A DNA stretch of 36,649 nucleotides from positions 1 to 36,649 of the forward strand of contig CALZJE010000034.1 in assembly GCA_945787715.1 (NCBI GenBank), written 5' to 3'. Of the stretch, positions 1-36,649 are shown piece after piece. Under the pieces are notes generated by a model. The model saw only the letters and a list, made by a program, of their open reading frames with translations, was not told the origin of the DNA and did not search any database. This stretch comes from an uncultured Ectothiorhodospiraceae bacterium (GTDB taxonomy: Bacteria > Pseudomonadota > Gammaproteobacteria > S012-40). Position 1 is the first letter of the stretch, and every line of letters begins with the position of its first letter. A program made the position numbers and the translations under genes.

Positions 1-2114
1 TGAAGGCAACGAAATTAAAACAAGCACAATTAATCACCTGTTCGTTTATTGACTGTCAACTCTCAGCCTGTGACTTTTCTGAAGCAAATTTAAGTTATGT
101 AAAAATTAGCAATTGCAATGCAGAGGCATCTAATTTTCACCGAGCAAATCTCGAAGGGCTTACGGTAACCGTCGGTAAGGTTTTGGCCAAAGATCCAATG
201 GAAATACTTGAATCTCCCAAAATGCAGGAACTTTTATCTTCCGACTTGAGTAACATAGATCCTCAAAATCCCGGCTTCACTTTTGACGAGCTTGGCATTA
301 ATCCTGACAATTTCATTGATGGAAGAAGTGATTTTCATGACGCTGATTTTAGTCAGAGTATTTTAATCGATGCAAATTTTGAAAACATAGATTTAAGTCA
401 ATGCCGATTCGCAGAAAGCAATTTTTCAGGCGCTCGATTTTTACAATGCCCGATGTTGGCTGCCATATTTACTGCCGCCAGTTTTAAACACACAACAGTG
501 AATCAGTGTGATCTACAAGCATCCAAGTTAATTGGAGCTAGCATTGAAAGCAGTGAATTCTTCGATTGTAACTTTGGAGAGTGTAATTTCAAAGGTTCCA
601 ATTTCACAGATTCTGTCTTCGAGCAATGTGATTTCACCAAGACTCACGCTCTCCCAATCAATCTACCGCAATGTACCATTAAACAATGCAAGTTACCGAC
701 AATCTCTTTTGAAGGCGCAAATCTTCATGACACCAACTTTATTGATATTAATTTAGATCGGCAGTGTTTTACCGATGCCAATGCTTTAAATGCAAGCTTT
801 AACAACTGCAAATTGAATGCACTTGATTTCTCCAATGCTGTATTAGTTCAAGCGACCTTCGAGTCATGCGAATTATTCCAGATCAATTTAACACAAGCGG
901 ATTTACGTGAAGTGCGGATCATCAACTGCCAATGTAAAAACGCCAACTTCTCGAATCTAAATATGATGAACTCTATTATTGCCAACAGCGAGATGGAGAA
1001 CGCGGATTTCAGCCAAACTGATCTTAAAGGATCGGTACTGAGCCAGGTTAATCTACGTGGTGTCAATTTCCAGAATAGTGATTTAAAGTGGGTTGTGTTT
1101 ATTTCCTGCAATCTTATCGGTGTTAACCTTAAAGGTTGTTCGTTAATTGAGGACGACGCAACATTGTTAAAAAGTGGCCCATCAAAAAAGCTAATCTCAC
1201 ATAAAAGAACCATTAATTTTGCTAAATGTAATTTAAATGGACTGGATTTTAGTGACCTGGATTTATCGACCGCGGATTTTTCAGAGGCCCATCTAAGAGG
1301 TGTAAATTTTTCCGGCTGTGACCTTTCCAGCGCAGATTTCAGCCGATCAGACGTTGTTAAAAGCGATTTTAGAAAAGCAGTATTGAATAACACAATCTTT
1401 GAACAAGGTAACTTGAATCAAGCCTTGTTTCAAAATGCTGTTTTCAAACAATGCGAAATGAAAGCTTGCAGCATTAACCAATCTGACTTTTCTTTGGCAA
1501 AGTTTTTTCAAACCGATTTTGAGGCGGTTGATTTTAGGGATTCCATACTACGGAAAACTGAATTCCATGCTTGCGAATTAATCGATTCTCAGTGGCAAGG
1601 ATTGGATTTGCAAGGCTGTAATTTTAGCTTGAGTGATTTGAGTAATGCAAAGTTAATCAAAGCCAATATGCAGGGCGTTAACTTGACGCAAGTAAATTTT
1701 ACCGGCGCTGATTTGAGCCACGCGGACTTATCAAAAAGTTATTGTGTTGCTGCAACATTTGTCAAAGCAAATTTGCAACATGCAAACTTCAAACTCGCCA
1801 ATTTGACCATGTCAGGTTTTCAGGAATCCAATCTTTCACATGCTAACTTTAACATCGCGAAAATGAACAATTGTTTATTAACAGAGGCAAACGCAAGTAA
1901 CTGTAATTTTTATTCAGCTAATCTCTCCTGTTCTGACCTTTCTCACGCCAATTTAAATCAGGCGAATATGGAACACGTTGACCTATCCAATAGCAATCTT
2001 CATCGAATACAGGAACAAGGAACTTTATGGGATGGTGCGAATAAAACCAATACAAAATTAACTAATAAGGCACTGGCAGCCGCTGAAAACTGGAAACCGC
2101 CATTACCTGCATAA
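1..2114 (+). CDS. Pentapeptide-repeat protein, T6SS-accessory type, 5' end outside window
   Basis: The reading frame is open from base 3 with no stop and carries pentapeptide repeats (for example DFSEANL, NFHRANL) before the first available start codon at 183. The gene therefore begins outside the window, and the TTG at 183 is not its start. About 700 residues are visible. Nearly all are A(D/N)LXX-type five-residue repeats predicting a right-handed quadrilateral beta-helix, interrupted by a short non-repeat stretch around positions 1150-1210. Many repeats carry Cys or Gln in place of the usual residue. No signal peptide or membrane segment is seen. DUF3540 and PAAR-like genes follow within 31 and 8 bases, so this is probably an operon. 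Proteins joining an N-terminal DUF2169 domain to pentapeptide repeats are common in this setting, so the missing N-terminus may be DUF2169 (inference). The repeat call is secure; the exact role is unknown. Confidence 0.85.
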   Translation, partial: KATKLKQAQLITCSFIDCQLSACDFSEANLSYVKISNCNAEASNFHRANLEGLTVTVGKVLAKDPMEILESPKMQELLSSDLSNIDPQNPGFTFDELGINPDNFIDGRSDFHDADFSQSILIDANFENIDLSQCRFAESNFSGARFLQCPMLAAIFTAASFKHTTVNQCDLQASKLIGASIESSEFFDCNFGECNFKGSNFTDSVFEQCDFTKTHALPINLPQCTIKQCKLPTISFEGANLHDTNFIDINLDRQCFTDANALNASFNNCKLNALDFSNAVLVQATFESCELFQINLTQADLREVRIINCQCKNANFSNLNMMNSIIANSEMENADFSQTDLKGSVLSQVNLRGVNFQNSDLKWVVFISCNLIGVNLKGCSLIEDDATLLKSGPSKKLISHKRTINFAKCNLNGLDFSDLDLSTADFSEAHLRGVNFSGCDLSSADFSRSDVVKSDFRKAVLNNTIFEQGNLNQALFQNAVFKQCEMKACSINQSDFSLAKFFQTDFEAVDFRDSILRKTEFHACELIDSQWQGLDLQGCNFSLSDLSNAKLIKANMQGVNLTQVNFTGADLSHADLSKSYCVAATFVKANLQHANFKLANLTMSGFQESNLSHANFNIAKMNNCLLTEANASNCNFYSANLSCSDLSHANLNQANMEHVDLSNSNLHRIQEQGTLWDGANKTNTKLTNKALAAAENWKPPLPA

Positions 2115-2144
2115 CAATACCTGTATAAAAGGGAATAAGTAAAA

Positions 2145-2894
2145 ATGCTACAACAACAAGATAATATTTTTTCAATTGCTGAACATGTAAACTATTTTGG
2201 ACCAGCGACAGCTATTGAAGAAGAAAATAGTGACGGAGACGTAAAAATACGTTGGTCAATTGATGGAAAAACAATGGTAGCAATTGCAAAAATCACTTTT
2301 ACGCGAGACAAGTTATTACAATCTCAAACTAAAGTATTAGTTGCTGGCAATAGTATCAATGAAATGTATGTTATCGGTTCATTGGACGTAATGCTTCCTT
2401 CAAAATCCACTACACATAACACAATTCAAACAACACAAGGGGCTTTTGCTGAGTTGCATAAAACAAGCTCAACAGAATCTTTAGCCATCTATTCAGATGA
2501 AAAAGAACTGTTGTTTGAATATGATCCAGTCAATCGCGTCTCACGTGTTAATGTACCACAAGGTGATCTTGAGCTAATTTCACAACGCGGCAACATAAAA
2601 TTTAGCGCCGGTAAAACAGTGGAAATTAATGGCGACACATTGTCATTAAACAGTAAAAAATTGAGCATAAAAGCAATTGCCGGACAAATGGTCTTCGGAC
2701 GCCTGGAGACCACAGCTGAAACATTAATTGAAAGTGCAAAAAATGTTTATCGAAATGTTAAAGAGCTTTCTCAATTGCGCACCGGACGACTGAGAACCCT
2801 GGTTGATGAAAGCTATCAAGTTAACGCAGATAAAGTACTGGTCAAGTCAGAAAATGACTTTAAAGTTAAAGCAGAAAAAATTCATTTAGGTTAG
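2145..2894 (+). CDS. DUF3540 family protein (T6SS accessory)
   Basis: This 249-residue protein is soluble, with no signal peptide. I recognise it as a DUF3540-type protein by its overall pattern and its place between a pentapeptide-repeat protein and a DUF4150 protein. The N-terminal half (about residues 5-85) looks like a small beta-barrel. Residues 105-200 contain short beta-rich repeats (GDLELISQRGNIKFSAGKTV, then repeated SLNSKKLSIKA-like strands) resembling the beta-helical tails of VgrG/gp5 spike proteins. The C-terminus (VNADKVLVKSENDFKVKAEK) has the same strand periodicity. Its function is uncharacterised; neighbours of this kind are thought to help assemble or load a PAAR-tipped spike. 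The start follows a weak AGGGAATAAG ribosome site. Downstream, the DUF4150 gene starts 8 bases after the stop. Confidence 0.65.
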   Translation: MLQQQDNIFSIAEHVNYFGPATAIEEENSDGDVKIRWSIDGKTMVAIAKITFTRDKLLQSQTKVLVAGNSINEMYVIGSLDVMLPSKSTTHNTIQTTQGAFAELHKTSSTESLAIYSDEKELLFEYDPVNRVSRVNVPQGDLELISQRGNIKFSAGKTVEINGDTLSLNSKKLSIKAIAGQMVFGRLETTAETLIESAKNVYRNVKELSQLRTGRLRTLVDESYQVNADKVLVKSENDFKVKAEKIHLG

Positions 2895-2902
2895 GAGTCG
2901 AT

Positions 2903-3319
2903 ATGGCAGCAACAATGGCTGGTTCAACAAAAGGTGGTGGAATGTGTCAGGCAACACCTGATGTTTGCAAAGTGCCTGCACCACCAGCGCCCCCCATACC
3001 AACACCTTTTCCCAACATGGGGCAACTTATGCAGGCCACAGGCACTTCCACCAAAGTAAAGTTTTTTGCTGCGGAAGTTGTCACGTTAAAATCAAAAATA
3101 CCCATGTCACAAGGAGATGAAGCCGGTGTTGCAGGGGGGCTCGTGTCCGGACAAAACATGGGACCAATTACCTTCAAAAAAGGTAGTTCAAAAGTATTGG
3201 TTGAAGGGCAAGCATGTGTTTATCAAACGTCTGTTACTGCACATAACGGAAACAATGCAAATGCCCCCGCTGGAACACAGCAGTCTCCTAGCCAACAAAA
3301 GGTGCTGCTGGCTCCTTGA
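2903..3319 (+). CDS. PAAR-like DUF4150 protein
   Basis: The 138-residue protein begins with a glycine-rich stretch followed by CQATPDVCKVPAPPAPPIPT, the Cys/Pro-rich signature of DUF4150 (Tox-PAAR-like) proteins. A PAAR-like body follows, with TSTKVKF, a VTLKSKIPMSQGDEAG segment and the SKVLVEGQACVYQTSVTAHN turn. PAAR proteins cap the VgrG spike of type VI secretion systems and carry or recruit effectors. At 138 residues this is a stand-alone tip with no fused toxin domain. A TTAGGAG ribosome site lies just upstream, inside the end of the previous gene. The protein normally followed by an effector in such clusters has no intact candidate here: the next 860 bases contain no convincing gene. 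Confidence 0.75.
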   Translation: MAATMAGSTKGGGMCQATPDVCKVPAPPAPPIPTPFPNMGQLMQATGTSTKVKFFAAEVVTLKSKIPMSQGDEAGVAGGLVSGQNMGPITFKKGSSKVLVEGQACVYQTSVTAHNGNNANAPAGTQQSPSQQKVLLAP

Positions 3320-4179
3320 AATTGATCGATTAATAAAATCGGGTGACTAATTATTTTACCAAGAGTCCAAGAGTAAAAAGGGGCAGGAACATTATATAAT
3401 AATCAAGATAGCTTTTGACAGAGCCTAACTCGTGCGTTTCTATTAATATTTCAATATGTATTCCTGCATGGCTGACCCTATCCCTAAAATATAAAAGATA
3501 CTTGTAAAACATTTTTTCGGCTTCTCACAGCCTGGAGCCGTATTTATTTTTGACAAGATATTCAGTTAAGTGTTGTCAACGGTAGGAAGCAGCGGGAGCG
3601 GACCTTGATGTTCTGGAGATAAACCGAACTCATCTTGTTGAAAATCATCTTTCTAACGTGAAAGAAATGTTCAAGACAAGGCACCATAATATCTTAGTTA
3701 TACATGATTCAATACACCTGATATTCATAAGCCAGTTTCGGGTTCTCAAGAGAAATCGAATTTTTCCAGGGAATCTGTCAACTGAAGTTCTTACTCAATC
3801 AGAAAAGAAACAGGCTCATGAAACCATCCTGCAGTGTTGATTTACATTCAACTGGCGCAGCAGTTCCAGATTCAGTTGAAACATTGCGAGGAGGCATATC
3901 AAAAGTACTGTTTTGTCTAATAACAAGTCGTAACTTGTATATCTTAGACATCCAAGCTCTCGAAGACTATAATTTTTTATAAGTCCTCCATTATGCGATT
4001 GCTTTCAGTGGTATCGAGTGCCACTTGGAGGAAATTACCATTGATGGTTCGCCACAAATTCAAATTGAAGAGAGAATTCAGCATCTTCTAAACTCTGCAT
4101 CTTATGCACTAATGTTTTGTTCCTAAATGGGAGAAACCCCATTATTTCACATGTGGTGTAAGGCAAGAAGGAGAGAAGA
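3320..4179. other. 860-bp gap, no convincing gene, possible decayed ORFs
   Basis: No gene here looks real. A weak AAAAGGGGCAGG motif near 3376-3389 resembles the RAYT-associated motif seen elsewhere in the window. A frame open from about 3733 has an ATG at 3818 and a stop at 3980-3982 (54 codons). The same frame then runs on to a stop near 4125 with plausible sequence (LEEITIDGSPQIQIEERI). It may be a decayed gene, possibly the lost effector or immunity gene of the spike cluster, but I recognise no family. A 60-codon frame at 3658-3840 shows no coding signs. Confidence 0.4.
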
Positions 4180-6255
4180 ATGGGGAAATCACTAGAATCC
4201 ACCTTAAAACAGAGGTTGGTCGATGATTGTGAGAGTCGACTTCGTCCCTTTTTGGAATATTGCGCCGATGCATATTTTCTACACGATCTCGAGGGCAATA
4301 TTCTTGACGTCAATCAAACTGCTTGCGATCACCTAGGCTATACGCGGGCAGAGTTACTAAATGTCAACGTTACTGAAATTGAGCAGCTATCTTCGCCAAA
4401 GGATCTGCTTAACGAATGGAAGCTACTAGTGCCTGGTAAGCCCCACTTATGGACTGGCATAAATAGACGTAAAGATGGCAGTACATTTCCTGTGGAAGGC
4501 CATAATCAGCGCTTTGAGACACAAGGCCATTCGCTAGTCGTAGCGCTGGTGCGTGATGTCACTGAGCGCAAACTAGCCGAAGAAAAATTGCGGCAAGCCG
4601 CTACGGTGTTCGAAAATGCAACCGAGGGGGTCATTGTTACTGATGCTGAGGCGAACATCGTAACCATCAACAAGGCGATGACTAAGATCTCCGGCCATAG
4701 TGAAGCGGAGGTGTTCAGCAAAAAACCGAGCCTCTGGAAGTCGGGCCGCCATCAGCAAGCGTTTTATCAGGACATGTGGACCTCAATTCAGCAAACGGGG
4801 CAGTGGCGGGGGGAAATCTGGAACCGCCGTAAGAGTGGCGAGGCGTTTCCCTGTTGGCAGACCATCAGCGCCATTAAAGACGACGCAGGAAATGTTACTC
4901 ACTATGTCAGTATCGTCTCGGACATCACCACTGTTAAAGAGACGCAGTCCAAGATAGAACACTTGGCCCATCATGATTCGCTCACTGATTTGCCCAACCG
5001 TCTTTTATTCAATGCCCGGCTAGAGCATGCAATACGAATCGCACATCGTGACCAGCATCAGATCGGACTGATATTCCTTGATCTGGATAACTTCAAGCGT
5101 ATCAATGACAGTCTTGGTCATCCAGTCGGCGACTGTATTTTGCAATCCGTAGGCGTAAGGTTGAATACGCAGATTCGAGAAGTGGATACATTGGCCCGGC
5201 TCGGTGGTGATGAATTTACGTTACTTTTGGAGGAGATAGCCCATCCTGAAGAAGCGAGTATTGTCGCTGAGAAAGTTCTGGATATATTTAATAACCCGTT
5301 TGAGGTGAAGGGCCATCAGCTTCATGTAACACCAAGTATTGGTATCAGTGTGTATCCAGAGGATGGTGAGGATGTGACCACACTGGTTAGAAACGCCGAC
5401 ACAGCCATGTACAGCGCCAAGGCAAAAGGTGGTAATACCTATCAATTCTACACAAGCGAATTTACCGAAAAAGCGTCTGAACGAATCCGGTTAGAGAGCC
5501 AGCTTCGATACGCGGTTGAACGGAACGAGTTTCGCGTTTACTACCAGCCGCAATATAATTCTCAGACTGTGAGGCTCACCGGGGCTGAAGTGCTTGTGCG
5601 TTGGCAACATCCAGACTTGGGCTTATTGGCACCAGCCAAATTCATCACTCTCGCGGAAGAAACCGGATTGATATTAACGATTGGTGAATGGGTGTTGCAT
5701 GCGGCGTGTTCCCAGATCAAAAACTGGCGGGATCAGGGGTTAAACTTGCAGCGTATATCGGTCAATGTTTCTGGCAAACAACTTCAGCGTAGCGGTTTCC
5801 TGGAAACAGTCCAGGCAGTGCTTGATGAAACAGGCTGTCGTGCGCAGTGGCTGGAGCTGGAAGTCACTGAAGGGCTTATCATGAATCAGGCGGATAAAGC
5901 CATTGGCTTCTTACAAGGATTACGGGAGATGGGTGTCGCGATTGCCATTGATGACTTTGGCACGGGCTATTCCTCCTTAAGCTACCTCAAACAACTGCCC
6001 GTTACCAAACTCAAAATTGATCGTTCTTTTATTCAGGATATACCGCACGATTCTGATGACCAGGCTATCGCTGAAGCGATTCTGGCATTGGGAAAAAGTC
6101 TGCAGATCAAGGTATGTGCCGAGGGGGTGGAATCAGAGGAACAGAAAATGTTTTTGAAGTCGACGGGATGCGATGAGCAGCAAGGCTTTCTCTATAGCCG
6201 ACCGTTACCCGCCAATGAATTTATCGAGATCCTAAAAAAGGAGACCGTAATTTAA
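4180..6255 (+). CDS. PAS-PAS-GGDEF-EAL cyclic-di-GMP signalling protein
   Basis: The 691-residue protein has two PAS domains (about residues 20-130 and 140-250), a GGDEF domain (about 262-425) and an EAL domain (about 440-685). GGDEF is intact at 342-346. The inhibitory I-site RxxD (R333, D336) lies five residues upstream, so diguanylate cyclase activity with product inhibition is expected. In the EAL domain the signature reads EVL (470-472) rather than EAL. DDFGTGYSSL and KLKIDRSFI are intact, and ELEVTEG replaces the usual ELEITES, so phosphodiesterase activity is likely. There is no membrane segment, so it is probably a cytoplasmic sensor. The start follows an AGGAGAG site with good spacing. 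The gene looks richer in GC and in CGC/CTG-type codons than its neighbours, which hints at separate ancestry. It stands alone. Confidence 0.92.
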   Translation: MGKSLESTLKQRLVDDCESRLRPFLEYCADAYFLHDLEGNILDVNQTACDHLGYTRAELLNVNVTEIEQLSSPKDLLNEWKLLVPGKPHLWTGINRRKDGSTFPVEGHNQRFETQGHSLVVALVRDVTERKLAEEKLRQAATVFENATEGVIVTDAEANIVTINKAMTKISGHSEAEVFSKKPSLWKSGRHQQAFYQDMWTSIQQTGQWRGEIWNRRKSGEAFPCWQTISAIKDDAGNVTHYVSIVSDITTVKETQSKIEHLAHHDSLTDLPNRLLFNARLEHAIRIAHRDQHQIGLIFLDLDNFKRINDSLGHPVGDCILQSVGVRLNTQIREVDTLARLGGDEFTLLLEEIAHPEEASIVAEKVLDIFNNPFEVKGHQLHVTPSIGISVYPEDGEDVTTLVRNADTAMYSAKAKGGNTYQFYTSEFTEKASERIRLESQLRYAVERNEFRVYYQPQYNSQTVRLTGAEVLVRWQHPDLGLLAPAKFITLAEETGLILTIGEWVLHAACSQIKNWRDQGLNLQRISVNVSGKQLQRSGFLETVQAVLDETGCRAQWLELEVTEGLIMNQADKAIGFLQGLREMGVAIAIDDFGTGYSSLSYLKQLPVTKLKIDRSFIQDIPHDSDDQAIAEAILALGKSLQIKVCAEGVESEEQKMFLKSTGCDEQQGFLYSRPLPANEFIEILKKETVI

Positions 6256-6377
6256 ATTGTGTAACTGCCCGCTCTTACTTGCAGAATTGTAATAGGAGAT
6301 AGATCAGAATGGCACTAACTTAAGCCGTTTTAGCGCGGTATCGACTTCGATGTTTTATCTCCTTCATTTCACGAAAG

Positions 6378-6668
6378 GTGCCACGAATGGAGCCAGGCCT
6401 GCATAATTGTATTAATAACTTCCTTTATTATAAAAATGCAAAAGCACAAGCCAGGCACACAATCTCCAGGCCAGTTACGCAAACTAGTTCAGGTGAACTC
6501 TGTTTTTTCATCAAAAGCCTAAAAGGAGAAAGTGCTGCAGCTTTACTTCAATATGCCGATGGTTGCGCACCGGGGAACAAAATCACAGTTTCTGAAAGTG
6601 CGTTACTTGGAAATACTATCGCTGATTTGCATAATATTACTCAAGCCTTTAAACCCCTTTGTGACTAA
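6378..6668 (+). pseudogene. Fragment resembling an aminoglycoside/choline phosphotransferase-fold kinase
   Basis: A GTG-initiated frame of 96 codons ends in sequence that recalls the hinge and following helix of the APH / homoserine-kinase-II fold: SAAALLQYADG (compare the family's 'vLl.Yl.G') and then ESALLGNTIADLHNIT (compare 'lG..LA.LH'). The catalytic HGD and DxD segments are absent because the frame stops soon after. The first 30 residues look non-coding. It is therefore most likely a remnant rather than a working gene. No ribosome site is evident. The family assignment rests on a short stretch and is tentative. Confidence 0.35.
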
Positions 6669-7072
6669 CCATGAAAGCATAACTTAGCCATTTTCATGCA
6701 CCCGATCTGGTTTTTATGAGGGAGAGAGAATGATTGCTTATTACTCCTCATGACTGGCTGCCTCCCAATAATTAATGATTTACTGCGATATGAATGATGG
6801 TCGTAGAAAATACCTCAGTCGGATTATCAAGATCTATTTTTTTATATCGTATAATAATTACAACACTAATGATCACAATAAAGTTGAGTAAATTTGTGAG
6901 TTAAATTTTTGTCTGTTTGAACTCTGATGCAACCAACCTTGACAGTACATCTGATTGGAGTAGCATAATTAAAAACCCATTTGTGATATCAATTCCTAGT
7001 AATTTACTAAATCAATTTGTAACTTCACATAGATATGGGTTTCAAGTCGATAATAAAAAGGTAGTATTGATA
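6669..7072. other. Gap before the large lipoprotein gene, no gene seen
   Basis: This stretch is AT-rich, with no convincing ORF or strong terminator. The downstream frame stays open upstream to a TTG at 6917, but those 52 extra codons would precede a clear lipoprotein signal peptide. The real start is therefore placed at 7073 and this stretch treated as leader. It presumably contains the lipoprotein promoter; no clear -35/-10 pair stands out. Confidence 0.5.
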
Positions 7073-10000
7073 ATGACTCACAACACAACATCTCTTCCTT
7101 TAACTCTAATTAGCAAATTACTATTTGTTTTATTTGTGGCATTTCTCTTACTGAGTTGTGGTGGTGGCTCTACCTCCGGTGTAAAGACACCCGTGGAAGC
7201 AAAGGCTGGAGCCGATCGTATAGGGGCGGCCGCAAAAAATTTCGATCAAGTGGATGTTGGTGATATTGTATTCTTGAATGGTTTGGGAAGTTCAGCAACT
7301 GAATGGCACTGGCGTGTGATTGCTCAGAGTGTCGCAGGCCTTACACGACTGACCTCAGAAAATACTCAAGTTACCGGTTTTTATGCGGAAAAAGCAGGTG
7401 TTTATACCATACAATTAACCGTTGCTAGCGGCGGATCAACCAGTTCCGATACGCTTATCATAACCTTGATTGACGATTTAGACTGGGATGGATTGGATGA
7501 TATTAACGATCCAGATCTTGATGGTGACGGATTTACGAATGACGATGATGCGTTTCCCAAAAATCGCGAAGCTCACTATGATGATAATTCTGATGGGATT
7601 AGTAATTATGCGACTTCTGATGTAGACGCGGATGGGGTTCTGGACTACGAGGATGCTTTTCCGCGTGATTTCTCGAAAACAAGTTATGCAAGTTTTACTG
7701 AAAATAGAGAAAACGGGCTTTCCAATCAAAATGATGGTATCTCAGTTTCAGAAGTTGTTGGCAATGTACCAGCCATTATCAACGGTATTATAAATGCGAC
7801 TGATAATCGGCCCGATATCGATTATTATCAAATTTCATTCGCAAATGAGGGACGATTCTCAGCTGTTCTAACGGGTGCGGATAGTAGCATGCGCCCCAGT
7901 ATCGCAATCATAAATAACGTTGGCGCTAACACTGAGACAACGACAGCTAATATGCCATGGTCAGCTGGCACAACTGCGATCTCATCATTCATTCCTGCAG
8001 CAGGCTCATATTATTTAAGCGTTACCGATAGTTCTGGAAAAAGTAATCCTGGCTGGAACTACGCTATTAATATTTTCCCAGATGGTGATCTAGACGGTGT
8101 ACCGGATGATTTGGAACGAGCGATTGAAAGCAATCAATTCACAGCAGATAGTGACGGTGATGGGATATCTGATTTTGTTGAAGTGCAATATGCGTTGATA
8201 AATTGGAATGAGAATCATGATAGCGATAATGACGGCCTTCCACTTTGGTGGGATCTTGATTCAGATGGTGATGGGATTCCAGATAGTGGTGAATATTTTA
8301 CAAAATCAGATCGGCCAGCTTTAACTGATGTTCAGCTGGCAGCAATGAATGATGCAGACGGTGATGGTGTTGATAATTTTCTCGACAGTGATAGTGATAA
8401 TAATACCATTGCAGATAAAGACGAAGCCGGTGTTAATACTACTGATCCCACAGATTTGGATCAAGATGGTAGCCCGGATTTTCTTGACATTGATGATGAT
8501 AACGATAGCTTGCTCGATATAAATGAAGAAGGTACGCAAAGACTAATCGCTATGAATTCTGCTGCCAATAAAAATGAACATTTAGCGATGTCTCTTATCT
8601 CCTTAGATAACCAGACGACTGAAGTGGAAGAGATAGTACGCGCTGGTGATCAAACCGTATTAATAGGTACAAACCTACCTGATGATATTGCTGAAAGCTG
8701 GATAATGATTCGTGGTGTAACAGATGCTCTAAATTTACGTGCCACCAGCATCGATGAACAGGGTATTCACTTTCAATGGCCAGCAGGAATTAGTAGCGGA
8801 TTGGTGGAGCTTTATCTGACAAATAAAGATGAACGAAGTAATGCAGTTCAAGTGCAAGTGGTTAACAGCAATACTCCCGTACTAATGCGTTACGATTTTA
8901 ATGCGGCACAAGGTAAAATCACTTTTTTTGGCCAAAATCTTAATGCCTCGCTGTCGATTAACTTTTCCGGTGGGAGTGTTACGGTCGCTAATAGTAGTGG
9001 TGATGCTGAATCTGTCACACTGTCAGTTCCATTTTCTGCAGAAAGTGGCTTGGTGAGTATTAGTAGTGTTGGTGGAGAATCCAATGCAATTTGGGTGACG
9101 ATTATGCGTAATATTTCAGGGAAAATCGAGATGCCTGAAAATACGAGTATCAATGTTAATGAGTTGGATGTTGCCTGGGATGTTGATGAACAAATCATTC
9201 CGGATATCAACGGGAATTTTACAAGTCATGTTAATCTTTCTGGACAAAGCATCATTACAGCTGTTTATGAAGATCCACTATCAACTGATGAAGAACCAAT
9301 GCTCGCTGCCTATATGATGGGTTTAGCGTTAGAGAATGACAATTTTATATTGATCAATAGTCAAACCACAGCACTGGCATTACTTTGGTCTGCTATTAAT
9401 CCACCAGCGTTGGTTGCGGAGGAATCATTAAGTGATGTCCGCGATACATTGGCAGGACTCCCTGAGGTTGAAGCTTATGGTGATATATTAGAGATAAAGT
9501 TGGGAGCAGATTCGGGTGTGTTATTAAATCCTGATGGCGAGCTTCAAAGCGCAAATGCCACGGCAATTTTGGCAGCGATTGAAGCAATTCAGGCCGGTAT
9601 TGAAGACAATACATTTAATGATTTTCAAGGGTCTTTGTTAAAGCCCCGAGCCGTTGAACGAAAACCTGCAGCGATTCTCCCTAAAGAACCGGTTGATGAT
9701 ATTCAAATTAAAGAGCGGGAGAAAACCGGAAATCTCGATTTGACTAATGATACAAATATGTTTTTGTCTGCGCAGATGACTGCGTTAAGTGGTAAACCCA
9801 TAATGCCCCATACCACCGCATTTTGGGATCTAATTGCGCCACAAGGTTACGGCGTTGCCGCTGCATCGACAATTACACCGTTTAGTCAACCAAACGGTCG
9901 TTCGGTCATTGTCCAGGTAGTAACACCGGGAACAGACAAAGAGTTTGAACCAAAAATTGAAGCACCTTATGAAGTTTGGCAGCCAATAATGTCACGCACT

Positions 10001-11437
10001 GTTGTGCAACAAGTATTTTGGCCCGCTTTCCAAATTGCTATCGGTGCAAAAATGGACCCTAAGGCGGTTACTGATATATTTCTTGAGCATGTGTTCAGTG
10101 TTTCAGAAGTTAGCATAAAACTTCGCCGTGGCCAGACTAAAGAGGCAATGTTACAGATCATCGATATTTTAAAAGAAGATTTTCTTAAACAGCCACCGGG
10201 TTCTGGTCCGGTCAGTAAAGCACTTGTCACTTATCTGGCAAAAAAATATGGTAAAAAATTTCTGATTAAAAAACTTGGTCGAATGTTAGCAATAAAAATC
10301 ATTCCCATATTTGGGCAGATTGAAACAGCAGTGAACGTTGCTGGTCATATTCAAAATGCAACAGGGACAATCAAAGCAGTCGTTGATCTCGCTACGACTG
10401 ATGCAGTGATTGAATATGAGGTAAATTTCCCTCCTGAAATAGATGAATTGATTTCTGGCGCCATCCGCCCAACAGGTAAAGCACATTCATTTATTATCAC
10501 CGGCAGAGGATTTTCATTAATCAAAAAAATTCTGGCACCGGGTGTTACTGTTTATGCTGTACCTAAAGTGACATTTAGTGATGCGAATGGTCGTTCAGAA
10601 ATAGTGTATCCTGATATGGGGGAAGTGGAGCGCCACGATGAAAAAATGACAGTGCGGCTATCGGGAGCGTTTCTCGATCCAGATAAACTAGAAGGGCCTA
10701 TTAAAGTCAAAGTACATCATCCTGAATACACTCCTGATGCATTTGTAATAAAAGATCCGGCTATTGAGGTTATTGATCAAATCAAGATTACTTCGGTTGT
10801 TCCAGATAAAGTCCATAAAAGCGGCAGAGCGGTTGTTTTTGGTGCGGGTTTTAGTAACGTCATTTCAAATAATGAAGTCATGGTGGGTAATCGTAGTGCA
10901 TTGATTAGCTTTGCCACCGAGTCCATGCTCGAAATTGTTATCCCTTTTAGTCTTGAACCCGGCGAATATTTAGTTAAAGCACGTAGTATGTGGAATATTG
11001 AGTGGAGTGACTGGTCAAACGAATTACCCATCGAAATTATTGAAGGCGAAGCTAAAATCACAGTCAGTGATAACGGTGGTATTAAAGACGATGCTTTTGC
11101 ACTTTATGTTAATGGCAGATACATCGACACCATGTATGCCTCTCCAGGTGCATATTCTAAGACTTATTCACTCGATCTTTCTGCCGGGCCACATACTGCT
11201 ATGTTATTAGGAGTTGAAGCGCCGGATGCTATTGGTACTTATGGAATCACATTTGTAGGTGTGGAAGATCTTGCTGGTGATGCAACTAGTGGTGATGATT
11301 TAGTGCCAGGAGTAAGAAAGCACTTTAATTTCAGTATTAGTTCAGGACTTTCACAAAAGCCATCAATTCGACTAAAAGCCTTACCTTTTCATTCTCGAGT
11401 TCCAGATCTGGAATTGATGAGAGCTCGTGATCGATAG
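7073..11437 (+). CDS. Large calcium-binding-repeat surface lipoprotein (TSP3 repeats, IPT/TIG-like domains)
   Basis: From the ATG at 7073 the product is 1454 residues. It starts with a lipoprotein signal peptide and lipobox LLLSC (Cys29), followed by Gly-Gly-Gly-Ser, which favours the outer membrane. Next come a PKD/Ig-like domain (about 40-140) and acidic DxDxDG thrombospondin-type-3 repeats (about 140-200). A PPC-like beta domain (about 230-340) and a second TSP3 block (about 340-480) follow. Further on there are IPT/TIG-like domains, a long unclassified middle region, a hydrophobic patch near IKIIPIFGQIETAVNVAGHI, and a further IPT/TIG domain near the C-terminus (VVPDKVHKSGRAVVFGAGF). The TSP3 blocks should bind calcium and stiffen the protein. 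It is probably cell-surface exposed and may act in adhesion or matrix binding (inference). It is monocistronic. Confidence 0.8.
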   Translation: MTHNTTSLPLTLISKLLFVLFVAFLLLSCGGGSTSGVKTPVEAKAGADRIGAAAKNFDQVDVGDIVFLNGLGSSATEWHWRVIAQSVAGLTRLTSENTQVTGFYAEKAGVYTIQLTVASGGSTSSDTLIITLIDDLDWDGLDDINDPDLDGDGFTNDDDAFPKNREAHYDDNSDGISNYATSDVDADGVLDYEDAFPRDFSKTSYASFTENRENGLSNQNDGISVSEVVGNVPAIINGIINATDNRPDIDYYQISFANEGRFSAVLTGADSSMRPSIAIINNVGANTETTTANMPWSAGTTAISSFIPAAGSYYLSVTDSSGKSNPGWNYAINIFPDGDLDGVPDDLERAIESNQFTADSDGDGISDFVEVQYALINWNENHDSDNDGLPLWWDLDSDGDGIPDSGEYFTKSDRPALTDVQLAAMNDADGDGVDNFLDSDSDNNTIADKDEAGVNTTDPTDLDQDGSPDFLDIDDDNDSLLDINEEGTQRLIAMNSAANKNEHLAMSLISLDNQTTEVEEIVRAGDQTVLIGTNLPDDIAESWIMIRGVTDALNLRATSIDEQGIHFQWPAGISSGLVELYLTNKDERSNAVQVQVVNSNTPVLMRYDFNAAQGKITFFGQNLNASLSINFSGGSVTVANSSGDAESVTLSVPFSAESGLVSISSVGGESNAIWVTIMRNISGKIEMPENTSINVNELDVAWDVDEQIIPDINGNFTSHVNLSGQSIITAVYEDPLSTDEEPMLAAYMMGLALENDNFILINSQTTALALLWSAINPPALVAEESLSDVRDTLAGLPEVEAYGDILEIKLGADSGVLLNPDGELQSANATAILAAIEAIQAGIEDNTFNDFQGSLLKPRAVERKPAAILPKEPVDDIQIKEREKTGNLDLTNDTNMFLSAQMTALSGKPIMPHTTAFWDLIAPQGYGVAAASTITPFSQPNGRSVIVQVVTPGTDKEFEPKIEAPYEVWQPIMSRTVVQQVFWPAFQIAIGAKMDPKAVTDIFLEHVFSVSEVSIKLRRGQTKEAMLQIIDILKEDFLKQPPGSGPVSKALVTYLAKKYGKKFLIKKLGRMLAIKIIPIFGQIETAVNVAGHIQNATGTIKAVVDLATTDAVIEYEVNFPPEIDELISGAIRPTGKAHSFIITGRGFSLIKKILAPGVTVYAVPKVTFSDANGRSEIVYPDMGEVERHDEKMTVRLSGAFLDPDKLEGPIKVKVHHPEYTPDAFVIKDPAIEVIDQIKITSVVPDKVHKSGRAVVFGAGFSNVISNNEVMVGNRSALISFATESMLEIVIPFSLEPGEYLVKARSMWNIEWSDWSNELPIEIIEGEAKITVSDNGGIKDDAFALYVNGRYIDTMYASPGAYSKTYSLDLSAGPHTAMLLGVEAPDAIGTYGITFVGVEDLAGDATSGDDLVPGVRKHFNFSISSGLSQKPSIRLKALPFHSRVPDLELMRARDR

Positions 11438-11440
11438 CTT

Positions 11441-11479
11441 AATACTGCTTGTTACTGCTTGTTACTGCTTGTTACTGCT
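11441..11479. repeat. Short tandem repeat, 10-bp unit GTTACTGCTT
   Basis: Nearly four tandem copies of a 10-base unit start four bases after the lipoprotein stop codon; the first copy is imperfect (AATACTGCTT). A repeat of this kind can vary in copy number by slippage. It sits just before a hairpin. Confidence 0.85.
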
Positions 11480-11518
11480 CATGCCTGGCTGATTCCCAGG
11501 CATGAATTGCATGTTTTT
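11480..11518 (+). terminator. Probable rho-independent terminator of the lipoprotein gene
   Basis: A perfect 9-bp stem, CATGCCTGG / CCAGGCATG (11480-11488 and 11496-11504), has a 7-base loop and is followed nine bases later by a run of five T. The gap between stem and T-run is longer than usual, so termination may be weak. Confidence 0.55.
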
Positions 11519-11540
11519 GCGTTTCACCCCAGCGATACAA

Positions 11541-12419
11541 ACCAAAGGGGTCAGAAAACCAAAGGGGTCAGACTCTAATACTGCTTCTTTAAGCAATACC
11601 ACCTCAATTTGGTGAACCAAAGGGGTCAGACTCGAAAGATATATCCTTCTATGCTATTATCGCTACTAAATGAAAAATAGAAAGAGGTAGGTAATATGGC
11701 AAGACTGCCAAGATTTGTTATCCCAGGACAACCGCAACATGTAATTCAACGCGGGAATAATCGGGATGTGATTTTTGTTAGAGACGAGGATTACCATTTT
11801 TATCTAGAAAAGTTAAATGATGCTTGTAAAAAATATGATTGTGATGTTCATGCTTATATTCTAATGACAAATCATGTCCACCTGCTAATTACACCGCATA
11901 CAAAAAATGGTATTAGTAAGGTAATGCAATCTATCGGGCGGTATTATGTGCAATATTTTAACTATACTTATGGTCGCACAGGTACTTTGTGGGAAGGCCG
12001 TTACAAAGCAACATTGATTGATTCTGATGGTTATTTATTGACGTGTAGTCGCTATATTGAACTTAATTCAGTAAGAGCACAAATGGTGAACCATCCGTCT
12101 GAATACCCCTGGTCGAGCTATCACTATAATGCGTTGGGAAAAGAAAATACGTTGCTGACGCCACATTTGTTGTACAAACGATTAGCCAATACAAGCGAAG
12201 AACGGCAAAAATGCTATCGGGAATTATTTCGGGCGCATATTTCAGAACGAACACTAATTGAAATTAGAGAGGCAACTAATAAAGCTTGGGTGTTGGGTAG
12301 CGATCGATTTAAAAATAAAATTGAAAAATTAACATTAAGACAAGCCAAGCCAAAAATACGCGGAGGTGATCGGAAGTCGACGGAATTTAAAAAATCAACA
12401 ACAATTCGAGTCTGACCCC
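11541..12419 (+). mobile_element. RAYT (REP-associated tyrosine transposase) element with repeat motifs
   Basis: Three copies of ACCAAAGGGGTCAGA (11541-11555, 11558-11575, 11616-11636) precede the transposase gene. An inverted copy, TTCGAGTCTGACCCC, lies at 12405-12419. The 15-bp pair 11622-11636 / 12405-12419 is a perfect inverted repeat bracketing the gene. The transposase stop codon TGA falls inside the right copy. RAYT genes are typically flanked by the repeats they act on. Confidence 0.8.
11696..12415 (+). CDS. REP-associated tyrosine transposase (Y1_Tnp, IS200-like)
   Basis: The 239-residue protein has the Y1 transposase fold of the RAYT/TnpA_REP group. It carries the N-terminal RFVIPGQPQHVIQRGNNR motif, the metal-binding HUH pair in MTNHVHLLI (His60, His62), and a tyrosine-bearing helix RYYVQYFNYTYGRTGTLWEGRYK (Tyr83 or Tyr84 the likely nucleophile). 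A conserved YIELNSVRAQMV segment follows, with a basic C-terminus. The enzyme nicks and joins single-stranded DNA at hairpin repeats. The start follows an AGAGGTAGG-type ribosome site. Length is normal for the group and no break is seen, so it may be active. Its last codons and stop lie in the right inverted repeat. Confidence 0.88.
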   Translation: MARLPRFVIPGQPQHVIQRGNNRDVIFVRDEDYHFYLEKLNDACKKYDCDVHAYILMTNHVHLLITPHTKNGISKVMQSIGRYYVQYFNYTYGRTGTLWEGRYKATLIDSDGYLLTCSRYIELNSVRAQMVNHPSEYPWSSYHYNALGKENTLLTPHLLYKRLANTSEERQKCYRELFRAHISERTLIEIREATNKAWVLGSDRFKNKIEKLTLRQAKPKIRGGDRKSTEFKKSTTIRV

Positions 12420-12421
12420 AT

Positions 12422-12841
12422 AGATACAGATTTCAACTCTTTCTCTGGTGTTTGGAAATACGAAGCGTAGTTCAAAAACATGCCATTAACACAAACATCG
12501 CTATTCAATATTGTTTTACCTGGGCCCACGCCACCATCAGTTGCTTTTTTTTGTTCAAGGATCAAAAAAATTGTCTGCTTAATCTCTTTGATATTTGGAG
12601 AGATCGCCAAATTCTTTAAATCCAAAAGCGTATAATGTGAAGATATCCATTTTGGCTGATAAAATTCTCTTCCCCAGTGGCCGTTTGCATTTCTCTTTTG
12701 TAAAAATCGCTTCCCCCAACCTTCCTCTGAAATTCGTTTTCTTAGCTCTGTTTTTTCAACATTCAGCAAATCCCGATGAACTTGATATTGAAGTGAAACA
12801 TCGGAAGAGAGTAGCCAGTTTATTATGTCGTCAGCTTTCAT
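12422..12841 (-). pseudogene. Truncated hypothetical gene cut off at the RAYT element (prenyltransferase-like family)
   Basis: Reading leftward from an ATG at 12841 (MKADDIINWLLSSDVS), the product has conserved-looking motifs such as GWGKRFLQKRNANGHWGREF and TDGGVGPGKTILNSDVCVNG. These recall uncharacterised proteins sometimes labelled prenyltransferase or squalene-cyclase-like. Normal sequence runs to about EKELKSVS. The frame then enters the RAYT right repeat, whose bases encode GSDSN before a stop at 12395. The 3' part of the gene is not found left of the element, so the insertion was accompanied or followed by deletion. A start at 12901 is also open but adds 20 residues unlike the rest. 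Family identity is uncertain; truncation is clear. Confidence 0.6.
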
Positions 12842-13365
12842 GTCGCACTCACATTTCAGGATCTTCTTTCTAAACTCTCGGGTTTTTAGAAACACTACCA
12901 TTTAAAATAATAGCACTTCCGGTATTTTTTGGGCGAATAGTTCTTCAGTTCTCTAATATTTATTTGGAGAAAAACTTACGATGACAATAATTTGATCATT
13001 ATGAAAGAAGTACTAAACATAATTACATAAGGCCAATGAATCGAAGTTTTCAACAAAAAGAATTATTATCGTCTAGGATGAACCCGAAACACGCGAGTGG
13101 ATAGGCAAAACTATTAAAAATAATCTGTAGTTTAGCGTAGTGGGTTCGTGAGGGTCATTTAGGCAGGCAAAGCCCGAAATTGCCGCATTCAGTTAAGTTT
13201 TGGAATGTCTGCAATACACGAAAAGAAGTCATTCACTAATTCAGAGGCGATATGGTAGCAGACGGTTGATTTTCATCCGCTTATGCGGGATATTTAGGAC
13301 TAATCGGTATGGATGCAATTAATTTCAACTAATCACACCTATTCAACAGGATGAGCAAATAAACG
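12842..13365. other. Intergenic region, no gene seen
   Basis: Upstream regions of the truncated minus-strand gene and the AraC-family gene. No ORF of note, no clear terminator and no recognisable repeat were found. It presumably holds divergent promoters. Confidence 0.5.
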
Positions 13366-14181
13366 ATGTCAATGAGCCACCCATACCAACCATTTCAACC
13401 ATTGTTAACGAATGGAGGACGACAAAGCTTCGATCTTACCGTGCAACAACATCCAGCAAATAAAAGGTTGGTTGGAATTGTTCACTCCTATTTACAGGTA
13501 AGTACATCGAAACCGACACCTTATCCGATAATGCCTGACGGGACTCAGGCCATTTTCATAAGCGCCGAATCTACACTAATAGGTGGGGCCCATACTCAAG
13601 CTCTGGATATTCAAATTCAGAAACCAGGTGATTATTTTGGTATCCGCTTTTATCCTGGTGCATTGCGCCACTTTTTCAACCTGAATCTATCAGAAATTAC
13701 GGGCCAATTTGTCGAGAGTCAATATTTTCCTTGTCGTTATTTTGCTCTTCTCCATCAGCAGATCTATCAACAGGATAATTTTCTGCAGCGTGTTCGCATT
13801 TGCGAACAATGGTTATTACGGCACTTTACACCACAACCATCCAACTCGTTTGATCTGGCACTGGGTCTGATATATCAATCTACTGGAAATATTGAAATCA
13901 GTACGCTGGCTAACAACACAGGCGTGAGTAGTCGCCAACTAAATCGTTTGTTTCAACAATATACCGGACTGAGTACTAAAGCGTTTGCACAGATAATTCG
14001 TATTCAGAATGCTTGTAAACAGCTGTATGAGAATCCAAATAATTCGCTAGAAACGGCCCTGCAATTGGGATTTTTTGATCAAGCCCATTTACTAAAGGAG
14101 TACAAACGGCTTCTCACATTAAGCCCTCGTTCACTTAACAACCGTTTTATGTCCGATTTTTACAATAATGAGGGACAGTGA
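13366..14181 (+). CDS. AraC-family transcriptional regulator
   Basis: The 271-residue protein has an N-terminal sensor region (about 10-160) with the IMPDGTQAIFIS and DYFGIRFYPGALRHFF motifs of the DUF6597-type AraC sensor. A C-terminal double helix-turn-helix follows (about 165-262): ISTLANNTGVSSRQLNRLFQ is the first helix-turn-helix and ETALQLGFFDQAHLLKEYKR the second. The usual GF.DQSHF signature reads GFFDQAHLLKEYKRL here. It is predicted to bind DNA and respond to a small ligand. The stop lies 39 bases before fabA on the same strand, so it probably regulates or is co-transcribed with fabA. A second ATG six bases downstream is also possible. Confidence 0.85.
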   Translation: MSMSHPYQPFQPLLTNGGRQSFDLTVQQHPANKRLVGIVHSYLQVSTSKPTPYPIMPDGTQAIFISAESTLIGGAHTQALDIQIQKPGDYFGIRFYPGALRHFFNLNLSEITGQFVESQYFPCRYFALLHQQIYQQDNFLQRVRICEQWLLRHFTPQPSNSFDLALGLIYQSTGNIEISTLANNTGVSSRQLNRLFQQYTGLSTKAFAQIIRIQNACKQLYENPNNSLETALQLGFFDQAHLLKEYKRLLTLSPRSLNNRFMSDFYNNEGQ

Positions 14182-14220
14182 TTTGTAAAACTGCACTTTT
14201 CTTATTATTGAGGTTATTAA

Positions 14221-14721
14221 ATGCAGTTTTCTAAATTCTCCAAGTCACAAATTCTTGCCATGTCCGAGGGTGGTTTTTTTGGAGAGGGCAATGCACAACT
14301 GCCAAGCTCCCTTATGTTGATGATCGATCAGATCAGTCATATTACAAACACCGGTGGTCTTTATGAAAAAGGACAACTGGATGCAAACCTAAATATTGAG
14401 CCGGATCACTGGTTTTTTGGCTGCCACTTTAAAGGGGACCCGGTAATGCCGGGCTGCCTGGGGCTAGATGCGTTGTGGCAGTTGTTGGGTGTATTCCTTG
14501 GCTGGTCCGGATTGCCAGGTAAAGGTCGGGCATTAGGTGTAGGTAACGTAAAGTTCCGTGGACAAATTTATCCTGATGCGGGATCCATTCAGTATCGCCT
14601 GGATATCAAGCGAGTATTTTCAAAGCCTATCGCTATGGGGATTGCCGATGGAGCGGTTATCCATAACGGCGATATTATTTATCAGGCGAACGACCTAAAA
14701 GTAGGACTGATAAATCAATAA
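14221..14721 (+). CDS. fabA: 3-hydroxydecanoyl-ACP dehydratase/isomerase FabA
   Basis: The 166-residue protein matches E. coli FabA along its length. It carries WFFGCHFKGDPVMPGCLGLD, with catalytic His69 and, four residues after it, the conserved GLDALWQL helix with Asp83. KGRALGVGNVKFRGQIYP and DLKVGLINQ at the C-terminus are also typical. FabA dehydrates 3-hydroxydecanoyl-ACP and isomerises trans-2- to cis-3-decenoyl-ACP, the branch point of anaerobic unsaturated fatty acid synthesis. The protein is a cytoplasmic homodimer. The partner gene fabB is not in this window. The neighbouring AraC gene is an unusual companion, since fabA is classically controlled by FadR and FabR. The C-terminus is a few residues shorter than in E. 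coli. Confidence 0.95.
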   Translation: MQFSKFSKSQILAMSEGGFFGEGNAQLPSSLMLMIDQISHITNTGGLYEKGQLDANLNIEPDHWFFGCHFKGDPVMPGCLGLDALWQLLGVFLGWSGLPGKGRALGVGNVKFRGQIYPDAGSIQYRLDIKRVFSKPIAMGIADGAVIHNGDIIYQANDLKVGLINQ

Positions 14722-14858
14722 TTCAAATTAGTTTTTTCAACGATAGCTATACACGAATTGTCGTGAGATGTTTCCATCGTAGTTTTTCATTTCTTATATT
14801 GCGTATTAAGCATTAAAGCACATGGGGTGATCCCACATGACTTAATTGCTTACAATCA

Positions 14859-14878
14859 GGGTGCGAAATTACGCACCC
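14859..14878. terminator. Hairpin in the fabA/amidase convergent gap
   Basis: A perfect 7-bp stem, GGGTGCG / CGCACCC, with loop AAATTA lies between the convergent genes. It lacks a T-run on either strand, so it may stop transcription only weakly or protect 3' ends. Confidence 0.4.
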
Positions 14879-14924
14879 AAATCATTTAAATAGATCAAAA
14901 AAATTGCAAATGCTCCCGAACGAA

Positions 14925-15683
14925 TTACATACCTGTATCACGGTTCGGAACCTGGCTTGGATCAATTGCCGCAACAGTACAACCCGGTTTACCGGCCATT
15001 GTTGACATAGTTTTATCGCCTGAATATACATCCCACATTTCTCGGATGCTAAATACGCCAAATGCTGAACCACCATCGATAAAGTTGACAAACACATCTT
15101 TGCCATTAAGTCGTCCGCCAGGGCTGTTATTCGCGCCAATAGCGTTACCGTTTCCAAGTGAGACCGCCCAATGACATATATCTTGAGAATCTATTTGATT
15201 TCCACGCCAGTTAATAATCATGCCACGATTAATATGAGGTATGCTGCCATCGGGGCCACGCGTTAAAACATTGCCATCTCCAAGTAATTGGTTAGCATTC
15301 TCCGCACCCAGTGAAAAACCATTGCGCAAAATCCAGCGAAAAGATACAAAGCCCGATTTGAATAACCACCAGTAGACACAATTAAAACATACTTGACCGG
15401 ACGGAAAGTTGATAGATTCTCGTGTTAAGGTTTCGTACGGAGGAGGCGCTGGACTGGTTCCATTACCCACCAATTCTGCCGCATCCGCAACAGCTGTAAT
15501 AGCTGGTGTCTGTGCCACATACGCCTCTATGGCTTGGCGCACTACGGCCTCAGATTTCCCAAGATACTTATCTTTAGTCAACTTGTCGCCATTAATATTT
15601 ACATAGCTTGCCGCCACTCCCGCGCCTTTATTCCCAGTTCCCTTAGCCCAATTAGTGCCTAAATAGGCCCGATGACATAACAT
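14925..15683 (-). CDS. Candidate papain-fold (NlpC/P60 or CHAP-like) amidase, possible secreted effector
   Basis: The 252-residue protein has no signal peptide. Around residues 96-125 is FPSGQVCFNCVYWWLFKSG, a Cys at the start of a helix (Cys102 or Cys99). Around 168-190 is ICHWAVSLGNGNAIGANN, a His-bearing strand followed by a glycine turn. The order Cys-helix, then 'H-aliphatic-x-LGNG-x-IG', is the pattern of papain-fold cell-wall amidases and of several T6SS amidase effectors. I infer a peptidoglycan amidase or related cysteine hydrolase; no family is certain. Its ATG overlaps the stop of the upstream 66-codon gene (TAATG), so the two are translationally coupled, or they are halves of one gene split by a frameshift. 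A PAAR-like gene earlier in the window makes a secreted role possible. Confidence 0.5.
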   Translation of the reverse strand: MLCHRAYLGTNWAKGTGNKGAGVAASYVNINGDKLTKDKYLGKSEAVVRQAIEAYVAQTPAITAVADAAELVGNGTSPAPPPYETLTRESINFPSGQVCFNCVYWWLFKSGFVSFRWILRNGFSLGAENANQLLGDGNVLTRGPDGSIPHINRGMIINWRGNQIDSQDICHWAVSLGNGNAIGANNSPGGRLNGKDVFVNFIDGGSAFGVFSIREMWDVYSGDKTMSTMAGKPGCTVAAIDPSQVPNRDTGM

Positions 15684-15883
15684 TAGTGCTCTAACCGCTC
15701 GCCCACAGCTTTATCACCAAACATTGCATACATTTTGTGGCCAGCAAGGGATAACGTGTTGCCCACATTCGCTTTCGGCCCAACAATCTTCTGATCAACA
15801 TGCATTCCGAGTTGCATATTTACACTTTTCAAATAAGCCAGAGTATCGTCGTAGCGTTGTTGTCCGGTCCAGTTTTTAGACAT
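15683..15883 (-). CDS. Small ORF coupled to the amidase-like gene
   Basis: The 66-residue product starts at an ATG preceded by a good GGAGA ribosome site with 6-base spacing. It ends in a TAATG overlap with the next gene. I recognise no domain. The sequence (RYDDTLAYLKSVNMQLGMHV, LSLAGHKMYAMFGDKAVGE) looks like real soluble protein. It could be the N-terminal part of the downstream protein, detached by a frameshift, or a separate partner such as a chaperone or adaptor. An immunity protein is less likely because it lies upstream of the toxin-like gene and has no signal peptide. Confidence 0.55.
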   Translation of the reverse strand: MSKNWTGQQRYDDTLAYLKSVNMQLGMHVDQKIVGPKANVGNTLSLAGHKMYAMFGDKAVGERLEH

Positions 15884-16548
15884 ATTGTTTCTCCGTTATG
15901 TTTTATATAATAATGAGTTTGCTCGCCTTTTAACTAAGCACAAACAACATATTCAAGCTTGAACTAATGTAACACGAACTCATGGATAGCTTCCTGTGAA
16001 TTAAATCACAAATGAAGACAATATATTTTTGAGCAATGATTGAACGCAGATTTTACATTGAGTAACAGTTATCATTACCACCAGTAAATTATCAATCACG
16101 CTTCGAATGTCAAATTACAATCCAACAATGACGTGACATAAAAATAATTTCGCAGCACGAAACACAATAAAGGTGCCTTATTTTATCGATTTTTAGCTTG
16201 AAAGGAGTTAAAAATCAGCGACACCATTGACGCCGCAGCTGATCAGCAACCGATTAAAGAGGTGAAGATTTCTACTAGGTAAAGGGGGTAGGCTTGCATG
16301 TTTCCACTAATAATGCATTTAAGCAGGCCTGACCCTTCTGGTGGCCCCTTATGATGACCCTTATGTGTGTTATCTTAATTTGACGAATACTGAGCTGATG
16401 GTAAAATTTTGTGTAGCGTCAGGATTTATGTTTTGAGAATTGAGGGATTAAATCTTATATCAACTATTTCAAAAGAAAAGGCTATACTAGTATGTATTAA
16501 GCTTAGCCAACGAACCTTTTACGATAGTCTAAGTAAAATAGGTGCACC
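15884..16548. other. Divergent intergenic region with a dead mini-ORF and a repeat
   Basis: No intact gene is seen. At 16202-16207 a perfect AAGGAG site is followed, six bases on, by ATC rather than ATG at 16214. The frame then reads 22 residues with good coding appearance (SDTIDAAADQQPIKEVKIST) to a stop at 16280-16282, suggesting a remnant whose start codon mutated. A REP-like inverted repeat follows at 16281-16337. A possible -10 TATACT lies at 16483-16488 upstream of the next gene. Confidence 0.5.
16281..16337. repeat. Degenerate REP/RAYT-like inverted repeat
   Basis: The left arm AAAGGGGGTAGGCTTGC pairs imperfectly with the right arm GCAGGCCTGACCCTT around a 25-base loop. The right arm matches the RAYT motif (AAGGGGTCAG, inverted) with one base missing. 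It may be an old copy moved by the window's RAYT or a relative. Confidence 0.5.
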
Positions 16549-17343
16549 ATGGAACTACAATCTAAGAAAAAGACAAATATGAGTAAAGGTAACAAGCACT
16601 TGATGACAAGATTTACGGAAGTTATTGTCTCAGTAGCTGCGTTTTGTATCGCTATTGGTGAAATAGACGCCACGGCTCAGGCGGTCAACCATTATTATGA
16701 AAAATTTGTCAGTGAATTTACCGATACCTATGACTATCAAAAACTAAACAAAATTCATGTCGGTAACACCCAAAATTATCTTGAAACGCTTTTCGGAAAA
16801 CCGATGGTCGCAAAAGACTTCGAAACAATAGACAACAAAACTTACAATGTTTATTATTATTTTACCGACAAGTATTTGCTTACCGTATTTTTCTTAAAGC
16901 AAAGAATTACAGCTTACACAGTATTGAATTTTAAAAGTGATTTTCATCCAAGAGTTAATGCGATCGAGAAAAAAAATCTTGGACAATTTGCTTTTAAAGA
17001 TTTGAAGGGATTGATAGATTATACGTTAGACGCAAGTGCAGCAATCACATCATTTATTCAAATTCATGAGTATGGACGACAGGGATTTTTTAGAAAATAT
17101 TATTATGCTTATGTCGGTTATGCAGCGCATACTTTAGCAAACACAGACCAGTTGACACTAATAGGCGAAGCAGCTAACCTCGAAATGATGGGGGATGAGG
17201 CATTTGAGGGAAAATTTATTCAATTACAGCAAAACTTTCGCCCAAATATGTACGGAGAAGGTGAAGTAGACCTGAATTTGATGCGCAAGAGCCTATTGAC
17301 TGAGTTTGAGTTTAAGTCCTATTTTTCCAGGGAGAAAATATAA
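16549..17343 (+). CDS. ETEC_3214-like membrane-anchored protein
   Basis: The 264-residue protein has a Lys/Arg-rich start and a single membrane segment (about residues 22-40, EVIVSVAAFCIAIGEI). A soluble alpha/beta domain follows, rich in Tyr and Phe (TQNYLETLFGKPMVAKDF, NVYYYFTDKYLLTVFFLKQRI, VLNFKSDFHPRV). The charge pattern suggests the N-terminus is inside and the domain is periplasmic. The overall pattern resembles proteins annotated as ETEC_3214-domain, whose function is unknown; this assignment is from memory and moderate. The start follows AGGTG six bases upstream; a second ATG at codon 11 is possible. Its TAA overlaps the ATG of the transglycosylase gene (TAATG), so the two are made together. 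Confidence 0.6.
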   Translation: MELQSKKKTNMSKGNKHLMTRFTEVIVSVAAFCIAIGEIDATAQAVNHYYEKFVSEFTDTYDYQKLNKIHVGNTQNYLETLFGKPMVAKDFETIDNKTYNVYYYFTDKYLLTVFFLKQRITAYTVLNFKSDFHPRVNAIEKKNLGQFAFKDLKGLIDYTLDASAAITSFIQIHEYGRQGFFRKYYYAYVGYAAHTLANTDQLTLIGEAANLEMMGDEAFEGKFIQLQQNFRPNMYGEGEVDLNLMRKSLLTEFEFKSYFSREKI

Positions 17344-18581
17344 TGGATCGTAGAGGATTTTTATCACTATTAATGGTTTCTCCAGTACTGGCCTCATCGT
17401 ATGACGACTTTCAAAAGCAAATGTATGGAGAATATACTAAATATCAGCAGCAACTTTCTGAAGAGTTTAGTGAATATATCAAAATATTAAATGAAGAGTT
17501 TCGCCTTTTTAAAAAGTCCATCTCACAGGTATGGGATACACCAGAAATATCCAGTAGACACATTTGGGTGCAGTATTCGAATGATTTAAAAACGCGTTCC
17601 ATCGTCGATTTCGCAAACAACACGTTAAAAATAGAAAGTCTTGGTCATGATCGGCTTACATCGGATGAACACATAAAACGACACTTGAATCATATTTTAA
17701 AACAGGATACGAAATCAGCTGTTGAAAATGACACAGTACTTAATAACATTGAGCAAAGACTAAAAGATTTGAAATTTGTTATTAAAGGTAGTATTCCATC
17801 AGGTGATTCGATTTTAAGATTAGCTTTTGAAGATGAGGATATCCTCAGTGATCTTCATTCGACTCGGAGAAGGTCGATTCATGCCATTAACCAGAGTGAA
17901 AATCAAATTTTCCGTGCCTTTCCAGCAAGACTACAGCGTGTCGACAAGCAAGAAGAAAGTGCGCTCTCTAGTGCACAAAAAGGATCGGAGTTGCAACAAA
18001 ATAGTGGAGTTCCGGCCCATCATGTTGTCATTAAGTTGCCTTCTAATTTTTTAAAAAAACGAGCAAATAAACAAGTGCCGGTAGTACTGGAGCGTTCCAA
18101 TAAATATAAAGTGTCTTTTTCTACCGTGATGTCAGTCATGCATACAGAAAGCTCGTTTAATCCCATGGCGCTATCAGATTCTGCGTACGGCCTTATGATG
18201 ATAAATCCTGAAACATCAGGGCGGACAGCACATAAAAAAGTCTATGGGGAAGAAAAAATAATTACGCCCACATTTTTATATAACAATATTAACAACGTTG
18301 AATTTGGCTCTGCCTATTTTAATGTGATGTATTACGAGTATTTAAAAGGAATTACTGATCCCAAAAGTCGGCTTTATTGCACTATTGCAGCCTATAATGC
18401 GGGATTAGGAAATATCGCCAGAGTATTTACAGGTAAACCGATTTTGAAAAAATCTTTTGATGAGATCAATGCAAAAAGTGCTGATACAGTGTTAAAAACA
18501 TTACAGGATCAACTGCCTTTTGAAGAAAGTAAAATTTATCTTACCAAAGTCAACGAGCGAATACCGTATTATCAAAAGTAA
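17343..18581 (+). CDS. MltC-like membrane-bound lytic transglycosylase
   Basis: The 412-residue protein aligns with E. coli MltC. A DUF3393-type N-domain (about 25-160) includes ISQVWDTPEIS and TRSIVDFANNTLKIES. A C-terminal SLT domain (about 245-410) carries SVMHTESSFNPMALSDSAYG with catalytic Glu269, then YGLMMI and AAYNAGLGNIARVF. MltC cleaves the MurNAc-GlcNAc bond of peptidoglycan, forming 1,6-anhydro ends. Unusual points: it is about 50 residues longer than E. coli MltC because of a charged insert near 165-225. Its signal (MDRRGFLSLLMVSPVLASS) has a Tat-like RRGFL motif with no lipobox Cys, so it may be a soluble periplasmic enzyme. It overlaps the upstream ETEC_3214-like gene and ends 15 bases from the TIR gene's stop on the opposite strand. 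Confidence 0.85.
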   Translation: MDRRGFLSLLMVSPVLASSYDDFQKQMYGEYTKYQQQLSEEFSEYIKILNEEFRLFKKSISQVWDTPEISSRHIWVQYSNDLKTRSIVDFANNTLKIESLGHDRLTSDEHIKRHLNHILKQDTKSAVENDTVLNNIEQRLKDLKFVIKGSIPSGDSILRLAFEDEDILSDLHSTRRRSIHAINQSENQIFRAFPARLQRVDKQEESALSSAQKGSELQQNSGVPAHHVVIKLPSNFLKKRANKQVPVVLERSNKYKVSFSTVMSVMHTESSFNPMALSDSAYGLMMINPETSGRTAHKKVYGEEKIITPTFLYNNINNVEFGSAYFNVMYYEYLKGITDPKSRLYCTIAAYNAGLGNIARVFTGKPILKKSFDEINAKSADTVLKTLQDQLPFEESKIYLTKVNERIPYYQK

Positions 18582-18596
18582 ATAAAAGGGTAACTA

Positions 18597-19088
18597 TTAA
18601 ACTCGTTTTTCGGTAACTCTATACCCCAGCTTTTTATAAACACTATGCGTGTATTTATAATTACCAGCTGGTGGTTTTTGAAAATTAGAAATCGCGTGTG
18701 CGATGATTTCAGGAGAAAAGCCGACAAAAATGGCACCTATATCATTGACAATAGGTGGGCATAATTTGGGATTCATGTAGCGGACTCCGTTAAGATTTGC
18801 ACCGATGACGGTACACCCTTTTTCTAAAGCGACTTCTGCTTCCCAACGCACATATTTATGTTTTGAACGGGTGTCATTGCCGATCAGCATAATATACGTG
18901 TCTCCTTTTTTAATGCGAGAGCGACACGTAGATTTAACATGAAGTATATCGTTAGATTTAGGCGATTCGTGCATCTGGTTGTTGATGAAGCTAAAGTTGA
19001 ACCCCCTCAGGCCTTCCCAAGTTTTCATTAATCTGTAAGACTCAATATCAGTTTCACTAAAACCGACAAATGTTTGTTCTAATCCCAC
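18597..19088 (-). CDS. MTH538/ThsB-type TIR-like domain protein (DUF1863)
   Basis: The 163-residue protein consists almost entirely of a TIR-like flavodoxin-fold domain of the MTH538/DUF1863 group. FVGFSETDIESYRLMKTWEG corresponds to the family's first strand and helix. KKGDTYIMLIGNDTRSKHKYVRWEAEVAL gives the conserved 'LIG..T....YV.WE.E.A' segment, with Glu83 or Glu85 as the likely NAD-cleaving residue. GCTVIGANLNGVRY matches 'IIaVnLNG'. In Thoeris, ThsB proteins of this type sense phage and convert NAD into a cyclic ADP-ribose signal that activates ThsA. No ThsA-like gene is present here. The start is GTG with AAGGA seven bases upstream. It converges on the transglycosylase gene with only 15 bases between stops. 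Confidence 0.8.
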   Translation of the reverse strand: MGLEQTFVGFSETDIESYRLMKTWEGLRGFNFSFINNQMHESPKSNDILHVKSTCRSRIKKGDTYIMLIGNDTRSKHKYVRWEAEVALEKGCTVIGANLNGVRYMNPKLCPPIVNDIGAIFVGFSPEIIAHAISNFQKPPAGNYKYTHSVYKKLGYRVTEKRV

Positions 19089-19184
19089 GTTAAATTCCTT
19101 TTATAAAGCTAGAGTTCTATTGTTGGATTGTAAGCAATGCGAATCTCATACCATGGTAGTGGAATCTAGTTATATACTAACGAG

Positions 19185-19298
19185 TTGGAAACAAACAATA
19201 CCTGCTGAATTATACACGCTGTAAATATGTCCTTAAAAGCTTGACGGCAGCGTCCATGCTGCCAACAGTATAATTCAGCAGGTATCCTTTATTTCCAA
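19185..19298. repeat. 114-bp palindromic element with 31-bp inverted arms
   Basis: The left arm (19185-19215) starts TTGGAAAC and contains ATACCTGCTGAATTATAC. The right arm (19268-19298) is its inverted copy with about three mismatches. The 52-base interior holds a second stem, GGCAGC-GTCCAT-GCTGCC (19246-19263). No ORF lies inside. The form suits a MITE or a large cruciform or RNA structure. It sits 96 bases upstream of the TIR start and 28 bases past the PLP-enzyme stop. Confidence 0.85.
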
Positions 19299-19326
19299 TT
19301 TATTAATACATATACCAATAACTAAA

Positions 19327-21168
19327 TTAATCAAGCAATTCTGCTGTCTTCGGCTGGGCATCTATCCACCGAGTATGAACATCGAGATAGATTTTTTTAT
19401 AAAGTACATCCATGTCTTCATTACTCATAAATTTTTCAGAAAATCCTGCTAGTGATGGATCGATGACCAGCTCAGCAGTTCTTGCAAAGTGAGCCACAAG
19501 AGATCGCGCATCTTCATCGCCAACGGAAATTCGAATCGTGGTCAATGTAATTCCTGCTTGCACTAATTTTTCTTCACTCATTTCTGAGTGACTGGTTAGA
19601 GCAGGGCAGAGTATCATGGTGTTTGATTGTCCCAGTGACACCATGTGACCGAAGGTGGGTTCAAGGCAATCAAAAAATCGGGTGAAAGTGGTTCTATCGA
19701 TATCTGATTTTTCCATATCAATCGTAAATAGCGGTGCGGGTAATGAGAGATGCATAGCTTTTTTACGAATTTCAGAATTTATATTATCTTCAAGTGCATT
19801 ACAATTGACGTTTATGTCTGGGTGGGAATTAAAAAAATGAGCCAATGCAATGGTATTGATAGTTTTTTTTATCATGCGAAGTTCAAGTGTTTTTGAACCA
19901 TTGATGACTTCAAACGCTTTTTCCGAATCAAGGAACGCGCCCTTCACATAATAGACATTCCAAAAAAGTGTATCGTTCCAACGATGGGTTTTTTCATTGC
20001 CATTGCTATCCTTTTTAGTCAATGATTCATTTTTTGGAATAAACATGGTTTCGTTTGGCCCGATAACCACACCTGCGGTGGTAACGCCTGTACCTGTAAT
20101 ATCTTTTGTATAACTGTGAATAACGTAGTCTGGTCTTTCTAGTGGATTTTCGCGCATAAGGGGGCGATAAAGAAATGGAGTAGCTACGGTTGTATCTAAC
20201 AGAACCATAAAGTCTTCTTTATGGGCTTCTACGCATATTCCTGCAACATCTAGTATGTAACCGTGAGGATTACACGGTGACTCCATGTAGATGTATATGC
20301 GGCGTCCTGCCCCAATTCTTTCTTTATATTTATTTTTTACTAATTTTATTGCTTCTTGAACACTAGCAACATCATATCCATCAAACCAGTTAATGGCAAT
20401 ATCAAGGTTGCTGGGTTTGCCAAACCAATCTTCGAGCAGTTGATAGGTTCCCCCGTATACGTTGCGAGAACAGATAATAATATCTTGATAACCCAAAACA
20501 TGGCTAAGTATGGCATCGATGGCTGCCATACCTGAGTTAAAGTTCCACGCCGTGTATTCGGTCGCTAAATGTCCGCACTCGAGATCGACGATATGATTGG
20601 CCAAGCTGATGGACGTTGGATTAAGTAACCTTGAGTAGACTTCAAGCAATGTCTCTTTGCCTTGAAATGCATCGTCAATCCATTCGGTGCAGGCATAAAG
20701 ATAAGTTGCTGTTCGCGTAATAACGGGTGTCGCTGAGAATATTGCGGTGACATTATCAAAGATGGGATAAGGACCTTTTGCAATACGCGATGATTGTTCA
20801 GGCACGAGAGATTGATAAGTACTGCGAAACGGATTTTGTAAACTATCAAGCAGCTTTGCTAGTTGAAAGCAGAGAAACTTTTTGGCATTAAAATAAGCGA
20901 TACGATCTTTTTTATCGAGGTTGTTTAACTCTTTTAAGGTCGATTGCCAGAGATGATGTAGCTCAATATTTGCGCAATATATATTGCTTGCTAAACGGGC
21001 TAGAGATTGTCCTGTATCTGACTCAGGATCGATTGAGAAGTGTTCGAGTTGTTCTTTAGCCAGTTCGTCAATATTCGTTGCAGTGGTGGTTTTACGTCGA
21101 GGGCTTAGGATTTTTGCGATGTCAAAATCTGAAGAATTTACGACAGGAGCAGCTGCATTCTTTGTCAT
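19327..21168 (-). CDS. Cys/Met metabolism PLP-dependent enzyme, long form
   Basis: The 613-residue protein has about 180 residues ahead of a Cys/Met-metabolism PLP domain. EVYSRLLNPTSISL matches the family's 'YSR..NPT'. NVYGGTYQLLEDWFG supplies the active-site Tyr, and LLDTTVATPFLYRPL has the PLP-binding Asp325. VIHSYTKDITGTGVTTAG carries Lys355, the predicted Schiff-base lysine. Typical cystathionine synthases and lyases are about 400 residues, so the N-terminal helical extension is distinctive of a long subgroup. The substrate is unknown: it could be a gamma-lyase or gamma-synthase on a sulfur amino acid. It is cytoplasmic. The ATG follows AAAGGA. It stands alone, with the palindromic element just beyond its stop. 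Confidence 0.85.
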   Translation of the reverse strand: MTKNAAAPVVNSSDFDIAKILSPRRKTTTATNIDELAKEQLEHFSIDPESDTGQSLARLASNIYCANIELHHLWQSTLKELNNLDKKDRIAYFNAKKFLCFQLAKLLDSLQNPFRSTYQSLVPEQSSRIAKGPYPIFDNVTAIFSATPVITRTATYLYACTEWIDDAFQGKETLLEVYSRLLNPTSISLANHIVDLECGHLATEYTAWNFNSGMAAIDAILSHVLGYQDIIICSRNVYGGTYQLLEDWFGKPSNLDIAINWFDGYDVASVQEAIKLVKNKYKERIGAGRRIYIYMESPCNPHGYILDVAGICVEAHKEDFMVLLDTTVATPFLYRPLMRENPLERPDYVIHSYTKDITGTGVTTAGVVIGPNETMFIPKNESLTKKDSNGNEKTHRWNDTLFWNVYYVKGAFLDSEKAFEVINGSKTLELRMIKKTINTIALAHFFNSHPDINVNCNALEDNINSEIRKKAMHLSLPAPLFTIDMEKSDIDRTTFTRFFDCLEPTFGHMVSLGQSNTMILCPALTSHSEMSEEKLVQAGITLTTIRISVGDEDARSLVAHFARTAELVIDPSLAGFSEKFMSNEDMDVLYKKIYLDVHTRWIDAQPKTAELLD

Positions 21169-21474
21169 ATTGGTTAATCCTTTTGCATGTTAATCGCGAT
21201 TTCCATTCTTAGTTCTACCAGCATAAAACTGGCCAATTCGTTGACTGACAGAAAAATATAATCATTTTCTAAATATAGTCTTTTTCATTATATATGCCTA
21301 TTTACTGGATAAGTTTTAAAACCTAGTCTAAAAATACACTATGCGGTGCTCTATATTAAAACGGAATATTGGATTGAGCGCTATGCCCGCAGGGTGTCGT
21401 GAAGTTACTAGTAACACCCCAGGAATTGATTGAATGTCCATTACTTACCCGAAATACACGTAAGGAGATATGTA
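21169..21474. other. Divergent promoter region with leader hairpin
   Basis: This separates the minus-strand PLP enzyme from the plus-strand phosphoesterase operon. A hairpin with stem GGGTGT / ACACCC (21392-21397, 21414-21419) and an inner GTTACTAGTAAC palindrome lies about 55 bases before the operon start, probably in its leader. It could be an operator or RNA structure. No gene is seen. Confidence 0.45.
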
Positions 21475-22491
21475 ATGAGGAAACTATCACGGCGAGACTT
21501 TTTAGGGATGTCCATAAAAACAGGTGCAGCTACCATGTTTGCAGGTATGTTTGCACCCACTGCAACCAGCTTGATGGGCTTGGGTGGTGTGGCCCATGCG
21601 AGTACTAAGAAAATTACACCCTTTACCTTTGCGGTGCTGACCGACGCACATCTTTATGATATTTCAGATCACAAGTTTGACGCGATTCTTGAAAAGGCTG
21701 TCTCCGATGTTAACAGTATACAGCCACGACCTGATTTTGTTCTCTACGGGGGAGATCTGGGTCAGTCGGGCAAGAAAGAGGAGTTGGTTAAAGGAAAACG
21801 TATTCTCGATAAGTTGAAAATGCCTTACAAAATTATTCTTGGAGAGCATGATTATTATCTCGATATGGGTAAAGCCTGGCGTGGTTTGTTTGGTGATGAG
21901 CATTGGTCATTTGACCACAAGGGAACTCATATCATTGGCATGAATTCAATTTTAGTGAATGACTTTTGGAGCTTGCGTAAATTAACTCCACTGGAACGCA
22001 TGGGCTACATGGAAGAGCTGGAGTGTCATCAATGTGGTCTCTGGGGAGTGCAAGAAAAGCAATTGGATTGGCTTGAGAAAGATGTAAAAAAACTCAGCCC
22101 TGATATGCCTATTCTTATTATGACTCATTCACCACTATGGGATTATTACCCGCGTTGGAATTTCCAGACCGTAGATGCACCGGAGATTCGGCAGATCCTA
22201 CGTAAATTTGAAAAGGTGATGGCGATTCATGGGCACGTCCATCAGGTAGTCTATAATTCCATTGGTAACATTAGTTCTGCTGGTCTACTGTCTACCTCTT
22301 GGCCGTGGCCTTACCCGCCGGTTGACCTACCGTATCCTAATATCAAGATGAACCGAGTTGACCCGGGTGATTTTGAAGATGGGCTAGGTTCTCATAAGAT
22401 CGATCTCAGCAGTAACTTCGATGGCGTAGTCAACTATCGGGCATTTTCCGATTTGTTGCCCGACAATGTCAAACGTGGCATCAAACTCTAA
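21475..22491 (+). CDS. Tat-exported calcineurin-like metallophosphoesterase
   Basis: The start is set at 21475 by a perfect AAGGAG seven bases upstream and by the Tat signal that begins there: LSRRDFLGM, a hydrophobic stretch, then AHA near residue 42. The 338-residue product has metallophosphoesterase motifs: LTDAHLYD (Asp57, His59), YGGDLG (Asp94), LGEHDYY (GEHD in place of GNHD), MTHSPLW and IHGHVHQ. It should be a folded periplasmic dinuclear-metal phosphoesterase of unknown substrate. The cytochrome c gene starts 17 bases after its stop and a DUF1566 gene follows, so the three are likely one operon. The pairing with a cytochrome suggests a respiratory or sulfur-related periplasmic pathway (inference). 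Confidence 0.88.
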   Translation: MRKLSRRDFLGMSIKTGAATMFAGMFAPTATSLMGLGGVAHASTKKITPFTFAVLTDAHLYDISDHKFDAILEKAVSDVNSIQPRPDFVLYGGDLGQSGKKEELVKGKRILDKLKMPYKIILGEHDYYLDMGKAWRGLFGDEHWSFDHKGTHIIGMNSILVNDFWSLRKLTPLERMGYMEELECHQCGLWGVQEKQLDWLEKDVKKLSPDMPILIMTHSPLWDYYPRWNFQTVDAPEIRQILRKFEKVMAIHGHVHQVVYNSIGNISSAGLLSTSWPWPYPPVDLPYPNIKMNRVDPGDFEDGLGSHKIDLSSNFDGVVNYRAFSDLLPDNVKRGIKL

Positions 22492-22508
22492 CCTCAGGAG
22501 GATAGGCA

Positions 22509-23006
22509 ATGAAAAATATTCACGAATTTGCAACATTCAAGAATGCATCCTCGGCTGCCTGTGCTGTTGTTGTCCTCGTCGCTATGGGTAGTGTAAATGC
22601 TAAAACACCGCCAACAAGTGCCGAGTTGGAAGACCAGAAAAATATGCTGATGAGTGCAGTGAAACGCGGAGACGATCTGTGGCATAGCGCAAAATTAGGC
22701 AGTAATGGTCTTGCTTGTGGTAATTGTCACCCGGATGGCTCTGCGACTAATCCTCACACCTGGCCTAAATATCAGAGTAATCTTGGCAAGGTGGGAACGC
22801 TACGGGAGATGATCAACTGGTGTATCTCGGTGCCCTTAGTTGGCACACCGCTGGCCCTGGATAGCGACGAGATGATCGCCATGGAGGCTTACACTATGTA
22901 CACTCACCGTGGTGTAGCCATAGCGCCAGCCAAAGATGAGCAACATGGTGGAACTCCGGTTGTTAGCGGGCCTGGCTATCCTAATGCTCATGGTGGTAAT
23001 CGTTAG
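22509..23006 (+). CDS. Periplasmic c-type cytochrome, single haem
   Basis: The 165-residue protein has a signal peptide (hydrophobic residues about 15-30, ending VNA) and one haem-binding motif CGNCH (Cys70, Cys73, His74) in LGSNGLACGNCHPDG. Conserved sequence follows: LREMINWCISVPLVG, then the Met-containing DEMIAMEAYTMY, where a Met probably gives the second axial ligand. The pattern resembles SoxA/SoxX-related class I cytochromes. It should carry electrons in the periplasm. An AGGAGG ribosome site sits at ideal spacing. It lies between the Tat phosphoesterase and the DUF1566 gene on the same strand. Confidence 0.85.
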   Translation: MKNIHEFATFKNASSAACAVVVLVAMGSVNAKTPPTSAELEDQKNMLMSAVKRGDDLWHSAKLGSNGLACGNCHPDGSATNPHTWPKYQSNLGKVGTLREMINWCISVPLVGTPLALDSDEMIAMEAYTMYTHRGVAIAPAKDEQHGGTPVVSGPGYPNAHGGNR

Positions 23007-23044
23007 TGGGAAAGGTGAACAACAGTAATTAAAGGATTTTCATT

Positions 23045-23593
23045 ATGCTAAAACATATGTTGGCGCTTGTGATCATAACTTTGTTTAGCTTTCCAAGCTG
23101 GTCTGAAACTTGTCGCACAGAAACTTTGGTTGCCTCCACGCCTACCAGTCGTTTTACCACTGAGGGTATGACAGTGACTGACAAGGAAACGACGTTATCA
23201 TGGATGCGTTGTGCTATTGGTCAACGTTGGAATGGAGAAACTTGTACTGGCCAACCGCAAAAGCTCGATTGGAAACATGCAATGGCATTAGTCGCTGAGA
23301 CAAACACTCAGGGTTATGATGGGCACAGCGATTGGCGCATGCCCATGGTGCCCGAGTTGGCCTCCATCGTCGAGCGACAGTGTTTCAACCCTAGGATGAA
23401 CATTGTCGTCTTTCCCGGAGCACCTTCTGTCATCTTCTGGAGCAGTATGGAAAAAATGGGTACTGCGGACTTTGCTTACACGCTGGACTTTGGTGGCGGT
23501 CAAGCGGTAGCTAGCGCTAAAACCAGGATCGGAGCGGTTAGACTGGTGCGAGGTGGACCATGGTGGGAACCGCCAGTGGCGATGCAGCAATAA
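23045..23593 (+). CDS. Secreted DUF1566 (Lcl C-terminal-like) domain protein
   Basis: The 182-residue protein has a signal peptide (residues 1-20, ending SWSE). Two DUF1566-like stretches follow: TTLSWMRCAIGQRWNGETC, then LDWKHAMALVAE, GYDGHSDWRMPMVPELASIV, the DWR(M/L)P hallmark, and FWSSME near the end of the fold. Paired Cys residues suggest disulfides in the periplasm or outside the cell. The function of the domain is not established; it often occurs in surface proteins. It is the third gene of the phosphoesterase-cytochrome operon and is followed by a terminator. Confidence 0.85.
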   Translation: MLKHMLALVIITLFSFPSWSETCRTETLVASTPTSRFTTEGMTVTDKETTLSWMRCAIGQRWNGETCTGQPQKLDWKHAMALVAETNTQGYDGHSDWRMPMVPELASIVERQCFNPRMNIVVFPGAPSVIFWSSMEKMGTADFAYTLDFGGGQAVASAKTRIGAVRLVRGGPWWEPPVAMQQ

Positions 23594-23620
23594 GTTAGTC
23601 TAATCTAATAACATAACGGT

Positions 23621-23654
23621 GCGTCGGGGGGGAGAAATTACTCGGCGCTTTTTT
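23621..23654 (+). terminator. Rho-independent terminator of the phosphoesterase operon
   Basis: An 8-bp stem, GCGTCGGG / CTCGGCGC (two G-U pairs in RNA), with a 12-base loop is followed directly by six T. It lies 27 bases past the DUF1566 stop. Confidence 0.8.
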
Positions 23655-23983
23655 GGCAGAAAATATGCGGTACGTAAAAAATTAGTGAATGGTTGTTGCC
23701 CAATCTTCAATCCTACTTTTTTAACCCATCCAACTTCTAACGCTCTTTTCTAAGAGAGTTTTTCACAAGATTTATTCACGAGAGTTTTCCAAGAGAGATA
23801 GATTCATACTCATTATGGTCAGTTAAATTCTTGGCATGTAAGTTAACGCCTTTGTTTTTACGAATAATACGCGGCTTAATTTTCTAAGATAGCCTCAAAA
23901 TTGCATATCAGAAACATTCTTATTTTGTGGACAATCAACAGGAATGATCTAAATTTATTAGTAAGGGTTGACAAGAGGTGATT
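23655..23983. other. Intergenic region before tdh
   Basis: AT-rich with no gene. Short CTCTT/AAGAG inverted and direct repeats occur around 23739-23800 (GCTCTTTTCTAAGAGAG, ACGAGAGTTTTCC, AAGAGAG). They could form a small hairpin or an operator in front of tdh. No -35/-10 pair is convincing. Confidence 0.4.
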
Positions 23984-25009
23984 ATGAAAGCGTTGGTTAA
24001 AAGTCGTTCTGAGCCTGGTATTTGGATAGAAGAGGTTCCTATGCCGGTCGTTGGTACCAATGAAGTTCTTATAAAAATGAGTAAAACCTCGATTTGTGGC
24101 ACTGATCTACATATCTATAACTGGGATGCTTGGGCACAACGCCATATTGAAATCCCAAGGATACTAGGGCATGAGTTTGTTGGACATATCGTTGAAATAG
24201 GCCATGGTGTGGAAGGCTACAAAATCGGTGATCGTGTTTCTGGTGAAGGTCATATCACCTGCGGCATTTGTCGAAATTGTCGGGCAGGTAAACGTCACCT
24301 TTGTCATAAATCAGTGGGCATTGGTAGTGGACGTGATGGCGCGTTTGCAGAATACATGACACTGCCTGCCGATAACCTCTGGCCAATACATGATGATATA
24401 ACATCAGACATTGCTGCAATTTTAGACCCATTGGGTAACGCTGTACATTGTGCTTTATCATTTGATGTTGTTGGGGAAGATGTCCTAATAACTGGCGGAG
24501 GCCCGATTGGAATAATGGCAGGGACCGTTTGTCGATTTATTGGTGCACGTCATGTGGTTGTAACAGCAACCAAAGATTATCGTATAAAACTGGCTTATAA
24601 GATGGGCGCATCTCGCACCGTCAACGTATATCGTGAAGACATCGAAGATGCCATGCAAGTTTTAAATATGTCGAATGGATTTGATGTTGGTATAGAAACC
24701 TCGGGTAGCCCCTCGGCATTTAATTCCATGATTGATAATATGTACGAAGGTGGGAAAATCGCGTTATTGGGCTTTCTACCCCCGGAAACAGAAATCAGTT
24801 GGGATCAGGTTATCTTTAAAGGACTCGTTCTGAAAGGTATATATGGTCGAGAGATGTTTGAAACCTGGTACAAAATGACTCAACTCATTCGAAGCGGCTT
24901 ACCGATTGAGCCGATTATTACCCATCGTTTTCTCATTGATAACTATGAAGAGGCTTTCAAAATTGTGCACGACGGTCAGTGCGGGAAAGTGATTCTCAAT
25001 TGGGAGTAG
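23984..25009 (+). CDS. tdh: L-threonine 3-dehydrogenase
   Basis: From the ATG at 23984 the protein is 341 residues, the same length as E. coli Tdh. The GTG six bases earlier overlaps the ribosome site. It is a zinc-dependent medium-chain dehydrogenase: [13 protein letters not shown] with the catalytic-zinc Cys, GHEFVG, and the structural-zinc cluster [15 protein letters not shown]. The Rossmann motif is [10 protein letters not shown], and the C-terminus has [14 protein letters not shown]. It oxidises L-threonine to 2-amino-3-ketobutyrate with NAD. The next gene, kbl, starts three bases after the stop and completes the pathway to glycine and acetyl-CoA. The protein is cytoplasmic and tetrameric in the family. 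Confidence 0.97.
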
Positions 25010-25012
25010 GTG

Positions 25013-26194
25013 ATGGCGAGCAATAATTGGAAATCCACACTGGATGAGATTAAGCAGCAAGGTTTGTATAAAACAGAACGGGTCATAACATCGCCCCAAG
25101 GTGTTGAAATAAAAACAGAAAATGGTGATAAAGTTCTAAATTTTTGTGCCAACAACTACCTCGGTTTGGCTAACCACCCGGTATTGATTGAAGCGGCAAC
25201 AGAAGCACTGCACACTCACGGTTTCGGATTAGCTTCTGTGCGGTTTATCTGTGGCACACAGGACCTTCATAAACAGTTGGAAAAAAGTATTGCTAATTTT
25301 TTAGGGACTGAAGAGGCTATTTTATACACCTCATGTTTTGATGCGAATACTGGGCTGTTTGAAACGTTACTCGATGACAAAGATGCCGTTATTTCCGATG
25401 CGCTCAATCATGCCTCTGTCATTGACGGTATTCGTTTATGTAAAGCAGCACGTTTTCGATTTCAACATAGTGATATGGATGATCTGGAAGAGCAATTAAT
25501 CGAAGCTCAGAAATATCGAACACGACTCATCGCTACCGATGGTGTGTTTAGCATGGATGGTGAAATAGCCAAGCTGGATAAGATTGTTAAACTCGCAAAA
25601 AAATATGATGCCATAATAATGGTTGATGATTCTCATGCTACTGGATTTCTTGGTGAAAATGGTAGGGGAAGTGCTGAGTACCATGGTGTGATGGACAAGA
25701 TTGATATCTTCACCTCCACATTGGGAAAAGCAATGGGCGGTGGATCAGGTGGATTTACTGCTGCGAGTCAGGATATTATTAATCTGCTCAGGCAGCGCTC
25801 ACGTCCGTATTTATTTTCCAACTCCTTAACTCCAGCACTCGCGGCTGCAGGTATAACAGCGTTTGAATTACTGACACAATCAAACGATCTCAGAGAAAAG
25901 CTTTGGGAGAACACCCGATATTTTCGTGAACAAATGATATCGTTGGGTTTTGATATTAAACAAGGTGAACATCCGATTGTTCCAGTGATGCTTTATGATG
26001 CAAAAAAAGCACAAGAGATGGCCTCTCAATTACTGGACGAAGGGATTTATGTGATTGGATTTTTCTACCCGGTTGTGCCGAAGGGTGAAGCAAGAATTCG
26101 TGTACAAGTATCAGCAGCACATGATAAAAAACAGCTTGATAGCGCAATTGCTGCGTTTAGCAAAGTCGGGAGGAAGTTGGGCGTGATCGGCTGA
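25013..26194 (+). CDS. kbl: 2-amino-3-ketobutyrate CoA ligase (glycine C-acetyltransferase)
   Basis: The 393-residue protein matches E. coli Kbl throughout: [65 protein letters not shown], the PLP-lysine segment [10 protein letters not shown], and [20 protein letters not shown]. It is a PLP-dependent alpha-oxoamine synthase that cleaves 2-amino-3-ketobutyrate with CoA to glycine and acetyl-CoA. The start is ATG at 25013; a GTG directly before it belongs to the tdh end and ribosome site (GGAGTAGGTG). tdh and kbl form one operon, ended by a hairpin region near 26240-26278. Confidence 0.97.
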
Positions 26195-26237
26195 AATATC
26201 AATCCCACTAATAATCAATTTCACATCGTCCACTGCA

Positions 26238-26278
26238 CCTCTTTCACAATGAGAGGGGAGAGCTATACATCTCTTTTT
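26238..26278 (+). terminator. Terminator region after kbl
   Basis: Two short hairpins lie close together: CCTCT / AGAGG, then AGAG (26259-26262) / CTCT (26271-26274) followed by a T-run. They sit between the convergent kbl and ppx genes and probably end the tdh-kbl message. Confidence 0.5.
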
Positions 26279-26493
26279 GGCAACCCCATCGGTTTTGTGC
26301 CTGTTACAAGCAACAGCGAATTAGTAATAATAACGTAAGATTGCAAAATGGATTGAGTCTTTTTCTGCGCAAGGTGCTTTAATGGAAAACTTGCGCTGCA
26401 AAGGGTAGGCTACCGGTTTAGTACCCATAGTGTTTGAGATTTTGCGATTAAGTGTGCGTCTAGTTTGAGTTAATTATGAATCATTCTAGGTAT

Positions 26494-28008
26494 CTAGGAT
26501 GTCAAAATTTCGAGTGCAATTCCCGCTTGCTTTAATGTTGATTGCTCTTTTTCTAAATCTGCGCTGGTAAGTGGGTGCTGTTCTAGAAATTCGGCAGGAA
26601 ATATCAAGCGTATCTGATTTTGTTGGATGGTAATACGTGGAGTGACCAAGTCATCATAATGTCGACTTCGATTTAAAAGTACAGATATTCTTAATAGTAT
26701 GGCAATTTTTTTGGCATTTTCTTGCCAGGAAACATTGAGAGATTTAAATAATTCGTCTGAAAAACTACCCCGTTGCGTTCTTACAAGCACTGATAATATT
26801 TTTTGATCGTCTCGAGAAAAACCAAGTAGATCTGCATTTCGAATAATGTATTCGCCGTGTTTATGAAATTGTGAATGAGAAATGTTTAGACCAATTTCAT
26901 GACAGTTTGCGGCCCAGGTTAGCTGTTGCTGACATTCATTATCAGCGATAGTCCAGTCTTCTGCGACTTGAGAAAATAACTCTAGCGCAGTATTTTTTAC
27001 AGCTTCTGCATGAGTTTCATCAACATTATATCGCTTAGCCCAACTTTGAATGGTTTTACTTCGGGTGTCTTCATGATACTCCCGGCCAATCAGGTCATAC
27101 AAAACACCTTCCCTTAAAGCACCTTCAGACACGTGCATGTGTTTTATATCAAATACATTGAAGATTGCTTTTAACACCATAACACCACCGGCAAATACGG
27201 GTTGTCGTTCTGGTTTTAAACCCTTAAGCGACAATTCGTCCACATGCTCAACACGTTTGAGTTCATTGATGATCTTATCGAGAGATTCTGCACTGATACC
27301 GCTGGTACACCAGCCCATACTGGAGACAACATTTGCGACAGATTTAATGGTGCCAGAAGCACCAATGACATCTACCCAATTGAGTTTTTTATAGTGCTCG
27401 ATATAAGGCTCTAGCTCAACTTCTGCCGCGAGTTGGGCAAGACGTATTCGTTTTTTTGAGATTCTACCGCCTTCAAAAACTCGATGGCTAATAACAACAC
27501 TACCCATTTCAAAACTTTGTATATAGATGGGTTCAAATCGGTCACCTAATGTTATCTCGGTACTTCCGCCACCGATATCGATAACCATGCGTCGTCCATT
27601 CTCTTCAACCACATGATGGGAGACGCCTAGATAAATCAGCCTTGCTTCTTCAACACCAGATACGATTTCAATTCGATGCCCCAGTAACGCTTCGGCGCTT
27701 TTCAGGAATTCACTAGCATTGCCCGCTCTTCTCAGCGTATTGGTTCCAACAACTCGAATTCCGTTAGCCGGAATGTGTTTTATTCTTTGACCAAAACGGC
27801 CCAGGCATTCAAGTGCACGTGCAGCAGCTTCATCAGAAATTTGATTATTATTATCCAGACCAGCACCCAAGCGCACGGATTCTTTTAATTGATCAATGAT
27901 AATCAGGTTGTCACCTTCATGCTTGGCAATCAGCATATGAAAGCTATTTGAGCCAAGGTCGATGGCAGCTATTGTGTCTGGTAGGGTTTTGTAAATATTT
28001 TTAATCAT
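26494..28008 (-). CDS. ppx: Ppx/GppA-family exopolyphosphatase
   Basis: The 504-residue protein shows the ASKHA ATPase fold of the Ppx/GppA family: AAIDLGSNSFHMLIAK (phosphate 1), RVVGTNTLRRAGNASEF, SGVEEARLIYLGV, VIDIGGGSTEITLG (phosphate 2) and VIGASGTIKSVANV. A C-terminal HD-like domain follows (ANCHEIGLNISHSQFHKHGEYI, with His-Glu and His residues). It hydrolyses terminal phosphate from polyphosphate, and related enzymes act on pppGpp. The length fits E. coli Ppx (513). Gene context (PPK2 and CHAD genes nearby) supports polyphosphate rather than pppGpp as main substrate. It is transcribed divergently from the rest of the polyphosphate locus. Confidence 0.93.
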   Translation of the reverse strand: MIKNIYKTLPDTIAAIDLGSNSFHMLIAKHEGDNLIIIDQLKESVRLGAGLDNNNQISDEAAARALECLGRFGQRIKHIPANGIRVVGTNTLRRAGNASEFLKSAEALLGHRIEIVSGVEEARLIYLGVSHHVVEENGRRMVIDIGGGSTEITLGDRFEPIYIQSFEMGSVVISHRVFEGGRISKKRIRLAQLAAEVELEPYIEHYKKLNWVDVIGASGTIKSVANVVSSMGWCTSGISAESLDKIINELKRVEHVDELSLKGLKPERQPVFAGGVMVLKAIFNVFDIKHMHVSEGALREGVLYDLIGREYHEDTRSKTIQSWAKRYNVDETHAEAVKNTALELFSQVAEDWTIADNECQQQLTWAANCHEIGLNISHSQFHKHGEYIIRNADLLGFSRDDQKILSVLVRTQRGSFSDELFKSLNVSWQENAKKIAILLRISVLLNRSRHYDDLVTPRITIQQNQIRLIFPAEFLEQHPLTSADLEKEQSTLKQAGIALEILTS

Positions 28009-28105
28009 GATTTTATCTCGGTTACGTTGACACCGTTATTTCATCAGCTGATTTTTTGGATCAAAACATTTTATCTGATTAATCGTATTTATCAATAAAA
28101 CTTGC

Positions 28106-28133
28106 TTGAACTGGTATATGAATAGGCTATCAT
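28106..28133 (+). promoter_or_regulatory. Candidate sigma-70 promoter of the small RHH gene
   Basis: A TTGAAC box (28106-28111) and TATCAT box (28128-28133) with 16-base spacing lie 24 bases before the GTG at 28158. Spacing is slightly short; assignment is by eye. Confidence 0.4.
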
Positions 28134-28157
28134 AAGTATATACATATTACTAACCGA

Positions 28158-28340
28158 GTGAATATTGTGCGGAGCAAAAAAGATAAAAAAAGTAAAAAAA
28201 AAGACAGCCAATTACTTATTCGCGTTAACAAGGAAGAACGAGATAGGTTTCTTGAAATCTGCGAAGAACTTGACACTAGTGCAGCAAGAGAGATCAGACG
28301 CTTTATGCGTGGTTTCATCACTGAGAATGAAAAACTATAG
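28158..28340 (+). CDS. Small basic ribbon-helix-helix-like protein
   Basis: The 60-residue product begins with a lysine-rich tail, then QLLIRVNKEERDRFLEICEE and DTSAAREIRRFMRGFI. The strand-helix-helix order is that of ribbon-helix-helix DNA-binding proteins (strand residues LLIRV, then two helices). Dimers of such proteins bind operators, so it could repress its own or a neighbouring gene. Starts are GTG at 28158 or 28167, neither with a strong ribosome site. It lies between divergent ppx and the lysine-rich miniprotein gene, so it may regulate the polyphosphate locus (inference). Confidence 0.6.
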   Translation: MNIVRSKKDKKSKKKDSQLLIRVNKEERDRFLEICEELDTSAAREIRRFMRGFITENEKL

Positions 28341-28437
28341 CTCATATGTTGTGTAAATCCCAATGTAATCTTTTTATATGATTGGGGATCATTTAGCCGG
28401 CGCTATTATGCGCACTAGATTAAACAGGAGATATATT

Positions 28438-28557
28438 ATGGCAAAAGCGAAAAGTGCGAAATCTTTGAAAAAGGAAATTAAATCCAGAAAAGAAAAGGTT
28501 AGTAAACAAAAAAATAAAATTAAAAAATTACAAAAGTCTTTAAAAAAGGCCAAGTAA
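28438..28557 (+). CDS. 39-residue lysine-rich miniprotein
   Basis: An ATG with a strong AGGAG site (AACAGGAGATATATT) opens a 39-codon gene whose product is 17 of 39 lysine (MAKAKSAKSLKKEIKSRKEK, then more Lys-rich sequence with KIKKLQKSL). It has only one Arg and two Glu, so it is very basic, and is probably helical with a coiled-coil-like heptad at the end. It resembles histone H1-like tails in composition. It is too short for ordinary ORF cut-offs. Its place between ppx and PPK2 suggests it may bind polyphosphate or DNA (inference). A GGCCAA / TTGGCC hairpin follows the stop. Confidence 0.65.
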   Translation: MAKAKSAKSLKKEIKSRKEKVSKQKNKIKKLQKSLKKAK

Positions 28558-28734
28558 TTTTTGGCCATGGATGGCCTTATGCCGTGAAGTACATGGGCGT
28601 ACGAGAGCGGCGCTGGCCATGTAAGTTTTAGTGAAGTTCATTTATACACAAGAACCGCACCGATATTATTTAATCAAAATTATTGATGTAAATATCAAGT
28701 ATGTATTCAAATCAAATAACACGGATAAAATGCT

Positions 28735-29607
28735 ATGTTTAACGCTATTCCGAGTCCTTATCTTGCACCATTCGATAATACATTTCTTATTAAAAATTAT
28801 CCTACAGCACCGCTAAAACACGGCTTAAGTAAACAAGAATGTAAGAAACGTCTGGATGAATTATCTCTCACCATTAGTGATTTACAGCGTATACTCTATG
28901 CACATAATCAATATTCTATCCTTCTTATTTTTCAGGCGATGGATGCAGCAGGTAAAGATAGTACAATTCGTACAGTGTTGGATAATGTTGACCCCAATGG
29001 TAGTCAGGTGTATTCCTTTCAAGCGCCCACGGAGGAGGAACTCAAACACGATTTTATATGGCGAACAGTAGACAAACTACCACCACATGGACGAATTGGT
29101 ATTTTTAATCGTAGCTATTATGAAGAAGTATTGATTGTAAAAGTACATTCAGAATTTCTTAGAACGCAAAATATTACAGCTTCGGAAGTCAATGAAGAAT
29201 TCTGGGGGAATCGATTCTCATCTATTTTGGATCACGAAAAACATCTGGCACGAAATCGTACAATAATATTGAAATTCTGGCTCAATGTTTCAAAAAAAGA
29301 ACAAAAAAAACGATTTCTTTCTCGTATTGATGAGCCGCAAAAAAACTGGAAATTTTCTAAAGACGACATTAATGAACGCCAACACTGGAATGAGTACATG
29401 AGTGCCTACCAGACATGTATTTCCCAAACGTCTAAACCCTGGGCACCCTGGTACGCCATACCCGCTGACGACAAACCGTTTATGCGTATGTGTGTCGCCG
29501 ACATAATTGTGGCTACAATGCGTAGTCTGGGATTAACGTACCCTCGCATCGGCACGAATGAGCATAAAGAGTTTCAAAAAATGCGAGATATACTTGAGAA
29601 TGAATAA
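28735..29607 (+). CDS. Polyphosphate kinase 2 (PPK2) family phosphotransferase
   Basis: The 290-residue protein carries the PPK2 core: LLIFQAMDAAGKDSTIRTVL, a Walker A (Gly73-Lys74-Asp75), then NVDPNGSQVYSF and RIGIFNRSYYEEVLIVKVH (Walker B). The C-terminal motifs KNWKFSKDDINERQHWNEYM and PWAPWYAIPADDKP follow. It transfers phosphate between polyphosphate and nucleotides. The single-domain length and motif pattern fit the class with AMP/ADP phosphorylation (PPK2 class III-like), though class is inferred. It is cytoplasmic. The CHAD gene follows 35 bases after its stop on the same strand. The ribosome site before the ATG is weak. Confidence 0.9.
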   Translation: MFNAIPSPYLAPFDNTFLIKNYPTAPLKHGLSKQECKKRLDELSLTISDLQRILYAHNQYSILLIFQAMDAAGKDSTIRTVLDNVDPNGSQVYSFQAPTEEELKHDFIWRTVDKLPPHGRIGIFNRSYYEEVLIVKVHSEFLRTQNITASEVNEEFWGNRFSSILDHEKHLARNRTIILKFWLNVSKKEQKKRFLSRIDEPQKNWKFSKDDINERQHWNEYMSAYQTCISQTSKPWAPWYAIPADDKPFMRMCVADIIVATMRSLGLTYPRIGTNEHKEFQKMRDILENE

Positions 29608-29642
29608 ATCAAATACATTTGAAACAATTAATTTAGAAAAAA

Positions 29643-30479
29643 ATGCGAATCAAATATCAACATGATATTTTAAATTCAATTCGACAGGCAGCATTGAAAA
29701 GTTCTGCAGAAGGCGTTCACATATTAGAGAGTGAAAATTTCAATTTGCCTAAAAATACCCATCAACTACGAGTCCTTACCAAACAGTTAAGGGCTTATTG
29801 GCGAATAATCCAGCCTTTGTTTGATGATAAAGCTGCATATCATTCACATCATCAACAATTAAGGGATACAGCAAGAGCGCTTTCTCAGTCTCGCGAAAGC
29901 AGTGTTAACCGAAAGCTTGTTATAAAATTCAGAGCATCTGTGAATAATGCAGAAGAGCTTGTAGTGCTTGATGCCTTGCTCAATGTGATTACCGCACCAC
30001 ATGAGATAGCTAAATTTTACGACAAAGAAAAATTGATTACGTGTTTTGTTGAGGAACTTGCATTTTGGAAACAGCTAGACCTTAATGAAATTATGTTAGT
30101 TGATAATCCGACTTTGGGGTTATCCAGGACTTTTAAAAAAGCGAGAAAACTCGGCAAAAACGCAATCGAGCAGGATCTGGAACCAGAAATTACTCACATG
30201 TGGCGTAAATGGACAAAGTATTGCTTTTATCAGCTCGAAGTGTTGCATGAAAAATTGGATATGAAAAGATCCAACCATTATATGCACGCACTCGAATGCC
30301 TAACAGATGCTCTGGGTAAATATCATGATTTGTATGTTTTACAAAATATGATCAATGATTATGAAAGCCGGAGATTACTTGATGCTGACACTAGGGTAAT
30401 TTTTAAATTAATAGACAAGAAAAACAAAAATTTGTCAAAAACTCTAATCAAATATAATAAGCTTGTATTTGACAAATAA
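29643..30479 (+). CDS. CHAD-domain protein
   Basis: The 278-residue all-helical protein has CHAD hallmarks. The N-terminal motif is HQLRVLTKQLRAYWRIIQPL followed by LRDTARALSQSRESSV; near the C-terminus is THMWRKWTKYCFYQLEVL and then LTDALGKYHDLYVLQNMI. The conserved His and Lys/Arg residues of these helices line a basic pocket. CHAD domains bind polyphosphate, and they are often encoded beside polyphosphate enzymes, as here with PPK2 and ppx. It is likely a polyphosphate-granule or polyphosphate-binding protein without catalytic activity. It begins 35 bases after the PPK2 stop and is probably co-transcribed with it. Confidence 0.88.
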   Translation: MRIKYQHDILNSIRQAALKSSAEGVHILESENFNLPKNTHQLRVLTKQLRAYWRIIQPLFDDKAAYHSHHQQLRDTARALSQSRESSVNRKLVIKFRASVNNAEELVVLDALLNVITAPHEIAKFYDKEKLITCFVEELAFWKQLDLNEIMLVDNPTLGLSRTFKKARKLGKNAIEQDLEPEITHMWRKWTKYCFYQLEVLHEKLDMKRSNHYMHALECLTDALGKYHDLYVLQNMINDYESRRLLDADTRVIFKLIDKKNKNLSKTLIKYNKLVFDK

Positions 30480-30490
30480 TATATTAGGAA

Positions 30491-30710
30491 TAAAGGGGAC
30501 AGGAAAAAGGAAAAAAGGGATCTGAGCCCTTTCTAGCTGCTGCACAATGTTTCTAGGTACTTCAGGTAGAAAGAATCGGGATTTTCTTGTCATAAATCAG
30601 CCCTGTAATAATAGTGGTTAAGAGCTTTTCTTAGTGTAATATGATGTATGAAATTAAAAAAGGAAACTGACCCCTTTTGTTCCTCTTTTGTTCCTGATCC
30701 CTTTTGTTCA
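30491..30710. repeat. Cluster of degenerate RAYT-type GGGGTCAG/GGGACAGG motifs
   Basis: The left part has AAAGGGGACAGG and AAAAAGGGATCTGAG; the right part has ACTGACCCCTTTTGTTC and CCTGATCCCTTTTGTTC in opposite orientation. CTGACCCCTT at 30667-30676 is the exact inverse of the core AAGGGGTCAG beside the RAYT gene at 11696. The arrangement resembles a non-autonomous element lacking a transposase. No gene lies inside. Confidence 0.55.
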
Positions 30711-30957
30711 TTTTGTAATTGGGCGAAGCAAGAAATGGGGGGGGTTGTGCCAACGAATTTGACTTGCCAATGGATTTATATTAGATAAGTGAGGATGTTA
30801 GTGGAATATTTGAAGACTGTTTCTCCGTCATGGAATTTAAAAATCCTGATGTTTGGGCCTCAATTCCGATAGAATATAAAAAAATTGTAAAGTGGATTGT
30901 GTAAGTTTAGGGAGACTGTGATTAAAGCAAATAGTCACAACTATTTAACCCTGTAAT
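30711..30957. other. Gap with a possible gene-end remnant
   Basis: A 24-codon frame at 30830-30904 (MEFKNPDVWASIPIEYKKIV) has coding-like composition and is open upstream for 15 more codons. It may be the 3' end of a lost gene. No family is recognised and no ribosome site is clear. Confidence 0.3.
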
Positions 30958-31359
30958 TTATTCTGATACCCAATTTTCTATCGTTAAATCAGGTACTCTT
31001 TCAAACTCTTTTACATTGTTTGTGACTAAAACAGCATTTATACTTCTAGCATGAGAAGCAATCATTAAATCATTATTTCCAATCGGAGTGCCCTGCCTTT
31101 TTAACAACGCTCGAATAGAACCATAGTGCCGCGCAGCTTCTTCATCCCACGGATCTATTAGCAATCGTTGAGTAAAAAGGTCTAACTGATCCCATCGAGC
31201 TTCTTTTTTCGAACTGTCACTGTTTTCTATCCCAAAACATAATTCACCGTACGTTACGGAAGATATACAAATATTCTTAATTGCTTTGAATTTGTGCCGG
31301 AGCTTATCTGAATGGTTTTTCAAAACATAAATACATATGTTTGTATCAAGCATGTACAT
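30958..31359 (-). CDS. vapC: VapC-type PIN-domain ribonuclease toxin
   Basis: The 133-residue protein is a complete PIN domain of the VapC group. It has MYMLDTNICIYVLKN with acidic Asp5, SSVTYGELCFGIE with Glu39, and GTPIGNNDLMIASHA with Asp97. LVTNNVKEFERVPDL supplies the fourth acidic position as Glu118. These residues bind the metal ions for RNA cleavage, commonly of initiator tRNA in this group. The ATG overlaps the vapB stop in a TAATG, so it is translated only with the antitoxin. No damage is seen, and toxin and antitoxin both look functional. Confidence 0.93.
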   Translation of the reverse strand: MYMLDTNICIYVLKNHSDKLRHKFKAIKNICISSVTYGELCFGIENSDSSKKEARWDQLDLFTQRLLIDPWDEEAARHYGSIRALLKRQGTPIGNNDLMIASHARSINAVLVTNNVKEFERVPDLTIENWVSE

Positions 31360-31592
31360 TAATCAAAATCTCGCTCTTGTGGTTCCGAATCCATCCTTTC
31401 ATCTAGAAAGTCATCATCAAACGCTGGTTTAGAATCAAAGAATTCATCCCATGTTGGTTTTTTAGCGGTAATGATGATATTTTGACCTTTCTTTGAAATA
31501 TAAACTTCATCAGTATCAAAACGATACTCTTTAGGTAAACGAACCGCTTGACTACGCCCATTCATAAATATCTTTGCTACCTGGGTACCCAT
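31359..31592 (-). CDS. vapB: VapB-type (AbrB/MazE-fold) antitoxin
   Basis: The 77-residue protein starts with an AbrB/SpoVT-type swapped-hairpin DNA-binding domain: AKIFMNGRSQAVRLPKEYRF then DEVYISKKGQNIIIT. An acidic C-terminal tail follows (DDDFLDERMDSEPQERDFD) that would wrap the VapC toxin. It neutralises VapC and represses the operon. An ideal AAGGAGG ribosome site precedes the ATG. Palindromic sequences upstream are candidate operators. Confidence 0.92.
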   Translation of the reverse strand: MGTQVAKIFMNGRSQAVRLPKEYRFDTDEVYISKKGQNIIITAKKPTWDEFFDSKPAFDDDFLDERMDSEPQERDFD

Positions 31593-31609
31593 ATTATGCC
31601 TCCTTAAAA

Positions 31610-31632
31610 GATATATATCATATAGTATATAC
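31610..31632 (-). promoter_or_regulatory. vapBC operator candidate (paired AT palindromes)
   Basis: Two self-complementary sequences, GATATATATC (31610-31619) and GTATATAC (31625-31632), lie 18-40 bases upstream of vapB. VapB-type antitoxins usually bind such paired palindromes over their promoter. Confidence 0.5.
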
Positions 31633-32023
31633 TTTTATCGGTATAATTCCAGTTCTCTTGAACAAATAAATAGTTATAATAATCAGCATATTACAACAAT
31701 GTATTTATACCCAACTCAATAAATTCAATAAACTTAGCTACAAAGTCATCTCATTGATCAGTAACTAATCATTACCCCTACAAAGCACTATTTTTTGAAC
31801 TACAATTATGTTCAAATGTATTAATTTGGTTTGTTGTTTATATCACAATAGAATGGAATGGAAAACAAAAAATAACAATACTATCAATGTGTACTTTTCT
31901 GGCATTGTCTGTTTGTAGGTGTCGATGTCAGGTCTTGTTAGTTGTTTTAGATCAGTAAGGCCAGTTTTACACTTAAAGCAGTAACTTGATCGGTCTCATT
32001 TTCCATACTTATCGCGCGCGTGT
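31633..32023. other. Gap between vapBC and the next module, no gene seen
   Basis: AT-rich sequence with no convincing ORF, terminator or large repeat. It may contain the lost 5' part of the PIN toxin remnant at 32024, but no recognisable PIN motif was found by eye. Confidence 0.4.
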
Positions 32024-32164
32024 ATGAGTAAAATGATGAGGGAATGTATCAATCAGTTATGTACGAAACAAGATCTGACACCAATATTCGCAGGAGTTAA
32101 CAAGTTCGGAATAAAAGTTCTTACACCAAAAGAATTTTTGGAAAAAAGAGGTTTATTAAAATGA
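32024..32164 (+). pseudogene. C-terminal remnant of a PIN-family toxin
   Basis: The 46-codon frame ends NKFGIKVLTPKEFLEKRG before TGA. 'IKVLTPKEFL' is the usual end of PIN-domain toxins of the COG1569 type, which pair with small RHH antitoxins like the next gene. The catalytic N-terminal part is missing; an in-frame stop lies at 31982-31984. Its TGA overlaps the antitoxin start (ATGA), preserving the original operon junction. Confidence 0.55.
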
Positions 32165-32397
32165 GTACTTTAAGTTTAAGATTACCAGATTCTCTCCATG
32201 ATCAAATCAAAAAACTAGCCGCAGAAGATGGTATATCAATTAACCAATTTGTTGTATCCGCTGTTGCTGAAAAAACGTCCGCATTTTTAACGGCAAGCTA
32301 CCTAGAAGAACGAGGTAAAATGTCATCAAAGACAAAATTCAAAAAAGCTTTGTCTAAAGTACCTAAAGATGAACCTGATGATTTTGACAAATTGTAG
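32161..32397 (+). CDS. HicB-like / RHH antitoxin
   Basis: The 78-residue protein opens with a ribbon-helix-helix domain: STLSLRLPDSLHDQIKKLA forms the strand and first helix, and GISINQFVVSAVAEKTSAF the second. A charged C-terminus follows (KALSKVPKDEPDDFDKL). This matches the short antitoxins placed directly after PIN-family toxins. The toxin upstream is only a remnant, so the antitoxin is an orphan that could still repress its own or related promoters. The ATGA overlap with the remnant means it depended on translation of the toxin gene. Confidence 0.75.
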   Translation: MSTLSLRLPDSLHDQIKKLAAEDGISINQFVVSAVAEKTSAFLTASYLEERGKMSSKTKFKKALSKVPKDEPDDFDKL

Positions 32398-32568
32398 GCA
32401 TATAAAGCATCTAACATCTATATATGCCCGCTCTTGTCAATAGCACAAAGTGACCTGAAACCAAGAAAATATTTCTCGATTTTATAAAAAGTATAAATTG
32501 CGTTCCACATCGAACAAGTATTTAAGTTTTACAGTCGCGGCTGCAAACAAACATCTATCGAGCATCAG

Positions 32569-32608
32569 TCTCCAAAATATTGAAAATTAATTTTCAATAT
32601 TTTGGAGA
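32569..32608. repeat. 40-bp perfect palindrome
   Basis: Two 20-base arms, TCTCCAAAATATTGAAAATT and its exact reverse complement, meet with no spacer (centre between 32588 and 32589). Such a long perfect palindrome would extrude as a cruciform. It lies 172 bases past the orphan RHH antitoxin. Confidence 0.95.
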
Positions 32609-32609
32609 T

Positions 32610-32641
32610 GTTGTTAATTTTGTTTAACAATAATTAACAAC
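32610..32641. repeat. Second inverted repeat next to the palindrome
   Basis: Ten-base arms GTTGTTAATT and AATTAACAAC (32610-32619 and 32632-32641) flank a loop that itself contains ATTGTT/AACAAT. Only one base separates it from the 40-bp palindrome. Confidence 0.85.
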
Positions 32642-33009
32642 GTACTAGAACTTTGTCCGTCGACTAAAGCGCCTACGGTTGGTACCCCAAACATGGCCAC
32701 TCAACGGTGTCGGGCTTACCTTTAAGGCATACAGTTATGCAAGTAAAGACTGGTGTCAGGTCGTACGCCGTTACCGGCAATTTATCTAGTAGGTTAAAGT
32801 CCTGTCCGAGGAATTACTCATTCACCTCGGAAGTACCACAAAGCAGTCTCTGAGCAAATGGTTGCTGTAATTTTTGTAAGGGCAAAGCTACAGGTCATAA
32901 CGCAAGTGAACCTGTATTAGCCTAGTTAAGCAACTGGGCATGTTGTGACACCAATATTCTGACTTTAGTGAGATTGTTTTTTGACTTGTTTATTTGTCAG
33001 CTATTGTCA
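32642..33009. other. Non-coding stretch of different composition
   Basis: This part is visibly richer in G and C than its surroundings. A 46-codon open stretch (32656 to about 32789) contains sequence such as PLNGVGLTFKAYSYASKDW but has no start or recognised family. A hairpin ACAGGT / ACCTGT occurs around 32890-32916. It may be a decayed gene or a structured RNA. Confidence 0.35.
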
Positions 33010-33317
33010 TTAATCCCACGGTTTAAACTCTTGCCTCTCCAAGTACCGATTGCCATGCATCACGGTCAGCACTTGAAGAGGATCTGTTAACAGTAGGTAG
33101 ATAATGCGATAGCCCTGATAGATCAACTCTCGGATATCGTCCCGGCCTTCGGCTTCAGGAACGGGACGGCCGCTCTTGGGAAAGTCTTCAAGTCTAAGCG
33201 TGGTATCTCAAAGATACGTTCAATAAAGTTCAGGGCGTAGTAGGGTGAGTCCTTAGCGATATAATCCCGAATAACTTACAAGTCCTCCAGTGCAGGGTCG
33301 GTCCACTCAATCTGCAT
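33010..33317 (-). pseudogene. Broken RelE/ParE-family toxin
   Basis: Reading leftward, the protein starts MQIEWTDPALEDL and continues VIRDYIAKDSPYYALNFIER, clear RelE/ParE sequence. An in-frame TAA interrupts it after DL, and a one-base frameshift follows near residue 38. The second half resumes in another frame as DFPKSGRPVPEAEGRD, then RELIYQGYRIIYLL and MHGNRYLERQEFKPWD. Two independent lesions mean no toxin is made. Its ATG overlaps the end of the antitoxin gene by 11 bases. Confidence 0.85.
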
Positions 33318-33492
33318 TGCCGAGTAAACGCCGTTTTGCTTCTTCATGGGAGACGGTGCGACCCTCATTAGCAGCCTGTAAGCCTTTCTCGATCTTCTGT
33401 TTCACATACAGTTCATACATGATGTCATCCCAGGATGCTTGATCAGGTAGATGATCTAGGGTTTGTTGTACTGCCTGTTTTGCGGTGGCCAT
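33307..33492 (-). CDS. Antitoxin partner of the broken RelE/ParE toxin
   Basis: The 61-residue protein (QAVQQTLDHLPDQASWDDIM, ELYVKQKIEKGLQAANEGRT, SHEEAKRRLL) matches the small helical antitoxins that precede ParE/RelE toxins. An AAGAGGTA ribosome site lies upstream. The frame is intact although its toxin is dead, so it may persist as an orphan antitoxin able to neutralise related toxins (inference). Confidence 0.8.
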   Translation of the reverse strand: MATAKQAVQQTLDHLPDQASWDDIMYELYVKQKIEKGLQAANEGRTVSHEEAKRRLLGNAD

Positions 33493-33569
33493 AAAAAATA
33501 CCTCTTGGGTAAGTGTTCAAAGGCCCAGTTGCTTCGTTAAACCTTCTACTATTATCGGCTAATACCAGG

Positions 33570-33905
33570 TAGTTGCGTATTCCGGTGAAGATGAACACCT
33601 ATTCCGGCGGAAGATGAACACTCAACCGCTCTAAGTATTGGGTGGCGTTCTTTTTACCCTAAGTGTTAATCTTCAATCAATGACGACAGTGTTTTTCTCA
33701 TGGACTCCCCCTTCAATTTCAACTTGTCTGCATTGTGTGATAATCGATCAAGAATCGCATCAGCTAATGTCGCATCACTGATATAACCAATTTTCGGCAT
33801 CAAGTCTTGTTTCATGTATGGCTGAATAAAACTTGGTAGTTTGAGGTGAATTGGTGAATCCCAACATCATCGTTCCTTCGGGATTTCCTCTGCCTTCAAA
33901 TCTCT
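33570..33905 (-). mobile_element. IS21-family remnant (IstB C-terminus and terminal repeats)
   Basis: Two direct repeats, ATTCCGGTGAAGATGAACAC (33579-33598) and a near-copy with CGG (33601-33621), are typical multiple terminal repeats of IS21 elements. Next to them, on the minus strand (33666 to about 33790), lies [15 protein letters not shown] then [11 protein letters not shown], the conserved IstB C-terminus. The remainder of istB, including its ATPase motifs, and istA are missing, with a frameshift near 33780. It is a dead fragment that joins onto the second broken toxin. Confidence 0.75.
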
Positions 33906-33949
33906 GCGTTTATGTTCTACGGCCAACATAAAAGTATCTTGGCTCTTGA

Positions 33950-34076
33950 TTTCATAAATATCCGTTTTCTCACGAATATTTTGAGTCACCTTCTTGGCAT
34001 AATGGAGGGAATCGTGAGCAACAAAATCATGGATGAATCGAAAATCAGCTATGGCGGGTTCCGACTAAATTACCAT
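33950..34076 (-). pseudogene. Second broken RelE/ParE-family toxin
   Basis: From an ATG at 34076, the frame reads MVI-stop-SEPAIADFRFIHDFVAHDS, then LHYAKKVTQNIREKTD. It is a RelE/ParE toxin whose expected Trp4 codon TGG is TAG. After about residue 42 the similarity ends, and the sequence runs into the IS21-remnant side. It was thus both mutated and truncated. Confidence 0.7.
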
Positions 34077-34087
34077 GAATCAATTTC

Positions 34088-34249
34088 TCACTTGAGTTCT
34101 TCGCTGGTTATTGTTATTCCCTGTTCCACAGGCTCCTGGCCTTTTCTGACCTTGTCTAATGCATAGAGTCGGTACGTGATTTCATCCATGTCGGCATCTT
34201 CTGGTAGTTGACTGATGGTATTTAGCGCTTCCTGTTTAGATGCTTGCAT
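34088..34249 (-). CDS. Second RelE/ParE-type antitoxin, slightly shortened
   Basis: The 53-residue product (MQASKQEALNTISQLPEDAD, MDEITYRLYALDKVRKGQEP) belongs to the same small helical antitoxin group as the 33307-33492 gene. A GGAGACC ribosome site precedes the ATG. It stops at TGA after SEELK, where relatives continue with a charged segment; the bases after the stop still read EIDSW. The stop therefore looks like a recent nonsense mutation, and binding to a toxin may be weakened. Confidence 0.65.
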   Translation of the reverse strand: MQASKQEALNTISQLPEDADMDEITYRLYALDKVRKGQEPVEQGITITSEELK

Positions 34250-34638
34250 ATGTAGGTCTCCAGGCAGGTTTAGCGGTAGTTTGTTTGATCATTTAGTAAT
34301 GCAAGATGCTCTGTTTCCAGTCAAGCGTTTATTGATATTATTTGACTTTTCTCAGTCCGGCTTTCAGTTGGCATTCTGCCCACTACAATGATTAAAAATT
34401 TTAAATATTGAAATATTGAAATATTGAAATAAATATACTTAAGCATGAATGCAGCACTTCATTTAAAGAAGAAAACAATCTAGCGTAGGCGCATCATTTT
34501 ATGCTCGCACCGAATAAACTAAACCTACTAAATGCAACACTATTCGAACTATTAATGAGGACATGTATCCAGAAGTATGAACGGAGATTGAATCAACATT
34601 TACAGGCCTAAAATCGGAACCATGAAATTCCTACTTGG
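34250..34638. other. Gap beyond the integrase 3' end with an 8-bp tandem repeat
   Basis: No gene is seen. The unit AAATATTG is repeated three and a half times at 34403-34430. No attC-like pair of R boxes was found here by eye. Confidence 0.5.
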
Positions 34639-35622
34639 CTAAAGCCCATCTGCAGGGCTTCGCACAGCTTGTCCGCCTTTGTTTAACACATGTGTATATA
34701 TCATTGTTGTGGAAACATCTTTATGCCCTAGCAAGGTTTGAACTGTGCGAATATCATAACCAGCTTCCAGGAGGGATGTTGCGAAACTATGGCGAAGCAC
34801 ATGTGCGCTACCATGTTTATGAATTTCTGCTTTTTTAATGGCAGACTTCAAGTGTCGGTTGACACTATCTTTTGAAACATGAAAACGCCCACGTCGCCCG
34901 GTTTTGGGATTAGTGGAACGAACCTCAGAAGCAAATACAAATTGAAAGCTAAAGTCTTTAACAGCACGGGGATATTTTTTAGCAAGTGCATATGGCAAAT
35001 CTGCTTCGCCCATTCCTTCCAATAAATCAATTTCATGCAAATGTTTAGTGCGCTTCATTATAATCTCTAATCGAGGCATCACCACTTCAGATAGCATGGT
35101 TCGTCTATCCTTTCGCCCCTTACCATCGCGAACCAGAATTTCTCTGCGATCAAGATCGATATCTTTAACACGTAACGTTAAGCATTCACTCAAACGAAGT
35201 CCACTGCCATAAAGTAATTGGCAGATTACCCAATAAACACCATCAAGATTCTCAAACAAACGTTTCATTTCACCACGTGTAAACACTACCGGCAAACGTT
35301 CTGAAGGTTTTGCAGACGTATAATTTGGAATACGGATTAACGTTTGTTTTCTGACATGACGAAAATAAAAAACTAATGCATTTAACGCTTGATTTTGAGT
35401 GGCGGGTGACACCTTCTTTCGCACTGCAAGAAATGATAAAAACTGGCCTACATGATTTTCATTTACTGTGTCTGGCTCTAGTTCCTTGAAAAAATAGAAC
35501 AAGTATTTCGTCCAAAAAGTATAAGTTTTTTCAGTATTCAAACTGTTATGCCTTGTACGCATCACGGTATGTATCGGGCTCAACGCCGCTTGTATGCGGT
35601 CTTTTATAATTTCTTCATTCAT
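34639..35622 (-). CDS. intI: Integron integrase (IntI-type tyrosine recombinase)
   Basis: The 327-residue protein has an N-terminal SAM-like core-binding domain (about 10-95) and a catalytic domain with Arg143 (GSGLRLSE), Lys168 (RDGKGRKD), His274-x-x-Arg277 (HVLRH), His300 (LLGHKD) and nucleophile Tyr309 (IYTHV). Between them is the IntI-specific insert (about 203-250: GEADLPYALAKKYPRAVKDF, then NPKTGRRGRFHV). The tail, LNKGGQAVRSPADGL, is diagnostic of integron integrases. It recombines folded single-stranded attC sites of cassettes into attI. It is read away from the cassettes at 36099 onward, the normal arrangement. The promoter overlaps a LexA box, implying SOS control. No damage is seen. 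Confidence 0.95.
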   Translation of the reverse strand: MNEEIIKDRIQAALSPIHTVMRTRHNSLNTEKTYTFWTKYLFYFFKELEPDTVNENHVGQFLSFLAVRKKVSPATQNQALNALVFYFRHVRKQTLIRIPNYTSAKPSERLPVVFTRGEMKRLFENLDGVYWVICQLLYGSGLRLSECLTLRVKDIDLDRREILVRDGKGRKDRRTMLSEVVMPRLEIIMKRTKHLHEIDLLEGMGEADLPYALAKKYPRAVKDFSFQFVFASEVRSTNPKTGRRGRFHVSKDSVNRHLKSAIKKAEIHKHGSAHVLRHSFATSLLEAGYDIRTVQTLLGHKDVSTTMIYTHVLNKGGQAVRSPADGL

Positions 35623-35645
35623 TAGAATATGACCCTTGAAGGAAA

Positions 35646-35661
35646 CTGTTTATATATACAG
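35646..35661 (-). promoter_or_regulatory. LexA (SOS) box over the intI promoter
   Basis: On the minus strand the 16-mer reads CTGTATATATAAACAG, one base from the E. coli consensus CTGTATATATATACAG. It lies 24 bases before the intI start codon and overlaps the -10 box. LexA control of intI at this position is known in other integrons. Confidence 0.88.
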
Positions 35662-35686
35662 TAGTGGCATAAAAACAAATTGTCAA
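35658..35686 (-). promoter_or_regulatory. intI promoter
   Basis: On the minus strand a perfect -35 TTGACA (35681-35686) and a -10 TACTGT (35658-35663) are separated by 17 bases. The -10 shares bases with the LexA box, so repressor binding would block it. Confidence 0.75.
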
Positions 35687-35743
35687 CAAAAAAGAACAAA
35701 ATTGCAGCAGAAATAGATGTCAAAATATACTGTTCGATTAAAC

Positions 35744-35772
35744 TTGACGCGAAAAATCTATAATGCTAATTT
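35744..35772 (+). promoter_or_regulatory. Candidate cassette promoter (Pc-like)
   Basis: TTGACG (35744-35749) and TAATTT (35767-35772) with 17-base spacing point toward the cassettes. A perfect TATAAT lies inside at 35759-35764 but at poor distance from any -35. Plausible but unproven. Confidence 0.35.
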
Positions 35773-36098
35773 GGTCCCACAATAAATATCTGGGAGTTTG
35801 AGAGATTTTCTTGAAAACCAAAAAAATAATGTAAAGAAAAATAAAAACGCAAAAATAATATTTAAGAGCACAGCATTTCATTTAATATTGAATTCGTTCA
35901 TAGTTTAATACGTAATCCTGTGTGGTTACTATTCAAATTATCTCTGAATATTGGTCTTTAATTGATCAGCGCGTTTTATCGCCTTTCAACTTATACACGC
36001 ACCTGCGGTTTATGTCTGAAAAGAACCTTTCATTAAGTTATTGGTTTTCTAACATCTTTTTCAATTCTTGGAATTATCGGGGCAGCTGCGACAAATAA
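35773..36098. other. Region expected to hold attI; strong hairpin near its right end
   Basis: No gene with a start is seen. The attI crossover should lie here, but no clear GTTRRRY box stands out. A 9-bp inverted repeat, GCAGCTGCG (36082-36090) / CGCAGCTGC (36103-36111), with a 12-base loop and a following GTTTT overlaps the beginning of the first cassette ORF. It could end transcription. Confidence 0.45.
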
Positions 36099-36431
36099 AG
36101 GACGCAGCTGCGTTTTGCTATCGCGGTTGATAAAATTCCGGTAGAAGGTACGATTAAAAAAATCCGAGTATTGGGGGAAAATTACCAGAGCTACAATACC
36201 GCAGGTAATGCAATCGCTTTTATCTATATGGATTCACTACCCGTTGCATGTGATAACGAAAATGGATTTAGAAGGGTTGCGATAACTTCAGATCATCCGG
36301 CATTTAATATTGTTCTTAGTACAGCGCTAGCAGCAAAGGCGTCCGGCCAGAATGTTGAGATGCAATATCTTACCGAGTGTACATTGTGGAGTAACAATGC
36401 TTGGGATTTCGCAATTCTTACTGTGCAATAG
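36099..36431 (+). CDS. First cassette ORF, hypothetical protein, start unclear
   Basis: The frame is open from 36099 to the stop at 36431. The only standard start is TTG at 36171, giving 86 residues (MGENYQSYNTAGNAIAFIYM onward). Coding-like sequence (VDKIPVEGTIKKIRVLG) precedes that TTG, so the true N-terminus, probably with a signal peptide, is missing or frameshifted. Two Cys residues and the pattern LSTALAAKASGQNVEMQYL suggest a small secreted protein. I do not recognise a named family. The attC site 54 bases after the stop shows it is an integron cassette gene. Confidence 0.65.
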   Translation, partial: RTQLRFAIAVDKIPVEGTIKKIRVLGENYQSYNTAGNAIAFIYMDSLPVACDNENGFRRVAITSDHPAFNIVLSTALAAKASGQNVEMQYLTECTLWSNNAWDFAILTVQ

Positions 36432-36484
36432 TTAGAAAATGATCTTCGTATATGGGGAATCTCTGTAGTAATGTGTTTTTAATG

Positions 36485-36561
36485 GTATAACGATCAGTTG
36501 GATTATCGACTTGTGTTTTTGGGTTTGATTAGTGAAGTCGCTAATCAACGTGGAGTTAGAT
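36485..36561 (+). other. attC recombination site
   Basis: Left: R''-like GTATAAC (36485-36491), a 5-base spacer, then L'' GTTGGATTATCGACTT (36497-36512). Right: L' AAGTCGCTAATCAAC (36535-36549), a 5-base spacer, then R' GTTAGAT (36555-36561), which fits GTTRRRY. The L arms pair except for one T/G mismatch position and one extra G in L'', the extrahelical base that IntI uses to recognise the strand. R'' differs from RYYYAAC by one base. The inner 22 bases form the variable loop. Confidence 0.88.
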
Positions 36562-36578
36562 TGAAATGGGTTTTTGTT

Positions 36579-36649
36579 ATGAAAAAAATAATTCTTTTGG
36601 GAATGATGATTTACATGTTTTCAATACATGTTTCGGCCGATGATGGACC
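36579..36649 (+). CDS. Second cassette gene, signal peptide only, cut by window edge
   Basis: From ATG at 36579 the frame encodes a typical signal peptide (MKKIILLGMMIYMFSIHVSA, then DDG) and runs out of the window. An in-frame TTG at 36561 with GGAG just upstream (in the attC spacer) is an alternative start, so the ribosome site may overlap the attC R' box. The product is presumably exported. No function can be assigned. Confidence 0.7.
   Translation, partial: MKKIILLGMMIYMFSIHVSADDG

Follow-up and report, generated by a model that had tools for sequence, protein, structure and literature searches.

The locus described here raises the question of whether a very short, lysine-rich open reading frame (ORF) lying among polyphosphate genes encodes a genuine protein and, if so, what that protein might do. 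The ORF lies in a 36,649-nucleotide stretch of DNA from an uncultured Ectothiorhodospiraceae bacterium, the whole of which is called the window below. A preliminary description, made from the letters alone, had taken the ORF for the gene of a small granule-associated or chromatin-linking factor. Features of the window are collected in Table 1; L and G numbers are our own labels for loci and genomes.

Table 1. Positions of the miniprotein gene, its presumed control elements and neighboring genes in the window
Feature	Position	Strand	Basis or remark
Ppx/GppA exopolyphosphatase-family gene	26494..28008	-	context
Promoter-like pair TTGAAC-16-TATCAT before RHH gene	28106..28133	+	consensus scan
Putative RHH operator AGTATATACA, one mismatch to TGTATATACA	28135..28144	.	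one base behind TATCAT
Probable Arc-like ribbon-helix-helix (RHH) protein, 57 aa, putative autorepressor	28167..28340	+	GTG start; 28158 alternative
Shine-Dalgarno AGGAGA	28426..28431	+	read from sequence; six bases 5' of miniprotein ATG
Lysine-rich coiled-coil miniprotein, 39 aa	28438..28557	+	ORF translation, homologues, helix model
PPK2-family polyphosphate kinase	28735..29607	+	context
CHAD-domain protein gene	29643..30479	+	context

The lysine-rich ORF is a gene under selection

The ORF runs from an ATG at 28438 to a stop codon at 28555-28557, and its product, which we call the miniprotein, contains 17 lysines in 39 residues (44%) and carries a net charge of +16. Its coordinates and composition are those of the preliminary description, and the strong ribosome site reported there was found as well (Table 1); GGAG/AAGG-like sites also precede most of the homologues. 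The same frame is open from 28378, which would give a product of 59 residues, and we place the start at 28438 because both the Shine-Dalgarno site and the homologues favor it. Only two ORFs of at least 25 codons in the window contain at least 25% lysine, the other being a 28-codon ORF with a TTG start at 2803-2889. The rarity of such ORFs in the window, the existence of 33 aligned homologues and the purifying selection seen in 18 close pairs, not all of them independent (pN/pS of 0.01 to 0.37 by a simple count), argue that the miniprotein ORF is more than a chance occurrence and establish, by sequence comparison, a conserved gene family under selection. The earlier claim that this is a translated gene is supported by the same purifying selection.

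The gene order in the window is ppx (minus strand), RHH gene, miniprotein gene, PPK2, CHAD. The preliminary description, which placed the miniprotein between ppx and PPK2-CHAD, was right about the neighbors, but PPK2 and CHAD are two separate genes with no fusion between them, and the RHH gene had been overlooked. No Rfam match to a structured RNA was found across 27900-28900, and folding of the spacer was not unusual (z -0.52). On the minus strand, a terminator-like stem-loop with a T-tract (28548-28566) spans the miniprotein stop codon. At 30958-31592, also on the minus strand, a PIN-domain toxin-like gene overlaps a small antitoxin-like gene in a VapBC-type arrangement, and a small ORF at 32161-32397 appears by eye to be RHH antitoxin-like, its sequence being unrelated to that of the gene at 28167.

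The miniprotein gene is linked to an upstream RHH gene

A seed search of 274 class genomes with one miniprotein sequence returned three relatives besides itself, and in one of these (L024) a homologue of the window's upstream small protein stands directly before the miniprotein. With the upstream RHH protein as the query, we obtained 328 loci; 80 of these were retained and given names, and their short ORFs were scanned with a profile built from four miniproteins. A full-length miniprotein was present in 32 of the 80 loci, always on the RHH strand and downstream; in 31 it lay within 145 nt of the RHH gene or slightly overlapped it, and at L066 it lay 2.45 kb downstream. Conservation of the ORF as such was upheld, with 33 aligned homologues and 31 of the 80 named loci carrying the miniprotein directly downstream of the RHH gene. 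Six loci (L055, L064, L076, L080, L090 and L102) had short or variant lysine-rich ORFs of 29 to 38 codons in the same place, and 42 of the 80 had no adjacent lysine-rich relative at the first scan; L092, whose lysine-rich ORF had initially been dropped by a length filter, was later found to be positive.

RHH-miniprotein loci occur in Gamma-, Beta- and Alphaproteobacteria. Genera with the miniprotein include Marinobacterium, Thalassolituus, Teredinibacter, Neptuniibacter, Motilimonas, Shewanella, Marinobacter, Oceanimonas, Salinivibrio and Catenovulum and, among the Alphaproteobacteria, Phaeobacter and Falsochrobactrum; Acinetobacter and Salinivibrio plasmids also bear the pair (L137, L138, L139 and L140). 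In the PLSDB gene table, which is incomplete, the copy on the S. kushneri plasmid is listed as a "hypothetical protein" with an over-long start, and no gene is given at the three other plasmid copies, from Acinetobacter and S. costicola.

The miniprotein profile matched 6 of 369 class genomes and 10 of 398 phylum genomes, the window's own genome counted, and the family is therefore widespread but patchy. An RHH gene was found in 7 of the 12 genomes identified through the miniprotein alone, adjacent to it in all seven, against a background of 8 of 274 class genomes (own genome counted), which establishes the linkage at the level of gene order. The other five genomes lacked RHH: G046, G156, G635, G646 and G373, the last a doubtful match whose frame has no start codon. 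Since there are miniprotein genomes without RHH and RHH loci without a lysine-rich neighbor, neither gene requires the other. Searches of Pfam and NCBIfam gave only weak matches below cut-off for the window miniprotein, a scan of 34 members against curated families gave isolated weak matches (one to three members per family), and the miniprotein profile matched no PDB sequence.

The miniprotein is modeled as a single basic helix

Relatives of the miniprotein are 32 to 47 residues long and have net charges of +12 to +18. Among 34 aligned members, positions 10, 14, 21, 28 and 35 are always occupied by large aliphatic residues, and all 34 have a hydrophobic residue at each heptad "a" position (14, 21, 28 and 35). 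The hydrophobic periodicity has its maximum at 102 degrees, as in a coiled coil, and 0.9% of column shuffles reach that peak; the conserved R17 and Q/H24 sit at core heptad "d" positions. AlphaFold predicted one helix covering residues 7-38, with a mean pLDDT of 92. The miniprotein is probably a single basic amphipathic helix with coiled-coil heptads, which would be expected to oligomerize.

The upstream partner is a probable RHH protein

Invariant in 42 RHH sequences are Q15, I18, R19, F28, C32, D36, SAARE at 38-42, R44 and F46. The protein has a lysine-rich N-terminal tail, and its charge is +5 in the window copy, with a family mean of +2.9. In the AlphaFold monomer, helices at 22-35 and 38-55 follow an extended conserved segment to which no strand was assigned, and a Foldseek search of this model against the PDB returned nothing at an E value of ≤0.001. 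Pfam RHH_9 (PF19839) was matched by 29 of the 42 members at E ≤ 0.01 (best, 6.8e-5), with the window protein scoring 16.8 bits, below the curated threshold of 23.4. All 42 members matched PHROG 19878, eight matched PHROG 876 ("transcriptional repressor") and one matched the Arc-like PHROG 582; among PDB sequences, a weak match to DinJ was obtained (E = 0.15). A search of 50,697 phage records for a phage origin yielded no match to an RHH relative. C32, found in the first RHH helix of all 42 sequences, could be structural or could serve as a sensor.

A conserved palindrome precedes the RHH gene

The palindrome TGTATATACA came to light through the residues MYIH/CIY, which recurred when the ORFs of RHH genes were extended at their N-terminal ends. 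Of 98 loci, 93 have it before the RHH gene with no more than one mismatch, in a set in which at least three loci (L127, L132 and L134) cover a genome region that is already represented and many of the Ruegeria are closely related, with 59 dissimilar sites left after thinning; about 0.5% of 1,705 control windows contained such a site. The five loci that lack it are L028, L030, L031, L034 and L046, the last at a contig edge. The RHH relatives at L028, L030 and L031 have neither the palindrome nor the miniprotein and may form a divergent branch that uses a different operator; they are adjoined by a gene that we take to be PhoU-like.

In the aligned sites, symmetric ATAT half-sites lie about ten bases to either side of TGTATATACA, as might be expected if RHH dimers bound side by side. 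A -10-like box has its TAT at -7 to -5 before the site in 54 of 93 cases (control, 3.2%), and the layout in the window, where the -10 element ends one base before the putative operator, is the layout seen in the relatives. The promoter consensus scan itself, which returned seven pairs in the region against 3.4 expected, is weak on its own. None of 29 RHH-miniprotein gaps contained a TGTATATACA-type site, and the two genes therefore fit a single operon. The window operator cannot be confirmed within its own AT-rich genome because it has one mismatch and because that genome contains five perfect TGTATATACA sites against seven reversed-pattern controls; near sites of this genome lie genes L223 and L225, presumably response-regulator-like and MarR-like, respectively.

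Identity of TGTATATACA with a LexA box was rejected, the E. coli LexA box (CTGT-N8-ACAG) being more widely spaced. In the parts of the two papers available to us, the tabulated E. coli LexA sites (PMC3009722) and the use of a TGTATATACA oligonucleotide with Enterococcus faecalis Phd (PMC13034048) are unrelated to the RHH system.

The palindrome also precedes unlinked candidate targets

In RHH-bearing genomes, unlinked miniprotein genes have a site of their own: those at L066, L152, L153 and L154 have one 40 to 179 nt upstream, with 0, 0, 1 and 0 mismatches, respectively. Miniprotein genes in genomes without detectable RHH (L022, L023, L130 and L131) have no site, the best candidates showing two to three mismatches. 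Small as the numbers are, all eight genes are thus as predicted for regulation in trans, and the conservation of the putative operator is established by comparison both in cis and in trans.

GC-rich RHH genomes mostly contain one to three perfect TGTATATACA sites and zero to two of the reversed pattern. In Tritonibacter, EL53 and Ruegeria marina, a perfect site precedes a helix-hairpin-helix (HhH) gene whose product has a Lys/Arg-rich tail. HhH/basic-tail proteins were found in 13 of 19 genomes searched, and a scan covering the HhH genes of RHH-bearing genomes placed a TGTATATACA-type operator within 300 nt of the HhH gene in 9 of 13 cases, compared with 3 of 1,014 control windows. In G657 and G683 the HhH gene begins at the miniprotein stop codon, forming an RHH-miniprotein-HhH operon, and L241 and L247 have the HhH gene with neither the operator nor the RHH-miniprotein operon. 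Pfam HHH_5 was significant in both HhH proteins examined, and the tails (L235-L247, e.g., L245 and L246, from roseobacter-type genomes) contain 33 to 42% Lys/Arg in 12 of 13 cases and 28% in one. With their histone-H1-like Lys/Ala tails, these roseobacter-type proteins are putative H1-like proteins with a dedicated regulator. The accessible text of the literature searched yielded no published account of the RHH/miniprotein/HhH combination.

Other genes also lie near such sites. Two Marinobacterium genomes (L222 and L234) have a small Cys-rich gene, with a product of 61 to 62 residues, near TGTATATACA, 40 nt downstream of it in L222; we assume that both products are zinc-ribbon-like, and the L234 protein has no Pfam match. 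In Marinobacterium stanieri (L219), a gene that we take to be Na/Pi-cotransporter-like starts 14 nt behind a perfect TGTATATACA.

A proposed repressed, nucleoid-type miniprotein and the alternatives

We propose that the RHH protein, probably as an Arc-like dimer, binds the TGTATATACA-type operator immediately downstream of the -10 box and, to judge from the comparative footprints, represses its own gene together with that of the miniprotein. The miniprotein would be the effector of this small self-regulated operon, probably forming oligomers on a polyanion (DNA or RNA being the likeliest), whose charge it would balance and which it would condense in the manner of a nucleoid protein; in the alphaproteobacteria, the same operator or operon would also serve the HhH protein with the histone-H1-like tail. 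That the RHH protein regulates the miniprotein is very probable from the conserved sites and gene order. We infer repression, oligomerization and nucleic acid as the ligand; a nucleic-acid or nucleoid role for the miniprotein is slightly favored, and an RHH-repressed, nucleic-acid-binding coiled-coil miniprotein of the nucleoid type is, as a whole, the reading that we hold with moderate confidence.

The best-surviving alternative is a polyphosphate-binding role, in which the basic coiled coil would tether granules or keep them apart, possibly as a link between granule and nucleoid of the kind proposed for AlgP. It would fit the window, with its order ppx / RHH-miniprotein / PPK2 / CHAD, as well as a betaproteobacterial metagenome-assembled genome (L038) in which the RHH-miniprotein pair lies ~460 nt upstream of a ppk1-like gene (order: RHH, miniprotein, ppk1-like, ppx, SixA-like, PPK2; the ppk1-like and SixA-like identities are our assumption) and G046, with PPK2 about 1.1 kb downstream of the miniprotein. 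PPK2 is present in 41 of 46 miniprotein genomes (own counted), for which the 14 of 37 relatives with PPK2 (own counted), found with a less sensitive query, are not a matched background. In the sections available of the papers concerned, the H1-like AlgP is found on granules, whose spacing depends on it (PMC9239181), and Lys-rich stretches bind polyphosphate noncovalently (PMC12077175).

Against this, PPK2 is nearby in only 2 of the 45 other miniprotein genomes (L038 and G046), and a place beside PPK2 appears to be rare for the ORF in relatives. The two cases are slightly above the chance expectation for PPK2 alone (a rough 0.18; P about 0.014), but when ppk1, ppx and gppA are counted the expectation rises to an estimated 0.5 or so and the excess is not significant. 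Moreover, 19 PPK2 loci of other genomes (L003-L021) have no miniprotein, and the alphaproteobacterial operon partner is a DNA-binding-type HhH protein, with no polyphosphate gene. Polyphosphate synteny was rejected as the main explanation on account of its rarity (tblastn around the loci; PPK2 search in 46 genomes) and kept as a rival; we regard a polyphosphate role for the miniprotein, alone or additional, as unlikely, though the least unlikely of the alternatives. Of the function guessed in the preliminary description, the chromatin-linking part is thus the one favored; the conserved link to polyphosphate genes is weak, and the steady partner is the RHH gene.

Acidic membranes or ribosomal RNA would likewise be suitable partners for a cationic amphipathic helix, and the miniprotein might then be a membrane-, ribosome- or RNA-associated basic peptide and not a nucleoid protein. 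We consider this improbable: the miniprotein appears to be co-regulated, and shares an operon, with an HhH protein bearing an H1-like tail, and the polar R17 and Q/H24, each at a heptad "d" position, favor a coiled coil over membrane insertion.

Least probable is a toxin-antitoxin module with the RHH protein as antitoxin and the cationic helix as toxin, which the gene order, the conserved site before the operon and the carriage of the pair by Acinetobacter and Salinivibrio plasmids would suggest, but against which stand the occurrence of the miniprotein without any RHH gene in 4 to 5 of 12 genomes and of RHH often without the miniprotein, the basic charge of both partners (+12 to +18 and a mean of +2.9), an RHH C-terminal tail so short that it offers little to neutralize a toxin, a regulon that reaches HhH genes in trans and the lack of any match to toxin-antitoxin families beyond one weak VapB-like one.

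The RHH-repressed, nucleoid-type reading can be extended, speculatively, to a polyanion-homeostasis circuit, which we think doubtful as a whole. Here the miniprotein would coat DNA, as well as polyphosphate in some lineages, while the RHH repressor would read the level of free polyanion or miniprotein (the miniprotein might, for instance, displace it from its operator), thereby fixing the amount of nucleoid- or granule-condensing protein; in alphaproteobacteria the circuit would also drive the HhH H1-like protein. If real, such a circuit would parallel, in bacteria, the dosage control of linker histones. An ORF of 39 codons that had stood alone is now placed in a conserved regulon: there is a putative repressor, its operator is defined, and the basic targets fall into at least two classes. 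Should the miniprotein prove to be a protein of the nucleoid or of granules, it would count as a very short one of its kind. The operator opens the system to simple reporter tests and offers a new approach to how H1-like proteins are dosed in bacteria and to whether nucleoid and polyphosphate granules share a tether.

Comparison with known systems

Type II toxin-antitoxin systems such as RelBE and DinJ-YafQ share with this locus the adjacency of an RHH gene first and a small gene second, with an operator in front, and presumably autoregulation; here, in contrast, miniprotein and RHH occur apart, both are basic and the regulon acts in trans. CHAD domains are polyphosphate-binding proteins according to the part of the source available (PMC6537752). 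The CHAD protein of the window belongs to the same cluster and is likewise a helical domain of polyphosphate-binding type, but it is a conserved-histidine domain of about 200 residues with no sequence relation to the miniprotein.

The upstream partner resembles the Arc/MetJ repressors in its basic N-terminal tail, its strand-like SQLxIRI segment and its two predicted helices, as well as in a putative palindromic operator before its own gene with flanking half-sites. Compared with this group (RHH_9, PHROG 19878 and PHROG 582), it is subthreshold to Pfam, and the gene that it would serve is that of a basic miniprotein and not one for a phage antirepressor or a toxin.

The H1-like AlgP of P. aeruginosa, in the portion of the paper at hand, is a polyphosphate granule protein proposed to link DNA to the granules (PMC9239181). 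Like the AlgP/PhaF/histone-H1-like tail proteins of Pseudomonas, the miniprotein is highly basic, Lys-rich and presumably polyanion binding. AlgP and PhaF combine a separate N-terminal domain with long disordered KPAA repeats; the miniprotein consists of a single heptad helix of 39 residues that lacks both proline and KPAA repeats, and it is the co-regulated HhH/Lys-tail protein that comes closer to AlgP/PhaF in composition.
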